From Acidobacteriota bacterium (GTDB lineage: Bacteria > Acidobacteriota > Thermoanaerobaculia > Gp7-AA8 > JAHWKK01), in NCBI GenBank assembly GCA_019347945.1, contig JAHWKK010000005.1, positions 62,001 to 126,000 on the forward strand: a stretch of DNA of 64,000 nt, read 5' to 3'. Below, piece after piece: positions 1 to 64,000 of this stretch (its first letter is position 1; each line of letters begins with the position of its first letter). The translations under genes were made by a program, and so were the position numbers. Below the pieces are notes generated by a model. That model was not told the origin of the DNA and ran no database searches. It worked only from the letters and a program-made list of their open reading frames with translations.

Positions 1-942
1 CCGCTGCCCGGGTTCGAGGACGTCAAACCGATGGTCTTCGCCGGAATCTTTCCGATCGACAGCGACGACTACCCCGATCTCAGGGATGCCGTCGAGAAAC
101 TGCGGCTCAACGATGCGTCCTTCAGCTTCGAGCCCGAGACCTCGGGTGCGCTCGGATTCGGATTCCGGTGCGGCTTTCTCGGACTCCTCCACATGGAGAT
201 CATCCAGGAGCGCCTCGAACGCGAATTCGATCTCGAGCTGATCACGTCCGCCCCCGGCGTCCGCTACGAGGTCACCACGACCTCCGGCGACCTGGTCGTC
301 GTCGAGAATCCTCAAAAGCTTCCCGATGCGGGATCGATCGCGAAAACGGAAGAGCCCTACATCGAGGCGACCATCATGACCTCCGATGAGTTCGTCGGAC
401 CGATTCTCGCTCTCGCAACCGAGCGCCGCGGCATCCAGAAGAAGCTCGAGTACGTCTCCTCCAATCGCGTCATGATCGTCTACGAAATGCCCCTCGGTGA
501 AGTCATCCTCGACTTCTTCGACAAGCTCAAGTCCGTGTCGCGCGGCTACGCATCGCTCGATTACCACTTCGTCGGCTACCGCGAGAGCGATCTCGTCAAG
601 CTCGACATCCTCGTCAACGGAGAGCCCCTCGACGCGCTCAGCCTCATCGTTCACAAGGACAAGGCCTACGAACGAGGCAAGCAACTCGTCGACAAGATGA
701 AGGAGTTCATTCCACGCCAGATGTTCGAGGTGGCTCTTCAGGCCGCGATCGGAAATCGAATCGTCGCACGCGTTTCGGTCAAAGCCCTCCGAAAGAACGT
801 CATCGCGAAGTGTTACGGCGGTGACATCACCCGGAAGCGGAAGCTCCTCGAGAAGCAGAAGGAAGGGAAGAAGCGGATGAAGCGGGTGGGGAAAGTCGAG
901 ATTCCGCAGGAAGCCTTCCTCGCGGTTCTCGAGATCGACTGA
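1..942 (+). CDS. lepA: Elongation factor 4 (LepA), C-terminal part
   Basis: Ribosome back-translocase GTPase of the EF-G family. The frame is open from the first base, so the N-terminal GTPase half lies outside the window and 313 residues remain. The visible part covers the EF-G-like domains ([15 protein letters not shown] near residues 54-68) and the LepA-specific C-terminal domain, ending in the family signature [18 protein letters not shown]. The stop codon overlaps the ruvA start (TGATG), so the two are translationally coupled. The ATG at 31 is internal. Identity is firm from the C-terminal signature. Confidence 0.97.
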
Positions 943-1541
943 TGATCGCATCGCTGAACGGCCCGATTGCCCGTCTCGAGCCCGACCGGGTCGTCGTAAT
1001 GGCCGGCGGCGTCGGCTATCTCGTCCACATTCCGCTGTCGACGTTCTACGTGATCGAGGGGAAAAAGGAAGCCAGTCTCGAGATCTACACGCACGTCAGA
1101 GAGGACATCCTCGCGCTTTACGGTTTCGCGACCAGCCGCGAGAAGCAGGTCTTCGAGAAACTCATCACGATTTCCGGAATCGGTCCGAAGCTCGCCCAGT
1201 CGATCCTCTCCGGCATCGACGTCAACGAACTGATCGACGCCGTGGTGAGCAACGACAGCAAGCGGCTCAACGCGATCCCGGGGGTCGGCAAGAAAACCGC
1301 CGATCGAATCTGTCTCGAACTGAAGGACAAGCTCGACCTTCCGGGTCTGCCGGAGGGCCGGACAACGTCGTCAGGCGTCGGGCGCTCCTCGCTCGCCGAA
1401 GACGTCGTCTCCGCACTGGTCAACCTCGGTTACAAGGACACCCTCTCGAGAAAGGCGGTCGAGGCCGCTGCCGCGGATCTCGATTCCGAGCCGGAGTTCT
1501 CCGAGCTCCTCCGCTCTTCGCTCCGCCACCTCTCTGGCTAG
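942..1541 (+). CDS. ruvA: Holliday junction helicase subunit RuvA
   Basis: DNA-binding subunit of the RuvAB branch-migration complex; it tetramerises on Holliday junctions and loads the RuvB motor. The 199 aa match the usual length. It has an N-terminal OB fold (about 1-63), two helix-hairpin-helix motifs (ISGIGPKLAQ and IPGVGKKTAD, about 73-130), a linker and a C-terminal RuvB-contact domain (about 150-199). It overlaps the lepA stop by one base. Its partner ruvB is not adjacent; a full ruvB lies at 51.3-52.4 kb. No ruvC is seen here. Confidence 0.97.
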   Translation: MIASLNGPIARLEPDRVVVMAGGVGYLVHIPLSTFYVIEGKKEASLEIYTHVREDILALYGFATSREKQVFEKLITISGIGPKLAQSILSGIDVNELIDAVVSNDSKRLNAIPGVGKKTADRICLELKDKLDLPGLPEGRTTSSGVGRSSLAEDVVSALVNLGYKDTLSRKAVEAAAADLDSEPEFSELLRSSLRHLSG

Positions 1542-1613
1542 TCCGTACCATCGGTTCTCGCCTGCCTTCGACCGTTCCTTCGCTTGCCCCTCGCCTCTCG
1601 CCTCTTCTTCGAT

Positions 1614-1629
1614 TGTGACACCCGTCACA
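1614..1629. promoter_or_regulatory. CRP/FNR-type palindrome
   Basis: TGTGACACCCGTCACA reads TGTGA-N6-TCACA, a perfect match to the consensus half-sites bound by cAMP receptor protein-family regulators. It lies just upstream of the promoter proposed for the PilZ gene. With that promoter, the centre of the site falls about 41.5 bp before the predicted start of transcription, the position used by class II activators. Which regulator binds is inferred. Confidence 0.6.
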
Positions 1630-1656
1630 TTGCGTCCGGCAGGCTTTCGGGATAAT
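1630..1656 (+). promoter_or_regulatory. Putative promoter of the PilZ gene
   Basis: TTGCGT (1630-1635) and GATAAT (1651-1656) are separated by 15 bp; TAATTT at 1653 gives a 17-bp spacing instead. The start of transcription would be near 1663. The short spacing fits dependence on an activator bound at 1614-1629. Confidence 0.4.
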
Positions 1657-1673
1657 TTCACTCCCGAATCGTC

Positions 1674-2654
1674 GTGAACCAACATTCACCAGAACGGGTA
1701 CGGCCACGTATGGAGAACCAGAGGACGCTGGAGCGCCACCCGATCGATCCGCCGATCGATGCCCTGCTCGGGGCGAACGCCGTCCAGATCGGCGACCTGT
1801 CGTCGATCGGCGCCAGGCTGCGCCACCCGCAAAAGCTCCAGCCCGGCCTCCGCGCACAGCTCCACCTCGAAGGTGGCGTTTCCTGCGAAACGGAGCTCGT
1901 CTGGTGCCACCCGTCGGTCTCGACCGTCGCGTTCGAGAGCGGCGTCAGGATCCTCAACGATTCGAACAAGGTCGAGGCTCTTCTCGACAAGCTCGTACGC
2001 GAGGGGAGAACAAGCCGGGTCGAGGATCTTCGGGGCTCTGCACGGTACGGAGTGACAGGCGGAGTTCATGGTCATTTCGGCGATGTCCAGGTGCGTATCG
2101 TCGACATCTCCTCGAAAGGAACCCGGGTGGAGACGGCCGCGAGGCTCGACCCTGGAACCGAAGCCCGCCTCAGGTTCGTCCCCGAGGGGAGCGATCTCTC
2201 AATCGAGGTCAACTCGGTCGTGGTCTGGCGAAGGCTTTCAGCGGTCTGGGGGAAGGACAACTACCGCTACGACGCCGGGATCTTCGTCAAGGAAATGCAC
2301 GGCATGATGCGCGCCGCGATCGGCCTTCTGGCCGAGATGGACCGCTGCTCGAAAGACACGACCTCGCTGCTGCTGAAAAGCCGTTTCGCACGATTCGAAC
2401 TTCCGGAGCCGAAACCGGGTCTCGATCAGGAGTCGGGCGGACGTCTGACGCTGATCCGCTGCATCCGCGACATGTTGCGATCCAACCCGGTCGAAAAGTC
2501 GCGGTGGATGGAACGGTCGAAGACCGCGATGGGTCATCCGATGATCAAGGGCGTCGCGGGCCCGATCGCCGAGGACGCGGAAGCTCTCGCCGTGTGGGAG
2601 TTCGTCGAGCGCTCGATCGATCCCTCGATCGTTGCCGCAGCAATGGCCGACTGA
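1674..2654 (+). CDS. Protein with two PilZ-like domains
   Basis: 326-residue soluble protein with two PilZ-type beta-barrel segments. The first (about 17-105) has the D-x-S-x-x-G core IGDLSSIGARL; the second (about 120-200) has IVDISSKGTRV. PilZ domains usually bind cyclic di-GMP through an N-terminal RxxxR plus D/NxSxxG. The N-terminal arginine motif is weak in both copies, so ligand binding is uncertain. The C-terminal 120 residues are unassigned. The start is GTG; an ATG at 1710 is an alternative, and neither has a clear ribosome site. A CRP-like operator lies upstream. Role inferred: signalling in motility or surface behaviour. Confidence 0.75.
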   Translation: MNQHSPERVRPRMENQRTLERHPIDPPIDALLGANAVQIGDLSSIGARLRHPQKLQPGLRAQLHLEGGVSCETELVWCHPSVSTVAFESGVRILNDSNKVEALLDKLVREGRTSRVEDLRGSARYGVTGGVHGHFGDVQVRIVDISSKGTRVETAARLDPGTEARLRFVPEGSDLSIEVNSVVVWRRLSAVWGKDNYRYDAGIFVKEMHGMMRAAIGLLAEMDRCSKDTTSLLLKSRFARFELPEPKPGLDQESGGRLTLIRCIRDMLRSNPVEKSRWMERSKTAMGHPMIKGVAGPIAEDAEALAVWEFVERSIDPSIVAAAMAD

Positions 2655-2671
2655 GGTGGGTGGCGCCGAGT

Positions 2672-2715
2672 TGGTAGCCCGTACGGGATTCGAACCCGTG
2701 TTACCGCCGTGAGAG
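2672..2715 (-). pseudogene. Truncated inverted copy of tRNA-Glu (3' half)
   Basis: These 44 bases are the exact reverse complement of the 3' part of the tRNA-Glu gene at 2855-2930, from the anticodon loop to CCA. The match stops abruptly in the anticodon loop, and the sequence beyond it cannot complete an anticodon stem (the bases opposite GGCGG do not pair). It is therefore a fragment and not a second tRNA. Fragment and gene form an inverted repeat about 140 bp apart. Confidence 0.85.
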
Positions 2716-2854
2716 CGGGGGATCCATTCGGGACTTCTGAGGCCAGAAGGGCTGATACGGCGGTTGTCTCAGATCATCTCAGTGAATCCGTCGCAGTACT
2801 GGAATGAATCCGACGGGACGGCGAGTTAACCGTCACCGTTGCAGGCGCACGAAT

Positions 2855-2930
2855 GGCCCGTTCGTCTAGGGGTCTAGGACGCCGCCCTCTCACGGCGGTA
2901 ACACGGGTTCGAATCCCGTACGGGCTACCA
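2855..2930 (+). tRNA. tRNA-Glu (CTC)
   Basis: Cloverleaf seen directly: acceptor GGCCCGT pairs with ACGGGCT (G-U at 1:72), the anticodon stem CCGCC/GGCGG encloses loop CTCTCAC with anticodon CTC, the T arm is ACGGG TTCGAAT CCCGT, and CCA is encoded. The TTCGTCTAG segment matches bacterial tRNA-Glu. A toxin-antitoxin promoter begins 36 bp after its 3' end. Confidence 0.96.
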
Positions 2931-2966
2931 ACTCTTTGCCGACATCGACGCAAAGCACCCGACACC

Positions 2967-2995
2967 TTGCCTTTGGGGGCATCAGGCTGTATCTT
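2967..2995 (+). promoter_or_regulatory. Promoter of the antitoxin-doc operon
   Basis: TTGCCT (2967-2972), a 17-bp spacer and TATCTT (2990-2995) form a good sigma-70-type promoter. The predicted start of transcription (about 3001-3003) is only a few bases before the ATG at 3007, so the message would be essentially leaderless. The -10 box overlaps the operator at 2991-3008. Confidence 0.55.
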
Positions 2996-3008
2996 GAAAT
3001 GTCAAGAT
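2991..3008. promoter_or_regulatory. Operator palindrome of the TA operon
   Basis: ATCTTGA-AATG-TCAAGAT is a perfect inverted repeat with 7-bp arms. It overlaps the -10 box and ends inside the start codon. Ribbon-helix-helix antitoxins usually repress their own operon at such sites, so autoregulation is the likely role. Confidence 0.65.
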
Positions 3009-3219
3009 GAGCGCGATCAAGATCAGCTCGGTCGTTCAGAAGCAGACCTGGGAAGACCTCAAGGAGCTTGCGGACGAGTCGCACCAGAACCTCTCGGGTC
3101 TGCTCGACGAGGCGATCCGCGATTACGTCCGGCGTCGCCGCGTCCGGCCGGTGGTGCTCGATCATCTCGAAGACTCGATCGCCGAGAACGAGGAGCTCGG
3201 GAAACTCCTTGCCCGCTGA
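3007..3219 (+). CDS. Antitoxin, ribbon-helix-helix-like
   Basis: 70-residue protein whose N-terminus (KISSVVQKQTWEDLKELADE) and following helices look like a CopG-type ribbon-helix-helix DNA-binding domain (about 3-45). The charged C-terminal tail (about 46-70) would neutralise the toxin. It overlaps the downstream doc gene by 11 bases and has a palindromic operator over its start codon, the standard autoregulated type II antitoxin layout. Doc is more often paired with Phd; pairing with an RHH antitoxin also occurs. The family call rests on pattern and context. Confidence 0.75.
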   Translation: MSAIKISSVVQKQTWEDLKELADESHQNLSGLLDEAIRDYVRRRRVRPVVLDHLEDSIAENEELGKLLAR

Positions 3220-3595
3220 CCGGGTCGAGTTCCTCTCCGTCGACGAAGTCCTCACGATCCACGAGCGCGTCATCGAAGTCTTCGGAGGACGAGCCGGGAT
3301 CCGCGATCCGGGAATGCTGGAAAGCGCGCTCCATCGCCCCCGCACGGGCTACTACCGCGATCTCGCAGAAATGGCCGCTGCGCTCTTCGAGTCGCTTCTG
3401 ATGAACCATCCGTTCATCGACGGCAACAAACGAGTCGCATTCTTTGCCACGGATGTCTTTCTCCGTCTCAATGGCTGGAAGATCTCGATCGATCCGCATG
3501 AGGCAAACGATTTCCTGATCGGCCTTCTCGAGGATCATTCCGCGGACTTCGAACATCTGCTGCCCTGGCTTCGCGACCATCTGATGCAGGCGTAA
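3209..3595 (+). CDS. doc: Doc toxin (Fic family)
   Basis: 128-residue toxin matching the length of Doc, which phosphorylates elongation factor Tu and stops translation. The Fic-type motif HPFIDGNKR is present at about residues 70-78, with the catalytic His first. Doc has this H-x-F-x-D/E-G-N-K variant in place of the AMPylating form. The start is TTG at 3209 within the antitoxin end; the frame upstream of it is antisense-like and has no better start. The pair sits directly behind tRNA-Glu, a common site for mobile cargo. Confidence 0.88.
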   Translation: MPADRVEFLSVDEVLTIHERVIEVFGGRAGIRDPGMLESALHRPRTGYYRDLAEMAAALFESLLMNHPFIDGNKRVAFFATDVFLRLNGWKISIDPHEANDFLIGLLEDHSADFEHLLPWLRDHLMQA

Positions 3596-3719
3596 CCGCT
3601 AGCGGCGCGTGGGAAAGGAGGCTCCGTCGCCGGTATCGACTGCGAAGCGTCCTCAATCGAAGGACAGCGCGACCACCCACCGGTTCATTTCAAACTGGTG
3701 CGCCCAAAGGAGTTTCGCG

Positions 3720-5414
3720 CTACCGGGTCTTCTGCTCCCCGGCCGCAACGTACACCGGAGCGATGTCCACCGGAAGATCGGCGAGCCGCGCGATGACCGA
3801 CTCGATCTCCGAGGTCGTGACGCCGTACCGCCCCAGCAGTCGCTGCGCGCGGTCGTAGTCGCCCGTAGCCTCGATCATCAGCAGTTCGTTCGCGAGCGAC
3901 CGGATGGCGCTCTCCATCACCTCGTTCACCACCCTGAAGCGGCCACGCGACTCGAGAATCGCCCCCTTCTCCCGCAGCCAGTTCCACTGGATGGCATTTC
4001 CGCGCCCGTGAGCGGAATCCAGACCGAAGCGCATGCTCCGGAACATCATCCCGGCATACGTCGCGAAGAGCTCTTCGCGGCCGAAATCATTCTGGAGGTC
4101 GTTGTCCATCGCGTACATCAGATTCCAGACCCCGAGGACGTCCGCCTTGCACTCCTCGATCGGCGAGTAGGCATCCTTGAGCAGGAGACGCGCTTCGACC
4201 CGACCGTCCGGCCCGTCGATGATCCCCGGTCCGAGTCCATGCGACAGCTCGTGAAAGAGGACGTGGTTGAAGAACGCATCGAAACCGACCAGGCGCACCT
4301 GCTCCTGATCGAGGATCCGTTCCGCGATCGGGAAGCCCGCCTGCGCGTATTTCGCCTCCATCACATTCTTCAGGAGAACCTTCTTCGAGCCCTTCGCCTC
4401 GCGGACCCGCTCGTCGTTCGGAAGGTTGAACGCGGCCGTCTGCACGCCCGCCCGCGTGTCGCCAGCCGTGAAGGCTTCCTGGACAACCTTGATCGGAGAC
4501 TCCGCCCCTCGGTTTGGATTTCGGTGCTCGGCGGGAATCGGCAGATTGGCCTCCATCCGCGGGAGGTGTGAGACGTAGCGCCGCAGCCTTTCGCTCTCCT
4601 CTCTGTCGACAACCGTAATGAACGTTTCGAACGCCGCCTTGTAATTGTTCAGGTTGTCCTCGTACACCTCGTACGGTCCGATGACCACCTCGAGCGCCGA
4701 ATCGAGATCCATCCACGCGAGATCGCTCTCGTAATAGTCATCGGTCAGAAGCGCATCGGCTCGTCTCTCGAGATACTCACGGAGTGACGCATTCGCGGTG
4801 ATGGCCGCCGCTTCCCTCATCTTTTCGGCCGCCGGCACGAGGTAGTTCGCGAACTTTTGCGAGTACGGTACGGCGACGAGCCGCCCGTCACGCCTCTCGA
4901 TCATCGTGAAGAGTCCCTGCACGTTTGCCTGGTTCGCCGGAACGTTGCGGACCCATTCTTCGAGCTCTTCCGTGGTGATGTCCGGGGGATAGAAGCCCGC
5001 ACCGTCCGGCTTGGGCCCCACGCCCGCGATGAACGGTTCCCCCCCGGCCAGCCGGTCCCAGGGGCCGTACATGATCCGGAAGTAGTCGTACACATCGCGC
5101 CATTTCGCCGAGGTCTTCGCTTTTTCGTAAAGCTCGGAGCGCAATTCGAGATTCTCGTCGGAGACCTGAATGAGAAAGATTTCGTCGATCAACTTCGAGG
5201 CCTCGATCAGCTTCTGCAACACCCGCGTCTCCCGCTCGTCGAGCAGATCGCGATCGTAATCGATGACTACCTGCGGAAGTTGCTCGAGCCGCGCCGAGAC
5301 GTCGACGGTCGTCCGCAACGACGAGTCGTCCGACGGATCAGGAGCGTCGATCGTTCCGGTCGTGCATGCGGCTGCTGCCAGAAGTGCCAGTCCGGTAATT
5401 AAAGTTCGATTCAT
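3720..5414 (-). CDS. M49-like zinc peptidase lipoprotein
   Basis: 564-residue exported protein. The signal peptide ends in a lipobox (LAAAACTTG, Cys near residue 17), so it should be a lipoprotein. The zinc site appears to be HELSH (388-392) with EECKAD (420-425) supplying the third ligand. This layout resembles dipeptidyl peptidase III (family M49: HELLGH plus EECRAE), but here the histidines have HExxH spacing. About 350 residues of family-like helical sequence precede it. Substrate unknown; probable exopeptidase or related hydrolase. It stands alone, with a heptamer tract 52 bp before the start. Confidence 0.75.
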   Translation of the reverse strand: MNRTLITGLALLAAAACTTGTIDAPDPSDDSSLRTTVDVSARLEQLPQVVIDYDRDLLDERETRVLQKLIEASKLIDEIFLIQVSDENLELRSELYEKAKTSAKWRDVYDYFRIMYGPWDRLAGGEPFIAGVGPKPDGAGFYPPDITTEELEEWVRNVPANQANVQGLFTMIERRDGRLVAVPYSQKFANYLVPAAEKMREAAAITANASLREYLERRADALLTDDYYESDLAWMDLDSALEVVIGPYEVYEDNLNNYKAAFETFITVVDREESERLRRYVSHLPRMEANLPIPAEHRNPNRGAESPIKVVQEAFTAGDTRAGVQTAAFNLPNDERVREAKGSKKVLLKNVMEAKYAQAGFPIAERILDQEQVRLVGFDAFFNHVLFHELSHGLGPGIIDGPDGRVEARLLLKDAYSPIEECKADVLGVWNLMYAMDNDLQNDFGREELFATYAGMMFRSMRFGLDSAHGRGNAIQWNWLREKGAILESRGRFRVVNEVMESAIRSLANELLMIEATGDYDRAQRLLGRYGVTTSEIESVIARLADLPVDIAPVYVAAGEQKTR

Positions 5415-5465
5415 CTCGTCCCTCCAGGTTTGCTTTCCCGGATCATATCGGATGGAAGCAGGATT

Positions 5466-5514
5466 CAGGAGTCAGGAGTCAGGAGTCAGGAGTGAGGAGT
5501 CAGGAGTCAGGGTC
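5466..5514. repeat. Heptamer tract (CAGGAGT)n
   Basis: Seven consecutive units with period 7, mostly CAGGAGT, including one GAGGAGT and a last divergent unit. It lies 52 bp upstream of the M49-like gene. One of a family of heptanucleotide tracts in this window. Confidence 0.85.
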
Positions 5515-5585
5515 GAGCGCAGAGAGGAAGCATGACAGGAACGTGCCGGAGATGACGATTCGACATTCCCTCGTTTTCCCCCACT

Positions 5586-5625
5586 CCTCATCCTGAGCCG
5601 CCGAAGGACGGCGAAGGATCTGGCG
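5586..5625. repeat. Dispersed palindromic element R1
   Basis: Core TCCTGAGCCGCCGAAGGACG followed by GCGAAGGATCTGG. Close copies occur at 33331-33370, 33428-33462 (inverted), 44235-44275 and 61829-61860. All are intergenic. The rest of the 5415-5718 gap holds short CACTCTT-type repeats next to the HAD gene stop and nothing coding. Confidence 0.75.
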
Positions 5626-5718
5626 GCAGGCTCGTGAATATAGGGTGAGAGCATGCAGAGGTTTACCTTCGCGTTGTCTCTTCTTTCACTCTTCAACCCT
5701 TCACTCTTCACTCCTGCC

Positions 5719-6324
5719 TTACAGCACTCCCTGCTTCTCGAGAAGCTCGGTCATCTGCGGAACCGACTCGAACTGGTAGGCCTCGATACCCGCCTCCCTC
5801 GCCGCCCTCACGTTCTCGAGCATGTCGTCGATGAAGATGACGTCGCCGGCACGCGCTCCGAGCATCTCCAGCATCCTCTGGTAGATCTGGCGATCCGGCT
5901 TCGATGAGCCGCAATGATGGGAATAGACGATGCGCTCGTCTTCGAGGAACAGGTTACGAAACCGCCGCGCGATCTCCTCTTCATGAACTTCGTTGCAGTT
6001 CGAAAGGAACGCAACACGATACTGCTGCCTCGCGCGGGTTAGCAGCTCGTCGATGCCCTCGACCGGTCTCGCGAGAAATCCGTTCCATATCTCGCGAAGC
6101 TCGCGGGAACCGCCGAGGTAGCCTGCACGGTCGCGCAGGAAATCGTGAACCTCGTCGAACCCGACCCTCCCGCGCTCGAAATCGGCCAGAATCCGGCTGA
6201 ACACCGTGACCAGCTCCGGTCCCTTGGCCCGCGCGCTCTCCTCGACGCGACGCATCGTCCGATCGTAGTCGAGCGTGATCAGAACGTTGCCGATGTCGAA
6301 AACGAACCACTCCTTCTTCATCAT
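5719..6324 (-). CDS. HAD-superfamily hydrolase
   Basis: 201-residue haloacid-dehalogenase-like phosphatase. Motif I is FDIGNVL (nucleophile Asp near 10), motif II FLSNCNE, motif III SSKPDRQIYQ with its Lys, and motif IV VIFIDDMLEN. It resembles YihX-type sugar phosphatases (FDxGNV start). The ATG at 6324 overlaps the stop of the carboxylase gene by one base, and another ATG at 6321 has better spacing to an AGGA site, so it is co-translated with the acyl-CoA cluster. Substrate unknown. Confidence 0.85.
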   Translation of the reverse strand: MMKKEWFVFDIGNVLITLDYDRTMRRVEESARAKGPELVTVFSRILADFERGRVGFDEVHDFLRDRAGYLGGSRELREIWNGFLARPVEGIDELLTRARQQYRVAFLSNCNEVHEEEIARRFRNLFLEDERIVYSHHCGSSKPDRQIYQRMLEMLGARAGDVIFIDDMLENVRAAREAGIEAYQFESVPQMTELLEKQGVL

Positions 6325-7931
6325 CACATCCTGAGAATGCCGAACTTGGCGGGCTTCATCGGAGCGTTCATCGCCGAAGAGAGTCCGAGCCCGAGGTAGG
6401 TTCGAGTCTCGGAGGGATCGATGACCCCGTCGTCCCAGAGGCGCGCCGTCGAGTAGTAGGGGCTTCCCTCCGTCTCGTATTTCTCGAGCACCGGGTCCCT
6501 GATTGCCGCTTCCTCTTTGGAGGAGAGCTCTTCACCTTTTCTCGCCAGCTGATCGCGCTTGACCGTCACGAGAACGCCGGCCGCCTGTTCGCCTCCCATC
6601 ACGCTGATCCTGGCGCTCGGCCACATCCATAGATAGCGAGGGGAGTACGCTCGGCCGCACATCCCGTAATTTCCGGCGCCGAACGATCCCCCGATGATCA
6701 CCGTGAACCGCGGCACGGTCGAGCTCGCGACGGCATGCACCATTTTGGCTCCGTCCTTCGCGATACCACCTCTCTCGTAATCGCGTCCGACCATGAATCC
6801 GGTGATGTTCTGGAGGAACACGAGCGGGATGCGCCGCTCGTTGCAGATCTCGATGAAGTGCGTCGCCTTGAGAGCGGACTCGCTGAACAGAACACCATTG
6901 TTCGCGAGGATGCCGACCAAGTAGCCGTGAATCCGTGCGAACCCGGTGACGATCGTCGGAGCGTAGCGGGCCTTGAACTCGTGAAACCGCGAGCCGTCGA
7001 CGACCCGCGCGATCACTTCCCGAACATCCCACGGAGCGCGCGGATCGGAGGGGATCACGCCGTAGATGCTCTTCGGGTCGTGGAGTGGATCGACGCTGGC
7101 GAGCCGGTCGGCGTCGGTCTTCCGGTGCGAACCGAGGTTCTCGACGATCGACCTGACGATCTCGATTGCATGGGGATCGTCCTCCGCCATGTAGTCCGCG
7201 ACGCCCGAGACTCGCGTGTGGACGTCGGCACCGCCGAGCTCCTCCGCGGTCACCTCCTCCCCCGTGGCGGCCTTCACGAGCGGGGGCCCCCCGAGAAAGA
7301 TCGTCCCGGTCCCCTTCACGATCACCGCCTCATCCGACATCGCGGGAACGTATGCCCCACCCGCCGTGCACGAGCCCATGACCGCGGAGATCTGCGGAAT
7401 GCCCGCCGCCGACATTCTCGCCTCGTTGTAGAAGATTCTTCCGAAGTGCTCGCGGTCGGGAAATACCTCGGCCTGGAGCGGAAGGAACGCGCCCCCCGAG
7501 TCGACCAGATAGATGCACGGGAGATGGTTCTCCTGCGCGATCTCCTGCGCGCGCAGGTGTTTCTTGACCGTCATCGGGAAGTAGGTGCCACCCTTCACCG
7601 TCGCGTCGTTGGCGACGATCATCACCTCCCGGCCCGAGACGCGCCCGACGCCCGTCACGATCCCGGCACCAGGAGCTTCGCCGTCGTACATTCCGAATGC
7701 TGCGAGTGGCGAGAGCTCGAGAAATGCGGTGTCGGGGTCGAGGAGGAGGTCCAGCCGTTCACGGACCGGAAGCTTTCCCTGTTCGCGATGGCGTGCGAGG
7801 TACTTCTCTCCCCCGCCCTCTCGCGCGACGTCCCGGCGTTCCCGGAGCTCGGCGACAAGCTTCTCCATCCGCTCCGCGCTCTTGCGGAACTCGTCGCTCG
7901 ATTCATCCAGATGCGTCTCGAAAATCTCCAT
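6324..7931 (-). CDS. mccB: Acyl-CoA carboxylase beta subunit (methylcrotonyl-CoA type)
   Basis: 535-residue carboxyltransferase of the biotin-dependent acyl-CoA carboxylases. It transfers carboxyl from biotin to the acyl-CoA, most likely 3-methylcrotonyl-CoA in leucine breakdown. The N-terminal acyl-CoA half includes the MCC-like block [19 protein letters not shown] and [12 protein letters not shown]; the C-terminal half has the carboxybiotin-binding segment [13 protein letters not shown]. The start was set at ATG 7931 because it gives family length; a GTG at 8009 would add 26 residues, and neither has a clear ribosome site. The biotinylated alpha subunit is not in the window. Geranyl-CoA or propionyl-CoA specificity cannot be excluded. 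Confidence 0.85.
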
Positions 7932-8123
7932 GTCGACGAGCGGCCGGTGACCCGGACCTTCGCCCGGAGACGGCTCGCGAGCAGGACTCTCGCAGATCTC
8001 GATGCTCACGTCCAGCCCGGGGAGCCCCGCCGCATCGCGCCCCTCGCTGTACCCACCCTTTCGGTTGCCACGGTGACCACACCCTTGGAATCTGGCCCAC
8101 GATACCGGAGGAGTCGTCCGGAC

Positions 8124-8378
8124 TCAGCGATAGACTTCTTTGCGATGCCCGATTCGTACGATCAGGATCACGAGCTCGCCGGCGGAAACCTCGTAAATCA
8201 CGCGGTAGTCGGCGACTCTCAAGCGACGCAGCCCAGAAAATTCTCCCTTCAGAACTCCCCCGGCCGTCGGCTCATCGCGGAGCCGGTCGATGGCGTCGAT
8301 GATGCGTAACCGATCTGTCCTGGAAATCTTCTTCAGTGATTTTGCCGCGCTCGCCTTAATCCGAAGTGAGTAAGTCAT
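8124..8378 (-). CDS. RelE/ParE-family toxin
   Basis: 84-residue basic protein with the RelE/ParE fold pattern: N-terminal SLRIKASAAKSLKKISR, central GEFSGLRRLRVADYRVIYEV and a C-terminal beta strand with RIGHRKEVYR. RelE members are ribosome-dependent mRNA interferases, ParE members gyrase inhibitors; the GLRRLRVADYRVIY block and the C-terminal R-x-x-x-Y favour the RelE side. It overlaps its antitoxin by 23 bases and sits inside a run of acyl-CoA catabolism genes on the same strand. Confidence 0.88.
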   Translation of the reverse strand: MTYSLRIKASAAKSLKKISRTDRLRIIDAIDRLRDEPTAGGVLKGEFSGLRRLRVADYRVIYEVSAGELVILIVRIGHRKEVYR

Positions 8379-8577
8379 CTTTCACTTCGTCCCAATCGAG
8401 CAGGGGGTCCGAGGGGTCCTGCAGCCGCTCGAGCCCAAGCCGCAGGTCCTCCACGTCATCCATGAAGTACTCGACGGCAGATCGGATCATCTGTGCACGA
8501 CTTCGCCTGAGCCTCCTGGCGGCCTCGTCCACGCGGCGTACGAGCTCATCCGGCAATCGTGCGCTGATCTGAGTCAT
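8356..8577 (-). CDS. RHH antitoxin of the RelE pair
   Basis: 73-residue protein. Residues 1-45 (TQISARLPDELVRRVDEAAR onward) are a typical ribbon-helix-helix DNA-binding domain of the CopG/ParD kind: a beta strand, then two helices around RSRAQMIRSAVEYFM. The acidic tail (LDWDEVKDDLLTSD) is the likely toxin-binding segment. It is translated just before and overlapping relE. A short palindrome, GTAATTAC (8588-8595), lies 11 bases upstream and may be the operator, though it also contains the stop codon of the upstream gene. Confidence 0.85.
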   Translation of the reverse strand: MTQISARLPDELVRRVDEAARRLRRSRAQMIRSAVEYFMDDVEDLRLGLERLQDPSDPLLDWDEVKDDLLTSD

Positions 8578-8591
8578 AGAAACATCCGTAA

Positions 8592-9221
8592 TTACAATGA
8601 CATTAACTGGAGTCGCCTGGCCGGCATTCCTCGAAAAGGCCGGAGCAGCTCATGCGACTGAAGCCCTCGGCGGAGCTCACGATCGAGCAGCGAATCCGGA
8701 TCATCCGTCACGTGCGTCAGAAGACCGAGATCCTTCGCCTGCTTCGCGCTGAATACGCGGTTCTCGAGAAAGAGCTTCGAGGCGGCGGAGGGCCGCGCGA
8801 TTCTACGCCATCGGCTCGTTCCGCCGAAGCCGGTCACGATGCCGATGCGCGCTCCCGGGTGCGAGAACCGGGACTCCGGCGTCGCGATCCGGAGATCGAA
8901 CGCCATCAGAAGATCGAGCGCGCCGCCGAAGCAGTCCCCGTCGACGAGCGCGATCGTAAGCGGCTCGAGATGCTCGATCGTCTCCATCAGCTCCTGCCCC
9001 GCCCGCGAGAACTCCCACGCATCGAACGGAGTGAACGCCAGCATCTCTTTCATGTCGGCACCAGCCGCGAAGATCTTCTCGCGGCCGCTGCGGAAGATCA
9101 CCGCGTCGCTTCCGCGCAGGGATTCGAAGCGGGCGCGAAGGAGCCCGATGTTCGCCCGAGAGAGGAGGTTCATCCCCCCGTCGTCGAAAACGATCTCGGC
9201 GATGTCAGGCGTGGAAGGCAC
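8592..9221 (-). CDS. Enoyl-CoA hydratase/isomerase-like protein (short)
   Basis: 209-residue crotonase-fold protein, shorter than the usual 255-265 because the C-terminal helices are missing. The oxyanion-hole segments FAAGADMKEM (about 50-59) and GDCFGGALDLLMAFDLRIA (about 94-112) are present. In the next block the usual Pro-Glu of hydratases reads Pro-Gly (HPGARIGIVTGFGGT), so a catalytic glutamate seems absent and hydratase activity is doubtful. The context between mutase and carboxylase genes suggests branched-chain acyl-CoA metabolism. Confidence 0.8.
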   Translation of the reverse strand: MPSTPDIAEIVFDDGGMNLLSRANIGLLRARFESLRGSDAVIFRSGREKIFAAGADMKEMLAFTPFDAWEFSRAGQELMETIEHLEPLTIALVDGDCFGGALDLLMAFDLRIATPESRFSHPGARIGIVTGFGGTSRWRRIARPSAASKLFLENRVFSAKQAKDLGLLTHVTDDPDSLLDRELRRGLQSHELLRPFRGMPARRLQLMSL

Positions 9222-9297
9222 TTCGATCGGTCATGCAAGCGCGAGGCGGGGCGGCTCGGCAGGCGCCTCGCCCTCCCTGATTGCGCGGGGTCACCGC

Positions 9298-9696
9298 TCA
9301 GACCCGGACCGCGGTCCGAATGGCCTCGACCGCGGCCTGCGTCGTCGTTCCCGGGAGAAAGATGTCGCGGATTCCCATCTCCTTCAGCTTCGGGATGTCC
9401 TTTTCCGGAATGATCCCGCCGGCGAACACCGCGATATCGGAGGCGCCTTCCTCACCGAGTCGCTTCATGATCTCGGGAAAGAGGACGTTGTGAGCACCCG
9501 ACAGAATCGAAAGTCCAATCGCGTCGACATCCTCCTGAACCGCGGCCGCCACAATCTGCGCGGGAGTCTGCCGCAGGCCGGTGTAAATGACCTCCATACC
9601 CGCGTCCCTGAGGGCTCGTGCGATCACTTTCGCTCCCCGGTCATGACCGTCCAGGCCGGGTTTGGCAATCAGCACTCTGATTTTTCGGTCAGCCAT
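9298..9696 (-). CDS. Cobalamin-binding subunit of methylmalonyl-CoA mutase type
   Basis: 132-residue B12-binding domain protein. It carries the cobalamin signature DGHDRG (about 16-21), whose His ligates cobalt from below, then SILSGAH and [10 protein letters not shown]. These match the separate small subunit of methylmalonyl-CoA mutase or a related acyl-CoA mutase (ethylmalonyl, isobutyryl). The large catalytic subunit is not in the window. It heads the minus-strand acyl-CoA run and probably acts in propionate or branched-chain catabolism. Confidence 0.9.
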
Positions 9697-9911
9697 TCAT
9701 CTCCTCCAGCGCCGGCTCTCCGCCCGTCTCACTCCTCGTCCCGGAAGGTCGAGATATCATGATAACTCCCTTCCCGGTAGAGCTCTGTCGCCAACTGCTT
9801 CGCCCGTCTTTGTAGTCGAACGCAGTCGAGCTCATGGCCGTCGATTATAAGCGCTGGCAGCGAACCGGCCGCATCGCGAGTCTGACCGCGCGGCGTTATA
9901 CGATTCCCGCC

Positions 9912-10544
9912 ATGCTTTACCGCAAACGTGTCACCTCATCCGCTTCACTCGACCGTCTGACCGACCTCATCGAGGCTCGCCTCGCCCCCGGCGCGGACAA
10001 GGAGACGATCGACCAGCGAATCACCGATCTGTTCCAGGAGACCTGGTGCGTGATGTTCACCGATCTGGCCGGATTCTCACGCAACGTGGCCGACTTCGGG
10101 ATCATCCACTTCCTCCAGACGATCTACGAAGCGGAACGGCTGCTCACTCCCGTGATCGAGGAGCACGACGGCATTCTTCTCAAGGTCGAAGGCGACAGCC
10201 TGCTCATCATCTTTCGCAATCCGACCAAGGCGCTCGAGGCAGCGGTGGCAATGCAGAGGAGCACGTTCGAGTACAACGAGTCCCGCGAACCCGCCGAGAG
10301 AGTTCTTCTCTGTATCGGGATCGGGTGCGGCCTCGTCCTGCGAGTCGGCGAAGACGTTTTCGGCGCCGAGGTCAACGCGGCGTGCAAGCTCGGCGAGGAC
10401 GTCGCGAAGGCGGGCGAGATCGTCGCAACCGAGCGATTCGTCTCCTCGGCGATCATCGATCAGGACGCACTGGAAGAGCTCGCCGGCCTCCCGGCCGGGA
10501 TCGAAAAGGCCTACCGCCTCAACTACCAGCTTTCGAAGGAGTGA
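9912..10544 (+). CDS. Class III adenylate/guanylate cyclase domain protein
   Basis: 210-residue soluble protein that is essentially one class III cyclase catalytic domain. The metal-binding aspartates appear in FTDLAGFS and in EGDSLLIIF, and the later [21 protein letters not shown] block matches the dimer-interface region. ATG 9912 was preferred over an upstream in-frame ATG at 9834 because the extra 26 residues look non-coding. It ends 4 bases before yjbQ, so the two are co-transcribed. It could make cAMP or cGMP; specificity was not determined. Two CRP-type sites elsewhere in the window make a cAMP circuit plausible. Confidence 0.82.
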
Positions 10545-10548
10545 TACT

Positions 10549-10971
10549 GTGAAATCTCATACGCGACATATCGTCATGAACGTTCCCTCCCGGATGGGTT
10601 TCGTCAACATCACCGGACGGGTCGAAGCCGAGCTCGCCGAAAGCCGGATCACCGAAGGGCTGTGTCTGGTCAACGCGATGCACATTACGGCGAGCGTCTT
10701 CATCAACGACGACGAACCGGGTCTGCATCGCGACTACGAGCGCTGGCTCGAATGGCTCGCGCCTTTCGACCCGAGCCCCGAGCGTTACCACCACAACCGT
10801 ACGGGCGAGGACAACGGCGACGCTCATCACAAGCGCCAGGTCATGGGACGCGAGGTCGTCGTCGCGGTCACCGAAGGAAAGCTCGACTTCGGCCCATGGG
10901 AGCAGATTTTTTATGGGGAGTTCGACGGCCGGCGCGACAAACGGATCATGGTCAAGATCATCGGTGAGTGA
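10549..10971 (+). CDS. yjbQ: YjbQ/UPF0047 family protein
   Basis: 140-residue protein of the UPF0047 family, known for weak thiamine-phosphate synthase activity in the E. coli member; its physiological role is unsettled. Family blocks seen: [32 protein letters not shown], a histidine-rich YHHN...[10 protein letters not shown] segment and the C-terminal [17 protein letters not shown]. The histidines probably bind metal. GTG start, 4 bases after the cyclase gene. Confidence 0.9.
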
Positions 10972-10980
10972 GCCGGACTG

Positions 10981-11391
10981 GTGAACCTCCGCATCTTCGA
11001 TTCGGACGAGGATCTCGTCGCGGGCCTCGCGGAGGCGATCCGGGCCGCTCTGGCAAGCGAGATCCGCCCGAGGATCGTGACGACGCTTCCCGAACAGCTC
11101 AACGAGACTCTCCACGCCCTGCTCTCCGATCTGGGTGCCGAATGGATCCGCGATCCCGCCGGTGCGCACGCGGAGCTTCTGGTCGCCCTCTGGAAACGGG
11201 GAGTGATCGCTGCATCGGCCCCGCGATGGTTCATCGTCGCCGGCAGCGACGCCGAGCTCGATCAGGAGGAAGCATTCCGTCTGCTCGAGGAAGCTCCGGA
11301 GGAAACCAGCATCTGGTGGTTCATCACACGGGACCGGTGGCAACGGCTCGGAGGACTCAACCGGCCGCTTTCGTCCGGCACCGACGCCTAG
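10981..11391 (+). CDS. Hypothetical protein
   Basis: 136 residues, no family recognised. No signal peptide or membrane segment is visible. The sequence alternates short helices and strands and is rich in Glu, Ala and Trp, with WWFITRDRW near the C-terminus. It starts with GTG 9 bases after yjbQ and probably belongs to the cyclase-yjbQ transcript. Coding status is supported by codon bias and tight packing. Confidence 0.6.
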   Translation: MNLRIFDSDEDLVAGLAEAIRAALASEIRPRIVTTLPEQLNETLHALLSDLGAEWIRDPAGAHAELLVALWKRGVIAASAPRWFIVAGSDAELDQEEAFRLLEEAPEETSIWWFITRDRWQRLGGLNRPLSSGTDA

Positions 11392-11419
11392 TGCTCGAAC
11401 GACCAGGTAGGAGCCTGGC

Positions 11420-11580
11420 TGTGCCGGTGATGCTGGACATCGCGCAAGTTGTGACGGTGCGGCTCGGCAGGCGCCTCGCCCTCCCGCTCGTTGGGGGATG
11501 GCGTGGTTTCGGGAGGGTTTTTCGAGAGGCTTGCGGGCTGGAAGCCCGCAACACGGCAGGCTGGAAGCCTGCGCTACGGG
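11420..11580. repeat. Dispersed intergenic repeats with GGAAG-loop hairpins
   Basis: The segment CCGGTGATGCTGGACAT and the phrase GCAGGCGCCTCGCCCTCCC recur inverted near 33712-33755, and the latter also near 9254-9283. Two hairpins, GCGGGCTGGAAGCCCGC and GCAGGCTGGAAGCCTGC, follow at 11531-11575. The 11392-11745 gap has no supported gene. Confidence 0.65.
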
Positions 11581-11661
11581 GCACATTGTGGCAGGCATGT
11601 CGCGATCCGGCTCGCAAAGGATGTCTCCGGTCTGGATGTAAACGATGTCTCCGGTCTTGCC

Positions 11662-11724
11662 CTCCTGGATCCTGCCTCCTGGCTCCTGATTCCTGACTCC
11701 TGCTCCCTGATCCCTGCTCCCTGA
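11662..11724. repeat. Heptamer tract (NTCCTGN)n
   Basis: Nine units in perfect 7-bp register (CTCCTGG, ATCCTGC, CTCCTGA, TCCCTGA and so on). It ends 21 bases before the glucokinase start codon, close to where a promoter or leader would lie. Confidence 0.85.
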
Positions 11725-11745
11725 TCCTCTGATACTCTCGCTGCC

Positions 11746-12696
11746 GTGAACATCCTCGCGGTCGATGCCGGCGGAACCAAGACGCTCGTCCGCCTCGCCC
11801 GCCTCGATGGTGCCTCGAGGAAGACTCTCGCCGAGGAGGCGTTCGAATCGAAGGCGTGGGGGTCGTTCGACGATCTTCTGGCAGACTTCCTTTCGAGACA
11901 TCTGGACGCGCGCCCGAAAGCTGCCTGTCTGGCCGTGGCGGGGCCAGTGCATGAAAGCACCGTTCAGCTGACCAACCTCACGTGGTCGATCGGAGCAGCG
12001 GAGCTCGGTGTCCGATTCGGCATCGAGCAGGTCCGGCTGCTCAACGATCTGCACGCGGCTGCCCTGGCAATCCCCGAGATCGACCCCGCCGATCTCGTGG
12101 TGCTGCAGCAGGGAACGGTCGATCTCGCGGCGCCTCGCATCGTCATCGGCGTCGGAACCGGTCTTGGAGTCGCGCACATCGTGCGCCACGAAGCCACCAA
12201 CGTCTTCATTCCTGGTGAAGGAGGGCACGCTCTGTTGTCGCCGTTCGATGCCGAGACCGGCTCTTTCATCGCCGGGTTTGCCCCCGGGGGCGGCTGGCCA
12301 TCGCGGGAGACCTTGATCTCAGGCCCCGGCCTCTCGAAAATCCACGGAAAACTCGCGGGAACCTCCATGCGCGGAAGCGAGGTGACGCGGCTTGCGAAAA
12401 ATGGAGATCCGAGCGCCGTCCGTGCCGTCGAGATCCTCGCCACGCTGCTGGGCGCCACGGCCGGAGATCTCGCGATCACAACCCTCGCCTCCGGGGGCAT
12501 TTTCCTTACCGGCGGAGTCGTCGTCGGTAACGGAGACCTTCTCCGTGCCCCGTTCATCCGTGCCTTCAATCAAAAGCCACCATTCGAGGAACGGATGAAA
12601 TCGTTTCCGGTCTATCTCGTCCCGGGCAGGACTCTCGTCCTCGACGGGGCCATGGCCGTCGCGACATCTCTGGCAGCGGCAACGCCGGAATCCTGA
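11746..12696 (+). CDS. glk: Glucokinase
   Basis: 316-residue cytoplasmic kinase that phosphorylates glucose to glucose-6-phosphate with ATP. Phosphate-1 motif AVDAGGTKTLVRLA is at 4-17. The sugar-binding block follows: LTNLTWSIG, LLNDLHAAA with the catalytic Asp, and GVGTGLGVA. Then come GEGGHALLSP (Glu of the glucose site) and the adenosine motif FLTGGVVVGN. Length fits the Glk (non-ROK) family. GTG start. A heptamer tract occupies the upstream region. Confidence 0.92.
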   Translation: MNILAVDAGGTKTLVRLARLDGASRKTLAEEAFESKAWGSFDDLLADFLSRHLDARPKAACLAVAGPVHESTVQLTNLTWSIGAAELGVRFGIEQVRLLNDLHAAALAIPEIDPADLVVLQQGTVDLAAPRIVIGVGTGLGVAHIVRHEATNVFIPGEGGHALLSPFDAETGSFIAGFAPGGGWPSRETLISGPGLSKIHGKLAGTSMRGSEVTRLAKNGDPSAVRAVEILATLLGATAGDLAITTLASGGIFLTGGVVVGNGDLLRAPFIRAFNQKPPFEERMKSFPVYLVPGRTLVLDGAMAVATSLAAATPES

Positions 12697-12763
12697 GGAG
12701 AGCCGGGTCGTCCAGGGGATCGTGTTCGTCGCCGGTACGGAAATCGCACTCCGGTCGCGGATA

Positions 12764-13126
12764 ATGGCGAAGCCGAAACTCCTCATCGTCGACGACGATC
12801 CCCATCTCCGGAAACTCCTCACGATCTATCTCCGTGACAAGTGGGATGTCTCGGTCGCCGGTGAGGGGGAGGAAGCCCTGGAAATCTGGAAACGGGAAAA
12901 GCCGAAAGTCGTCCTTCTCGACCTGATCCTCCCCTACTACGGCGGTTTCCGTCTCTGCCAGGATTTCAAGGGCGCGGATGGCTTCCGTTCATACGTGATC
13001 ATGATGACCGGCGAAGAGGGAGCCGACACCCGTAACATCGCGACCGAGTGCGGCGCCGACGATTTCCTCCTGAAGCCATTCGATCCCGCCGAGATCGTTC
13101 AGAAGCTCGACAGTCTGCAAAGCTGA
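12764..13126 (+). CDS. Stand-alone response regulator receiver
   Basis: 120-residue CheY-like protein with no output domain. The acidic pocket is in LIVDDDPHLRK, the phospho-acceptor Asp in VLLDLILP, the switch Thr in IMMTGEEG and the Lys in FLLKPFDP. ATG 12764 was chosen; the longer frame from 12722 adds unrelated sequence. No histidine kinase is adjacent. It may serve the sensor kinase at 52.3 kb or a motility or kinase pathway; the partner is unknown. Confidence 0.92.
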   Translation: MAKPKLLIVDDDPHLRKLLTIYLRDKWDVSVAGEGEEALEIWKREKPKVVLLDLILPYYGGFRLCQDFKGADGFRSYVIMMTGEEGADTRNIATECGADDFLLKPFDPAEIVQKLDSLQS

Positions 13127-13251
13127 TCGAGTTGTCGCGGATCCCGTGCGCACCATCTTCGAGCACTGTTGGAACTGGCTGAAGAGCGAATTGGAGCCCG
13201 AAGTTCAGCGCTAGCAGTGATTTCGCGTCGCTCCGGGCTCCGAGTGAAGAT

Positions 13252-13581
13252 CTAGGTGACCGCGGGGGCGTGAGTTCTCGCCGGGGCAACGTGGGTCGCA
13301 CCTTCGATCTCGAGCTCGATTCCTCCGACCCAGCCGGCCGCGACGTTGTAGATCAAGGCCGAGATGATCCCGGCGATGAAGCCGGTGATGCCATAAACGA
13401 TCGGCGCGATGATGATCGCGCTGAAACCACCCATCATCATGCCTCCGAATGCCTCGGCACCTTCGGCGCCCCACATGAGTGAGACGAGAGCGAGGAGCAC
13501 TCCGACGATCAGACCGAAGACCGCATAGATGATCCCCATGATTTTTCCGAGTGAAACGGCACCCACCTTGCGAACGACCAT
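13252..13581 (-). CDS. Small glycine-rich membrane protein
   Basis: 109 residues with two long hydrophobic segments (about 13-40 and 52-82) rich in Gly and Ala. The start VRKVGAVSLGKIMGIIYAVFG resembles the DUF3566 family, and the block IIAPIVYGITGFIAGIISALIYN is typical of such proteins. It is an inner-membrane protein of unknown role. A GGAGG-type ribosome site precedes the ATG. A modest inverted repeat (GCCCG-AAA-CGGGC) lies near 13630. Confidence 0.65.
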   Translation of the reverse strand: MVVRKVGAVSLGKIMGIIYAVFGLIVGVLLALVSLMWGAEGAEAFGGMMMGGFSAIIIAPIVYGITGFIAGIISALIYNVAAGWVGGIELEIEGATHVAPARTHAPAVT

Positions 13582-13676
13582 GAAATCCTCCTTGCTGCTT
13601 TTGTTGCGTTTGAACTCCTTAGACCGGTCAGGCCCGAAACGGGCAGGATCATATTAGCGCGAAGAGGGCGGAGAGG

Positions 13677-15173
13677 TCAGAATCCAGAACCGAGCACGGC
13701 GCGCGCCGCGGTGATGTCGTCATGAAGGAAGCGGTCACGCTCGAGTGGCGGAACGACCGCGCGGATCCCGGCATGGAGGCGCTCGATCGGCTCCGATGAG
13801 CGGAGCGGCCGCCGGAACTCGATCGCCTGCGCGGCACAGATCGCCTCGATCGCCAGAATCGACCGGACATTGTCGACGATTCTGGCGAACTTCCAGGCCG
13901 CGGTGGGACCCATCGACACATGGTCTTCTTTGTTCGCCGAGGTCGGTATCGAATCGACCGAGGCGGGGTGCGCGAGGGCACGACACTCGGCGACGAGCGC
14001 TGCCGCCGTCACCTGCGCGATCATCAATCCGCTGTTGAGGCCTCCCTCGGTCACGAGGAACCCCGGAAGCTCGGAAAGCTGCGGGTTGACCATCCGTTCG
14101 ATGCGACGCTCACTGATCGATCCGAGATCGGTCATCGCGATCGCTCCGAGGTCGCAGGCCATCGCGACCGGAGCACCGTGGAAGTTGCCTCCCGAGAGGA
14201 CTTCTCCCTCGTCGGCGAACACCAGCGGATTGTCGGTCGCCGAGTTGATCTCGATCCCGAAGGTCCGCTCGACGAAATCGAGCGCGTCGAGAACCGCACC
14301 GTGAACCTGCGGAATGCAGCGCAGCGAGTAGGCATCCTGCAGCTTCCCGCAATCCCTGTGCGACGCGCGGATCTCGCTCCCCTGCATCAACTCGCGCATC
14401 CGTGCCGCAACGCGGCGCTGTCCGGCGTGAGGCCTCGCTTCGTGAAGCCGCGGATCGAAAGCGACATCGGTTCCCTGCAGAGCGTCGAGCGTCATCGCGG
14501 CGATCTCCAGCGATCGCTCGAACAGTCCCCGCGCCTCGGCGATCGCCAGCCCTCCCACCGCGCAGATCGTCTGCGTTCCGTTGATCAGCGCCAGGCCTTC
14601 CTTCGCTTCGAGCTCGATCGGTTCGAGTCCGGCGTCCCGCAGCGCCTCTTTCGCCGGCCCGACGCCGTTCCGCGTGCGAACCCGACCTTCTCCGACCAGC
14701 GCGGCCGCCAGGTGAGACAGCGGAGCGAGATCACCGGACGCCCCGACCGAGCCCTGGGACGGGATCAGCGGCAGAAGCCCGCGTCTCCGCATCTCGAGAA
14801 TCCGTTCGACCACTTCGATGCGGATGCCGGAAAAACCTTTGGCGAGAGCGTTCGCTCTCAGGACCATCATCACGCGGACGACGTCGTCACTGAAAGGCTC
14901 GCCCACACCGGTGCAGTGCGAAAGAACGAGGTTCCGCTGCAGCTCCCGGCTCTGACTCGGAGAGATGTGAACATCCGAAAAGACACCGAACCCGGTGGTG
15001 ACGCCGTAGACCACCCTCCCGTCAGCCACCACCCCGTCGATGACCTTCCGGGACGCGTCCATCCGCCGCTTCGCCTCGTCCGAAAGAACGATCGATTCTT
15101 CCCCGGCTGCGATCGCCGGGAGATCGGCGACGTTGAGCGAAGCACCATCGAGCTCGATCGTTTCTCGCGCCAT
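13677..15173 (-). CDS. hutH: Histidine ammonia-lyase
   Basis: First enzyme of histidine utilisation; deaminates histidine to urocanate. At 498 aa it is close to family length. The self-made MIO cofactor arises from Ala145-Ser146-Gly147 in GSVGASGDLAPLSH, and the catalytic Tyr is in YGVTTGFG (about 56). The block NSATDNPLVF follows later. Urocanate hydratase (hutU), the next enzyme, is not adjacent but at 59.7-61.4 kb; hutI and hutG are not in the window. A glycosyltransferase gene lies 26 bp upstream on the same strand. Confidence 0.96.
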   Translation of the reverse strand: MARETIELDGASLNVADLPAIAAGEESIVLSDEAKRRMDASRKVIDGVVADGRVVYGVTTGFGVFSDVHISPSQSRELQRNLVLSHCTGVGEPFSDDVVRVMMVLRANALAKGFSGIRIEVVERILEMRRRGLLPLIPSQGSVGASGDLAPLSHLAAALVGEGRVRTRNGVGPAKEALRDAGLEPIELEAKEGLALINGTQTICAVGGLAIAEARGLFERSLEIAAMTLDALQGTDVAFDPRLHEARPHAGQRRVAARMRELMQGSEIRASHRDCGKLQDAYSLRCIPQVHGAVLDALDFVERTFGIEINSATDNPLVFADEGEVLSGGNFHGAPVAMACDLGAIAMTDLGSISERRIERMVNPQLSELPGFLVTEGGLNSGLMIAQVTAAALVAECRALAHPASVDSIPTSANKEDHVSMGPTAAWKFARIVDNVRSILAIEAICAAQAIEFRRPLRSSEPIERLHAGIRAVVPPLERDRFLHDDITAARAVLGSGF

Positions 15174-15199
15174 CCGTCCCTATTCTATGCGCGACCGTT

Positions 15200-16342
15200 T
15201 CACGGCCGGTTTTCGAGATCCGAATCGCCTGCCATGAGGAAATCGACGTAGCGCTCCCATCCGTAACGGTCGACGGCTCGAAGGGCTCCCTCCTCGAGCC
15301 AACCCTCGCCTCCGTCGAAGTAGCGGTTCACCGCGTTCGCGAGCGCCTGCGGGTCTCCCGCCGGCACGAGCAATCCGTTCTCCCCCTCCTCGACGACCTC
15401 CGCCAGCCCTCCGACATCGGTCGCGATCACCGGACGCCCGAACCAGAACGAAGTCATGACGACGCCACTCTGCGTCTCCCGCAGATACGGAACGAGAACG
15501 ACGTTCGCGGCCGCAAAACGCGCCGCCACCTCCGTCTCCGGGATGAACTCGAAATCGAAACGGACGCGCGACTCGATCCCGAGCTTTGCGGCCAGCTCGC
15601 GATACTCCGTTCCGTCACCGAACCACACCTCCCCGGAAACGAAAAGGAGGACGTCCTTCTCGACCCGTTGCCACGCCCTGAGCGCCACGTCGAGCCCCTT
15701 GAAGGGACGGATATGGCCGAAAAAGAGTGCGACCTTCGAATGCGTGATCGAAAGGTCCGTCCTCGCCGTCTCACGCGAAGGAACGACACCCGGAATCTCG
15801 TGAATCGGGAGAAAGGCGCGGATGACGCGCGGCGCGCCCGCCCCGAGTCGCTCTTCGATCGCATCCCCTTCGGTATTCGCGTGAACGATCGCGATGTCGG
15901 CCCCGGCGATTGCTCGATTCGTGAGCCAGCTCTTCCACCAGGAAGGTTCCTTGTCCCGGACGTTATGACACTGAAACACGACCTCGGTCTCGTTCGGCAG
16001 CAGCAGACTCATCACGATGTAAGGGAGCGCCCATACCCAGATCCACCAGACGAAGATCACCCTCGCCGGCCTCTCACGCCTCAGTCTCAGTCCCTCACGA
16101 ATCCAGGTAAACGGATTGAAGATGTCGAGGCTGAACCGCGCATTCGCCGGAGTCCTCGCGACGAGGGATGGATCGATCGGATCGCCACCCGGATAGAACC
16201 GGCGAGGATAGATCCGGGAGAACGACACGATCTCTACGCCCTCGCGCTGGCCGAGAGTCTCGGCGAGACGGGTGCTGCAGTACGCGACGCCCGATCGGAA
16301 CGGATAGACCGGCCCGATGACGACGCTTCGCCGCTCCCCCAT
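15200..16342 (-). CDS. Glycosyltransferase, GT4-like
   Basis: 380-residue GT-B fold glycosyltransferase. The N-terminal acceptor domain starts IGPVYPFRSGVAYCSTRLAE. The donor domain has FFGHIRPFKGLDVALRAW and the C-terminal sugar-nucleotide site VLVPYLRETQSGVVMTSFWFG with VATDVGGLAEVVEEG-type ending. A hydrophobic stretch around 100-118 could give membrane association. The start overlaps the DUF819 stop (TGATG). Acceptor and donor sugar unknown; likely surface polysaccharide. Confidence 0.88.
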   Translation of the reverse strand: MGERRSVVIGPVYPFRSGVAYCSTRLAETLGQREGVEIVSFSRIYPRRFYPGGDPIDPSLVARTPANARFSLDIFNPFTWIREGLRLRRERPARVIFVWWIWVWALPYIVMSLLLPNETEVVFQCHNVRDKEPSWWKSWLTNRAIAGADIAIVHANTEGDAIEERLGAGAPRVIRAFLPIHEIPGVVPSRETARTDLSITHSKVALFFGHIRPFKGLDVALRAWQRVEKDVLLFVSGEVWFGDGTEYRELAAKLGIESRVRFDFEFIPETEVAARFAAANVVLVPYLRETQSGVVMTSFWFGRPVIATDVGGLAEVVEEGENGLLVPAGDPQALANAVNRYFDGGEGWLEEGALRAVDRYGWERYVDFLMAGDSDLENRP

Positions 16343-17523
16343 CAGCCCCCGACGATGATGCGGCAGAGGTGTCCGGTCAGGATCGCGAAGTAGTTGCCGA
16401 CCGCGTACCCGATGAGCGCCATCAGAATCGAGACAGGGACGAGGCTTTCACGATGATAAGCGGCAACGACAGGAGCCGACGCCGCTCCGCCGATGTTGGC
16501 TGCCGACGCGATCGCTGCCGTATGGACGTCGACCTTGAAGATGTACGCGCCCATAAGACAGAAGAGGCCGTGAATGATGATCCATATCAGAGCGCCGAGA
16601 AGGAACCACGGGGCATCTCCGAGGTCGGCGAGATTCGCCCCCGCACCCATGACCGCCACGAAGAGGTAGACGATCGCCATCGCAACGTCGTGCGTGCTCG
16701 GTATCGCTCGCGCAGGTGTGAGGGAGAGCAGAATGCCGAATGTCGTGAAAAGCAGCACGCGCCACGTCGACGTCGACGTTACCTCGGTCACCGGCAGCAT
16801 CGGTGCGATCCACTCCGAAATGCCGAGAACCGTCAGCGCGATCGCCGCCATGTAGAGAAAGTGGCGCATCTCGACCGGCGTTGCTTCGACCTTCTCGGAC
16901 TCGATCTGCGCTTCCATCCTCTCGAGGCGGCTTTCGTCAACTCCCGTCCACCTGTTGAACTTTTCTGCGAATCCCTTTGATGCGAGCAGCAGCGGCAGCC
17001 AGATCACATAGATCGCGTTGTCCGCGATGATCGCGAGCCCGAAGATTCCATCCGGTGTCTCGAGAGCAGCCTTGGTCGCCGCCATGTTCCCCGTACCGCC
17101 GATCCACGAACCCGCCAGCGCTCCGAATCCCGTCCACGCGTCAGGACTGAGATTCGTGTGGACGATGAGATAGGCGATCGGCGCTCCGACGACGACGCCG
17201 AGCGTTCCCATCAGCATCACCAGCACACCCTTCCCCATGATCCTTACTGCCGCAGCGACATTGACTCCGACCAGAAGCAGCGTAATGAAGACCGGGAGAC
17301 CGTACGTGCGCACGAGCCCGTAGCCGGGCGAGGAGCTCGGGATCACACCCGTATTGCTCAGCAGAACCGGGATCGAATAGATCCAGAGAAGCGGTGGAAG
17401 GAAATTGAACATCCTCCATCCGGATCGCTTTTCGAGCCAGAAGAAGAAGGCGCAGAGTCCCGCGAGAACCGCGAGGACAGCACCGGGGGACGTGATCAGG
17501 GCTGACGCCGCGGTCTCTTCCAT
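16342..17523 (-). CDS. DUF819 family membrane protein
   Basis: 393-residue integral membrane protein with about ten hydrophobic segments and the DUF819 blocks GFGALAGSWIGGTGNMAATK (about 132-151) and ASAANIGGAASAPVVAAYH near the C-terminus. Glycine-rich re-entrant sequences of this kind are found in sodium-coupled transporters, so a transporter role is inferred. It is first in a co-directional set with the glycosyltransferase and hutH, so an amino-acid or related substrate is possible. A heptamer tract lies 13 bp before the ATG. Confidence 0.85.
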   Translation of the reverse strand: MEETAASALITSPGAVLAVLAGLCAFFFWLEKRSGWRMFNFLPPLLWIYSIPVLLSNTGVIPSSSPGYGLVRTYGLPVFITLLLVGVNVAAAVRIMGKGVLVMLMGTLGVVVGAPIAYLIVHTNLSPDAWTGFGALAGSWIGGTGNMAATKAALETPDGIFGLAIIADNAIYVIWLPLLLASKGFAEKFNRWTGVDESRLERMEAQIESEKVEATPVEMRHFLYMAAIALTVLGISEWIAPMLPVTEVTSTSTWRVLLFTTFGILLSLTPARAIPSTHDVAMAIVYLFVAVMGAGANLADLGDAPWFLLGALIWIIIHGLFCLMGAYIFKVDVHTAAIASAANIGGAASAPVVAAYHRESLVPVSILMALIGYAVGNYFAILTGHLCRIIVGG

Positions 17524-17535
17524 CGGGCAATGATA

Positions 17536-17570
17536 AGGCAGGAGGCAGGAGGCAGGAATCAGGATTCAGT
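17536..17570. repeat. Heptamer tract (AGGCAGG)n
   Basis: Five period-7 units (AGGCAGG three times, AATCAGG, ATTCAGT) immediately upstream of the DUF819 gene. The rest of the 17524-17814 gap has no supported gene. Confidence 0.8.
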
Positions 17571-17780
17571 AGAACCGGGCATCGGGGGTCGGGGCTCCAG
17601 CCCGTGGGGGGTCGCGCAGAATCCAGGAAACTGACCTGAATCCAGACGGCTTCTCATCCGGAGCCATCGCTATATTCCGGTGAGGCGGAAATGACAACCG
17701 CAGCCCAGAAAAGTCGTCCATGCTCAAACGACGTCATCCCTGGTAGGTGGTCGGCGGGAAAGCGAGGGACCGCGCTTTCC

Positions 17781-17815
17781 TGAATCCTGAATCCTGAATC
17801 CTGTCTCCTGTCTCT
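17781..17815. repeat. Heptamer tract abutting the kinase stop codon
   Basis: CTGAATC three times then CTGTCTC twice, in exact 7-bp register. The last base is the first base of the stop codon of the Ser/Thr kinase gene. Confidence 0.85.
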
Positions 17816-19749
17816 CAAAGACGCCGGGCGATGGCAGCTGCCAGCTTTCTAACGACTTTCTCCGCTTCCCGGTCGGCGCTGAGTGAGGTGTACTCGATCG
17901 TTTCGGAGGCGGAAGCTCCGAGCGGCCGTCCGGTGGCCACGTCGTACACGGTGACGTTGATTCGCGAGCTGTACGCGGTGTCGGTACGCCCCATGTAGCG
18001 GAGCTGCCGTTCGCCCGCCGGATCGATCCGGACGACGATCATCCTTCTCAGCCCCCCCTTCTCGAAAGCGTCGAGAAGCTCTCCGGTCGACGCATCACGC
18101 CGCACCAGATCTTCGGTCGCCGGCAGCGTCGCCGCGTCGTAGATCGGCGCATCCGAGCTCGAAAGCCGCTGGGTCATCAGTGAGGAAACGACGGGGACCA
18201 GCGCGGCGTCGCCGGTCACGACGATTCCTGCGCCCTCGAGTGAACGAGGCGGCGGGGCCGGCTCCCGCTCGGCCACGCGCGGCTGAGAAGTCTGGCTCGC
18301 CGGTCGCGGCTCCCGCGGAGATGCGACCGCTGCAGCTTCGCCCCGATCATCGGACTCGCCACCGGCCCGAAGCGGTTCACTTCGAGTTTCAGCCGGTGCA
18401 ATCTCTTCGATCCGGCTCGTCGCACCGTAGTCTGTGCCGCTCTCCACCGGCTGCGTTGCCGTCCCGGGGAGATCCGAGCCTGGTACCAGAACTCCTTCGG
18501 TCGAATCCGCAACGGTCTCCCGGGTCGCCGGATCATCGGCAGAGCTCCGTCCGCCGAGACCGTACCAGGCAGCCAGCCCGAGGGCACCGAAAAGAAGGAA
18601 GAGGAGAAGTGCGGCGATCCAGATCCCGCGTCGCGACCGGGCCGGCCGGCCCGTCGCTCCCGGTGGTGGAGGCGGCGGAAGATCGTGCCTCGTCGGCGCG
18701 GTCTCCGCGGTTCGCAGATCCGGCTGGGTCGTTGCCGCCGATCCCGCGACGACTCCGGGAGCCGTCGGAGCCAGCGAAGACTCGCCCTGCCCATGGGATC
18801 CGGCGTCCCCCTGCACGTCGAGATTCGTCGTCTCGCTCTCCGCTCCGAGGACGACGGTCGGATCGTTCGTACCGGCGGAAGCGCGAGGAACGGCGGCCAG
18901 CGTCGTCAGACCTTTCATCAGCGAGCGAACGCTCTGCCCCTCGAGATAGTCCTCGAGATCCTCGACGAGCTCATGCGCGCTCTGGTAGCGTTGATCGCGT
19001 TCCTTCTCGATCATCTTCGTGAGAATCGCGCGCGCCTTGTCGTCGACATCCGGGTTGAGAGTCGAGACGTCCGGAGGATCCTCGTCGAGGATCTGGCGGA
19101 TCAGCATGATCGGACTCTCCGATCGAAATGGTGCGCGCCCGGTCAGCATCTCGTACCAGCTCACTCCGAGCGCGTAGATGTCGGTCCTGTGATCCGCCTG
19201 TTCGCCGCGACACTGTTCCGGCGCCAGGTATCCCGGCGTTCCCATCAGCATGCCGGTTGCGGTCAGCTTCGCGTCCGTTGAGGACGGAAGCGCCAGACCG
19301 AAGTCGGCGATCTTGACGGTGCCGCGCCGGTCGAGCATCAGATTCGCCGGCTTGATGTCGCGATGGATGATCCCCTCGTCGTGCGCTGCCGCCAGGCCTC
19401 TGGCCGCCTGCAGGATGATCTGCGCTCCCAGAGGATTGTCGATCTTCCCCTTCTCGTTGACGATCGAATCGATCGACTTCCCTTCTACGTACTCCATGAC
19501 GAAGTAATGCGTCCCTTCGTCCTCGCCGATGAAGAAAATCTGAACGATGTTGGGGTGGGACAGTCTCGCCGCCGACTGCGCCTCACGCTTGAAGCGCGAG
19601 AGAAATGTCGGATCTTCGACCAGGTGGTCTCCGAGGACCTTGATAGCGACGAAGCGGTTGAGCGAAGCTTCGTGACCCTTGTAGACGACACCCATGCCAC
19701 CGCGGCCGAGCTTCGAAACAACTTCGTAGTGTCCGATTCTCTTCTGCAT
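17815..19749 (-). CDS. Membrane-anchored Ser/Thr protein kinase
   Basis: 644-residue PknB-type kinase. The catalytic domain (about 5-275) shows the Gly loop LGRGGMGVVYKG, AIKVLG lysine, HRDIKPANLMLD catalytic loop, DFG and the LAPEQCRGEQADHRTDIYAL substrate region. A Pro/Ala/Ser-rich linker follows, with one membrane helix (IWIAALLLFLLFGALGLAAW, about 375-395) and a periplasmic domain of about 220 residues. The end of that domain (INVTVYDVATGRPLGASASE) resembles CsgG/LpoB-type folds. ATG 19749 was chosen because AGAGG lies 6 bases upstream. Divergent from the CsgG-like gene. Confidence 0.88.
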   Translation of the reverse strand: MQKRIGHYEVVSKLGRGGMGVVYKGHEASLNRFVAIKVLGDHLVEDPTFLSRFKREAQSAARLSHPNIVQIFFIGEDEGTHYFVMEYVEGKSIDSIVNEKGKIDNPLGAQIILQAARGLAAAHDEGIIHRDIKPANLMLDRRGTVKIADFGLALPSSTDAKLTATGMLMGTPGYLAPEQCRGEQADHRTDIYALGVSWYEMLTGRAPFRSESPIMLIRQILDEDPPDVSTLNPDVDDKARAILTKMIEKERDQRYQSAHELVEDLEDYLEGQSVRSLMKGLTTLAAVPRASAGTNDPTVVLGAESETTNLDVQGDAGSHGQGESSLAPTAPGVVAGSAATTQPDLRTAETAPTRHDLPPPPPPGATGRPARSRRGIWIAALLLFLLFGALGLAAWYGLGGRSSADDPATRETVADSTEGVLVPGSDLPGTATQPVESGTDYGATSRIEEIAPAETRSEPLRAGGESDDRGEAAAVASPREPRPASQTSQPRVAEREPAPPPRSLEGAGIVVTGDAALVPVVSSLMTQRLSSSDAPIYDAATLPATEDLVRRDASTGELLDAFEKGGLRRMIVVRIDPAGERQLRYMGRTDTAYSSRINVTVYDVATGRPLGASASETIEYTSLSADREAEKVVRKLAAAIARRL

Positions 19750-19939
19750 TTTCATCCTCTCGGGGCCTCGTCGGTCGTCCATCGGGTGCCGGATCGAGCC
19801 GGGCTCGCCGTTGATGATACCGCGACGGTCCAGCCTCGACCGGTTCCGCACCGGTTCGAACTATCCGGGAAGGTTGGAGCCCGCTTCTCCGTTTGAAGTA
19901 CTCGTCCGGAGTCACGCAAACCGATCGGAGGATTCGTCC

Positions 19940-20845
19940 ATGAGAAAAACCATTCTGTCCGCCCTGTGCCTGTTGATCGCCTCATCCGTGCTCGCCGCCG
20001 ACGACAAGGGCGGCCTCCGCTACACGGTGAGTGTCGCCAAGTTCGACAACCAGGCGGGTTATTCATCGCAGTGGGATCTCGGTGATGCATGGGCCGCGGT
20101 GCTGACCGACGCTCTCAACGAGACCGGACGCTTCATCGTCCTCGGGGAGACCGACATGCGGCAGGCCGCCATGGACGAGCAGGACTTTGCGGCTTCCGGC
20201 CGAACCGCCGGCGGCAACAAAGCACCAGCAACCGGCCAGATGACCCCCGCGCAGATCCTCGTCAAGGGAGCCATCACCCACGTCGAGGACAATTCCGCGG
20301 GCGGTGGCGGCGGAATCTCGATCAAGGGGATTCGAGTAGGCGCACGCGGCGGCAAGGCCGAGATCAACACGACGCTCTACATGGTCGATACCTCCACCGG
20401 CCAGGTGCTCGCCTCGAAGAGCGTCGTCGGTGAAGCAGGCTCACGCGGTCTCCGAGTCGGTGTCAACCGGCATTTCGCCGGTGATTTCGATGCCTTCAGC
20501 AACGACAACGTCGGCAAGGCGGTCCTCGCCTCCGTCGAAGACGCTGTCGACTGGATGATCTCCGAGCTTCCGAACATGAAGTGGAACGGCACCGTCGTCA
20601 TGAACCGTGACGGGAAGATCTACATCAACCGTGGCGAGCGCGAGGGCGTGAAGGTGGGCCAGGAATTCGTCATCGGTGAATCCGAGGTCATCCGCGACCC
20701 CGACACCGGCGAGGTGCTCGACGAGATCATGGACGAGATCGCACGAATCCGCGTCGAAAGCGTCCGGGAAAAACTCTCGATCGCCTCGGTGATCTCCGGC
20801 AACGCCGACGAGATCGGTCAGGGAATGACGATACAGACACCGTAA
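19940..20845 (+). CDS. CsgG-family secreted protein
   Basis: 301-residue protein with a signal peptide cleaved after VLA (about 20); there is no lipobox cysteine, unlike curli secretin CsgG. The CsgG-type domain (about 25-215) has VSVAKFDNQAGYSSQWDLG, a nucleotide-fold-like FIVLGETDMRQA and AQILVKGAITHVED. The C-terminal part (about 220-301), with NRGEREGVKVGQEFVIGE, resembles a small beta-barrel found in such proteins. A GGAGG site lies 8 bases before the ATG. Function unknown; envelope-localised. Divergent partner of the kinase, whose periplasmic domain may be related. Confidence 0.82.
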   Translation: MRKTILSALCLLIASSVLAADDKGGLRYTVSVAKFDNQAGYSSQWDLGDAWAAVLTDALNETGRFIVLGETDMRQAAMDEQDFAASGRTAGGNKAPATGQMTPAQILVKGAITHVEDNSAGGGGGISIKGIRVGARGGKAEINTTLYMVDTSTGQVLASKSVVGEAGSRGLRVGVNRHFAGDFDAFSNDNVGKAVLASVEDAVDWMISELPNMKWNGTVVMNRDGKIYINRGEREGVKVGQEFVIGESEVIRDPDTGEVLDEIMDEIARIRVESVREKLSIASVISGNADEIGQGMTIQTP

Positions 20846-20940
20846 GAAGCGGCGTCGGGTCGTAAGAAAAAGGGTCGAGTCGTAAGAAGCGAGACAGATT
20901 CGTAAGAAACGGAGTCTGGTCGTAAGAAAGTATGCTGGCG
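20841..20940. repeat. Five 20-bp tandem repeats, iteron-like
   Basis: Units start at 20841, 20861, 20881, 20901 and 20921, each opening with the invariant octamer CGTAAGAA and followed by about 12 degenerate bases (often GGNGTCNGGT). The first unit contains the stop codon of the CsgG-like gene. The spacing is exactly two helical turns. No open frame runs through it on the plus strand. Confidence 0.85.
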
Positions 20941-21004
20941 CCGCCTTTCGGCTCCCCATCTGCGTCAGATTCGAAGCGCGCCCGACACGATCTCCGGGCG
21001 TGTT

Positions 21005-21665
21005 CGATTCTGTCGCCCGCTGAAGCGGGCTCCACATTTTGAGGTGCCGCGCTCCTGTCCCCCGGCTGAAGCCGGGGGCTAAGACCTGGCGCCGCCTTTC
21101 GGCGGCTTGGCGGCTTCGTCGATTCAGCGAGTTGGAGACGATCTGCCCGATGCGTCAGGTTCTGTCACCCGCGCTCCGGCCGAAAACGTGCAGATCAGCC
21201 CGCGCCCCGGTCGAACGGCCGACCGGCCATCTTCGAGGTTGAATCTCCGCAGGAACGTTCTCTCCGATGAGCCCGCGTCAGCGGGCGAAAGACCTTAGCC
21301 CCCGGCTTCAGCCGGGGGATAGTTGTGCTCCATTAAGAAATGTCGAGCCCGCTTCAGCGGGCGAAAGAACCTCGACCCCCTCAAAGACGTTCAGTCTCGC
21401 GAGATCTCCACTTTGCATCAGCCCGCTCTGCGGGCGAAAGACCTTAGCCCCCGGCTTCAGCCGGGGGATAGTTGTGCTCCACTAAGAAATGTCGAGCCCG
21501 CTTCAGCGGGCGTCAGCAGGTCGACCGCTCGAAGAGGCTCATCTCGCGAGATCTCCACTTCGGTCAGCCCGCACCGCGGGCGAAAGACCTTAGCCCCCGG
21601 CTTCAGCCGGGGGATAGTTGTGCTCCATTAAGAAATGTCGAGCCCGCTTCAGCGGGCGACAGATT
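21005..21665. repeat. REP-like hairpin cluster A with triple tandem unit
   Basis: It begins with three hairpins: GCCCGC-TGAA-GCGGGC (21015-21030), CCCCCGGC-TGAA-GCCGGGGG (21059-21078) and GCCGCC-TTTC-GGCGGC (21091-21106). CTGTC or CTGGC flanks or just overlaps the 5' end of each stem. The same elements then recur in reverse orientation as a 146-151 bp direct repeat (21270-21420, 21421-21565, partial 21566-21665). The whole 20846-21679 gap lacks a supported gene. Confidence 0.85.
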
Positions 21666-21679
21666 TTCGCTGACCCCGG

Positions 21680-23605
21680 GTGCCGCCCCGAAATTATCCC
21701 GCGCGCGAACCGGTAGCGGGCTACGTGCGCACCGGCGAACGAATACCCCGAAGGCTCCGATCGCAGGAAGAGAAGCGTCCGCTCGACCGCGGCGAGGTCT
21801 GGCGCGAGGCGAGAGCGATCATCTGGGAGCGGCGGGGGCGCCTCGCCATCGGTTTCGTCGTTCTCATCATTGGACGTCTCGCCGGACTGGTCCTTCCCGC
21901 CAGCTCGAAATGGATCATCGACGAGGTCATCGGCAGACAGCGCTTCGAGCTCCTCTACCCGATCGCAATCGCCGCCGGAGTCGCCACCATCATCCAGGCC
22001 CTCAGCGGATTCGGACTCTCCCAGATCCTCGGTGTCACCGCGCAACACTCGATCACCGAGATGCGGAAGGCGGTGCAGCGACACGTGATCCGGCTCCCCA
22101 CGGCGACCTTCGACTCGACGAAGTCGGGCGTGCTGATCTCGCGCATCATGAGCGACGCGGAAGGGCTGCGAAATCTCGTCGGGACGGGTCTGGTGCAGCT
22201 CTTCGGCGGCTCGCTCACCGCGGCGATCGCCATCGGGGTCCTCTTCTGGCTGAACGCGCGGATCACCCTCGTGATGATCGTCACGATGGGGGCTTTCGCC
22301 GTTCTCATGGCCTTCGTCTTCCGAAGCGTCCGCCCGATCTTCCGGGAACGCGGCGCCATCAACGCCGATGTCACCGGAAGGCTCGCCGAAACGCTCGGAG
22401 GAATCCGGGTCGTCAAATCGTACGTCGCCGAGCCGCGGGAGGACGAGATCTTCTCCAGGGGAGTCGACAACCTCTTCGACAACGTGAAGAAGTCGATCAC
22501 GGCGATCTCCGCGACCAACGCCGCCACGACCATCCTCTTCGGGATCGCCGGAATCATCATGATGGTGATGGGGAGCCGCGCCATTCTGGCAGGCGAGATG
22601 ACACTCGGCGACCTGACGATGTTCATCATCTTCACCGGCATGGCAGCGGGACCGATCATCCAGATGGCGTCGATCGGCACGCAGATCACCGAGGCCTTCG
22701 CCGGGCTCGATCGGATCCGGGAGATCCGGCGCGAGCCTATCGAGCGTGACGCGGAGGATACCGTCACGGTCGACACGATCCGGGGCGACATCGAGTTCCG
22801 CAACGTCTGGTTCGAGTACGAACCGGACAAGCCGGTTCTGCGCGACGTATCGTTCGTCGCACCCGCCGGAACGACCACCGCGCTCGTCGGCCCGAGCGGC
22901 TCGGGCAAGAGCACGCTCATCGGTCTGGTCATGACGTTCAATCAGCCGAAGGAGGGGACGATCCTCGTCGACGGAATCGACCTTTCGACTCTCTCGCTCA
23001 GCCGTTATCGAAGCCGGCTCGGCATCGTCCTCCAGGAAAACTTCCTCTTCGACGGATCAGTGCTCGACAATATCCGCTACGGCAGACCGGATGCCTCGGT
23101 CGAAGAGGTGAAGCGGGTCGCCCGGATCGCCCACGTGGATGAATTCGTCGAACCCCTCGAAGAGGGCTACGACTCGATCGTCGGCGAGCGCGGCATCAAG
23201 CTCTCCGGCGGCCAGCGGCAGAGGATCGCGATCGCCCGCGCCATCCTCGCCGATCCGACGATTCTGATCCTCGACGAGGCAACCTCGAGCCTCGATTCGG
23301 AGAGCGAGGCGAAGATCCAGGATGGTCTCCGGTCGCTGCGACGGGGGCGGACGACCTTCGTCATCGCGCACCGGCTCTCCACGATCCGCAGCGCCGACCA
23401 GATTCTCGTCCTCGAGGAAGGCCGCGTCGTCGAACGGGGGACGCACGCCGAGCTGATGGCTCTCGACGGCCGCTACCGCACGCTGCACGATACGCAGTAC
23501 TCGCTCGAGACCGATCGATTCGTTAACCCGGGCGAGGAGCTCGGCGAGCACGAGCCGGAGACCGAACCCATCCCCTCGAAGCTCGTCGGCGAACGCGACC
23601 TCTGA
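21680..23605 (+). CDS. ABC exporter, fused permease and ATPase
   Basis: 641-residue half-transporter of the multidrug/lipid exporter type. Residues about 50-345 form six membrane helices; about 380-610 are the ATPase, with Walker A VGPSGSGKSTL, signature LSGGQRQRIAIARAIL, Walker B ILILDEATS and the H-loop IAHRLSTI. It should work as a dimer exporting lipids, peptides or drugs. The GTG at 21680 is the first start after the repeat cluster and lies only 15 bp from it; the true start may be a little downstream. Substrate unknown. Confidence 0.9.
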   Translation: MPPRNYPAREPVAGYVRTGERIPRRLRSQEEKRPLDRGEVWREARAIIWERRGRLAIGFVVLIIGRLAGLVLPASSKWIIDEVIGRQRFELLYPIAIAAGVATIIQALSGFGLSQILGVTAQHSITEMRKAVQRHVIRLPTATFDSTKSGVLISRIMSDAEGLRNLVGTGLVQLFGGSLTAAIAIGVLFWLNARITLVMIVTMGAFAVLMAFVFRSVRPIFRERGAINADVTGRLAETLGGIRVVKSYVAEPREDEIFSRGVDNLFDNVKKSITAISATNAATTILFGIAGIIMMVMGSRAILAGEMTLGDLTMFIIFTGMAAGPIIQMASIGTQITEAFAGLDRIREIRREPIERDAEDTVTVDTIRGDIEFRNVWFEYEPDKPVLRDVSFVAPAGTTTALVGPSGSGKSTLIGLVMTFNQPKEGTILVDGIDLSTLSLSRYRSRLGIVLQENFLFDGSVLDNIRYGRPDASVEEVKRVARIAHVDEFVEPLEEGYDSIVGERGIKLSGGQRQRIAIARAILADPTILILDEATSSLDSESEAKIQDGLRSLRRGRTTFVIAHRLSTIRSADQILVLEEGRVVERGTHAELMALDGRYRTLHDTQYSLETDRFVNPGEELGEHEPETEPIPSKLVGERDL

Positions 23606-23781
23606 GCTGTAAGCCGAAGACCGACCTCGATCACTGGGCGTAGAAGGCTTCGAACCCCCGAAGCAGCTCCCACAGGTCACCTTCAAGGAAACCTCGAAAG
23701 GCGAATGCATGCTGACGATCCCGATCCCGACGCTGCGCGCCGCCGGGCTGCTCCGAATTCGTTATGATCATCATCAGCGCC

Positions 23782-25119
23782 ATGAAAAAACTACTTCTTC
23801 CTCTCCTTTTTCTTTTTCTTGGCTGCACGGCGGACGCGCCCTCCTCGACTGCTTCGCCGTCCCCGGATGAAGGATCAGGCGTGCTGGCCATCCGCAATGT
23901 CTCGGTAATTCCGATGACCGACGAGGGGGAACGCCTCATCGAGAACCAGACCGTCATCGTGCGCGGTGACCGGATCGAGTCGGCAGGAGCTGATGTCGCG
24001 ATCCCCGCGCGTGCGCAGGTGATCGACGGATCGGGACACTATCTGATTCCGGGGCTCGCTGAGATGCATGGGCACGTTCCACCTCCCACCGCGGAGCCGC
24101 ACATGGTCGAGGACGTCCTCTTTCTCTATGTCGCCAACGGAATCACGACTGTACGAGGAATGCTCGGCGCCCCCGGCCAGCTCGCACTCCGCGAGGCGAC
24201 GCGGTCGGGGTCATTGCTCGGCCCGACTCTCTATCTCGCCGGTCCGAGCTTCAACGGAAACTCGGTCTCCTCTCCCGAGCAGGCCCGGGAGATGGTGGAG
24301 GCACAGCACGCCGAAGGATGGAATCTTCTGAAGGTTCATCCCGGTCTGACGCGTCCCGAGTACGACGCGATGGCGGACACGGCGAACGAGCTCGGGATTC
24401 GTTTCGGCGGGCACGTCCCCTCGGAGGTCGGACTCCGCCACGCCCTCGAAAAGAACCAGGAGACGTTCGATCATCTCGACGGATACATCGAGGCTCTCGA
24501 AACGGTCCCCGTCAGCGACGACGCGATTCGCGAGCTCGCCGAGTCGACTCGGGAGGCGGGAGCGTGGGTGGTTCCGACGATGGCTTTGTGGGAGACGCTT
24601 CTCGGAACCGCTGAGCTCGAAGAGCTGCAGACGTACGACGAGCTTCGCTACGTCCCTTCGGAGGCGATCGATCAGTGGTCCCGCGCCTTCGAAAACCGGC
24701 GGGCGGCACCGGGATACGACGAGGCGGAAGCGCGGCGCATCGCCGCTGACCGCATCCGCGTGCTACGGATTCTCCACGAGGAGGACATTCTCGTTCTGAT
24801 GGGAACCGATGCCCCACAGCAGTTCAGCGTTCCCGGATTCTCGCTCCACCGGGAGCTCGAGTGGATGGCGCGGGCCGGCATGACGCCGTACGACATCCTC
24901 CGAAGCGGCACCCTGAACGTCGGCCGCTACTTCTCGAACGAGGACGAGTTCGGCACCATCGCTCCGGGGCAGCGCGCGGATCTCGTCCTTCTCCGCTCGA
25001 ATCCGCTCGAGGGCCACACGGCGCTGGCCGACATCGAGGGTGTCATGGTTCGCGGCCGGTGGCTCGACCGCGATTTCCTCGACGCGGGTCTCCGGGAGAT
25101 CGACGCGCGTTACGAATGA
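23782..25119 (+). CDS. Amidohydrolase-family lipoprotein
   Basis: 445 residues. The signal peptide ends in the lipobox LFLGC (Cys15), so it is exported and lipid-anchored. The metal-dependent amidohydrolase core runs about 65-410: HxH in AEMHGHVP, a possible Lys ligand in LLKVHPG, histidines in FGGHVPSE and FDHLDGY, and the final Asp in LMGTDAPQ. GTIAPGQRADLVLL closes the small beta sandwich typical of imidazolonepropionase- and prolidase-like members. ATG 23782 was preferred over 23764 because of the signal peptide. Substrate unknown, perhaps a cyclic amide or dipeptide. Confidence 0.88.
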   Translation: MKKLLLPLLFLFLGCTADAPSSTASPSPDEGSGVLAIRNVSVIPMTDEGERLIENQTVIVRGDRIESAGADVAIPARAQVIDGSGHYLIPGLAEMHGHVPPPTAEPHMVEDVLFLYVANGITTVRGMLGAPGQLALREATRSGSLLGPTLYLAGPSFNGNSVSSPEQAREMVEAQHAEGWNLLKVHPGLTRPEYDAMADTANELGIRFGGHVPSEVGLRHALEKNQETFDHLDGYIEALETVPVSDDAIRELAESTREAGAWVVPTMALWETLLGTAELEELQTYDELRYVPSEAIDQWSRAFENRRAAPGYDEAEARRIAADRIRVLRILHEEDILVLMGTDAPQQFSVPGFSLHRELEWMARAGMTPYDILRSGTLNVGRYFSNEDEFGTIAPGQRADLVLLRSNPLEGHTALADIEGVMVRGRWLDRDFLDAGLREIDARYE

Positions 25120-25142
25120 CGTTTCGAGATCTTCAGAACAGA

Positions 25143-25706
25143 TCAGGTCGCAGCCGCTGCGTTTTGCTGCGCCTTCATCACCGAAAAGACGGCAGCCTCC
25201 GCGTCGCCTCCGCCCATCGAAATGAATCCGTGGCCCAGCCCCGAGAGCTTCTCGACCCACGCGATCGTTCCGGTTCGCCGGTCGAGCCCGTAGAGTTTCC
25301 CCGAATTCGCAGCCACGATGCGATCGGAGGAGACGACACGCGCGTGGCTCAGGTTCCCGAGCGACCCGAGGGTCGTCCGCCAGTTCTCCGATCCGGTTGA
25401 AGCGTGCAGGGAAACGACCCGGTTTCCGATCGTCAGAATCACGTCCGAGTCATCTCGTCCCGTGTCCGCGAAGAATATCGCTCCATATCCGGTGCCCTTC
25501 AGCGGATTCTCCCAGAGAACCGACCCGGTCGAAATCCCGATCGCGATCACCTCCCCGCGCGTACCCACCCAGACCCGATCACCGAGGTGCCTGACCGTAG
25601 CGATCGAGCTGCTCCGGATCTTCCGTCGCCAGAGCTCCCGACCAGTCGCCGGTTCGATGGATACGACGTGACCTTTGATTCCGATGATGATTGGACCGCT
25701 CGACAT
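25143..25706 (-). CDS. PQQ-like beta-propeller repeat protein
   Basis: 187 residues with successive propeller-blade motifs: VSIEPATGRELWRRKI, IAIGISTGSVLWENPL, VSLHASTGSENWRTTL and YGLDRRTGTIAWVEKL. Each has the A/S-x-T-G-x-x-x-W signature of PQQ/YncE-type blades. Four blades are too few for a full propeller, so it may oligomerise or be a partial one. No signal peptide. ATG 25706 has GGAGG upstream; the longer frame runs into heptamer repeats. It is convergent with the amidohydrolase gene. Role unknown. Confidence 0.75.
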   Translation of the reverse strand: MSSGPIIIGIKGHVVSIEPATGRELWRRKIRSSSIATVRHLGDRVWVGTRGEVIAIGISTGSVLWENPLKGTGYGAIFFADTGRDDSDVILTIGNRVVSLHASTGSENWRTTLGSLGNLSHARVVSSDRIVAANSGKLYGLDRRTGTIAWVEKLSGLGHGFISMGGGDAEAAVFSVMKAQQNAAAAT

Positions 25707-25739
25707 GATGACGACCTCCGGACCAAGTTTATCCCTGGA

Positions 25740-25797
25740 GAAGAGTGAAGAGTGAAGGGGGAAAAGAAGAGTGAAGAGTGAAGAGTGAAGAGTGAAA
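25740..25797. repeat. Heptamer tract (GAAGAGT)n
   Basis: Two units, a short interruption, then four more units in 7-bp register, 34 bp upstream of the PQQ-repeat gene. Confidence 0.8.
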
Positions 25798-25883
25798 GAA
25801 ATGCGGGACGCCGGGCGAGGGACGAGCTTGCGCGATGCGACATTCCACCGGGAGGGGTTGGGCGATTCACGATCCCACACCCA

Positions 25884-26034
25884 GATTCTTCGCCCGCGCT
25901 GCGCCGGGCTCAGAATGACGAGTGCTTCACTCTGATCCCTGATCCCTGACCCCTGATCCCTTCTTTTCACTCTTCACTCTTCACTCTTCACTCTTCTTTT
26001 CACTCTTCACTCTTCTCTCTTCACTCTTCTTTTC
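25884..26034. repeat. R1-like palindrome and heptamer tracts
   Basis: An R1-variant (AGATTCTTCGCCCGC then GCCGGGCTCAGAATGACGAG) at 25884-25922 is followed by TGATCCC units (25933-25960) and CACTCTT units to 26034. They fill most of the 25707-26072 gap; no gene is seen there. Confidence 0.75.
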
Positions 26035-26072
26035 CGACCCGGGTTCGCCTCTTGAATACCGGAGGTGATCCC

Positions 26073-26639
26073 ATGACCATCCGATCTCTGGTACTTTTCG
26101 CCGCTCTCGTTCTTCTCGTTTCCTCCTGCAGAACGCCGTCCGATCCCCCCGCACCCGATCCCGGCCCCACGCCGGCATCCGGGGAGGCTTCCGCGCGGGC
26201 GGACCAGATGGAGATCACTCCCGTACCGCCGCCCGAACCGAATCCGCAGACCGCTCCTTCTCCCCCGCCCGCCCCCCCGAACCCGATCATCGCGCGGCTT
26301 CGCGAGGAGATCGCGGGAAAGGAGCATCTCCCGGCCGAGCAGGTCTTCGAGAACATCCAGATCATGGAGGGGATCCCCGCCGGACGGCTCCTTTCGATCA
26401 TGGAACGCGGCTTCGCGCCGGCTCTCGGCGTCCGCTGCAGCTTCTGCCACGAGCCCGGCAACTGGTCGTCCGACGAGAAGGAGCAGAAGAGAACCGCCCG
26501 GGAGATGTGGAAGATGGCTGCCGACATCAACACGCGCATCGAGGGGATCACCGGAGAGAAGGCGATGGTGAACTGCTCGACGTGCCATCAGGGGAACTCC
26601 AGCCCGCCGGGACACGGCGCCAGGCGCCCGGAACGATAG
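26073..26639 (+). CDS. Diheme c-type cytochrome lipoprotein
   Basis: 188 residues. The lipobox VLLVSSC (Cys17) marks a lipoprotein, followed by a Pro-rich linker (about 18-75). The globular part has two heme c sites, CSFCH and CSTCH. The helical segment LPAEQVFENIQIMEGIPAGRL, with a Met that could be an axial ligand, resembles the photosynthetic reaction centre cytochrome subunit family, here probably an ordinary electron carrier in a non-phototroph. ATG 26073 has GGAGGTGAT upstream. No oxidase or reductase partner is adjacent. Confidence 0.85.
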   Translation: MTIRSLVLFAALVLLVSSCRTPSDPPAPDPGPTPASGEASARADQMEITPVPPPEPNPQTAPSPPPAPPNPIIARLREEIAGKEHLPAEQVFENIQIMEGIPAGRLLSIMERGFAPALGVRCSFCHEPGNWSSDEKEQKRTAREMWKMAADINTRIEGITGEKAMVNCSTCHQGNSSPPGHGARRPER

Positions 26640-26705
26640 ACACTGCCGGCTCGACCGAGTACGGCGCAATCGTTGAATATCCGCTTTCGCGAGAGGTGAC
26701 TCGAA

Positions 26706-27386
26706 ATGCGTCGATCGCTGATGACAGTTCTCGCTCTGCTCACTGCCGGGCCGCTCTCCGCCGCCGACTGGACGATCGGGTACGAGGGAAGCGACCAATG
26801 GGCTCACGGATTTCTCACGGTCTCTCAGCCGGTCTCGAGGCTCGGGGAGGGCGACCTGATCGCCTGGGGAACCGCCAGCTACATCCGCTACGACGTCATC
26901 GACGGTGGCGCGCGCCGCAACGTCTCGGCACCGGGCGTCGGCGCGGGCGTCCTCTGGCGATGGAGCAGCCGGCGCAGCTTGTTCGCGCTCGGGCCTGGTT
27001 ACGAATTCCGCTGGATCAACCGTGAAGGTTTCGAACGGCGGACCGAGCACGGGCTCACGCTGAGAGCGGACGGGCATCACTGGTTCGGCGAATCTCTCAT
27101 CCTCACAGCGAATACCACCTACTACGACGCGATCGAGTGGACGGCCGCACGGTCGTCGCTCGAGTACGCACTCGGGGAGAACAGTTTCCGAATCGGTCCC
27201 GAGATCGCGTATCAGGGGAATGACGACATCAGTGTCAGGGAAATCGGCGGCATCCTCCGCTATCCGGTCAGCGATCAGACCTCCGCGTGGGTGCGCGGCG
27301 GTACCGCCAGAACCGAGCTCAGCGACGGGACCCGACGGGACGATCCCTACTTCAGCGCCGGAGTCGGATACACGCTCCGATACTGA
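26706..27386 (+). CDS. Outer-membrane beta-barrel protein
   Basis: 226 residues with a signal peptide (cleavage near LSAA-DW, about 20) and alternating amphipathic strands ending in an aromatic residue (GVGYTLRY), typical of small outer-membrane barrels. The opening GYEGSDQWAHGFLTVSQPV is reminiscent of the BcsS family linked to cellulose synthesis, but no bcs genes are nearby, so that link is weak. GAGAGG lies upstream of the ATG. Confidence 0.7.
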   Translation: MRRSLMTVLALLTAGPLSAADWTIGYEGSDQWAHGFLTVSQPVSRLGEGDLIAWGTASYIRYDVIDGGARRNVSAPGVGAGVLWRWSSRRSLFALGPGYEFRWINREGFERRTEHGLTLRADGHHWFGESLILTANTTYYDAIEWTAARSSLEYALGENSFRIGPEIAYQGNDDISVREIGGILRYPVSDQTSAWVRGGTARTELSDGTRRDDPYFSAGVGYTLRY

Positions 27387-27463
27387 GACCGCCGCCCGGG
27401 GAAAGCCCCCGGATCGCCGGACTGTCGACATCGGTCATCCGGCTCGATTATCCTCCCCCCATC

Positions 27464-30400
27464 GTGGAATTCGTTCTGCTGCTGGCCGCGATGGCCTTTC
27501 TGATCGCGAACCACAATCGAAGCCGGGAAAACCGGCAACGGATCGCGAATCTCGAAGAGGAGATCGCGGGAGTCCAGGACTCGCTCGAGATCATCCGCAA
27601 CCGGATGCGGGAGACGCTTCTAGCCGCGGATGCGCTCGCGGATTCCGAACCGTCGAAAGCCGCCACTCGGAAGCAGCCCGCCGGAGCGACACCCGATCAG
27701 CAGCCGGCTCGGCCCGTCGCGACACCTCCGGCGGCTCCGACGCCTGGATTCGTCGCCAAAGCTCCTTCCGCGCCGGAGAAACCGGTTCCGCCGGAACGTC
27801 CCGTCGTTGCACCGGAACAACCGGCCGCCGCACGAAACGCCGAACCGGCCGGAGCAACCGCGGGTCCTCAGGCACCGGCTCCTCCCGCGGCGAAACCGCC
27901 CCCGCCCCCGCACGAGCCAGCACCTCCCCCGCCACCATCCGGCCCGAGCTGGTCGGATCGCTTCCGGCAATTCGACTGGGAGAGCCTGATCGGCGTCCGG
28001 CTCTTCTCCTGGATTGCCGGCATCGCGCTCGCTCTCGCATCGGTCTTCTTCATCAAGTACTCGTTCGACCAGGGGATCCTGACGCCTCCGATCCGGATGG
28101 CGATCGGCCTCGTCACGGGAATCGGTCTGCTACTCGCCTGCGAGCTGCGCGTCGCCCGCGGTTATCGGCATACCGCGAACGCCATGGACGGCGCCGGAAT
28201 CGCGATACTCTACGCGACGCTCTTCTCGTCGAGCGCCATCTGGAAGCTTCTCCCGACCTCGCTCACCTTCGCGCTGATGATCCTCGTGACGGCGGTTGCC
28301 GTCCTGCTCTCGGTACGGCGAGACTCACCGTTCATCGCCGTGCTCGGTCTCGTCGGCGGCTTCGCAACACCCGCGATGCTTTCGACCGGAGAGAACCGCC
28401 CCATCGTCCTCTTCTCCTATCTGTTGATGCTGAACGCGGGCCTCGCCTGGGTCGCGTATCGGAAGCGGTGGCCGCTGCTGTCGATCCTCGCGCTCGCATT
28501 CACGACTCTCTATCAGTGGGGCTGGGTCGTCCGTTTCCTCAACAGCTCGACGATCCCTCTCGCGATCGCGATCTTTCTCGCCTTCCCGATTCTCGGGGTC
28601 GCGGCCTTCTTTCTCGGAGCGCGCGAGAAGAACGTATCGAACCTTTTCGGGCGGAGCGCGGCGACCGCGGCGATCGTCCCGGTCGCGTTCGCTGCCTATC
28701 TCGCCGCGGTTCCGGCGTACGGCGATCAGTTTCACCTCCTCTTCGGCTTCCTCCTGATCGTCGGCGCTGGACTCGCGCTCGTTTCGGCGAGCTCCCGCGC
28801 CCCTGAAGTACTCCATCTCATCGGAGCCTTTTCGGCCGTGCTCGTCGTCGCGATCTGGACCGGCATCTCCTGGTCCGCCGCCGCATGGCCGGCGATCCTT
28901 CTCTGGATCTCCTCGCTCGCCATTCTCTACGCGCTCGTTCCGATCGCGATCCGGCGCTTCGGAGCTCGCTTCGGTCTCGCCGAGTACTCTGGCGTCGGCC
29001 GCTCGGCGACGTGGGCTGCTCCGCTGTTCCTCTTCGTGTTTCCCGTGATCGCGGCAATCGAAGCGAGGACGCGGTCGCCGCTACTTCTCTTCGCAACGCT
29101 GTTCGCGCTTCTCCTGGTCATCGCATTCTCCGCGATCCGGCTTCGCCAGCCTGCGCTCGTCCATGTCGCGGCTGGAGTAGCGCTCCTGACCGAGATCGTC
29201 TGGTCGGCGCGGTATCTCGCTCCGGAAACGCTCGCGTCTGCACTCGTCGTCTACCTGGCCTTCACGGTGCTTTTCGTCGGGATCTCGATCTGGATGAGCC
29301 GCCGGAATGTCGCGCTCCGTTACGGGAGTGCGCCCTACCTCGTGGCGGGATTCATCATTCTCTTCATGATGGCCGGTGGCTCGGTGGCAAGTGTCGCGCT
29401 CCCGGCGCTCACGCTTCTGATGTTTGCGATCCTCGCGGGGCTGTTCATCGACGGAAGGGGACCACTTGTGGTGACGGCGGGACTGCTCCTCTCCTGGCTC
29501 GTCCTTCAGATCTGGTGGTCGACCGCGGACGTCGTCGCGAATCTCATCCCGGCGCTCGCGATCCTCGCTGCGCTGTCGATCTTCATCCTCGCCGGCTCGT
29601 GGTGGCTGAACCGGAAGGAGTCGGAGAGCGGGCGGATCAACGCAGCATTCGCGCTCGTCGGACACCTCTTCCTCGTTGCCGTCGCGATGCGACCCGATCT
29701 CGCCGTACCTCCCGGGCCTCTGTTCGCGGTGCTCGCGCTGCTGACCGTCGCGATCGCCATCGGGGCTCTGCTTCTGCGCGACACCCTGCTGCTGATCGCG
29801 AATCTGCTCTTCGCGCAGGTCGTGCTCGCATTCTGGGCCGCTACGGCCTCGACCCCCCCGTATCCGTCGATCGCAATCCTCGCAACGTTGCTGGTCGCTG
29901 CATTCGGAGTCGGATGGAGCGAGCGGATCACCGCGCTCCGACAATGGAGCGACGAGGAAAGGAAGCATCTGATTCTGGCGATCTTCGCATCGCTCTTCTC
30001 GGCGCAGCTCGTCACCATGGTCGCCACGTCCGCCGGTGAACCGCCGCTCGCCCTGATCGTCGCGGCTCATCTGATCGTGATCTCCGGGATTTTCTTTTAC
30101 GCCGTCCGATCCGGCTGGCAGCTCGCCCCCGTTCTGGTTGCGGTCACCTCGGGTATTGCGATGTTCCAGTACCGGGACGGTTACGTTCCTTCGGACTGGA
30201 ATCAGGAAATGATCCTCGCGCTCGCCCTCTATCTCCCGTTCATCATCTACCCATTCGTTCTCGGCCGGCGCGCACTCGGGTCGATCCAGCCGTACTTAGC
30301 GGCGATCGTCGCGAGCGCGGCGTTCTTCTGGTTCGCTCTCGTGAATCTGAAGGAGCATGGGTATGCGGACGTCATCGGAATCCTGCCGATCGCGCAGGCG

Positions 30401-31207
30401 GTGCTACTGTCGTCGTTCCTTCTGCAACTTCGCCGAATCGAGCCTCCCGCGGAGCGAAACCTCGATCGGCTCGCACTGGTCGCCGGCGTCGCACTCGCAT
30501 TCGTCACCGTGGCGATTCCCCTTCAGCTCGAGAACGAATGGATCACGATCGCGTGGGCGCTCGAAGCGGCCGCTCTCGTCTGGCTCTTCCCCCGAGTTCC
30601 GCATCGCGGACTTCTGATGTGGGCCGCTGCGCTGGTCGCAATCGTTTTCGTCCGCCTCTCGCTCAATCCGGCAGTGCTCAGCTACCACCCGCGAAGCGAT
30701 ACGCCGATATTCAACTGGCACCTCTACACCTATCTGACGTGCGCGCTCGCATTCTTCGCCGTCGTCCGGCTTCTGAAGGACGACAGCGTTCTCGCCCGGC
30801 GACTCCGGGCAGGGGCGGCCGCGGGAGGAACGATCCTTCTCTTTCTCCTGCTCAACATCGAGATCGCCGACTTTTTCTCGAAAGGTCCGACGATTACCTT
30901 CAACTTCTCGGCAGGTCTCGCCCAGAACCTGACCTACACGCTCGGGTGGGCGGTTTTTGCGATCGCGCTCCTCGTCGCCGGGCTGGTTCTTCGAAGCCGG
31001 CCTGCGCGAATCGCGGCGATCGGACTACTCACGCTCTCGGTATTCAAGGGATTTCTCTCGGACGTGATGCAGCTCGGCGGACTCTACCGGGTTGCCTCCC
31101 TCGTCGGCCTCGCCATCGCTCTCGCGATGGTCGCGGTGCTTCTTCAGAAATTCATTCTCTCGAAGCGAGAGGATGCTCCACGCCCCACCCCGGAGGCCGC
31201 GGTTTGA
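27464..31207 (+). CDS. DUF2339 giant membrane protein
   Basis: 1247 residues. An N-terminal helix and a coiled coil (about 18-50, NRQRIANLEEEIAGVQDSLE) are followed by a Pro/Ala-rich linker (about 60-160). About 25-30 hydrophobic helices then run to the end, beginning at SLIGVRLFSWIAGIALALAS, a DUF2339 hallmark. GTG at 27464 was chosen; the longer frame overlaps the preceding gene. It overlaps the DUF3999 gene by 4 bases, a pairing common for this family. Function unknown; an envelope or polymer role has been guessed. Confidence 0.88.
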   Translation: MEFVLLLAAMAFLIANHNRSRENRQRIANLEEEIAGVQDSLEIIRNRMRETLLAADALADSEPSKAATRKQPAGATPDQQPARPVATPPAAPTPGFVAKAPSAPEKPVPPERPVVAPEQPAAARNAEPAGATAGPQAPAPPAAKPPPPPHEPAPPPPPSGPSWSDRFRQFDWESLIGVRLFSWIAGIALALASVFFIKYSFDQGILTPPIRMAIGLVTGIGLLLACELRVARGYRHTANAMDGAGIAILYATLFSSSAIWKLLPTSLTFALMILVTAVAVLLSVRRDSPFIAVLGLVGGFATPAMLSTGENRPIVLFSYLLMLNAGLAWVAYRKRWPLLSILALAFTTLYQWGWVVRFLNSSTIPLAIAIFLAFPILGVAAFFLGAREKNVSNLFGRSAATAAIVPVAFAAYLAAVPAYGDQFHLLFGFLLIVGAGLALVSASSRAPEVLHLIGAFSAVLVVAIWTGISWSAAAWPAILLWISSLAILYALVPIAIRRFGARFGLAEYSGVGRSATWAAPLFLFVFPVIAAIEARTRSPLLLFATLFALLLVIAFSAIRLRQPALVHVAAGVALLTEIVWSARYLAPETLASALVVYLAFTVLFVGISIWMSRRNVALRYGSAPYLVAGFIILFMMAGGSVASVALPALTLLMFAILAGLFIDGRGPLVVTAGLLLSWLVLQIWWSTADVVANLIPALAILAALSIFILAGSWWLNRKESESGRINAAFALVGHLFLVAVAMRPDLAVPPGPLFAVLALLTVAIAIGALLLRDTLLLIANLLFAQVVLAFWAATASTPPYPSIAILATLLVAAFGVGWSERITALRQWSDEERKHLILAIFASLFSAQLVTMVATSAGEPPLALIVAAHLIVISGIFFYAVRSGWQLAPVLVAVTSGIAMFQYRDGYVPSDWNQEMILALALYLPFIIYPFVLGRRALGSIQPYLAAIVASAAFFWFALVNLKEHGYADVIGILPIAQAVLLSSFLLQLRRIEPPAERNLDRLALVAGVALAFVTVAIPLQLENEWITIAWALEAAALVWLFPRVPHRGLLMWAAALVAIVFVRLSLNPAVLSYHPRSDTPIFNWHLYTYLTCALAFFAVVRLLKDDSVLARRLRAGAAAGGTILLFLLLNIEIADFFSKGPTITFNFSAGLAQNLTYTLGWAVFAIALLVAGLVLRSRPARIAAIGLLTLSVFKGFLSDVMQLGGLYRVASLVGLAIALAMVAVLLQKFILSKREDAPRPTPEAAV

Positions 31208-33156
31208 CCAGACTCGCAATTCCGCTCCTTCTCGTCGCACAGATCGCATCGGGAGCCGAGATGGAGCGGACAATCGAGCCGCAGGCTCCCGGTCCCAACC
31301 GCATCGAGGTCGACGCGCCGCTGCTCGAAGACGCTCAACCTCTTCGCTACTCCGGAAATCGCTTCATCAGCGGGCTCGGAGACCTTCGGATCAGGGACCG
31401 CAACGGCGCGGAGATCCCGTACATCCTCGTCGCCCCGCGCTCGGCTCCCACATGGTTGCGAGCGAGCGTCCTCCCGATTCGTGCGACGAAGAAGACGAGC
31501 GGCTTCGAAGCAGACCTCGGTGCCCCCCATTCAGTCGACGCGATTCGCCTTCCCGATCTTCGCGCACCTTTTCTCAAACGCTTCCGTCTCGAAGGAAGCG
31601 GCGACCGGCAGCGCTGGACGCAACTGGTCTCCGAGGGGACGCTGTTCGACCTCCCAGCCGAATCGATGGTGCTGCGGGAGGCCGAGTTCGAGCCGGGTGA
31701 GTACCGGTATCTCAGACTCACCTGGGATGACCGCACCAGCGGCGTCATGCCCCTCCCCGATCGCGTCGAGGTCCGCCGCGCGTCGATCGGGAATCAGACC
31801 CATTCGCTCCTTCCGGCAGAAGTGACTCGACGCACCAGCGAGCCCGGCGCCAGCAGGTTCCACATCCGGCTGCCCGGCTCGAATCTTCCGCTGCGTGCAA
31901 TCCGGATCCGAACCCGTGAAGAGACTCTCTCCCGACGTGCATCCGTCTTCGAGTCCCGTCTCATCGGCGCCGAAGCGACGCCCGTGTCGATTGGAAGCGC
32001 CACACTCCGGAAGATTCAGCAGGACGAGGGAACCGCGGAGGGCACGCGGATTCCGGTCGAGCCACCCATCGGACCGGATCTCGAGCTCGTCGTCGACGAC
32101 GGTGACAATCCGCCTCTCGATCTGGAGGCGGTCGAGCTCGAGCTTCCCCCGCTCCCGTGGATCTATTTCGAGGCTCCGTCGGCCGAGCCGCTCATCGCGG
32201 TCTGGGGACGTCGCTCGCTCGAGGCTCCGGAGTACGATCTCGCCGCGCGCAGGGAGAATCTCGACCTCGACCGCGTACCCGTCGCCTCCTGGGGACCCGC
32301 CATGGAATCGGACGCTGGCGATGCGTCCCCGCCTCGGCCGGTCACCTTCGACGGAGCACCGGTCGAGAGGTCGCAATTCCGCTGGATGAAGCCGGTTCCT
32401 CCCTCGGAACCGGGTCTGACATCGCTCCTCATCGATGAAGACGTTCAGGCGCACTCTCGCGATCTCGCCGACGTGCGGATTGTCGGAGACGACGACCGGC
32501 AGATCCCCTATCTCGTCGAGCGTCGGGACGAACCGATGGAGATCCCGCTACGTCTCGGCCCGAGAACCGACGAGGGTGAGGGATGGTCGGGCTACACGCT
32601 CGAGCTCCCATGGCCGACGACGCCGCCGGGTACGAAGCTCGTTGTGCGGACCGGCGAGCGGGTGTTCGACCGGAACGTACGGATCGTCACGGCCGGCGAC
32701 GGTTCCCGGCTCGACGGAAGGACGCTCGACGAGACCCGGTGGGCCGGCACCGTGCCGGAGCGGGAGGCGCCGCCTCTCGTCCTTCAACCCTATCTGCACG
32801 GCTCGGACGTGGTCCGCCTTCTGATCGACGAAGGGGACAACGCGCCGCTCGAGCTGAGCGGTGTCAGCCTCCTGATCCCATCCGTGCGATTCCGGTTCAT
32901 CCGCGGGGTCGAGCATGATGACCTCGAGCTTCTCTACGGCGCGCCTTCGCTCAGGAAGCCCCGTTACGACATCGGACTGATCGCACCGAGGCTCTTCGGC
33001 GAGCCGGCCAACGAGATCGCGCCCGGCGAGGAAGTCGCGCTGCGCGAAGATGCCTCGGAAGCCTCCGCGCTCCGCTGGTTCTGGATCGTGATCGTCGTCG
33101 CCACCGTCGCGCTCCTGCTCGTCATCGCGCGTCTTCTGAAGCCGGGCCATCTGTAG
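31204..33156 (+). CDS. DUF3999 family exported membrane protein
   Basis: 650 residues. A signal peptide (AIPLLLVAQIASGA, about 5-18), a long beta-rich periplasmic region with discoidin-like segments (GEYRYLRLTWDD) and one C-terminal membrane helix (about 622-642). It follows DUF2339 with a TTGA overlap, TTG being the only start that keeps the signal peptide. DUF2339 and DUF3999 proteins are usually encoded together and presumably form a complex. Function unknown. Confidence 0.85.
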   Translation: MTRLAIPLLLVAQIASGAEMERTIEPQAPGPNRIEVDAPLLEDAQPLRYSGNRFISGLGDLRIRDRNGAEIPYILVAPRSAPTWLRASVLPIRATKKTSGFEADLGAPHSVDAIRLPDLRAPFLKRFRLEGSGDRQRWTQLVSEGTLFDLPAESMVLREAEFEPGEYRYLRLTWDDRTSGVMPLPDRVEVRRASIGNQTHSLLPAEVTRRTSEPGASRFHIRLPGSNLPLRAIRIRTREETLSRRASVFESRLIGAEATPVSIGSATLRKIQQDEGTAEGTRIPVEPPIGPDLELVVDDGDNPPLDLEAVELELPPLPWIYFEAPSAEPLIAVWGRRSLEAPEYDLAARRENLDLDRVPVASWGPAMESDAGDASPPRPVTFDGAPVERSQFRWMKPVPPSEPGLTSLLIDEDVQAHSRDLADVRIVGDDDRQIPYLVERRDEPMEIPLRLGPRTDEGEGWSGYTLELPWPTTPPGTKLVVRTGERVFDRNVRIVTAGDGSRLDGRTLDETRWAGTVPEREAPPLVLQPYLHGSDVVRLLIDEGDNAPLELSGVSLLIPSVRFRFIRGVEHDDLELLYGAPSLRKPRYDIGLIAPRLFGEPANEIAPGEEVALREDASEASALRWFWIVIVVATVALLLVIARLLKPGHL

Positions 33157-33160
33157 AGAT

Positions 33161-33314
33161 CAGGATTCAGGGATCAGGATTCGGGGATCAGGATTCAGGA
33201 GCCAGGGATCAGGGATCAGGAGCCAGGGATCAGGGATCAGGGATCAGGAGCCAGGGATCAGGGATCAGGGATCAGGAGCCAGGGATCAGGGATCAGGGAT
33301 CAGGAGCCAGGGTG
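33161..33314. repeat. 22-unit heptamer array with 28-bp superperiod
   Basis: Twenty-two consecutive 7-bp units in perfect register, starting 5 bases after the DUF3999 stop. The units are CAGGATT, CAGGGAT and CAGGAGC. From about 33196 the order settles into CAGGAGC followed by two or three CAGGGAT, giving a 28-bp higher-order repeat. It is the longest heptamer array in the window. Confidence 0.93.
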
Positions 33315-33330
33315 GAAGAGTGAAGCACTC

Positions 33331-33652
33331 GTCATCCTGAGCCGCCGAAGGACGGCGAAGGATCTGGGGGCCGGTCGTGAATTGACGTGATGCCCTTTCC
33401 GCGTCGAATCAGTCCCGAGCCTCCGACCAGATCCTTCGCCGTCATTCGGCGGCTCAGGATGAAACGACCACGAAATTGCTGGACTTCGACCCTCTTGCAG
33501 CGCTTCGCTTGGACTGATGTCCCAACCTGCGAGGTCCCTCGCTTGCCCGCCCGACCTCCCGCTCGGGATGACGTCGGTTTGAGTACGTGAGTGCGCTTGT
33601 TTCTGCACTCACGGGTTTCATTTCCGCTTCACCGGCGCAACGCGCCGGTCTA
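33331..33652. repeat. R1 palindrome plus long repeat R3 (copy 1)
   Basis: An R1 copy (33331-33370) precedes a segment of about 225 bp, 33428-33652, that is the reverse complement, with scattered differences, of 61632-61862. Shared landmarks include TGAAACGACCACGAAATT, CTCGCTTGCCCGCCCGACC and CATTTCCGCTTCACCGGCGC. Nothing coding is seen between 33157 and 33830. Confidence 0.75.
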
Positions 33653-33808
33653 CTCGCTTCTAGATGACGAGTGTTGAAATCGCGCGAGAACAAGAGACCA
33701 GGCATTCGTGCAGAATGTCCAGCATCACCGGGAGGGCGAGGCGCCTGCCGGTGAAATGTTGGATCGCCCAAGCTCGTCCCGCGTCCCACGCCCCGCGTCC
33801 CGCATTTC

Positions 33809-33839
33809 TTCACTCTTCACTCTTCACTCTTCACTCTTC
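33809..33839. repeat. Heptamer tract (CACTCTT)n overlapping a stop codon
   Basis: About four CACTCTT units that run into the 3' end of the next gene. The stop codon of the lipoprotein gene (33831-33833 on the minus strand) is part of a unit. Confidence 0.8.
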
Positions 33840-34925
33840 CTCCTCCGGGCGCCACCGAACGCGATAGACCGGCTCGGGCCGGAGCTCTTCCATCAGCGCA
33901 TCCCGGATCTCCTCGCTCTGCGGAACGGAGTGAACCCAACGAGGCTGCTCGAGAAACGCGGCGAGCGGGTCCTCTTCCGATTCGTCCTCGTCCCTCGCCT
34001 CGTCCTCCTCGGCCATGCGCAGAAACACAGTGAGCGGGTCGGGGGTGATCCACCGACCCTCGAGCGCGGCGAACGCTTCCCACAGACCAACCCGAGGAAC
34101 GACGAACGAACCGTCATCCTGCTCTTCGACTCCCTCGTGGAGCAGAACGTCCCCGTCGACACTGATCCGGAGTGACGCCGGCAATGGATCGTAGACGAGC
34201 TGAGAGACGCGCTGGAGCGAGAGAGATTCGTCCTCGCTCACGCTGAAGAGCCCAATCAGCTCGTCCAGCTCGATCTCGAACTCGTCGAGCAGAATCCTTT
34301 CGGTCTCGGTCAGGATGGCGTCGATTGCGAACATCGCCGAGACGACGTCGCGCGTCCTGTGCGGATGCGCTTCGATGTATTCGTAAATTCTCGCAACCGC
34401 GCCGTAATAACGGCTCACGCTCTGAAGCCAGACGGTCATCCTCCGTTCCAGCGCCCGCTGCTGCTCGACGGACGCCCCGTTCGAGGTACCGGGATAGATC
34501 GAGATCTCGCGCCAGTCCTCACCGCCCGTCACGAAGACGGAGATCGATGTATCGCCGAAAAAGAGACCGATCTCCCGCGGATCGAGTACCGCCGAGTGCT
34601 GCACCTTCGTCAGCACGCCTTCGGTGCGCGTCCACGTTCTCTGCTCGCGGTAGGGGTTCACGGCGGCAAACCTCCGGCTCCACTGATCAGTCTCGTCGGC
34701 AAGTGCGTTCGCGAGCGCCGTCGTCGACGCGGCAGCCGCGGGCCTCGTCTCCGGATCGACCGGCTCGATCTCGACCGTGACGCTCACCCGCGCCTCCTCG
34801 TCCGAGAGCATCTCGATATCGATCGACTCGGTGAGCGGATCGGTAACGCAGGCATTCAATCCGATAAGGAGGATCAGTGCGAAGAATTGCAGCGGGTGGC
34901 GGAAGCGGATTCGAGATGTTTTCAT
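33831..34925 (-). CDS. Hypothetical lipoprotein
   Basis: 364 residues, no known family recognised. The lipobox LIGLNAC (Cys about 26) predicts a lipoprotein. The mature part starts with VTDPLTESIDIEMLSDEEARVSVTVEIEPV, as in some surface lipoproteins, and has a strongly acidic C-terminus ending in four Glu. ATG 34925 was chosen over an upstream GTG-type extension because it gives a proper signal peptide. The final codons and stop merge with a heptamer tract, so the C-terminus may have been set by repeat growth. Confidence 0.7.
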   Translation of the reverse strand: MKTSRIRFRHPLQFFALILLIGLNACVTDPLTESIDIEMLSDEEARVSVTVEIEPVDPETRPAAAASTTALANALADETDQWSRRFAAVNPYREQRTWTRTEGVLTKVQHSAVLDPREIGLFFGDTSISVFVTGGEDWREISIYPGTSNGASVEQQRALERRMTVWLQSVSRYYGAVARIYEYIEAHPHRTRDVVSAMFAIDAILTETERILLDEFEIELDELIGLFSVSEDESLSLQRVSQLVYDPLPASLRISVDGDVLLHEGVEEQDDGSFVVPRVGLWEAFAALEGRWITPDPLTVFLRMAEEDEARDEDESEEDPLAAFLEQPRWVHSVPQSEEIRDALMEELRPEPVYRVRWRPEEEE

Positions 34926-35065
34926 CGGGTCGATTCGTACGACGAATCGGAAGGCTCGCAGGACACGTCGAGCTCGTTGCGGGATCATAAGGGATTGCAT
35001 CCCTCTGCGCAGCGGGATTACTTCCGCAATAACGAATCCCGACCGGTCGTTGCCAATCTCTGGGC

Positions 35066-35461
35066 ATGATCCGGATCCTCTACATCTTCATGGGGACAGT
35101 GAGCGTCGGGCTCGGAATCGCCGGTATCCTGCTTCCCCTCCTCCCGGCGACACCCTTCATGCTGCTCGCCGCCTGGTGCTACACCCGAAGCTCCCCGCGC
35201 CTGAGACGCTGGCTCGTCAATCACCCGGTCCTCGGTGCGCCGATACGCGATTTCCGGGACAACCGTCCGCTCCCACGCGGCAGACTGATCTCGATTCTCG
35301 CCATCCTCTGGACCTCGATCGGCGTCTCCGTTCTGATCGTCGACCCTCTGCTGATCAAACTCCTCCTCCCGGCGATCGCCGCCAGTGTGACGGCGTGGCT
35401 GCTGGTCCGGCAGACCCGTCTCGCCAGAACCCCGTCCCCTCCAGGCCGATTGGCCAACTGA
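35066..35461 (+). CDS. DUF454 (YbaN-like) membrane protein
   Basis: 131 residues, inner membrane. The DUF454 signature is clear: LGIAGILLPLLPATPFMLLAAWCYTRSSPRL (first two helices), then NHPVLGAPIRDF and two more helices (about 73-110). The role of YbaN proteins is unknown. It is divergent from the lipoprotein gene. No strong ribosome site is visible. Confidence 0.9.
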   Translation: MIRILYIFMGTVSVGLGIAGILLPLLPATPFMLLAAWCYTRSSPRLRRWLVNHPVLGAPIRDFRDNRPLPRGRLISILAILWTSIGVSVLIVDPLLIKLLLPAIAASVTAWLLVRQTRLARTPSPPGRLAN

Positions 35462-35650
35462 CCGTCCGATTTTCAAACGGTGGTCTGGAATTTCGACTCG
35501 CTCCCTGACCCCTGATCCGATTCAAGCTTCTGATTAAGAAGTATTTACGTTCATACCAGGATCGGAGCGATTCTTGGAACTGGTACCGGCAACACCGAAC
35601 GGAAAAGGAACGAACCGCTCGACGAATCAGAAAAAAGGGAGAACAGGAAA

Positions 35651-36073
35651 ATGGCGACTAAAGACATCACGCTGGTATGTACCGACACGAAGCGAGCACT
35701 CATCGACTGGTCGCGAGCGAGCTCCGACGATTCGAAAGTCGTCTCCGCCTGGAACATGGAGCTCTGCAAGGAAGCGATCACAATGGCCGACAGCCTCGAC
35801 ATCAACCTCAAGCGGGTGATCTTCGACAAGACCGTCGAGGCGGACGAGTTCCTCGAGGTCATCGCCTGGCTCGGCCCGGATTTTCTCGGCGACCTCGTCA
35901 TGATCAACTCGCGCGACTCCGGTTACATGAGCGCCTCCTCGCCCATGGGTGGACGCGTCATCTACCGTCTCGAGAAACACGACGTCGACTTTTATCTCGA
36001 AGCGCTCGGAATCGAATCGTCCGAACCTTCGATGGAAACCATAGTGCCCGTCAAACTCCGCCTCGTCGGCTGA
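35651..36073 (+). CDS. Hypothetical protein
   Basis: 140 residues, family not recognised. It is soluble with mixed helix and strand and has no signal peptide. Conspicuous pieces are ITLVCTDTKRALIDWSR at the N-terminus and GDLVMINSRDSGYMSASSPMGG near 90-110. The start has AGGAAA upstream and the gene is closed by a strong terminator 25 bases after the stop, so it is a monocistronic transcript. Codon use matches its neighbours. Confidence 0.7.
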   Translation: MATKDITLVCTDTKRALIDWSRASSDDSKVVSAWNMELCKEAITMADSLDINLKRVIFDKTVEADEFLEVIAWLGPDFLGDLVMINSRDSGYMSASSPMGGRVIYRLEKHDVDFYLEALGIESSEPSMETIVPVKLRLVG

Positions 36074-36097
36074 GTTTTCCGCATCTCCTGTCGAACG

Positions 36098-36125
36098 AAG
36101 GCGCCGCGAAAGCGGCGCCTTTTCG
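36098..36125 (+). terminator. Rho-independent terminator
   Basis: Perfect 8-bp stem GGCGCCGC-GAAA-GCGGCGCC (36100-36119) with a GNRA-type loop, followed by TTTT. It closes the hypothetical gene at 35651-36073. Confidence 0.9.
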
Positions 36126-36179
36126 TCTTTCGGAGGGGCGACAGATGTCGAGGCTTCGGGCTGATCTCTCGCGTTCGAC

Positions 36180-37721
36180 TCAGACCGCCCGGCTTCGGTC
36201 GGATCTCAAGAGGATCACCAGCAAACCACCTGTCGCCGCGACCGAAACGAGCCGCAACACCGGAACCGCCTCCGCCAACGGCCCCACCGACAGCCTGCTC
36301 ACGCTCTCGAACGTCTCCATTCCGAACCGCGGTTCCGGTCCCCAGCGGAAGAGAAAACTCCGCAGCTCAGGACTGCTCAACCCGCCGTAATCCCGCAGCA
36401 ACGCTCCCTCCGTGATCACGACGTCCCACACGAGGAACCACATTGCGAAGCCCGTCGCGACGAACCGTCCGCCCCGCTCCAGAACGAAGCCTGCAACCAC
36501 CGGGAACAGCAGCGGCGCGAGCACGAACCAGTACCACCCCTCCTTCCCCGCGAGCGGCATCGCCAGCCCGAGCGCTCTGGCATCGGCGATGTGGGCGAGG
36601 GCATGCACGCACTGGCTTGCGGCGAACAGAACCAGCGTCACCGCGCTGACCGCAAACCAGTAGCGATCATCACGCTCCATTCGCCGGCGAATGAGCAGCA
36701 GCGCGATGAGCAGCAGCGGCGGCAACACATAGAGCCCCATTCCGGCAACCGTGAGCGCGTTGTTGTGCTGACCGCTCATCCAGATGCCGCTCGCGATCGT
36801 GACCTTCACCATCCCGGCATAGTCGATGTCGACGCTCTCCGCGGTCTTCTCGACGGGGTTGAAGACCGCGAGCCCGAGCGAGGTACCGGTGCGATGTCCG
36901 AGCTCGGAGATGGTCGAGAGCCCGCTCAGCGCGCAGAGAACCAGAACCGTCGCCATTCGCCCCTGGCCCGGCTTCCGGCGCCACCAGACGAGCGGAATCA
37001 GCACCGCCATCGGCCACGTGTAAAGTTTGACCGCGATCGCCCCGGCCCATGCGAGCCCCTCCGCGAGGATCGCCCACCACCGCTCCGAGCCGCGAATCGT
37101 CAGCGCAAGCGCCGCCGCGGCGAGGAAACATGCGAGAGCATCGTTTCCGGCCCGCGCCACCAGCGTCTGCCACGTCGGAATGAAAAGGAGGATCGACGCG
37201 GCGACCAGCCCCGCCATCCCTCGCAGCATCCATCCGATCAGCCCGGTGACCGCGATCGTCGCAACCGCCAGCGCTCCCGAGAGAAGGCGAAGCGCTCTCA
37301 GCTCACCCCTGGGAGTCAGATCCGGGACGAGCTCGCGGACCGACGCGGCGAGAGTGTACCAGGGAGAAGGCTGCTGGGCCTCGTAGTTCGGGAGGACGTA
37401 AGTCCGCCGCTCGGCTTCGGTCAGCCGGCGCGGCGGCGGAAGCTGATAATCGCCAGCGACGAGCTCCGGCCACCCGGCTCCAGCGCGCGCGAAATCCGGC
37501 ATCCACCCCGGCTCCCGCGCAAGGCTCTTCTGCAGATAGAGCGGAATCGAGAGCTCGTCGGGAGTCGGGTTCCGCCCCTCCTCGGCGACGAACGCGACGC
37601 GCGCCACGTGATAGATCTCGTCGAGTCCGGCGTAGGGAGGGAGCGCCGCGAGCTGCATCATGATCCGCGAAGCAGCGGCGAGGATGAGCAGGCCGAATGC
37701 GACCCGTTCCATTCGCGACAT
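36180..37721 (-). CDS. Polytopic membrane protein, GT-C/DUF2142-like
   Basis: 513 residues with about 11-12 membrane helices. After the first helix comes a periplasmic loop with an acidic pair, PPYAGLDEIYHVARVAFVAE, the position of the catalytic Asp in GT-C glycosyltransferases and DUF2142 proteins. A second loop has PNYEAQQPSPWYTLAASV, also a family-like QxP-x-x-Y segment. It probably transfers a lipid-linked sugar to a periplasmic acceptor. The start is ambiguous (ATG 37721, ATG 37712 or GTG 37739). It stands alone upstream of the tRNA-Val terminator. Confidence 0.75.
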   Translation of the reverse strand: MSRMERVAFGLLILAAASRIMMQLAALPPYAGLDEIYHVARVAFVAEEGRNPTPDELSIPLYLQKSLAREPGWMPDFARAGAGWPELVAGDYQLPPPRRLTEAERRTYVLPNYEAQQPSPWYTLAASVRELVPDLTPRGELRALRLLSGALAVATIAVTGLIGWMLRGMAGLVAASILLFIPTWQTLVARAGNDALACFLAAAALALTIRGSERWWAILAEGLAWAGAIAVKLYTWPMAVLIPLVWWRRKPGQGRMATVLVLCALSGLSTISELGHRTGTSLGLAVFNPVEKTAESVDIDYAGMVKVTIASGIWMSGQHNNALTVAGMGLYVLPPLLLIALLLIRRRMERDDRYWFAVSAVTLVLFAASQCVHALAHIADARALGLAMPLAGKEGWYWFVLAPLLFPVVAGFVLERGGRFVATGFAMWFLVWDVVITEGALLRDYGGLSSPELRSFLFRWGPEPRFGMETFESVSRLSVGPLAEAVPVLRLVSVAATGGLLVILLRSDRSRAV

Positions 37722-37773
37722 GGTGCCGGATCGTATCACCCGGTACGATGATGCTGTTCGATGTCCGGAAATG

Positions 37774-37809
37774 AAAACGGCGCCGGGAACGATGAGTACC
37801 CGGCGCCGT
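37774..37809 (-). terminator. Terminator of the tRNA-Val transcript
   Basis: Perfect 11-bp arms ACGGCGCCGGG (37777-37787) and CCCGGCGCCGT (37799-37809). Read on the minus strand, the stem is followed by TTTTCATTT. It lies 14 bp beyond the CCA of tRNA-Val(GAC). Confidence 0.85.
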
Positions 37810-37823
37810 GAATGATTTCGGAC

Positions 37824-37900
37824 TGGTAGGCTCTAGCGGACTCGAACCGCTGACCTCCACCGTGTCAAGGTGGCGCTCTAACCAGCTGAGCTAAGAGCCT
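37824..37900 (-). tRNA. tRNA-Val (GAC)
   Basis: Acceptor AGGCTCT pairs with AGAGCCT; anticodon stem CCACC/GGTGG with loop TTGACAC gives anticodon GAC; T loop TTCGAGT; CCA encoded. 77 nt. Second in a minus-strand pair with tRNA-Val(CAC), 84 bp apart. Confidence 0.96.
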
Positions 37901-37984
37901 GTGTCGGACCCGCTGTTTTTCGCGGAACGCTTCCCGTTAAGCCCTCGCGGAGAGTCGAAATTCCCCGCGCACGATGGAAGCGGA

Positions 37985-38061
37985 TGGTAGGCGCTGCCGG
38001 ACTCGAACCGGCGACCCCCACCGTGTGAAGGTGGTGCTCTAACCAACTGAGCTAAGCGCCT
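37985..38061 (-). tRNA. tRNA-Val (CAC)
   Basis: Acceptor AGGCGCT pairs with AGCGCCT; anticodon stem CCACC/GGTGG with loop TTCACAC gives anticodon CAC; CCA encoded. 77 nt. It differs from the neighbouring Val isoacceptor mainly in the acceptor and T stem, so the two probably arose by duplication. Confidence 0.96.
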
Positions 38062-38119
38062 GAAAGCTGCTCCGCTCGCATCTTAACTCAACCGGAACCC
38101 GGGCGCATTTCCAGGGAAG

Positions 38120-38249
38120 GTTGGAGGTTTGAGGTCTGAGGTTCGAGGGACGAGGCTCAGGCAGCTCGCTCTTCGTGATCGATTTGATCGCGCGAGGACG
38201 CGCGGTTCCTGAGGCCAACCTCAAACCTCCAGCCTCGAACCTCCAACCT
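38120..38249. repeat. Paired inverted heptamer tracts
   Basis: Five units GTTGGAG, GTTTGAG, GTCTGAG, GTTCGAG, GGACGAG (38120-38154). About 60 bp later come five units that are near reverse complements: CCAACCT, CAAACCT, CCAGCCT, CGAACCT, CCAACCT (38215-38249). A transcript could fold the two tracts together. The 38062-38383 gap has no supported gene. Confidence 0.8.
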
Positions 38250-38356
38250 TCGAGCGTCGCGATGGGGGTCGTCGCGCAAGCTCGCGACAGGGCTGAGAAA
38301 CCTACGACGATTCCTACGTGCCTCAGCGTCGGGATCCTGCGATCCCGTAACTGCGC

Positions 38357-38384
38357 TGATCCCTGATCCCTGATCCCTAAGCCC
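38357..38384. repeat. Heptamer tract abutting the ompW stop
   Basis: TGATCCC three times and TAAGCCC, in 7-bp register, ending on the last base of the ompW-like stop codon (minus strand). Confidence 0.8.
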
Positions 38385-39034
38385 TAGAACCTGATCGAAA
38401 TACCCCCGGAGAGGAGCAAGGGATTGATGTTGATCTCGTCGGTCGTCGTACCGCTGCCGAAGATCACATTCGCGGACGATTCGAGCGGAACGTACTTCGC
38501 GTCGATGTTGAGCCCGAAGGTATTCCCGAACCAGTAATTGAGTCCGATGTTCGCGGCGAACCCGGCATCCTCGTCGATCGCGATCCGGTCGAAACCCGCC
38601 TGGTCGACATTGTCGCCCTCGACGTCGTCCACCAGTACGTACGCGACGCCGCCGCCGATGTAGAGATCGAACGGTCCGTCCGGATTGAAGTGATACTGCA
38701 GCACTGCGGTCACCGGGATGACCTCGACGTCGGTCGTATTGATGAAGGTTCCCGACTGATCATTGGTCTCCGTGGTGATGACATCGGGCTCGATGAGCGA
38801 GAGTCCGATCTCGGTCGAGAAGCGGGAACCGAGATAGAAATTGACCGCAACTCCATAACCGGTGTCGTCCTCGAGCTCGAGTCGGACATCGTTTCGATCG
38901 GACGAGCCCTCGATTTCCTCGTGGGTGTCGGTGTCGAGCCAGGTGAAGCGGGGGATCAGCTCGACCTGGCCGTAGGCTGGGATCGCCGAGGCGATCAGGC
39001 CGAGAACCATCAACGGAATCAATGTGCGTTTCAT
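38384..39034 (-). CDS. ompW: OmpW-like outer-membrane porin
   Basis: 216 residues with a signal peptide (cleavage after AYG, about 22) and eight predicted amphipathic strands ending in the outer-membrane terminal Phe (GGISIRF). OmpW features: VNFYLGSRFSTEIGLSLIEP, PVTAVLQYHFNPDGPFDLYIGGGVAY and NIGLNYWFGNTFGLNIDAKYVPL. OmpW forms a narrow 8-stranded barrel for small hydrophobic molecules. GGAGG lies 9 bases before the ATG. The divergent promoter region shared with the metzincin gene contains a CRP-type palindrome; OmpW genes elsewhere respond to oxygen and carbon state. Confidence 0.88.
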   Translation of the reverse strand: MKRTLIPLMVLGLIASAIPAYGQVELIPRFTWLDTDTHEEIEGSSDRNDVRLELEDDTGYGVAVNFYLGSRFSTEIGLSLIEPDVITTETNDQSGTFINTTDVEVIPVTAVLQYHFNPDGPFDLYIGGGVAYVLVDDVEGDNVDQAGFDRIAIDEDAGFAANIGLNYWFGNTFGLNIDAKYVPLESSANVIFGSGTTTDEININPLLLSGGISIRF

Positions 39035-39087
39035 GAGTCGTATCCTCCGCCGCCTCGGGAGTGCAAAATAACCGCCCGGAAGCCCTG

Positions 39088-39101
39088 GTGACCCAGGTCA
39101 C
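39088..39101. promoter_or_regulatory. CRP-type palindrome, ompW/metzincin divergent promoter
   Basis: GTGACCCAGGTCAC reads GTGA-N6-TCAC, the same core as the site at 1614-1629. It lies about 41 bp before the start of transcription predicted from AATAAT (39123-39128), which lacks a good -35. It could control the divergent ompW gene as well. The regulator is inferred. Confidence 0.5.
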
Positions 39102-39165
39102 GGAGAAATCCCCGCCCTGTGAAATAATCAATGCCTTTCCGCTCATACGGAAAACGGAGGCTCTC

Positions 39166-41712
39166 ATGAAACGGACCCGCCTGCTGGCATTCGCGATCGT
39201 CACCGTTCTGATGGCAGGAACTGCCGTCGCCGGCTCCTTCATCGTTCCCCCTGACGAGATTCTCGTCGACCGCGCTCGTGTAATCGCGTCCGGCGTCATC
39301 GTCGACAGCTGGTCTCAGTACGATTCCGACGGCAGTATCGAAACGATCTACCGCCTCGCGGTCGACGAGATCCTCAAGGGCTCGACCGATCCCATGATCG
39401 AATTCCGCGAGCACGGCGGCGTGATCGGCAACCGGTGGGAGGCAAACAGCGCGATGCCCGTCTACGAGCGGGGCAACCGCTATCTGATCATGTTCGATCG
39501 CTTCCGCGACGGACGGCTGACGACGCTCGATTTCGTCCTCGGAAAGTTCGAGTTCCGCGACGTCGATGGCGCCCGTCTCCTCGTCCGCCAGGCCGCGGAG
39601 ATTGAAGGATGGGATTCCTCGGGAACCGTCCATCGGGAACCGGCACGACACGCGGACCGATTTCTTCGGATGGTGCGTGAACGGGTGGCCGCCGGTCCTT
39701 CAGGGGAGCTTTCGGCGGATGCAACGATCGCACCGTCTCCGATGGCGAATGACCTCGACACGGTCTCCGCGGCGCAAATCGGCTCGGGCGCCTGGAGCTC
39801 CGGCTCGATCGTGAACTACACGGTGAGCGGAACGCCCGCTTCCGGCGACGACATGCTTGAATTCGACGGCGAGGACCGCATCATCGTCGACGATCCGCAT
39901 GGTGAGATCACTGGCTCTTTCCCCCAATCGAGCACACTCGCCACCGCCTTCTTCGGCGGCTTCATCGAGGCAGATCGCATTGACATCAGCGGCTCCGACA
40001 TCGTGGTAAACGACGGGGTCAGCTCCTCGACGATCAACCAGAACGTCTACAACACGATGATGACCCACGAGATGGGCCACACGCTCGGCTTCCGCCACTC
40101 GAACCAGAACAAGTTCAATGAACCGAACAGCGCGTGCGACCCCGGAGCGCCGTGCACGACCGACGCCGTGATGAATTCATCGGTCAGCGGCGCATTCAAT
40201 GGCAACCTCCAGCCGTACGATTCCAACGCGCTGAGCGCAAACTACGCAACGCTCTCCTCGTTCGAGCCTGACTATCTGACGCATACAGTGAGCAGCGGCA
40301 ACGAGATCCCGTTCCACCGCGGCGGAGGCACCACGACATGGTTCATCTCCGCCCCCGCGAGCTGTACCGGGCCGACCATTACCGCGCAGCCCACAGCCAA
40401 TCCGACCACGATCACCGCCGGAGAGTCTTCGACACTCTCCATCTCCGCAACGGACTTCACGAGCATCGCATGGTTCCGCACGGGATCGTCGACTTCGATC
40501 GGAAGCGGTACGTCCATCACCGTGAGCCCGACGGCGACGTCCTCCTACTTCGCACGCGTGACCAATGCCTGCACTTCGATCGACAGCAACTCCGTCACCG
40601 TCACGGTCGTCGAGGGCTGCACGAACGTCGCGATCTCGACGCAGCCGGCGAGCCGGACGATCGAGTACGGCACCACGACCTTCCTCTCGGTCAGCGCGAC
40701 CGGTACCTCCCCGACCTACCAGTGGTTCGTGGGTAATTCGGGAGATACCTCGAATCCGATTGCAGGCGCGACCAGCTCTGAGATCAGCGTCAGACCATTG
40801 ACGACTACCAGTTACTGGGTCCGGGTATCCAACAGCTGTCCGAGCTCGGAAAACAGCACGACGGCGACCGTCACGGTACTCGACTGCCAGCCAGCGAGAA
40901 TCACGAGCCAGCCACCCGACCAGACCGTTGAGAGCGGTCAGCGGGCCACGCTGAGCGTGAGCGTTTCCGGCTCCTCAACATTTACGTTTCGATGGTATCA
41001 GGGGAACGCGCCGGACACCTCGAACCTCGTCTCGAGCTCCCAATCGTTCCTCACACCGCCGCTGACCCAGCAGACCACCTACTGGGTCCGGGTGAGCAAC
41101 GACTGCGGAACCGACGACAGCGGGACCGTGACCATCAACATCGTCGCCGCCTGCGAGGCCCCGGTCATCACGCAGCAGCCGCAGAGCACTTCCGTCCAGG
41201 CGGGCGGCTCCGCAACGCTCTCCGTCATGGCAACCGGGACGGCTCTGCAATATCAGTGGCTCGAGGTCAGTGGCACTACGCAGACCCCGATCTCCGGCGC
41301 CACCGGAGCAACCTTCACCACACCCGCGTTGACCTCCACGAAGAGTTATGCCGTCAGAGTCTCGAACAGTTGTGGAACCCGGACGAGCAACACCGTCACG
41401 GTCACCGTGACTCAGTGCCAGCGTCCGATGATCACGAAGCAGCCTCAGGACATCACGATCCCGAGGGGCGCTGGATTCACCCTGACCGTGGAGGCGACAG
41501 GTGAAGGGTTCCTCCAGTACCAGTGGTTCGTTGGCCAGTCGGGTGACACCTCGAGACCGATCTCGGGCGGCGTCGGGCCGGGCCTCTTCATCGGTACGCT
41601 CGACAAGACGACGAGCTACTGGGTTCAGGTGACCAACGGCTGCGGCTCGACCAATAGCGCGACGGCCACCGTCAGTATCAGCCCGCGGCGTCGCGCCACG
41701 CTTCACCGGTAG
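39166..41712 (+). CDS. Secreted metzincin-type protease with Ig-like repeats
   Basis: 848 residues. Signal peptide (about 1-23, ending AVAG), an N-terminal domain (about 24-190) shared with the paralogue at 42.5 kb, and a zinc protease domain with HEMGHTLGFRH (301-311), the metzincin HExxHxxGxxH. From about 400 to 840 are five Ig-like domains, each near 85-90 residues, with recurring QPQ, SYWVRVSNSCG-like and TVTV strands and paired Cys. It is probably exported and cell-surface or secreted. The ATG has GGAGG 6 bases upstream and a CRP-type promoter. Confidence 0.88.
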   Translation: MKRTRLLAFAIVTVLMAGTAVAGSFIVPPDEILVDRARVIASGVIVDSWSQYDSDGSIETIYRLAVDEILKGSTDPMIEFREHGGVIGNRWEANSAMPVYERGNRYLIMFDRFRDGRLTTLDFVLGKFEFRDVDGARLLVRQAAEIEGWDSSGTVHREPARHADRFLRMVRERVAAGPSGELSADATIAPSPMANDLDTVSAAQIGSGAWSSGSIVNYTVSGTPASGDDMLEFDGEDRIIVDDPHGEITGSFPQSSTLATAFFGGFIEADRIDISGSDIVVNDGVSSSTINQNVYNTMMTHEMGHTLGFRHSNQNKFNEPNSACDPGAPCTTDAVMNSSVSGAFNGNLQPYDSNALSANYATLSSFEPDYLTHTVSSGNEIPFHRGGGTTTWFISAPASCTGPTITAQPTANPTTITAGESSTLSISATDFTSIAWFRTGSSTSIGSGTSITVSPTATSSYFARVTNACTSIDSNSVTVTVVEGCTNVAISTQPASRTIEYGTTTFLSVSATGTSPTYQWFVGNSGDTSNPIAGATSSEISVRPLTTTSYWVRVSNSCPSSENSTTATVTVLDCQPARITSQPPDQTVESGQRATLSVSVSGSSTFTFRWYQGNAPDTSNLVSSSQSFLTPPLTQQTTYWVRVSNDCGTDDSGTVTINIVAACEAPVITQQPQSTSVQAGGSATLSVMATGTALQYQWLEVSGTTQTPISGATGATFTTPALTSTKSYAVRVSNSCGTRTSNTVTVTVTQCQRPMITKQPQDITIPRGAGFTLTVEATGEGFLQYQWFVGQSGDTSRPISGGVGPGLFIGTLDKTTSYWVQVTNGCGSTNSATATVSISPRRRATLHR

Positions 41713-41722
41713 TCGAAGAAAC

Positions 41723-41792
41723 GGTTGCCGGTGGCCGGTGGCCGGTTGTCGGTGGCCGGTTGCCGGTGGCCGGTGGCCGGTTGCCGGTTGCC
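41723..41792. repeat. Heptamer tract (GGTTGCC/GGTGGCC)n
   Basis: Ten units in perfect 7-bp register, starting 10 bases after the stop of the first metzincin gene. Confidence 0.88.
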
Positions 41793-42034
41793 GGCCACTC
41801 GTCCAGGTTGATTGTTACCACCCTGACGGACCAGACGCCGGAGCGTAGCCTCGACAAACCCCTCTCCCCGCCCCGTCGTCCCGAGCGGGCGGCGAGCTTG
41901 CGGATCGTTTTGATTCGGCGTACCTGCGGGCGGGCAGGCGAGGAGCCTGCCCTGAGGGGTGAGGGGCGGGGGGAACCGAAGGGACCTCCAGAGCGAGTAC
42001 AGTGAATCCAAATGCAGCGCCGGAGGCGCGGCAT

Positions 42035-42078
42035 AAAGTAGCGCGGGGTGGAGCGGCCGAAGGCCGCGGAACCCCGGG
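42035..42078. repeat. Left arm of inverted repeat around the metzincin paralogue
   Basis: AAAGTAGCGCGGGGTGGAGC followed by GGCCGAAGGCCGCGGAACCCCGGG. The reverse complement, with a two-base difference in the hairpin, is at 44044-44085. Further short copies of the CACCCCGCGCTACTTTCTGA piece and GCCCC-TCC-GGGGC hairpins fill 42079-42340. No gene is seen between 41793 and 42506. Confidence 0.8.
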
Positions 42079-42412
42079 TCATGAGGGCAACCAGATCTCG
42101 AGCCCCGGAGGGGCGACAGATGCGTCGTCGCCGAGGCTGACGGCTTCTGAAATCTGTCGCCCCTCCGGGGCTCCGTAGACGTGGCGTGACGTTAACCCGG
42201 GGTTGCGGTCGGCGCCTGGAGGCGCCTCCCTTCACCCCGCGCTACTTTCTGAGCGCCCCTGCCGGGGCGCAACGATCTTCAGATTGTTGATCCCGGCGTG
42301 ACCTTAATCCCGTGCTTGCGGCCGGCGCCTGGCGGCGCCTCCCTTAACCTCCCCCCACCGGGGGCGCACCGGTGCAGTCCCCGGAGACTCGCCACTTCGC
42401 TTTGTCTGACTC

Positions 42413-42440
42413 CTCCAACCTCCAACCTCCAACTTCCAAC
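42413..42440. repeat. Heptamer tract (CTCCAAC)n
   Basis: Four units in 7-bp register, 66 bp upstream of the second metzincin gene. Confidence 0.75.
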
Positions 42441-42506
42441 CTGCGGCTTCCAGCCCCATGAAATAAGTTACCCCTCCCGCGCGTCCCTTCCACACGGGAG
42501 GAAGCC

Positions 42507-43952
42507 ATCAGAATCGGAAAACTCACTGCAACGCTGATCGTGGCCGTCGTTGCCGGTCACGCATCCGCGGCCTCGTACGTCGTTACTCCGGACGAATACC
42601 TGATCGACAGGGCCAGCTCGATCGTCTCCGGCACGGTGATCGACCGCTGGTCCCGGGTTGCGGAAAACGGAAGGATCGAAACCGTCTATCGCGTACTCGT
42701 CTCCGAAACATTGAAAGGAGATCCGTACGGCACGATCGAGCTCCGTGAGTGGGGCGGCGTCATCGGAGACCGGTGGGAAGCTTCGAGTGCGGCGAGGGTC
42801 TATGAGCCGGGCCGGCGATACCTGATCTTTCTCGACCGCTTCGCCGACGGTCGATTCACCACTCTGAGCTCGAGCCGCGGGCGTTTCGAGTACCAGGAAG
42901 GTCACGCGAGTGCATTGTCCGATCCCGAGAGCGTGTCCCTCCTTGAAGGTGGAGCCAGCGAGACGAGACCACGAGGGGCCGAAGAGCTCGAGCGGCTCGT
43001 CCGGCGACGATTGAGCGAGTACCGTGGGATGCGTCAGTCCTCATCGCTCGCCAAAGCATCCGGACTCGGTTCGCTGAACGTGGAGGAGGCACTCGACATT
43101 GCGCTCGCTGCCTGGAACGGACCGCTCGTCCGCTATTCCGCGCCGCGGACACCGGCGACCTCGAACACCCGCGATCCCTTCGACGGTGAGGACAGGATCA
43201 TCCTCGGCGATCCGCACGACGATCTGCCCGGTACGTTCACCGGCACCGGCCTCGTCGCGGTCGCGTTTACCGGAGGGCGGGTCCTCGGGGGACGGCTCAT
43301 CATCGAGGGCTGCGACGTCATCGTCCAGAACGGTGTCACGCATGAGAATCTGAAGCAGACGAGCTTCAACACCATGATCGTGCACGAGCTCGGCCACTCC
43401 CTCGGATTCCGTCACTCGAATACCGATCGCTTCGGCGACCCGCCCTGCGAGACCGGAGCTCCCTGCAGCAACATCGCCCTGATGACCTCGCTGCTACTCG
43501 GAAGCCTGAACGGAGTGCTCCAGGCGTGGGATCTCGATGCACTCGGCAACAATTACGCGCATTCAGGCATCGTTCATCCCGAGTACCTCATGTATCGGAC
43601 GGAAGGGGACGGAACCTACCTGATGCATCGGGAAAATCCCGAGGCTGTCTGGCTCGTCGCCGCCTGCAATTCACCCGAGGTGGCGAAGCCCTCTTCGAGC
43701 TCGCTGCGCCTGACTCCCGGAGACTCCGCGACGCTCGCGGTGGAGGAACGTGCCGGCGAATCAGTCGTCTGGCTCGCATCCACAGCGAATGAGAGCGAGC
43801 TCGAAGAGATCGGCCACGGCGCACGGGTCATCGTGACGCCCTCAGTGACGACGACATACACCGCGCATGTTTCGAACGGGTGCGGAGCAACCGAGAGCGA
43901 GAGCCTGACGATCGAGGTGGCTTCGCGGTGGAGACCCGTGAATCGCCGCTGA
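42507..43952 (+). CDS. Secreted metzincin-type protease, shorter paralogue
   Basis: 481 residues if translation begins at ATC 42507. That start places GGAGG (42497-42501) 5 bases upstream and gives a complete signal peptide (RIGKLTATLIVAVVAGHASA). The first conventional start, GTG 42540, cuts off the basic n-region. The protein parallels the upstream gene: the same N-terminal domain (VVTPDEYLIDRASSIVSGTV), zinc motif HELGHSLGFRH (293-303) and one Ig-like domain at about 400-475 in place of five. Coding bias is intact. The start may be non-canonical, mutated or a sequence error. Confidence 0.82.
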   Translation: MRIGKLTATLIVAVVAGHASAASYVVTPDEYLIDRASSIVSGTVIDRWSRVAENGRIETVYRVLVSETLKGDPYGTIELREWGGVIGDRWEASSAARVYEPGRRYLIFLDRFADGRFTTLSSSRGRFEYQEGHASALSDPESVSLLEGGASETRPRGAEELERLVRRRLSEYRGMRQSSSLAKASGLGSLNVEEALDIALAAWNGPLVRYSAPRTPATSNTRDPFDGEDRIILGDPHDDLPGTFTGTGLVAVAFTGGRVLGGRLIIEGCDVIVQNGVTHENLKQTSFNTMIVHELGHSLGFRHSNTDRFGDPPCETGAPCSNIALMTSLLLGSLNGVLQAWDLDALGNNYAHSGIVHPEYLMYRTEGDGTYLMHRENPEAVWLVAACNSPEVAKPSSSSLRLTPGDSATLAVEERAGESVVWLASTANESELEEIGHGARVIVTPSVTTTYTAHVSNGCGATESESLTIEVASRWRPVNRR

Positions 43953-44043
43953 ACGGCTTGTCGATCCGTTCGGCGCGGCGCGGGAACGCGAATTCGACAT
44001 CTGACGCCCCTCCGGGGCTCTTCAATTTTCTCGTGCACCGTGG

Positions 44044-44085
44044 CCCGGGGTTCCGCGGCTTCGCCGCTCCACCCCGCGCTACTTT
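44044..44085. repeat. Right arm of inverted repeat around the metzincin paralogue
   Basis: CCCGGGGTTCCGCGGCTTCG followed by CCGCTCCACCCCGCGCTACTTT, the inverted partner of 42035-42078. GCCCCTCCGGGGC hairpins lie on both sides. Confidence 0.8.
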
Positions 44086-44164
44086 CTGACCGCCCCTCCG
44101 GGGCTGGAGGCATGGCCGTGAGTCAACATGAACAGCGTCTCGAGGGTTGATTCACGATCCCCCG

Positions 44165-44409
44165 CCCAGATTCTTCGCCCGTGCTTTCGGCCGGGCTCAG
44201 AATGACGTGGCGCTGCTCTCGCCGCATACCAACACTCGTCATCCTGAGCCGCCGGAGGACGGCGAAGGATCTGGGAGAAGGTCGTGAAGCAACGGGACCA
44301 TCGTCTCGAGCGTTGACTCACGATCCCCCCCGGATTCTTCACCCGTGCTGCGCCGGGCTCAGAATGACTCGGGTCATAACTGGCAACCGGCAACCGGCAA
44401 CTGACAACC
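44165..44409. repeat. R1-type palindromes and a GGCAACC heptamer tract
   Basis: Three R1-related elements (44168-44206, 44235-44275, 44333-44368) and then GGCAACC units in 7-bp register (44382-44409). The 43953-44472 gap has no supported gene; the promoter of the permease operon should lie at its end. Confidence 0.75.
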
Positions 44410-44472
44410 GTCTTCCCCGGCGAGGAAGTTGCACCGGGCTCGGGAGATTCGAGCGAGTCACGCGAACCCTCC

Positions 44473-45393
44473 ATGACCAACTATCTGATCAGACGGCTTC
44501 TGCAGATCCTTCCGATCACTCTGGGTATCGTCACGCTCATCTTCCTCCTGATCCATCTCATTCCGGGCGATCCCGCAATCCAGATCGCCGGCGATGGGGC
44601 CAATCCGGCGCAGGTCGCCCAGGTGCGTGAACGGCTCGGACTCAACAAACCTCTCCTCCAGCAATACCTCGACTTCGTCGGGGGACTCGTCAAAGCGGAT
44701 CTCGGGAGGTCGTTCGTCACCAACGAGCCGGTCACCGAGGAGATCGTGGATCGCTATCCGGCGACGATCGAGCTGGCGCTCGGCAGCATGCTGATCGCGC
44801 TTCTCGTCGCGTTTCCGCTCGGGATGCTCTCGGGCATCAAGCGCAACTCGATTTTCGATAACGTCGCACGCGTGTTCGCTCTGATCGGCGTCTCAATGCC
44901 CAACTTCTGGCTCGGTCCTCTGCTCATCATGATCTTCGCCGTCTACCTCGGCTGGCTTCCCGTCTCCGGAAGAGACGGCATCGAGAACATGATCCTCCCG
45001 TCCCTGACGATGGGTCTTTCTCTCTCCGCCATCCTCACCCGGATGATCCGGATCAGCATTTCCGAGGAGCTCGGCCAGCTCTACGTACTGACGGCTCTGG
45101 CGAAGGGAGTGAGCCGGACCAAAGCGATCTTCAAGCACGCGCTCCGCAACGCGCTGATTCCGGTCGTTACGATCGTCGGCCTCCAGTTCGGCGCGCTGCT
45201 GACCGGAGCGATCATCACCGAGCAGATCTTCGCCTACCCGGGCCTGGGCCGATTGCTGATCCAGTCGATCACGAGCCGTGACTATCCGATGGTGCAGGGG
45301 GTGATTCTCGTCATCGCGCTGACCTACATCGTGGTCAATCTCATCACCGATCTCTTTTACGCCTTCATCGACCCGAGGATCTCGTACGAATGA
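44473..45393 (+). CDS. dppB: Peptide/nickel ABC transporter permease, DppB type
   Basis: 306 residues with six membrane helices. The family N-terminus MTNYLIRRLLQILPITLGIV and the GDPA segment (IPGDPAIQIAG) are present. The EAA-like cytoplasmic loop that contacts the ATPase is around LYVLTALAKGVSRTKAIFKHALRNALIP (about 200-227). It pairs with the next gene (4-base overlap). No substrate-binding protein or ATPase gene is in the window, so the rest of the importer is encoded elsewhere and the substrate (oligopeptide, dipeptide or other) is open. Confidence 0.92.
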   Translation: MTNYLIRRLLQILPITLGIVTLIFLLIHLIPGDPAIQIAGDGANPAQVAQVRERLGLNKPLLQQYLDFVGGLVKADLGRSFVTNEPVTEEIVDRYPATIELALGSMLIALLVAFPLGMLSGIKRNSIFDNVARVFALIGVSMPNFWLGPLLIMIFAVYLGWLPVSGRDGIENMILPSLTMGLSLSAILTRMIRISISEELGQLYVLTALAKGVSRTKAIFKHALRNALIPVVTIVGLQFGALLTGAIITEQIFAYPGLGRLLIQSITSRDYPMVQGVILVIALTYIVVNLITDLFYAFIDPRISYE

Positions 45394-46238
45394 GAATGCG
45401 AAGGATCAGGGAGGCGTTCCGCAACAACTTCGCGCTCAAAGTCGGCGTGGCCGCGACCCTGCTGGTCATTCTGATGGCACTGCTGGCGCCGGTAGTCGCT
45501 CCGCACCATCCCTCGATGCAATACGACGGGGCAATTCTCGAGAAACCATCCGGCGAGTATCTGCTCGGAACCGACGAGCTCGGGCGCGATGTTCTCTCGA
45601 GGATTCTCTACGGAGCACGAGTCTCCCTCCGGGTCGGCTTCAGCGTCGTCCTGATCGCATCGAGCATCGGCATTCTCCTCGGTGCGATGTCGGGGTACTT
45701 TGGAGGGATTCTCGACACGATCATCATGCGGATCAGCGACATCCTTCTCGCGTTCCCGGGGATTCTTCTGGCGATCGCGCTCGTGGCCGTCCTCGGGCCG
45801 AGCCTCAACAACGTCGTTTTCGCTCTTTCGATCGTCGGATGGGTCGGTTATGCGCGGCTCGTGCGCGGGCAGGTGCTGAAGGTCCGTGAAATGGAGTTCG
45901 TCACGGCCGCGGAAGCGCTCGGCGCGCGATCACCTCGTGTCATTCTGTGGCATGTCCTGCCGAACGTCATCAACCCGGTGATCGTCATGGCGACGCTCGG
46001 TCTGGCCGGCGCGATCCTCGCCGAGGCGGCGCTGTCGTTTCTCGGGCTGGGGGTCCAGCCGCCGACGCCGTCGTGGGGATCGATGCTCGATTCCGGCCGC
46101 CAGTACATCGGCGCTGCCAACCATCTGACGATCTTCCCCGGCGTCGCGATCATGATCGCCGTCATGGGGCTGAACTTCCTCGGAGACGGAATGATCGACG
46201 CCTTCGATCCGAAGTACCGGAAAACCGTCAAGGAGTAG
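45390..46238 (+). CDS. dppC: Peptide/nickel ABC transporter permease, DppC type
   Basis: 282 residues. Partner permease with the N-terminal helix followed by GTDELGRDVLSRILYGARVSL, the DppC/OppC signature. The EAA loop is AAEALGARSPRVILWHVLPNVINPV (about 175-198) and the C-terminus ends LNFLGDGMIDAFDPKY. It overlaps dppB by ATGA and forms the heterodimeric channel. A REP-like cluster follows 28 bp after the stop. Confidence 0.92.
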   Translation: MRMRRIREAFRNNFALKVGVAATLLVILMALLAPVVAPHHPSMQYDGAILEKPSGEYLLGTDELGRDVLSRILYGARVSLRVGFSVVLIASSIGILLGAMSGYFGGILDTIIMRISDILLAFPGILLAIALVAVLGPSLNNVVFALSIVGWVGYARLVRGQVLKVREMEFVTAAEALGARSPRVILWHVLPNVINPVIVMATLGLAGAILAEAALSFLGLGVQPPTPSWGSMLDSGRQYIGAANHLTIFPGVAIMIAVMGLNFLGDGMIDAFDPKYRKTVKE

Positions 46239-46265
46239 CAGGCGACGCCCTGGAGGGTCGCCTGC

Positions 46266-46676
46266 GGTCTGTCGCCCGCTGAAGCGGGCTCCATTGAGGG
46301 GCCCCGCGTTTCTGTCCCCCGGCTGAAGCCGGGGGCTAGGTTCTGTCGCCGCCTTCGGCGGCTTAGTCGCTTCGTTCGAATTCAGCGAGTCCGAGGCGCT
46401 CCCTCCGTCGTGTTTGATTCTGTCGCCCGCTGAAGCGCGGGCTTGTAAATAATTCATCCTGGAAGCTTTGAGTTCGCGTGATGTCCGGCTTTCAGCCCGC
46501 TTCAGCGGGCGGCAGAACGCCGAACATTCGAAAAAAGCGGCAAGACTCGCGGGCTCACCATCTCCGGCAGCCCGCGCCAGCGGGCGACAGACCTTAGCCC
46601 CCGGCTTCAGCCGGGGGACAGAGTCGGATTTCTATAAATGTCGAGCCCGCTTCAGCGAGCGACAGAATCGAACAGC
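46266..46676. repeat. REP-like hairpin cluster B
   Basis: The same three-hairpin order as cluster A (GCCCGC-TGAA-GCGGGC, CCCCCGGC-TGAA-GCCGGGGG, GCCGCC-TTC-GGCGGC, each preceded by CTGTC), followed by inverted copies ending near 46676. It fills the gap between the permease and glycosyltransferase operons. Confidence 0.85.
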
Positions 46677-46698
46677 CGGGTTAACATCCGCCACCAGC

Positions 46699-47997
46699 AT
46701 GCGCGCACTCGTATCAGGAGCGCTTCATCGCGCTCGACAGGGAGCCGGCCGCGCCCGGGCGATCTTCCGGGAGCTCGTCCGCATCGCGCGTGTCGTCGCG
46801 AGAATCCTCTCGCAGCTCGCGACCACAGCCTGGCGGACAGTGTCCAGTCGATGGCGCCGCCGTCCCGAACCTCCTTTCCGGATCGGCGTCGACGTCAGTC
46901 CCTACTACGAACCGCTGACCGGGGTCGGCTGGTACCTGCACGAAATCCTCACCGAGCTCTCGGCTCGCCCCGACGTCGACATCATCGCCTACGGCGAAGC
47001 CGCCGTGACGGACGGATCTCCCGGCCTGCAGGTCGAGCTGCCCACCGGAATCCCGCTTCATCAGTTCGATCTGCGCGGAATGCAGCTCCCATGGCTCGCC
47101 GGAAGAATAGCCGCCGCTTCGCAGCGGCTTCTCGTCTACGCGGACGGTTGCGACGTTCTGTGGGGTCCGAACTACTTTCTACCGCGGCGGCTCGAACGAA
47201 GCGGCAAGCCGGAAGTGTTCACGATTCACGATCTGACGTGGAAGCGATTCCCTGAGCTTCTGCAGAAAGAGACACTCGAAGCGCTCGAGAAGAAAATGCA
47301 GCGGACGATTCACGACGCGGCTGCGCTCATCACGGTGTCGGAGGCGACGAGACACGATGTGCTCGAGAATTTCGACCTCGCTCCATCTAGGGCGCATACG
47401 GTCCTTTCCGGCATCCGGCGATTCGATTCGTCACCGGATACTTCTCGCACGCAACGCCCCTACATCCTCTTCGTCAGCACGATCGAGCCCCGAAAGAACC
47501 TCGACGTCCTGATCGACGCGTACGAGCTGCTTCGATCGCGCGGCGAATACCAGGGTCGTCTCCTCGTCGCCGGTCGCGTCGGCTGGAAGAGCGAAGAAAC
47601 GATTCGAAGGCTCCGGACGAGCCGCTGGTCAGCCGACATCACCCACCTCGATTACGTCACCCGCCCTGAGCTCGCCAGACTCTACTCGGGTGCCGACGTC
47701 TTCGTTCTGCCTTCGCGTTACGAGGGTTTCGGGCTTCCGATTCTCGAGGCCATGTCTTTCGACACGCCCGTGATCTGCGCGGACGTCTCGTCGATGCCGG
47801 AAGTCGGCGGCGATGCCGTTCTCTATTTTCAGCCTGACGACGCCGCTGAGCTCGCCCGGCGGATCCGGGAGATCGTGGACGATCCCCCCCTCCGCGCCGT
47901 ACTCGTCGAGCGGGGGCGAAAGCGTGTGGCCGAGCTCACCTGGACGCGCGCGGCCGAGGAGACTCTGCGGGTGATGAAGAAAGCGGCGAGCAGATGA
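46699..47997 (+). CDS. Glycosyltransferase family 4 (first of three)
   Basis: 432 residues. A basic N-terminal extension of about 55 residues precedes the GT-B fold; the acceptor domain opens FRIGVDVSPYYEPLTGVGWYLHEI. The donor domain has LFVSTIEPRKNLDVLIDAYE and the nucleotide-sugar motif YEGFGLPILEAMSFDTPVI (E-x7-E). ATG 46699 was chosen because the longer frame runs through repeats. It overlaps the next gene by 4 bases. Probably builds a surface or exopolysaccharide; sugars unknown. Confidence 0.9.
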   Translation: MRALVSGALHRARQGAGRARAIFRELVRIARVVARILSQLATTAWRTVSSRWRRRPEPPFRIGVDVSPYYEPLTGVGWYLHEILTELSARPDVDIIAYGEAAVTDGSPGLQVELPTGIPLHQFDLRGMQLPWLAGRIAAASQRLLVYADGCDVLWGPNYFLPRRLERSGKPEVFTIHDLTWKRFPELLQKETLEALEKKMQRTIHDAAALITVSEATRHDVLENFDLAPSRAHTVLSGIRRFDSSPDTSRTQRPYILFVSTIEPRKNLDVLIDAYELLRSRGEYQGRLLVAGRVGWKSEETIRRLRTSRWSADITHLDYVTRPELARLYSGADVFVLPSRYEGFGLPILEAMSFDTPVICADVSSMPEVGGDAVLYFQPDDAAELARRIREIVDDPPLRAVLVERGRKRVAELTWTRAAEETLRVMKKAASR

Positions 47998-49082
47998 GCC
48001 GCGATCCGCGACTCATCGTCGACGGACGGCCGCTGGTCGGGAACCGGACCGGCATCGGCGTCCACGTCGCCGAGGTCCTGGCGCGGCTCGGGTTCGATCC
48101 GGCGCCGGTCGTCGCGGCACACGCGCCGATCGAGAATCTCTCGCGCCTCGAAGGCGTCGAGCTCCGCGTCGACCGATCACTCAACGGAATCACCTGGCAG
48201 CAGTTCCGCCTCCCCTCGGTCGCCAGGCGAGTCGGAGCCGGCGTCCTCTGGGGCCCTCACGGTACGATTCCATGGACGATCCGGATACCCGCCGTCGTCA
48301 CGATTCACGACCTGACCTCGATCATGATGCCGCGCCTTCACTCGCTCAGGACAATTTTCTCGTTCAATCTCTTCATCGGACGAAGCCTGTCGATCGCGAC
48401 GAAGATCGTCGCGGTGTCGCGGCATACCGCTGAAATGGTCGAGCGGGGCTTCGATGTCCCTCGCGCAAAGATCGAGATCGTTCCGAACGCAGCGTCGTCC
48501 TTCTTTTCTCCGGGACCGGCTGACGAGCTCCCCGTGGGGCTCGACCCCGGCTCCTACATCCTCTTCGCCGGAACGGTCGAGCCGCGGAAGGGTGTCGCCG
48601 ATCTGCTCGACGCCTGGGAAGCGCTGAGCCGGCCACGTCCCCGTCTGGTCGTCGCCGGTGGACGCGGCTGGAAGCTCGATGCGCTCGAGCAGCGGATCGA
48701 ATCGCTGGGGCCCGAGGTCGTTCGGACAGGACGCGTCACGGACGCGGCGCTCCGAAGCCTCTACAGAGGCGCGCTGGTCACAGTGTATCCCTCCCACTAC
48801 GAAGGATTCGGGATCCCGGTGCTCGAGGCGATGCAGTGCGGCTCCCCGGTCATCACGACGACTGGCGGCGCTCTCCCCGACGTTGCCGGGGAGGCCGCGA
48901 TCCTCGTCGAGCCCGGCCGGCCGGCGGAGCTGCTGAGCGCGATCCGTCGAGTCCTCGAGAGCCAGGATCTTCGGCATGATCTCGCCGCACGCGGACAGGA
49001 GCGATCCCGCCATTTTTCCTGGGACGCGAGCGCCGAATCCTACGCGACGATCTTTCGGGAAGCCGCACGGAGCAGAGGCTGA
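47994..49082 (+). CDS. Glycosyltransferase family 4 (second of three)
   Basis: 362 residues, GT-B fold. Acceptor start LIVDGRPLVGNRTGIGVHVAEVL; donor site with FAGTVEPRKGVADLLDAWEA and YEGFGIPVLEAMQCGSPVIT. The ATG overlaps the previous stop by 4 bases and its own stop overlaps the next ATG (TGATG), so the three genes are tightly coupled. It differs enough from its neighbours to add a different linkage. Likely mannosyl- or glucosyl-type, not determinable here. Confidence 0.9.
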   Translation: MSRDPRLIVDGRPLVGNRTGIGVHVAEVLARLGFDPAPVVAAHAPIENLSRLEGVELRVDRSLNGITWQQFRLPSVARRVGAGVLWGPHGTIPWTIRIPAVVTIHDLTSIMMPRLHSLRTIFSFNLFIGRSLSIATKIVAVSRHTAEMVERGFDVPRAKIEIVPNAASSFFSPGPADELPVGLDPGSYILFAGTVEPRKGVADLLDAWEALSRPRPRLVVAGGRGWKLDALEQRIESLGPEVVRTGRVTDAALRSLYRGALVTVYPSHYEGFGIPVLEAMQCGSPVITTTGGALPDVAGEAAILVEPGRPAELLSAIRRVLESQDLRHDLAARGQERSRHFSWDASAESYATIFREAARSRG

Positions 49083-50128
49083 TGGCGCGGATCGCGATCG
49101 ACTGCCGCAAGATCGGCGACTTCGGGATCGGGGTCTGGATCAGATCGCTCCTCACGGGACTCGTGGAGATCGATTCTCCTCACCAGTTCCTCGTCCTCGG
49201 TCCCCATCATCTGAAAGACGACGTTCCCGGAGATTCGCGATTCGTCCACGTCCCGCTGGAGAGTCCTCACTATTCATTCCGTGAGCTCGTCGTCGTCGGG
49301 AGAACCGCGGAGAAGCACGGGGCCGGTCTCCTCCACTCGCCTCACTACGTCGTGCCGATGACACGTCTTCCCGTCGTCACGACGGTGCACGACCTGATTC
49401 ATCTGCGCGTTCCCGGCCTCTCCATCCACGCCCGGACGTACGCTCGAGTCATGTTGCGCCGTGCGGTCCTCTCCTCGGAGAGGGTCCTCGTCCCGACCGA
49501 AGCCGTTGCGAACGAGATCGTCCGGCGCTGGCCGAAAGCGAGGAAACCGATCGTCACGGGATGCGGAATCGATCCCCTTCTCGAACGGACGGAAGCGGGT
49601 GAGCGGATTCCGGGTCTCCAGCCCCGCCGATACTTCCTCTATGTCGGCAACGACAAGCCCCACAAGAACGTACAGCGGCTGGTGGAGGCGTTCCGCCCGA
49701 TTCACCGGCGCCATCCCGAGACTCTCCTCGTACTTGTCGGCGGCGACTTCAGGAGATTCGATGATCCCGGAATCGTTCATCCCGGTTTCGTCACACCCGG
49801 AACGCTTCGAACTCTCTACGAACAGGCGCTCGCGGTCGTTCAGCCTTCGCTGTTCGAAGGATTCGGACTTCCCGTTCTCGAGGCGATGTGGTTCGGGACG
49901 CCGGTCGCGATCGCCTCGATTCCTCCTCTTCTCGAGGTAGCCGGCGACGCAGGGCTGACGTTCGATCCCGAATCGGTCCGATCGATCGAGGACACCCTCG
50001 CGCAGCTCGTGAACTCTTCCGATCTGCGGCGCCACATGGCAGAGGCGTCGCGAAGCCAGGCCGCTCGCTACACCAGAGCTGGCCAGGCGTCGAAGGTCTC
50101 GGAAGCGTGGGGCGAGGTGCTTTCATAG
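49082..50128 (+). CDS. Glycosyltransferase family 4 (third of three)
   Basis: 348 residues, GT-B fold. N-terminus RIAIDCRKIGDFGIGVWIRSLL; histidine-bearing acceptor site TTVHDLIHLRVPG. Donor site with YVGNDKPHKNVQRLVEAF and FEGFGLPVLEAMWFGTPVA. Last of the coupled set; the REP-like cluster around tnpA begins 23 bp after its stop. Confidence 0.9.
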   Translation: MARIAIDCRKIGDFGIGVWIRSLLTGLVEIDSPHQFLVLGPHHLKDDVPGDSRFVHVPLESPHYSFRELVVVGRTAEKHGAGLLHSPHYVVPMTRLPVVTTVHDLIHLRVPGLSIHARTYARVMLRRAVLSSERVLVPTEAVANEIVRRWPKARKPIVTGCGIDPLLERTEAGERIPGLQPRRYFLYVGNDKPHKNVQRLVEAFRPIHRRHPETLLVLVGGDFRRFDDPGIVHPGFVTPGTLRTLYEQALAVVQPSLFEGFGLPVLEAMWFGTPVAIASIPPLLEVAGDAGLTFDPESVRSIEDTLAQLVNSSDLRRHMAEASRSQAARYTRAGQASKVSEAWGEVLS

Positions 50129-50150
50129 GGATGTCGGGGTAGGGGCCGGG

Positions 50151-50536
50151 ATTCTGTCGCCCGCTGAAGCGGGCTCGACGTTTGAGGGTGCCACGCGTTC
50201 CTGTCCCCCGGCTGAAGCCGGGGGCTATGATCTGGCGCCGCCTTTCGGCGGCTCCGTCAGCTGCGTCCGATTCGGAGCGCGTCGGAAACGATCAGCCGGT
50301 GTGTTCGATTCTGTCGCCCGCGCCGCGCTCGCGAAACCGCCCGATGAACGAGAGTCTTTGCTGGCCCGCGGTCCGCGGCGACAGAACGTCGACCGCTCTC
50401 AAAGATCTTGAATCTCGCGAAGATCTCCACTTCGCATCAGCCCGCTCCGCGGGCGAGAGAACTTAGACCCCGGCTTCAGCCAGGGGTTGGGAGAGCCGCC
50501 GCAGAGAATGTCGAGCCCGCTTCAGCGGGCGACAGA
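50151..50536. repeat. REP-like cluster C, left flank of tnpA
   Basis: It opens with the three hairpins in the same order and spacing as clusters A and B, and ends with inverted GCCCGC-TTCA-GCGGGC at about 50517-50531. The first 100-130 bp are a near-identical direct repeat of 51064-51205 on the other side of the transposase gene. The 50537-50618 stretch holds the presumed tnpA promoter; no clear boxes were identified. Confidence 0.85.
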
Positions 50537-50618
50537 TTCTCGCTATTTACGTGGATCGCGATCCGAGGTAATGTCTGGAGTGTCCACAGCACCCGCGCGA
50601 TTTGTCCGGCGACAAATC

Positions 50619-51053
50619 ATGAAACATAGTTACAGCGCGATCTTTCATCACATCGTTTTTTCGACACGACAACGCCAAGCTGCGCTCGACTCCGAGCTCG
50701 AGCTACGCCTCTTCCCCTATCTCGGGGGCATCTGCCGGGGGCTCGACGCAAGGTTACTCGCCGTCAATGGAGGATGCGACCACCTTCATTTGCTCGTTCT
50801 TCTACCGGCAACCCTGGCGACGGCAGAGTTCGTCGGGAAGCTGAAGGGAAACTCCTCGAGATGGCTCCGCGGCATTCGCGGAAGTCTGTGGCCCGGCTGG
50901 CAGCGCGGATTCGCTGCGTTCAGTGTCAGCCGGTCTTGCATTGCGAATGTCGAACGCTATATTCGGCAGCAAAAGGAACATCACAAGAAGAAGACGTTCG
51001 AAGAAGAGTTGATCGCTCTGCTCGAGGCACACGGCGTCAAATTCGACTCATAA
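50619..51053 (+). CDS. tnpA: IS200-like Y1 (HUH) transposase TnpA
   Basis: 144 residues, the length of single-domain IS200/IS605 TnpA. The HUH motif is His55-Leu-His57 in GGCDHLHLLV, and the catalytic Tyr is Tyr114 in VERYIRQQKEHH with Gln118 downstream. The N-terminus SAIFHHIVFSTRQRQ and LKGNSSRWLRG also fit the family. These enzymes cut and join single-stranded DNA at hairpins. The gene is intact and lies between direct copies of a REP-like hairpin element. No tnpB and no accessory gene. Longer upstream in-frame sequence is repeat, so ATG 50619 is the start. Confidence 0.92.
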   Translation: MKHSYSAIFHHIVFSTRQRQAALDSELELRLFPYLGGICRGLDARLLAVNGGCDHLHLLVLLPATLATAEFVGKLKGNSSRWLRGIRGSLWPGWQRGFAAFSVSRSCIANVERYIRQQKEHHKKKTFEEELIALLEAHGVKFDS

Positions 51054-51063
51054 TTCCTGGAAT

Positions 51064-51205
51064 CGGATTCTGTCGCCCGCTGAAGCGGGCTTACATTTGA
51101 GGGTGCCACGCGTTCCTGTCCTCCGGCTGAAGCCGGGGGCTATGGTCTGGCGCCGCCTTTCGGCGGCTCCGTCAGCTGCGTCAATTCGAGCGCGCCTGAC
51201 GATCA
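51064..51205. repeat. REP-like element D, right flank of tnpA
   Basis: Direct copy of the start of cluster C (GCCCGC-TGAA-GCGGGC, then TCCGGC-TGAA-GCCGGGGG, then GCCGCC-TTTC-GGCGGC), 11 bases after the tnpA stop. The remainder up to ruvB (51206-51319) shows nothing recognisable. Confidence 0.85.
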
Positions 51206-51319
51206 GCCGTTCGTGTTCCATTGCTCGTCCTCGTATCCACGCACTTTCCACCTCCTCGAGACGACATCTCATGAATAATCCGAGTTAAGTTCCAAGTTCG
51301 GACCCGACCCCGTACCGGT

Positions 51320-52351
51320 TCAGAAAAGTCGTGACTGGCGGGAAGCGCGGCTCTCCGGATAGCCGAGATGGCGCACGGCGTCGCCCGAAACGACGCGCCC
51401 TCGCGGACCCCGGTGGAGGAAGCCGATCTGGATCAGATAGGGCTCGTAGAGGTCCTCGATCGTTCCCTTGTCCTCGGAGATGGACGACGCCAGCGCGCTC
51501 AGGCCGACCGGTCCGCCGTCGAATCGTTCGATGATCGTGAGCAGAATCTTCCGGTCTATCTCGTCGAGCCCGAAATCGTCGACTTCGAGCATCTGGAGCG
51601 CCTCGCGCGTCCCCTCCAGATCGATCGCTCCCTCGTGACGCACCTCGGCGAAGTCCCTCACGCGGCGCAACAGGCGGTTCGCGATTCTCGGAGTGCCCCG
51701 GGAACGTTTCGCGATCTCGTTTGCTGCTTCGCGCGTGATCGAGATTCCGAGAATCTCGGCGGAGCGCTCGACGATGATCCTGAGTGAGTCCATGTCGTAG
51801 AAGTCGAGTCGATGAACGATTCCGAACCGGGAGCGAAGCGGAGCGCTCAGCAGCCCGGCGCGGGTCGTCGCTCCGATCAGCGTGAACGGCGGGATCTCGA
51901 CGCTGATCGTTCGGGCCGCGGGGCCCTGACCGATCACCAGATCGAGCTTGAAGTCTTCCATCGCCGAGTAGAGGATCTCCTCGACCTGAGGTTGAAGCCG
52001 GTGGATCTCGTCGATGAAGAGAGCGTCGTTGGGCTCGAGGTTGGTGAGGATCGCGGCGAGATCTCCGGAGCGCTCGATCACGGGCCCCGAAGTGGCGCGG
52101 ATCCCGGCGTTCATCTCGTTCGCGATGATGTGAGCCAATGTCGTTTTTCCGAGCCCGGGCGGTCCGAAAAGAAGGACGTGATCGATCGGCTCCCCCCGGC
52201 GTCGCGCCGCTTCCACCGAGATCTGGAGATTTTCCTTCACCTTTTTCTGACCGATGTACTCGGAGAGCTGCCGCGGGCGAAGCGACAGCTCGACGGTCAG
52301 GTCGTCGGGCTCCGGGATGGATGAAAGGATTCTGGATTCGTTATCAGTCAT
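51320..52351 (-). CDS. ruvB: Holliday junction helicase motor RuvB
   Basis: 343-residue AAA+ ATPase that drives branch migration with RuvA. Walker [15 protein letters not shown], Walker [10 protein letters not shown], sensor 1 [19 protein letters not shown] with the arginine finger, then a small lid domain and a winged-helix C-terminus ([11 protein letters not shown]). ATG 52351 overlaps the end of the kinase gene by 8 bases; the frame could begin 10 codons earlier but the family length fits 343. It is last in the pil transcript and far from ruvA. Confidence 0.97.
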
Positions 52352-54059
52352 CGGATGTCGCCGTGGCTGGTGCCACCTCATCGGCCGACTGTGCCGATGT
52401 CTGTTCGCAGGGGAGCCGGATCGTGACGGTGGTTCCCGAGGCCTCTGCCGGCTCGACGACGATCGAACCGCCGTGCTCCTGAACGATGCGATACGAGATG
52501 GCCATTCCTAGGCCGGTTCCCGAAGCCCGGGAGGTGTGAAACGGACTGAACATTCGGTCTCGCTGCTCCTGTGACATGCCGACTCCCTCATCGCTGAATG
52601 CGACGCAGTAGCGGGTTTGCTCCCGCCAGCCGCGGACCAGAAGCCGCCCGCCCGAGGGCATTGCCTGAATCGCGTTTCGCGCGAGATTCCAGAAGACCTG
52701 CCGGATCTGATTCGGATCCGCTTCGACCGTGGCGAGCGGGCCTTCGATTCTCAGCTCGATGCGGTGACTCTCGCTCAACTCGGGCGAGTTTTTCAGGAGA
52801 TCGAGGGTTTCTTCCAACCCGCTTGCGATATCGAATGATTCGAAAGTCGGCTGCATCGGACGGACGAACTTGAGAAAGTCACCGATTGTCCGGTCGAGAC
52901 GCTCGGATTCCTGCAGAACGATCGAGAGAAGCCGTCGCTCCGACTCGCTCAGATTCGATCCCTTGCCGAGAACCTGGGCCGATCCCGCGATGGCGGCGAG
53001 CGGATTGCGGATCTCGTGGGCGATGCCTGCTGACAGCTCGCCGACCGCGGCCATTCTGTCGCGAAGCTGCAGTTGCCGCTCGAGCCTTTTTCGTTCGGTC
53101 AGATCCTGAAAGATGATCGTGATTCCGAAGGGCTCTCCGTCGAGTGTGGCCAATGGCGTGGCTGCGTATCCGACGGTACGCGTCGATCCATCGGAGTGTT
53201 TGATCTCGGTCTCACCCTTGCTCAGCCGCGTGTTGCGGAGCTCGTGAGAGGCGATTTTCCATTCGAGATCGTTGAAGAACCCGATCTCGACGATCGACTT
53301 TCCGAGGATGTATCGCTCGTCGAGGCCGAAGATGTGACAGGCCGAATAGTTGACGAACGTGATCACCCCCTCCCGATCGAGGGTGAGCAGGCCCGAGGTG
53401 ATCGAAGCGATCACGTTCTCGTTGAGCGCACGAAGTCGCGCGAGGTCGGCGCGTCTCGCATTGAGCTCGGCGGCAGCGCGCCTCAGCTGCTCGGACAGCC
53501 ACGAGGTGAGAAGGGCGGCTGCGTAAAAGCCGCCGAAGACGGTCGCGAGGTTGACGTACATCCGGGCTGGAGACCATTGAACGGGGGTGAAGAGGCCGGC
53601 GCTTGGAAGCGGGAGAAAGCCGAGATACATCAGATCGACCAGCCCCCCATAGAAGATGACGCTGGCCGATGCGACGAGCAGCGCTCCCCGTCTGAAGAGC
53701 ATCGTTGCAGCAGTGACGATCGAGATCAGATAGAGGAAGGAAAACGGAGAGTCGAGTCCGCCGGTGAAATAGACGATCATCGTCTCGAGAACCAGATCCC
53801 CGAGCATCTGCAGCAGGATGTGCAGTTCGCGGGAGCGGACGACTCGGGCGAGCAACACCCAGACGATCGTGAGGGCGTAGGTGAGCCCCGTCACGAAGTA
53901 GAGGTAGTTGATCGGAAGGATGATGTCGGTCGTCGACTGAATGATCAGAGCCGCCAGCAGTAGAGAGCTGATGGCGACGATCCGGATGACGAGAAGCATC
54001 CGGACGTCCTGGCGGTCGATGACCCCACCCACCTGCTCGCGACCCCTGTCGAGGGGCAC
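52344..54059 (-). CDS. PAS sensor histidine kinase, PilS-like
   Basis: 571 residues. Six membrane helices (about 20-190, PilS-like in pattern), a PAS domain (about 215-335), a dimerisation domain with phospho-acceptor His in [20 protein letters not shown], and an ATPase with [22 protein letters not shown] and GTGLGMAI. The likely target is a PilR-type activator of pilin expression, but none follows: the next gene is ruvB. GTG start with GGAG 7 bases upstream, 14 bases after pilC. The membrane and PAS layout plus context suggest pilus control. Confidence 0.85.
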
Positions 54060-54073
54060 CCGCGCTCCTTCCG

Positions 54074-55276
54074 TCAGCCGATCTGGCCGATCAGGGCGAA
54101 CATCGGCATGTACATCGCGATGACGATGAAACCGATCGAGACTCCGAGAAATGCGATCAGAACGGGCTCGAGAAGTTTCATGAGACCGGCGACGGCCGTG
54201 TCGACCTCGTCCTCGTAGAAGTCCGCGATTTTCGAGAGCATCGAATCGAGAGCTCCCGTCTGTTCACCGACGGCGATCATCTGAACGACCATCGAGGGAA
54301 AGACGCCGGTGTCCGCGAGAGGTTCCGAAATCGTCTTCCCTTCCTCCACCTGTTTCTTGACGCTCATGATTGCGTCCTCGAGTACCGCGTTTCCGGAGGT
54401 CTTGGCCGTGATCTCGAGTCCGTCGAGAATGGGGACGCCGGAAGCGGTCAACGTTGCCAGCGTCCTGCAGAAACGGGCCACGGCGATCTTCCTCAGCAGC
54501 ATGCCGAGAATGGGCGTCTTGAGAAGCAGTCCGTCGAGGACGCGTCGCCCCTTGTAAGTCTTGTAGTAGCGCCGGAGAAAGAAGACGAATGCCGCGATCA
54601 GGAGTCCGACGAGCCACCACCATTGAGCGATGAAATCCGACATCGCAATGACTACCTTCGTGGGCAACGGAAGCTCGGCACCGAGCGAGGCGAAAAGGGA
54701 GGCGAAGACCGGAATGACCTTCCAGAGGATGACGATGATGACGATGACCGCGATTCCGATGACGGCGACCGGGTAGATCATCGCGGACTTGACCTGCGCG
54801 TTCAGTTTCACGGATTTCTCGATGTAAACCGCCAGACGCTGAAGAATCGTGTCGAGAATACCGCCGGCCTCTCCCGCGGCGATCATGTTGGTGAACAGAT
54901 CATTGAAGGTCCTGGGATGCCTGCGCATCGCATCCGCCAGATTCGAGCCGGTCTCGACGTCCTGCCGGACCTGGGTGAGGACGCGCTGGAAGCCCTTGTG
55001 GTCCTGTTGATTTGCAAGGATCTCGAGACACTGGACCAGCGGCAGTCCGGCATCGATCATCACGGAGAACTGACGGGTGAAGATCGCGATGTTTTTTGCT
55101 GGAACCTTTCCGCCGATCTTGGGAAGCGCGACTTCCTTCCCCTTTTCCTTGACGATCGAGGGGACGATCTGCTGCCGGCGAAGAATGGCTTCGGCTGCTT
55201 TCTTCGAGTCCGCGACCAGAACTCCGGCCCTGTCCTCTCCTCCCCTTGCTCTCCCCTTCCACTCGAAATTCGGCAT
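54074..55276 (-). CDS. pilC: Type IV pilus inner-membrane platform protein PilC
   Basis: 400 residues. Two homologous T2SSF domains (about 70-195 and 275-396), each followed by membrane helices, plus the N-terminal FEWKGRARGGEDRAGVLVAD typical of PilC/GspF. Signatures include FTRQFSVMIDAGLPLVQCL, SNLADAMRRHP, FCRTLATLTASGVPILDGLE and MVVQMIAVGEQTGALDSML. It anchors the PilB and PilT motors. GGAGG lies 5 bases before the ATG. Confidence 0.96.
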   Translation of the reverse strand: MPNFEWKGRARGGEDRAGVLVADSKKAAEAILRRQQIVPSIVKEKGKEVALPKIGGKVPAKNIAIFTRQFSVMIDAGLPLVQCLEILANQQDHKGFQRVLTQVRQDVETGSNLADAMRRHPRTFNDLFTNMIAAGEAGGILDTILQRLAVYIEKSVKLNAQVKSAMIYPVAVIGIAVIVIIVILWKVIPVFASLFASLGAELPLPTKVVIAMSDFIAQWWWLVGLLIAAFVFFLRRYYKTYKGRRVLDGLLLKTPILGMLLRKIAVARFCRTLATLTASGVPILDGLEITAKTSGNAVLEDAIMSVKKQVEEGKTISEPLADTGVFPSMVVQMIAVGEQTGALDSMLSKIADFYEDEVDTAVAGLMKLLEPVLIAFLGVSIGFIVIAMYMPMFALIGQIG

Positions 55277-55306
55277 TTGCTACCTCCAGAAAGTCAAAAA
55301 CAGCGA

Positions 55307-56428
55307 TCAGGCCCGTCTCATTGCCGCCGCACCGCCCGGAGGCTGCTGGATGGTTCCGGCGCCGCGGGAGATCATCTCCTGCAGCTCGTCCGGGTTGGAC
55401 GAACGGCTCAGGGCGACCTGAAGCGAGATTTGACGCTTGAAGTACAGCGTCGCGAGCGACTGATTGAAGGTCTGCATCCCGTACTTCGCCTGGCCCGTCT
55501 GCATCATCGAATAGATCTGATGAACCTTGTCCTCGCGGATGAGGTTCCGGATGGCCGAATTGGGAACGAGAATCTCCATCGCCATCACCCGGCCCTTGCC
55601 GTTGGCGCGCGGCAGCAGCGTCTGACAGAGAATGCCTTCGAGAACGAAAGAGAGCTGGGCGCGGATCTGAGGCTGCTGGTGAGCGGGGAAGACATCGACG
55701 ATCCGGTTGATCGTCTGAGCCGCCGAGTTCGTGTGGAGCGTTCCGAAGGTCAGGTGACCCGTTTCCGCGATTCTCAAAGCCGACTCGATCGTCTCGAGAT
55801 CGCGCATCTCACCGATGAGAACCACGTCGGGATCCTGACGCAGAGCCGACTTCAGCGCGGCCGTGAATGAGTGCGTGTCGGCGTGCAGCTCCCGCTGATT
55901 GACGACGCAGGACTTGTGCGAGTGGAGAAATTCGACCGGATCCTCGATCGTGATGATGTGCTCGTGCCGCTCCCGATTGATCTTGTCGATCATCGCGGCG
56001 AGAGTGGTCGACTTGCCCGAGCCCGTCGGTCCGGTGACGAGGACGAGGCCGCGCGGCTTCGCGCAGATCTCCTCGACCACGGTCGGGAGGCCCAGATCCC
56101 GGAAGCCCTTGATCTCGTAGGGAATCTGTCGGTATACGGCGGCGACCGCTCCTCGCTGATTGAAGATGTTTCCGCGGAAGCGCGCGAGTCCCTTGATGCC
56201 GAACGAAAGATCGAGCTCGAGCGATTCTTCGAACCGATGTTTCTGGGCGTCGGTCAGGACCGAGTAGGCGAGAGTCTTGGTCTCGGGCGCCGTCAATGGA
56301 GGAAGATCCAGGGCGGTCAGCTTGCCGTCCACACGAATCTGCGGCGCCGAGTTGGTCGTGACGTGAAGATCGGAACCTCCACGTTCGACCATGGTCTTGA
56401 GAAGCTGGTGAAGCGTGACTTGAGTCAT
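55307..56428 (-). CDS. pilT: Pilus retraction ATPase PilT
   Basis: 373 residues. N-terminal PAS-like domain (about 1-100), Walker A LVTGPTGSGKSTTLAAMID, Asp box TIEDPVEFLH, Walker B VVLIGEMRDLETI and His box GHLTFGTLHTNSA. The retraction-specific segment AIRNLIREDKVHQIYSMMQTG is present. It depolymerises pili for twitching and DNA uptake. It sits between pilB and pilC with short gaps (16 and 30 bp). Confidence 0.97.
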   Translation of the reverse strand: MTQVTLHQLLKTMVERGGSDLHVTTNSAPQIRVDGKLTALDLPPLTAPETKTLAYSVLTDAQKHRFEESLELDLSFGIKGLARFRGNIFNQRGAVAAVYRQIPYEIKGFRDLGLPTVVEEICAKPRGLVLVTGPTGSGKSTTLAAMIDKINRERHEHIITIEDPVEFLHSHKSCVVNQRELHADTHSFTAALKSALRQDPDVVLIGEMRDLETIESALRIAETGHLTFGTLHTNSAAQTINRIVDVFPAHQQPQIRAQLSFVLEGILCQTLLPRANGKGRVMAMEILVPNSAIRNLIREDKVHQIYSMMQTGQAKYGMQTFNQSLATLYFKRQISLQVALSRSSNPDELQEMISRGAGTIQQPPGGAAAMRRA

Positions 56429-56444
56429 GTCGATCCCTTCGCGA

Positions 56445-58160
56445 TCAGAGAACCGTTTCCCGGACGACTTCCTCGACGGTCGTGACGCCGCTCATGATTT
56501 TAACCAATCCGGAGCGCCGTAGTGAAATCATTCCAGTTTCGATGGCCGTCCGCTTCAGCTCGATGGCGGTCGCCCCCGAGAGAATCATGTCCCGGAGCTC
56601 CTCCCCGATGGCCATCACTTCGATCAGGCCTACACGGCCCTTGTAGCCGGTGTTGTTGCACCTCTCGCAGCCTCGTCCTTTGAAGACGGTGAACGTCCCG
56701 ACCTCCTCCTTCTTGAAGCCGAGCTTGAGGAGCCCCGCCTCCGGGATCTCGACCTCTTCCTTGCAATTGCTGCAGATCCGGCGAACGAGCCGCTGGGCGG
56801 CGATCAGATGAACCGAGGTCGCGACCAGGAACGGTTCGATCCCCATGTTCATCAGCCGGTTCACGGTCGAGGGGGCGTCGTTGGTGTGGAGCGTGGAGAG
56901 GACGAGGTGGCCCGTCAGCGCGGCCTTGATCGCGATCTCCGCCGTTTCGAAGTCCCGGATCTCGCCGACCAGAACGATGTTCGGATCCTGGCGGAGGAAC
57001 GATCTGAGGGTGGCCGCGAAGTTCAGGCCGATCTGTTCCTTCATCTGAACCTGGTTGATCCCCGGGAGGTTGAACTCCACCGGATCTTCCGCGGTCATGA
57101 TGTTGACCTCGGGGGCGTTGATCTTCGAGAGCGCCGAATAGAGCGTGTTCGTCTTGCCGGACCCCGTCGGGCCCGTGACCAGCACCATTCCCCAAGGCTT
57201 GAAGATCGCCTCTTCGAACTGTGCCAGCGACTCCGGCTCGAAGCCGAGCTTGGCGAGGTCGAGCATCAGATTGTCTTTATCGAGAAGACGAAGAACGACC
57301 TTCTCCCCGAAGAGAGTCGGCAGCACCGAGACGCGGAAGTCGAGCTCCTTGTTCTTCTCGTTGAGCTTCATCTTCAGCTTGATCCGGCCGTCCTGCGGAA
57401 GCCGCTTTTCGGAGATGTCGAGTTTGGCGAGAATCTTGACCCGGGACGTGATCGCGTCCCTCAGCTTCAAGGGCGGATTCATGATCTCGTAGAGGATTCC
57501 GTCGATCCGGAACCGGACCCGGTACTCCTTCTCGTACGGCTCGATGTGAATGTCGGAAGCTCCTCGCTTGATCGCGTCGGTGAGGATGAGGTTGACCAGC
57601 TTGACCACCGGCGCCTCTTCCGATTCCGCCGCGAGCGAGTCGACGTCGAGATCCTCTTCCTCCTCGAGCACCTCCAGATCGCTTGCTTCCTCGGTCTCGA
57701 GATCGTCCATGACGCGCTTGAGCTCGATCGCGTGCGTCGCGCCGTAGTACTTCTCGACGGCTCTCTTAATCCCGAGCTCCGACGCGACCACCGGCTCGAC
57801 GTTGTATCCGGTCATGAACTTGATGTCGTCCATCGCGAAAACGTTGGTGGGATCCGCCATGGCGATCGTGACCGTCGCGCCGGTCTTGTTGACGGGAATG
57901 ATGTTGTACTTGCGGGCGACTTCCGACGGAATCAGCTTGATCACGGCATCGTCGATGTCGAAATGGTCGAGGCTGATCGAAGGAACACCGAACTGCTGCG
58001 ACAGACACTCGGTGATGTCCTCCTCTGAGACATACCCGAGATTGATGATCGTTTCACCGAGCTTCGCGCCGGTCTCGCGCTGCCGGTCGAGAGACTCCTT
58101 CAGCTGGTCCTGAGTCATCAGGCCAGCTTTGACGAGTAGCTCTCCGAGTCTAATGCTCAT
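56445..58160 (-). CDS. pilB: Pilus assembly ATPase PilB
   Basis: 571 residues. N-terminal MshE-type domain (about 1-150, opening SIRLGELLVKAGLMTQDQLK), a region that in PilB/MshE often binds cyclic di-GMP. The C-terminal motor has Walker A TGPTGSGKTNTLYSAL, TAEDPVEF, ILVGEIRDFETAEIA-type Walker B and the His box. A tetracysteine zinc site is C-SNC and C-ERC around 480-515. It powers pilus extension. ATG 58160 was chosen; the longer frame adds 28 unrelated residues. First gene of the minus-strand pil transcript. Confidence 0.96.
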   Translation of the reverse strand: MSIRLGELLVKAGLMTQDQLKESLDRQRETGAKLGETIINLGYVSEEDITECLSQQFGVPSISLDHFDIDDAVIKLIPSEVARKYNIIPVNKTGATVTIAMADPTNVFAMDDIKFMTGYNVEPVVASELGIKRAVEKYYGATHAIELKRVMDDLETEEASDLEVLEEEEDLDVDSLAAESEEAPVVKLVNLILTDAIKRGASDIHIEPYEKEYRVRFRIDGILYEIMNPPLKLRDAITSRVKILAKLDISEKRLPQDGRIKLKMKLNEKNKELDFRVSVLPTLFGEKVVLRLLDKDNLMLDLAKLGFEPESLAQFEEAIFKPWGMVLVTGPTGSGKTNTLYSALSKINAPEVNIMTAEDPVEFNLPGINQVQMKEQIGLNFAATLRSFLRQDPNIVLVGEIRDFETAEIAIKAALTGHLVLSTLHTNDAPSTVNRLMNMGIEPFLVATSVHLIAAQRLVRRICSNCKEEVEIPEAGLLKLGFKKEEVGTFTVFKGRGCERCNNTGYKGRVGLIEVMAIGEELRDMILSGATAIELKRTAIETGMISLRRSGLVKIMSGVTTVEEVVRETVL

Positions 58161-58262
58161 AACTTGCCTTTCTCGGGCGCCAGGCGCCGAGTCTTCAGAC
58201 GACCATCGGACTACGAAACATAACACGGCGCCGCCGGGCGACAAATGCTTTCCTCGTTGATC

Positions 58263-59261
58263 TTAAGTCGAAAAGCCGGAAAGGAGTCGATCGATCGACT
58301 CGATGACCGAACTGGTTGAAATCGAGCCCATCGCCCGGTCCGCGCCCCAGGTGCTGACGACCGCCACCTTCCGGCCCCACGGGCCGTTGCGGCCGGGATC
58401 GGTCGGGCCGTACAACCCGACGACCGGCCTTCCCATCGCGGCGGCCATGTGCAGCGGTCCCGTGTCGCCCCCGACCACCAGGAGCGCCGCGGCGAGCAGG
58501 CCGCCGAGCTCCCGAAGGTCCGTCGGCGGCGCCAACCGGGCGCCGGAACCCTCCGCCACCTCTCCGGCGAGCTCCTCCTCGCCCCGCCCCCACACGACGA
58601 GCACGTCCGCTCCTCGGGAGATCAGGTGCCGGCCGAGCTGCGCGAAACTCTCCGGACTCCAGTTCTTCTCCGCTCTCCCGGTTCCCGGTATCAGAACGAT
58701 CGGCCCCGTCGTCTCCGGCTTCCGGACACCGAGGAAGCGGGAGAAGTCGAGCTCCGGAATCGGAAGGGGAGCTCCGGCGATCGCAGAAGCGAGCGCCATG
58801 TTCTGCTCGATGACGTGGAGCGACGGATCGACCTCGATCCTCCGATTGATCAGCAGCAGAGCAGCCTTTTCCCGTATCGAGCTCGCGCCGAAGCCCCATC
58901 GGGTGCCTGCTCCGGCGACGAGTCCCCAGATCGCGCTCTTTAGAAGGCCCTGGAAGTCGACCGCACACTCGCCCCGGGCGAAGTCCCGCACGGCGCTGCG
59001 GGCCGCGCGAAACTGCCGGATGGCCTCAGGCGAGAACGGAGCGTGTCCCCACCGCTTCATCGTCACCGGAATCACTTCGACGTTCGAGATCTCCCGCGCG
59101 AGCTCCTGATACGCCCCTTCGACTGCCCAGGCCATCTTCGAACCGGCGAGTGCACGCGAGAGCGCGACCACCGCCGGAGCGGTATGGAGGACGTCACCCA
59201 AGGCGGAGAGGCGGATGACGAGCAGCCTGCTGCAATCCGGCCCGGGCGATTCGGAGCTCAT
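58263..59261 (-). CDS. LPS heptosyltransferase (GT9)
   Basis: 332 residues of the GT9 family that adds L-glycero-D-manno-heptose to the lipid A-Kdo core. N-terminus RLLVIRLSALGDVLHTAPAVVALSRAL (acceptor loop), donor motif IVLIPGTGRAEKNWSPE and the catalytic/heptose-binding GGDTGPLHMAAAMGRPVVGLYGPTDP. It is closest in pattern to heptosyltransferase I (WaaC). It overlaps hldE by 4 bases, coupling donor synthesis to transfer. Confidence 0.9.
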   Translation of the reverse strand: MSSESPGPDCSRLLVIRLSALGDVLHTAPAVVALSRALAGSKMAWAVEGAYQELAREISNVEVIPVTMKRWGHAPFSPEAIRQFRAARSAVRDFARGECAVDFQGLLKSAIWGLVAGAGTRWGFGASSIREKAALLLINRRIEVDPSLHVIEQNMALASAIAGAPLPIPELDFSRFLGVRKPETTGPIVLIPGTGRAEKNWSPESFAQLGRHLISRGADVLVVWGRGEEELAGEVAEGSGARLAPPTDLRELGGLLAAALLVVGGDTGPLHMAAAMGRPVVGLYGPTDPGRNGPWGRKVAVVSTWGADRAMGSISTSSVIESIDRLLSGFST

Positions 59262-59737
59262 CTGCCGGTTCGACCGAGGATCTCGGTCGTCGAATGGTCC
59301 TTCGGATCCCCGACGATCGCGACCCGCCCGCCATAGCTTCGCACCAGCGCCCCCTCCGGGACCGATGACTCCGTGTAATCAGTTCCTTTGCACTGGACGT
59401 CCGGACGCAGCCTCTCGATCAGGCCCGCGGGGGAGGAATCGTCGAAAATGACGACGTAGTCGGGCCAGAGGGTCGATGCGATCATCTCGGCGCGCTCCTC
59501 CGCAGGCATCACCGGCCGCCCGGAACCTTTGATCTCCCGGACCGAACGGTCTCCATTGACCGCGACGACGAGAATGTCCGCCTCCCGGGAGGCCCCCTCG
59601 AGATAGCGGAGATGACCGACGTGAAGGATGTCGAAACAACCGTTGGCCAGAGCGACGGTTCGACCCTCCTGGCGCCGGACCTTCAATTCGCGCTCGAGCT
59701 CGTCCGTATCGAGAATCGGTGCGGGACTCCGTCTCAT
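59258..59737 (-). CDS. hldE: Heptose-1-phosphate adenylyltransferase (HldE C-terminal type)
   Basis: 159 residues of the nucleotidyltransferase half that makes ADP-heptose from ATP and D-glycero-beta-D-manno-heptose 1-phosphate. The cytidylyltransferase signature is [17 protein letters not shown] (H-x-G-H), followed by [19 protein letters not shown] and [22 protein letters not shown] with a late KxxSTT-like DHSTTEIL. It lacks the kinase half, so it is the stand-alone RfaE2 form. It overlaps both neighbours by 4 bases. Confidence 0.92.
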
Positions 59738-61383
59738 CGCTTCAGCATCGGGATGTCGACGCCCCTCTCCCCGGCCACGTCGATCGCCCTCTCATATCCG
59801 GCATCCACGTGGCGCATGACGCCGGTGCCGGGGTCGGTCGTGAGAACGCGCTCGATCCGGGTCGCTGCCGCCTCGGTGCCGTCGGCGACCACGACCATAC
59901 CTGCATGGAGCGAGTAGCCGATTCCGACTCCGCCGCCGTGATGGAACGATACCCATGTGGCGCCGGCCACGGCATTGAGGAGCACGTTGAGAATCGGCCA
60001 GTCCGCGATTGCATCGGAACCGTCTTTCATCCCCTCGGTTTCCCTGTTCGGAGATGCGACCGACCCGGAGTCGAGGTGGTCGCGCCCGATGACGATCGGC
60101 GCCCGGACTGCTCCCGAACGGACGAGCTCGTTGAACGCCAGTCCGGCCCGGTCCCGCTCCCCGTAACCGAGCCAGCAGATTCTCGCTGGAAGGCCCTGAA
60201 ATTCGACCCGCTCCTGCGCCATACGGATCCAGCGGTGGAGCGCGACGTCGTCGGGAAAGAGCTCGAGTATCTTTTCGTCGGTCACCCGGATGTCCTCGGG
60301 ATCTCCGGAGAGAGCCGCCCACCGGAACGGTCCCTTCCCCTCGCAGAATAGCGGCCGGATGAAGAGGGGGACGAACCCTTCGATCGCGAACGGATTCTCG
60401 ACGCCCGCTTTGAGGGCCTGGCCGCGAAGATTGTTGCCGTAGTCGAACGTCACCGCGCCGGCGTCCTGGAGCGCGATCATGGCGCGGACGTGGCGAGCCA
60501 TCGATTCGTATGAGCGTCGGACGTATTCGTCGGGATCGCGACGGCGGAGCTCGAGCGCCGCATCGAAGCTCAGGCCCGTCGGGACGTAGCCGTTCAACTC
60601 GTCGTGCGCGGAGGTCTGGTCGGTCAGGACATCGGGGATGATCGAGCGCTCGAGGAGGCGCTCGAGAAGATCGACGGCGTTGGCGACGACTCCGATCGAG
60701 ACGGCCTCTCCGGCGTTTTTCGCCTCGAGAGATCGATCGATCGCCTGATCGAGATCATCGATTCGTTCGTCGAGGTATCGCTTTTCGAGTCGTCGCTCGA
60801 TTCTGCTCGGGTCGATCTCCGCGATCAGACAGGTCGCTTCGTTCATCGTTGCGGCGAGTGGCTGGGCTCCTCCCATCCCTCCGAGCCCGCCGCTCACGAC
60901 GAGCCGCTTCCGGAGCGAGTCTCCGAAATGCCGGCGTGCGACGGCGGCGAAACACTCGAAGGTCCCCTGGAGGATCCCCTGGGTTCCGATGTAGATCCAC
61001 GATCCCGCGGTCATCTGTCCATACATGGTCAAACCGAGGTCTTCGAGTCGCCGGAACTCCTCGGAGGTTGCCCAGTGGGGAACCAGGTTGGAGTTCGCGA
61101 TCAGGACGCGGGGTGCGTCGGCATGTGTGCGGAAAACGCCGACCGGCTTGCCCGACTGGACCAGAAGGGTCTCGTCGTTCTCGAGGCGTCGCAGCGCGCT
61201 GACGATCGCATGGAACGCCTCTTCGTTTCGTGCTGCCTTGCCACGCCCCCCGTAGACGATGAGGTCTTCGGGGCGCTCGGCGACCTCCGGGTCGAGATTG
61301 TTCATCAGCATCCGGAGCGCCGCCTCCTGCTGCCATCCTCGGCAGCTCAGCGTCGATCCGCGTGGTGCTCGAATTGTCTTCAT
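59734..61383 (-). CDS. hutU: Urocanate hydratase
   Basis: 549 residues, near family length. It converts urocanate to imidazolonepropionate using tightly bound NAD. Family blocks: [20 protein letters not shown], the NAD-binding glycine stretch [16 protein letters not shown], and the active-site Cys in [18 protein letters not shown]. The C-terminus has [18 protein letters not shown]. It starts the minus-strand run hutU-hldE-heptosyltransferase with 4-base overlaps, an unusual pairing of histidine degradation and LPS genes. hutH is 44 kb away in the window. Confidence 0.96.
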
Positions 61384-61423
61384 ATCGTTTCGAAGAACTA
61401 TTCTATGCGGCCCACGAGTGGAA

Positions 61424-61451
61424 GAAGAGTGAAGAGTGAAGAGTGAAGAGT
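61424..61451. repeat. Heptamer tract (GAAGAGT)n
   Basis: Four GAAGAGT units in register, 41 bp upstream of the hutU start. It matches the unit upstream of the PQQ-repeat gene at 25.7 kb. Confidence 0.8.
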
Positions 61452-61519
61452 GAAAGAAGAGAAGCCGCGAAGGTAACCACTCGATACACTCACCCTTCGT
61501 TCACGAGCCTGCCGCCAGA

Positions 61520-61862
61520 TTCTTCGCCCGCGCTCCGCCGGGCTCAGAATGACGAGTGTTGTGTTTGTGCGACGTGACGATCATGCACGAATGTTTGTTC
61601 TCGCGAAAACCCTCCCCTCGTCATCCTGAGCAATTGACCGGCGCGTTTGCGACGGTGAAGCGGAAATGACCCTGTGGAGTGCAGAAACAACCGCACTCGC
61701 ATACTCAAACCGACGTCGTCCCGAGCGGGCGGTCGGGCGGGCAAGCGAGGGACCTTGTAGGGTCGGACATCAGGCCAAGCGAAGCGCTGCAAAAGGTCGA
61801 AGTCCACGCAATTTCGTGGTCGTTTCATTAGAGCCGCCGAAGGACGGCGAAGGATCTGGGCG
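61520..61862. repeat. R1-type palindrome and long repeat R3 (copy 2)
   Basis: An R1 variant lies at 61520-61558. From 61632 to 61862 the sequence is a near copy, in opposite orientation, of 33428-33652, and it also ends in an R1 palindrome. A short CCTCCAA heptamer run follows (61885-61904). The 61384-61928 gap has no supported gene. Confidence 0.75.
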
Positions 61863-61928
61863 CGGGATCGTGAGCCAACGTTGCACCTCCAACCTCCAAC
61901 CGAACACCGCGTTGGATAGAATTCGCCC

Positions 61929-62573
61929 GTGCCGGTCGAAGAATCGATGCGGGATCGGAGTCGAAAGATCTACAGACGGCTCGTCCGGATGTATCCGGAT
62001 GCCGAGTGCAGTCTCGACTTCGAGAACGCCTGGCAGCTGCTCGTCGCGACGATTCTCTCCGCCCAGAGCACCGATGCGAACGTCAACGAGGTGACGCCGC
62101 GGCTCTTCGAGCGCTTTGCCGGTCCGGAAGATCTGGCGAATGCGAAGCGGAACGAGATCGAAGAACTGATTCACTCGACCGGTTTTTTCCGTCAGAAGGC
62201 GAAGGCGATCCAGACGACGGCGCTGGCGGTCGTCAGGGAGCACGGTGGTGTGGTGCCCGACACGATGGAAGAGCTGGTCGAGCTCCAGGGTGTCGGGCGG
62301 AAGACGGCGAACGTCGTGCTCGGAAACGCGATGGGACGGCCGGCTGGCGTGGTCGTCGACACTCACGTCCGTCGGGTCTCGTCGAGGCTCGGCTTCACCG
62401 CGCACGACGATCCGGTGAAGATCGAGCGCGATCTGATGGAGCTTTTCTCGAAGAGAACGTGGGTTCGCCTGAGCCACCTCCTGATCGCGCACGGCCGGGC
62501 GATCTGTCAGGCGCGTAGACCGCTTTGCGAACAGTGCCGGCTTTCGGATCTCTGCCCCTCGTCCCGAGTGTGA
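61929..62573 (+). CDS. nth: Endonuclease III
   Basis: 214-residue base-excision DNA glycosylase/AP lyase for oxidised pyrimidines. The helix-hairpin-helix is LQGVGRKTANVVLG with the catalytic Lys, the catalytic Asp is in VVDTHVRRVSSRLG, and the iron-sulfur loop C-x6-C-x2-C-x5-C is intact (CQARRPLCEQCRLSDLC). Length is normal. GTG start at 61929. Confidence 0.96.
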   Translation: MPVEESMRDRSRKIYRRLVRMYPDAECSLDFENAWQLLVATILSAQSTDANVNEVTPRLFERFAGPEDLANAKRNEIEELIHSTGFFRQKAKAIQTTALAVVREHGGVVPDTMEELVELQGVGRKTANVVLGNAMGRPAGVVVDTHVRRVSSRLGFTAHDDPVKIERDLMELFSKRTWVRLSHLLIAHGRAICQARRPLCEQCRLSDLCPSSRV

Positions 62574-62626
62574 GAGGATGAGTGCCCGAAGCAGGACCTC
62601 GCACGGCTCTTGCTGCGGGATGACCC

Positions 62627-63007
62627 GTGGACCGTTCCCTCGGAGAGATCATCAAGGGGCTGATGGCCGACATCTCGACCCTGATCCGGAGCGAGATCGC
62701 GCTCGCCAAGCTGGAAGTCCGCCATTCCGTCACGAAGCTCGGCGTCGGAGGAATCTTCTTCCTCGTTGCGGGCATCTTCGCCCTGACGGGAGTCATTCTC
62801 CTGATCGTCATGCTGATCCTCATCCTGGCGATCTGGCTCCAGACCTGGGCAGCCACGCTGATCGTTGCACTGCTGCTGTTCGCGCTGGCTTTCGTGGCCG
62901 TGATCATGGGTAAGAAGAAGCTCTCGAGCCTCGAGATCGTTCCGAAGGCGAGCGTCGAGAGTGTTCGAACCGACATCAATGCGATCAGAAACAGGGGGAC
63001 TCAGTGA
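62627..63007 (+). CDS. YqjE-like (phage-holin/DUF1469) membrane protein
   Basis: 126 residues with an amphipathic N-terminus (LGEIIKGLMADISTLIRSEIALAKLEVRHS), two long membrane helices (about 43-70 and 74-92) and a short charged tail. This is the pattern of YqjE/DUF1469 proteins, small envelope-associated proteins of unclear role. GTG start. It overlaps the next gene by 4 bases (GTGA). Confidence 0.8.
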   Translation: MDRSLGEIIKGLMADISTLIRSEIALAKLEVRHSVTKLGVGGIFFLVAGIFALTGVILLIVMLILILAIWLQTWAATLIVALLLFALAFVAVIMGKKKLSSLEIVPKASVESVRTDINAIRNRGTQ

Positions 63008-63327
63008 GCGACCGGGAACATGAGCGCGCGCATATCGAGCTGGCGATCGAGAGGGCACGGGATCGTGTCGGAACTTCGATCGATGAGCTGGATGAACGGG
63101 TCAAGAGCAAAATCGATTTCGGTCGAATGGCCAGAGAACACACCCCTCAGTTGCTTGCGGTCGGAGGAGTGATCGGACTCGTCATGGGTCTCGGAATCCC
63201 GAAGGCGTTCATCCGGATGGTCCAGATCGGCATCCCCGTCGGGATCGCTCTCGAGATCGCACGGCGCTCCCGGCCGAGCGACGAGAACCAGGAGCAGGCG
63301 GAGTCGGAAGCGAAGATCTTCAGCTGA
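63004..63327 (+). CDS. DUF3618/YqjD-like small protein
   Basis: 107 residues. The N-terminal helix (IELAIERARDRVGTSIDELDERV, about 11-33) has the DUF3618 pattern of Arg and heptad spacing; one membrane helix with GGVIGLVMGLGIP (about 53-78) and a charged tail follow. The E. coli relative YqjD tethers ribosomes at the membrane, but that function cannot be assumed. Coupled to the YqjE-like gene; convergent with dprA, overlapping it by 8 bases. Confidence 0.75.
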   Translation: MSDREHERAHIELAIERARDRVGTSIDELDERVKSKIDFGRMAREHTPQLLAVGGVIGLVMGLGIPKAFIRMVQIGIPVGIALEIARRSRPSDENQEQAESEAKIFS

Positions 63328-64000
63328 TCCGAACGTAGGCGGCGCCCGGAAGCGCTTTGACGAGTCCTCGGGTTTCGAGCTCGAAAAGCGCGGTGCCCAG
63401 CCGGCTGACCGGCGTCCTGCTCCGCTCGGCGATCGCATCGACGTGCAGGGGCTCATCCGGCTTCAGCGTCTTCAGGATCGTCGCCAGACCCTCCGGAAGA
63501 TCGGGTTCGGCTTCGCGAGCGAGCTCCGGACCGACATCGATCCCGATCTCTTCGAGAATGTCGGAAACGTCGTGCACCAGCTTGGCTCCGTACTGGATCA
63601 GCCGGTGCGGCCCCTCGGTTCCCTCGTGAAAGATCGAGCCCGGAACGGCGAAGACTTCACGGTTCTGCTCGGCAGCCAGGCGGGCGGTGATCAGGGAGCC
63701 GCTTCTCGCCGAAGCCTCGACGATCACCGCGCCGGCCGACAGACCGGAGATGATCCGGTTCCGGACCGGGAAATTCGACTTGTGAGGCGGCCGTCCGGGC
63801 GGCAGCTCCGTGATGAGCGTGCCGCCGGTAGCGACGATTCGCTCGGCGAGCTTCTCGTGCGAGCGGGGGTAAATCACGTCGATACCCGTCGCCATGACGG
63901 CAATCGTCGTTCCTCCGGCCGTGACGGCGGCTTCGTGAGCCGCCGAGTCGATCCCTCGTGCGAGACCGGAGACCACGACGACCCCGTGTCTGGCGAGCTC
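63320..64000 (-). CDS. dprA: DNA processing protein DprA, C-terminal part
   Basis: RecA loader for incoming single-stranded DNA in transformation. 226 residues are visible; the N-terminus lies beyond the window and the frame is open to base 64000. The Rossmann-like core shows VVSGLARGIDSAAHEAAV, MATGIDVIYPRSHEKLA, FPVRNRIISGLSAGAVIVEA and SLITARLAAEQNREVFAVPG. A C-terminal winged helix (LHVDAIAERSRTPVSRLGTALFELETRGLV) follows. With the pil motors it suggests a potential for natural competence. Confidence 0.96.
   Translation of the reverse strand, partial: ELARHGVVVVSGLARGIDSAAHEAAVTAGGTTIAVMATGIDVIYPRSHEKLAERIVATGGTLITELPPGRPPHKSNFPVRNRIISGLSAGAVIVEASARSGSLITARLAAEQNREVFAVPGSIFHEGTEGPHRLIQYGAKLVHDVSDILEEIGIDVGPELAREAEPDLPEGLATILKTLKPDEPLHVDAIAERSRTPVSRLGTALFELETRGLVKALPGAAYVRIS

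Follow-up and report, generated by a model that had tools for sequence, protein, structure and literature searches.

The gene tnpA (50619-51053, forward strand), located in the 64,000-nt stretch of an Acidobacteriota genome analysed here and hereafter called the window (contig JAHWKK010000005.1, positions 62,001 to 126,000), quite probably belongs to a REPtron-like unit in which, by analogy with known systems, a single-domain HUH/Y1 transposase of TnpAY1 subclass 1.2 would act on a three-hairpin single-stranded (ss) DNA repeat including the Rfam family Acido-Lenti-1 (RF01687) as its hairpins B and C. It is most likely a REP/RAYT-like system on the class 1 (IS200) branch, being a RAYT neither by protein class nor by tag.

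The intact single-domain IS200-like TnpA of the original prediction was confirmed: the product has 144 aa, the codons of His55, His57 and Tyr114 occupy 50781-50783, 50787-50789 and 50958-50960, respectively, and matches were found to Pfam Y1_Tnp (E = 4.8e-20) and NCBIfam NF033573 (IS200/IS605; 61.8 bits, over the cut-off). At the protein level it is thus a member of the IS200/IS605 family with the Y1_Tnp fold, the HUH motif and the tyrosine. Its motifs are DHLH, WQ (W94-Q95) and YIRQQKEHH (Y114, Q118, H121-H122); H11, H55, H57, K76, W94, Y114, Q118, H121, H122 and E130 are invariant in the alignment of 33 relatives, all of which have YxxxQxxHH in common. The fold predicted for the protein, with a mean pLDDT of 84.5, comes nearest to the TnpA proteins of ISHp608 and ISDra2 (Foldseek E about 3e-9), which are also the best PDB sequence matches, with the RAYT structure 4er8 being a weaker fold match (2.8e-5 vs 3e-9). 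The enzyme had been proposed to lack the RAYT C-terminal extension, which has to be qualified, as a short C-terminal helix (residues 127-137) is predicted beyond the tyrosine helix.

Subclass 1.2 was described by Quentin et al. (2018), mainly from Cyanobacteria and Bacteroidetes, as proteins of about 148 aa with a short C-terminal segment, YxxxQxxHH around the catalytic tyrosine, WQ and DHxH, without IS properties and with the entry "no" for REP in Table 1 (PMC6006769). The window TnpA shares the DHxH, WQ and YIRQQKEHH motifs, the approximate size and the short C-terminal segment, and so fits the subclass by sequence; it differs from the description in being bracketed by repeats, and genes of the subclass are present in 83 of the 396 genomes of the phylum that were searched. 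Several near-identical Y1 transposases of class 2-like type, some of them truncated, are also found in the same genome (L005, L006, L007 and L008; C7, C1 and C38), with NHYH, YVVLNP and a long C-terminal part, the three-hairpin element being absent within the flanks examined.

Each copy of the element, hereafter an arm, consists in the 5′–3′ direction of the tag CTGTC, hairpin A (GCCCGC-loop-GCGGGC), about 25 nt, hairpin B (CCCCCGGC-TGAA-GCCGGGGG), a spacer of CTA plus about 9 nt ending with CTGTC or CTGGC, and hairpin C. The distal upstream arm (50154-50252, forward) includes the tag (50154-50158), hairpin A (50159-50174), hairpin B (50205-50224), CTATGATCTGGC and hairpin C (50237-50252), and is supported by an RF01687 match (50205-50253, 40 bits) and by its DNA fold (z = -2.8). 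The proximal upstream arm (50437-50535, minus strand, inverted), which was recognized from the repeat family in the window and is absent from the RF01687 matches, has the GACAG tag at 50531-50535, hairpin A at 50515-50530, then hairpin B with mismatches and hairpin C further upstream (DNA fold z = -2.3). The downstream arm (51070-51168, forward) starts with CTGTC (51070-51074) followed by hairpins A, B and C, with an RF01687 match at 51120-51168 (contig 113120-113168) under the gathering score.

It was originally proposed that tnpA lies between direct copies of the element. The arms at 50154-50252 and 51070-51168 are indeed direct copies (97% over 90 nt), but the minus-strand arm is nearer to the gene, so that the immediate bracket is inverted and can be written C′B′A′-tnpA-ABC. 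The gene has, as RAYT genes do, two inverted flanking REPs that are abundant in the genome. Its neighbours are a glycosyltransferase gene upstream (49082-50128) and ruvB downstream (51320-52381, minus strand), and no tnpB was found among the flanking ORFs. A second tnpA, 85% identical and with similar surroundings, brings the number of subclass 1.2 copies in the genome to two. Several relatives (L169, L173, L176, L177) also have arms of the same architecture 3′ of ruvB, as does the window, with an RF01687 match there in genome G029 as well; this side of ruvB may be a recurrent site.

The same element was found without a transposase at the two other predicted places, each turning out to be a forward-reverse cluster. 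The first cluster (21010-21662) contains a forward arm at 21010-21107 and three reverse arms at about 21270-21367, 21418-21516 and 21564-21662, and the second (46269-46665) contains a forward arm at 46269-46363 and a reverse arm at about 46569-46665. Hairpins B and C score above the RF01687 gathering score at all three places of the window (3 matches), and the whole genome gives 76 matches, 29 of which are over the threshold.

The predicted CTGTC or CTGGC before the stems was found as well, and the pattern CTGNC-GCCCGC(N2-6)GCGGGCT, which picks up hairpins A plus some hairpins C, occurs 116 times in the 3.72-Mb genome (55 and 61 copies on the two strands), with no copies of the reversed control pattern. 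With this number of tagged hairpins and the forward-reverse clusters, the element has the many palindromic copies and opposite-orientation pairs of a REP, its intergenic status being taken from the window clusters. An alignment of 44 arms from this genome has an information content of about 2 bits for each tag site (most positions from -1 to -4), which falls to a near-random level of about 0.0-0.3 bits past about -12; conservation thus runs from the tag inward, giving the element a sharp 5′ end at the tag. Folded as DNA, individual arms are 2 to 4 standard deviations under shuffles. In several arms of this genome the TGTC of the tag is predicted to pair with a GACA located past hairpin A; as such a matching complement is absent in many other genomes, this pairing was not made part of the proposed model. 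A reading of the element as a transcription terminator was rejected, as the window copies have no T-run after the stems.

There are other repeats in the window. A palindromic repeat, ATTCTTCGCCCGCGCTGCGCCGGGCTCAGAATGAC (25866-25924, 44151-44209, 44315-44373 and 61500-61558; at least 41 genome matches), is another REP-like family, and a third short repeat, TCATCCTGAGCCGCCGAAGGACGGCGAAGGATCTGG (5582-5646, 33326-33390, 44233-44297 and 61831-61873), is of a similar form. Arrays of 7-nt units (AGGAGTC, GGGATCA and TCACTCT types) represent a heptamer repeat habit and are located at 5439-5540, 11665-11729, 25738-26062, 33141-33340, 33777-33872, 38356-38399 and 61422-61458.

Among the 396 genomes, 70 possess both RF01687 and a subclass 1.2 tnpA, 26 only RF01687, 13 only the gene and 287 neither (odds ratio 59, p = 4e-42), and the corresponding counts by genus are 46, 11, 4 and 149 (p = 5.5e-31); these p-values are overstated, related genomes being non-independent samples. 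RF01687 shows no association with class 2 tnpA in the same genomes (odds ratio 1.29, p = 0.29), and the association with subclass 1.2 persists in class 2-positive and class 2-negative genomes alike. This contrast within the same genomes is a more robust point than the p-values.

Elements without a tnpA homologue had been named beforehand as evidence against the pairing, and 26 of the 96 RF01687-positive genomes do lack an intact subclass 1.2 gene, which counts in part against the pairing. A broad profile search of these 26 genomes revealed other Y1 classes or fragments and no intact gene of the subclass. They can be read as reflecting mainly tnpA loss or assembly gaps: several are fragmented MAGs, while several others with 8 or more copies are nearly complete (G036, G249 and G305) and G156 is a single contig, so that for these tnpA loss with survival of the repeats must be assumed.

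RF01687 matches lie beside 17 of the 30 subclass 1.2 genes, compared with none of the six class 2 genes of the window's own genome. Many RF01687-free loci of the subclass have the same architecture with other stem sequences; the stems vary between genomes while the architecture is constant. A sequence-blind grammar (hairpin, 14-40 nt, hairpin followed by CTA, 6-16 nt, hairpin) found 51 arms in 38 subclass 1.2 loci (147 kb) with a shuffle expectation of 0.0, and none in 30 class 2 loci (102 kb; shuffles 0.4). Such an arm is present within 250 nt of tnpA at 25 of 37 subclass 1.2 loci, with none at the remaining 12, and 35 of the 38 strict arms within this distance point outward (p = 7e-8). The distance between bracket arm and gene is in many cases no more than a few tens of nt, and at 28 of 35 loci the left and right flanks resemble each other in inverted orientation. 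In all 14 both-sided loci there is one arm on each side of the gene, which does not interrupt an arm. Beyond this phylum, the bracket is clearly recognizable in Flavisolibacter, in one MAG each of Bacteroidales and Akkermansia and on a Persicobacter plasmid, although this set is small and some of its loci show no bracket; plasmid searches gave three subclass 1.2 loci outside the phylum, with a clear bracket only at the Persicobacter locus. Such flanks do not agree with the absence of REP- or IS-like flanks reported for subclass 1.2, which calls for a revision of its description and not of the membership based on sequence.

A bracket arm of genome G257 matches 47 times within that genome, and each of 15 relatives from the same family has 0-4 weaker matches; a bracket arm of G029 has 11 matches in its own genome with fewer and weaker ones elsewhere. 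Judging by these matches, this is a genome-specific repeat population apparently tied to the resident enzyme. When one bracket was compared with one distant copy per genome a clear match was obtained in two of nine cases, many genomes probably holding several tnpA types. The originally proposed pairing of a transposase with REP elements on an enzyme of IS200 size is supported by the specific co-occurrence, the inverted bracketing, the genome-specific family matching the bracket and the sharp 5′ end.

The comparison of empty sites in close relatives was made with two genomes of 95% identity, where none of the sites was cleanly empty. The element clusters occupy corresponding positions in the two genomes; what distinguishes them is the length of the arrays, internal duplication and mosaic changes, as evidence of change within local arrays and not of dispersal. 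For the window's own genome, the identity to the nearest relatives is only about 75% at ruvB, too low for an alignment of intergenic DNA. In the closely related pair G123 and G165 (L144-L163) the RF01687 copies are found in a few tandem or inverted arrays at matching places, which differ by whole-unit duplications, e.g. of 322 nt.

It is unlikely that the elements are REP-like palindromes moved by something else, with tnpA being an insertion sequence that prefers to insert among them. Insertion sequences targeting REPs are known (PMC1525189), and the 26 genomes with elements and no tnpA would agree with this; against it are the constant outward geometry near the gene across genomes with unrelated stems, the uninterrupted arms of the 14 both-sided loci and the lack of any repeat association with the class 2 Y1 genes.

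Still less probable is a genuine structured small RNA or cis-regulator, as which the element is understood in Rfam, with tnpA merely travelling along with it or being regulated by it. Acido-Lenti-1 is a predicted RNA of unknown function that is entered in Rfam as an sRNA, was scored as "probably RNA" by Weinberg et al. in 2010 (PMC2864571) and, according to a 2026 paper, may have a regulatory role near Tannerella proteases (PMC13298647); no link between RF01687 and a transposase was found in the literature searched. Against an RNA are the copies themselves, which number dozens per genome and occur in both orientations, in inverted pairs and in arrays, as well as the association limited to one transposase subclass. 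Stems maintained as RNA should tolerate G-U over A-C, whereas the internal stem interruptions, although small in number, comprise 24 G-T and 21 A-C (10 and 9 in the strict set), so that the selection looks like that on DNA. What the Rfam entry covers of the window element is hairpins B and C with the CTA spacer; these belong here to a longer DNA repeat that also comprises hairpin A and the 5′ tag.

A reading as an ordinary, autonomous insertion sequence of IS200 type that has subterminal hairpins, and whose distant copies would be decayed deletion derivatives, fits the class 1 fold and motif nearest to ISHp608 and ISDra2 and is nevertheless highly improbable, given two tnpA copies against more than 100 tagged hairpins, an inverted bracket where IS200/IS605 elements have no terminal inverted repeats (PMC2817692), forward-reverse clusters resembling REPIN/BIME order, and a subclass described as having no IS properties (PMC6006769).

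In the favoured reading, that of a REPtron-like unit, tnpA of subclass 1.2 is bracketed by outward-pointing inverted arms (tag TGYC, hairpin A, about 25 nt, hairpin B, CTA spacer, hairpin C), and non-autonomous copies of the repeat, in many cases inverted pairs and small arrays, are scattered over the genome. When the DNA becomes single-stranded, for example on the lagging-strand template, the hairpins would fold and, following the IS200/IS605 and TnpAREP precedents, be bound by TnpA. The 5′ tag may help to select the cleavage site, as suggested by the work on IS608 and TnpAREP (PMC8266576), and Tyr114 would then cleave and rejoin the ssDNA, so that copies could be excised, copied or rearranged. 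All of this, from cleavage and mobility to the choice of strand and the part of the tag as a guide, is inferred here by analogy. The Acido-Lenti-1 "RNA" is most likely hairpins B and C of this DNA repeat, which would be the substrate of the subclass 1.2 TnpA.

The unit resembles the RAYT/TnpAREP REPtrons (PMC2817692; class 2 in PMC6006769; PMC8266576) in having a Y1/HUH gene between two inverted palindromic repeats, which are dispersed through the genome, often in BIME-like clusters, carry a short tag 5′ of the stem and form a genome-specific family. It differs from them in the class 1 enzyme with YxxxQxxHH, where RAYTs have YxxxNP, in the repeat unit of three hairpins instead of one and in the tag, which is TGYC/CTGTC here, often TGCC or others in other genomes, and GT[AG]G in RAYT systems. 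The TnpA proteins of IS200/IS605 elements (ISHp608, ISDra2) are similar in the single-domain size, HUH-Y1 fold and YxxxQ motif, but the present system has a low tnpA copy number, no flanking tnpB seen, inverted three-hairpin brackets and many tnpA-free repeats. Short palindromes that carry CGTC or TGTC as a tag on one side, described by De Nocera in 2013 and reported to lack a dedicated transposase (PMC3733652), resemble the element in form; they have a single 8-9-bp stem starting with A/T pairs and not three hairpins.

On balance it is rather more probable than the contrary that Acido-Lenti-1 is not an RNA family but a set of ancient cross-phylum three-hairpin ssDNA repeats served by subclass 1.2 Y1 transposases, i.e. 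a second REP system that arose on the IS200 (class 1) branch independently of RAYTs. The system described here offers a probable identity for an orphan Rfam "ncRNA" still annotated as RNA and recently proposed to regulate nearby genes, provides substrates for a transposase subclass described as having none, and implies that the partnership between REPs and transposases is not limited to the RAYT branch.
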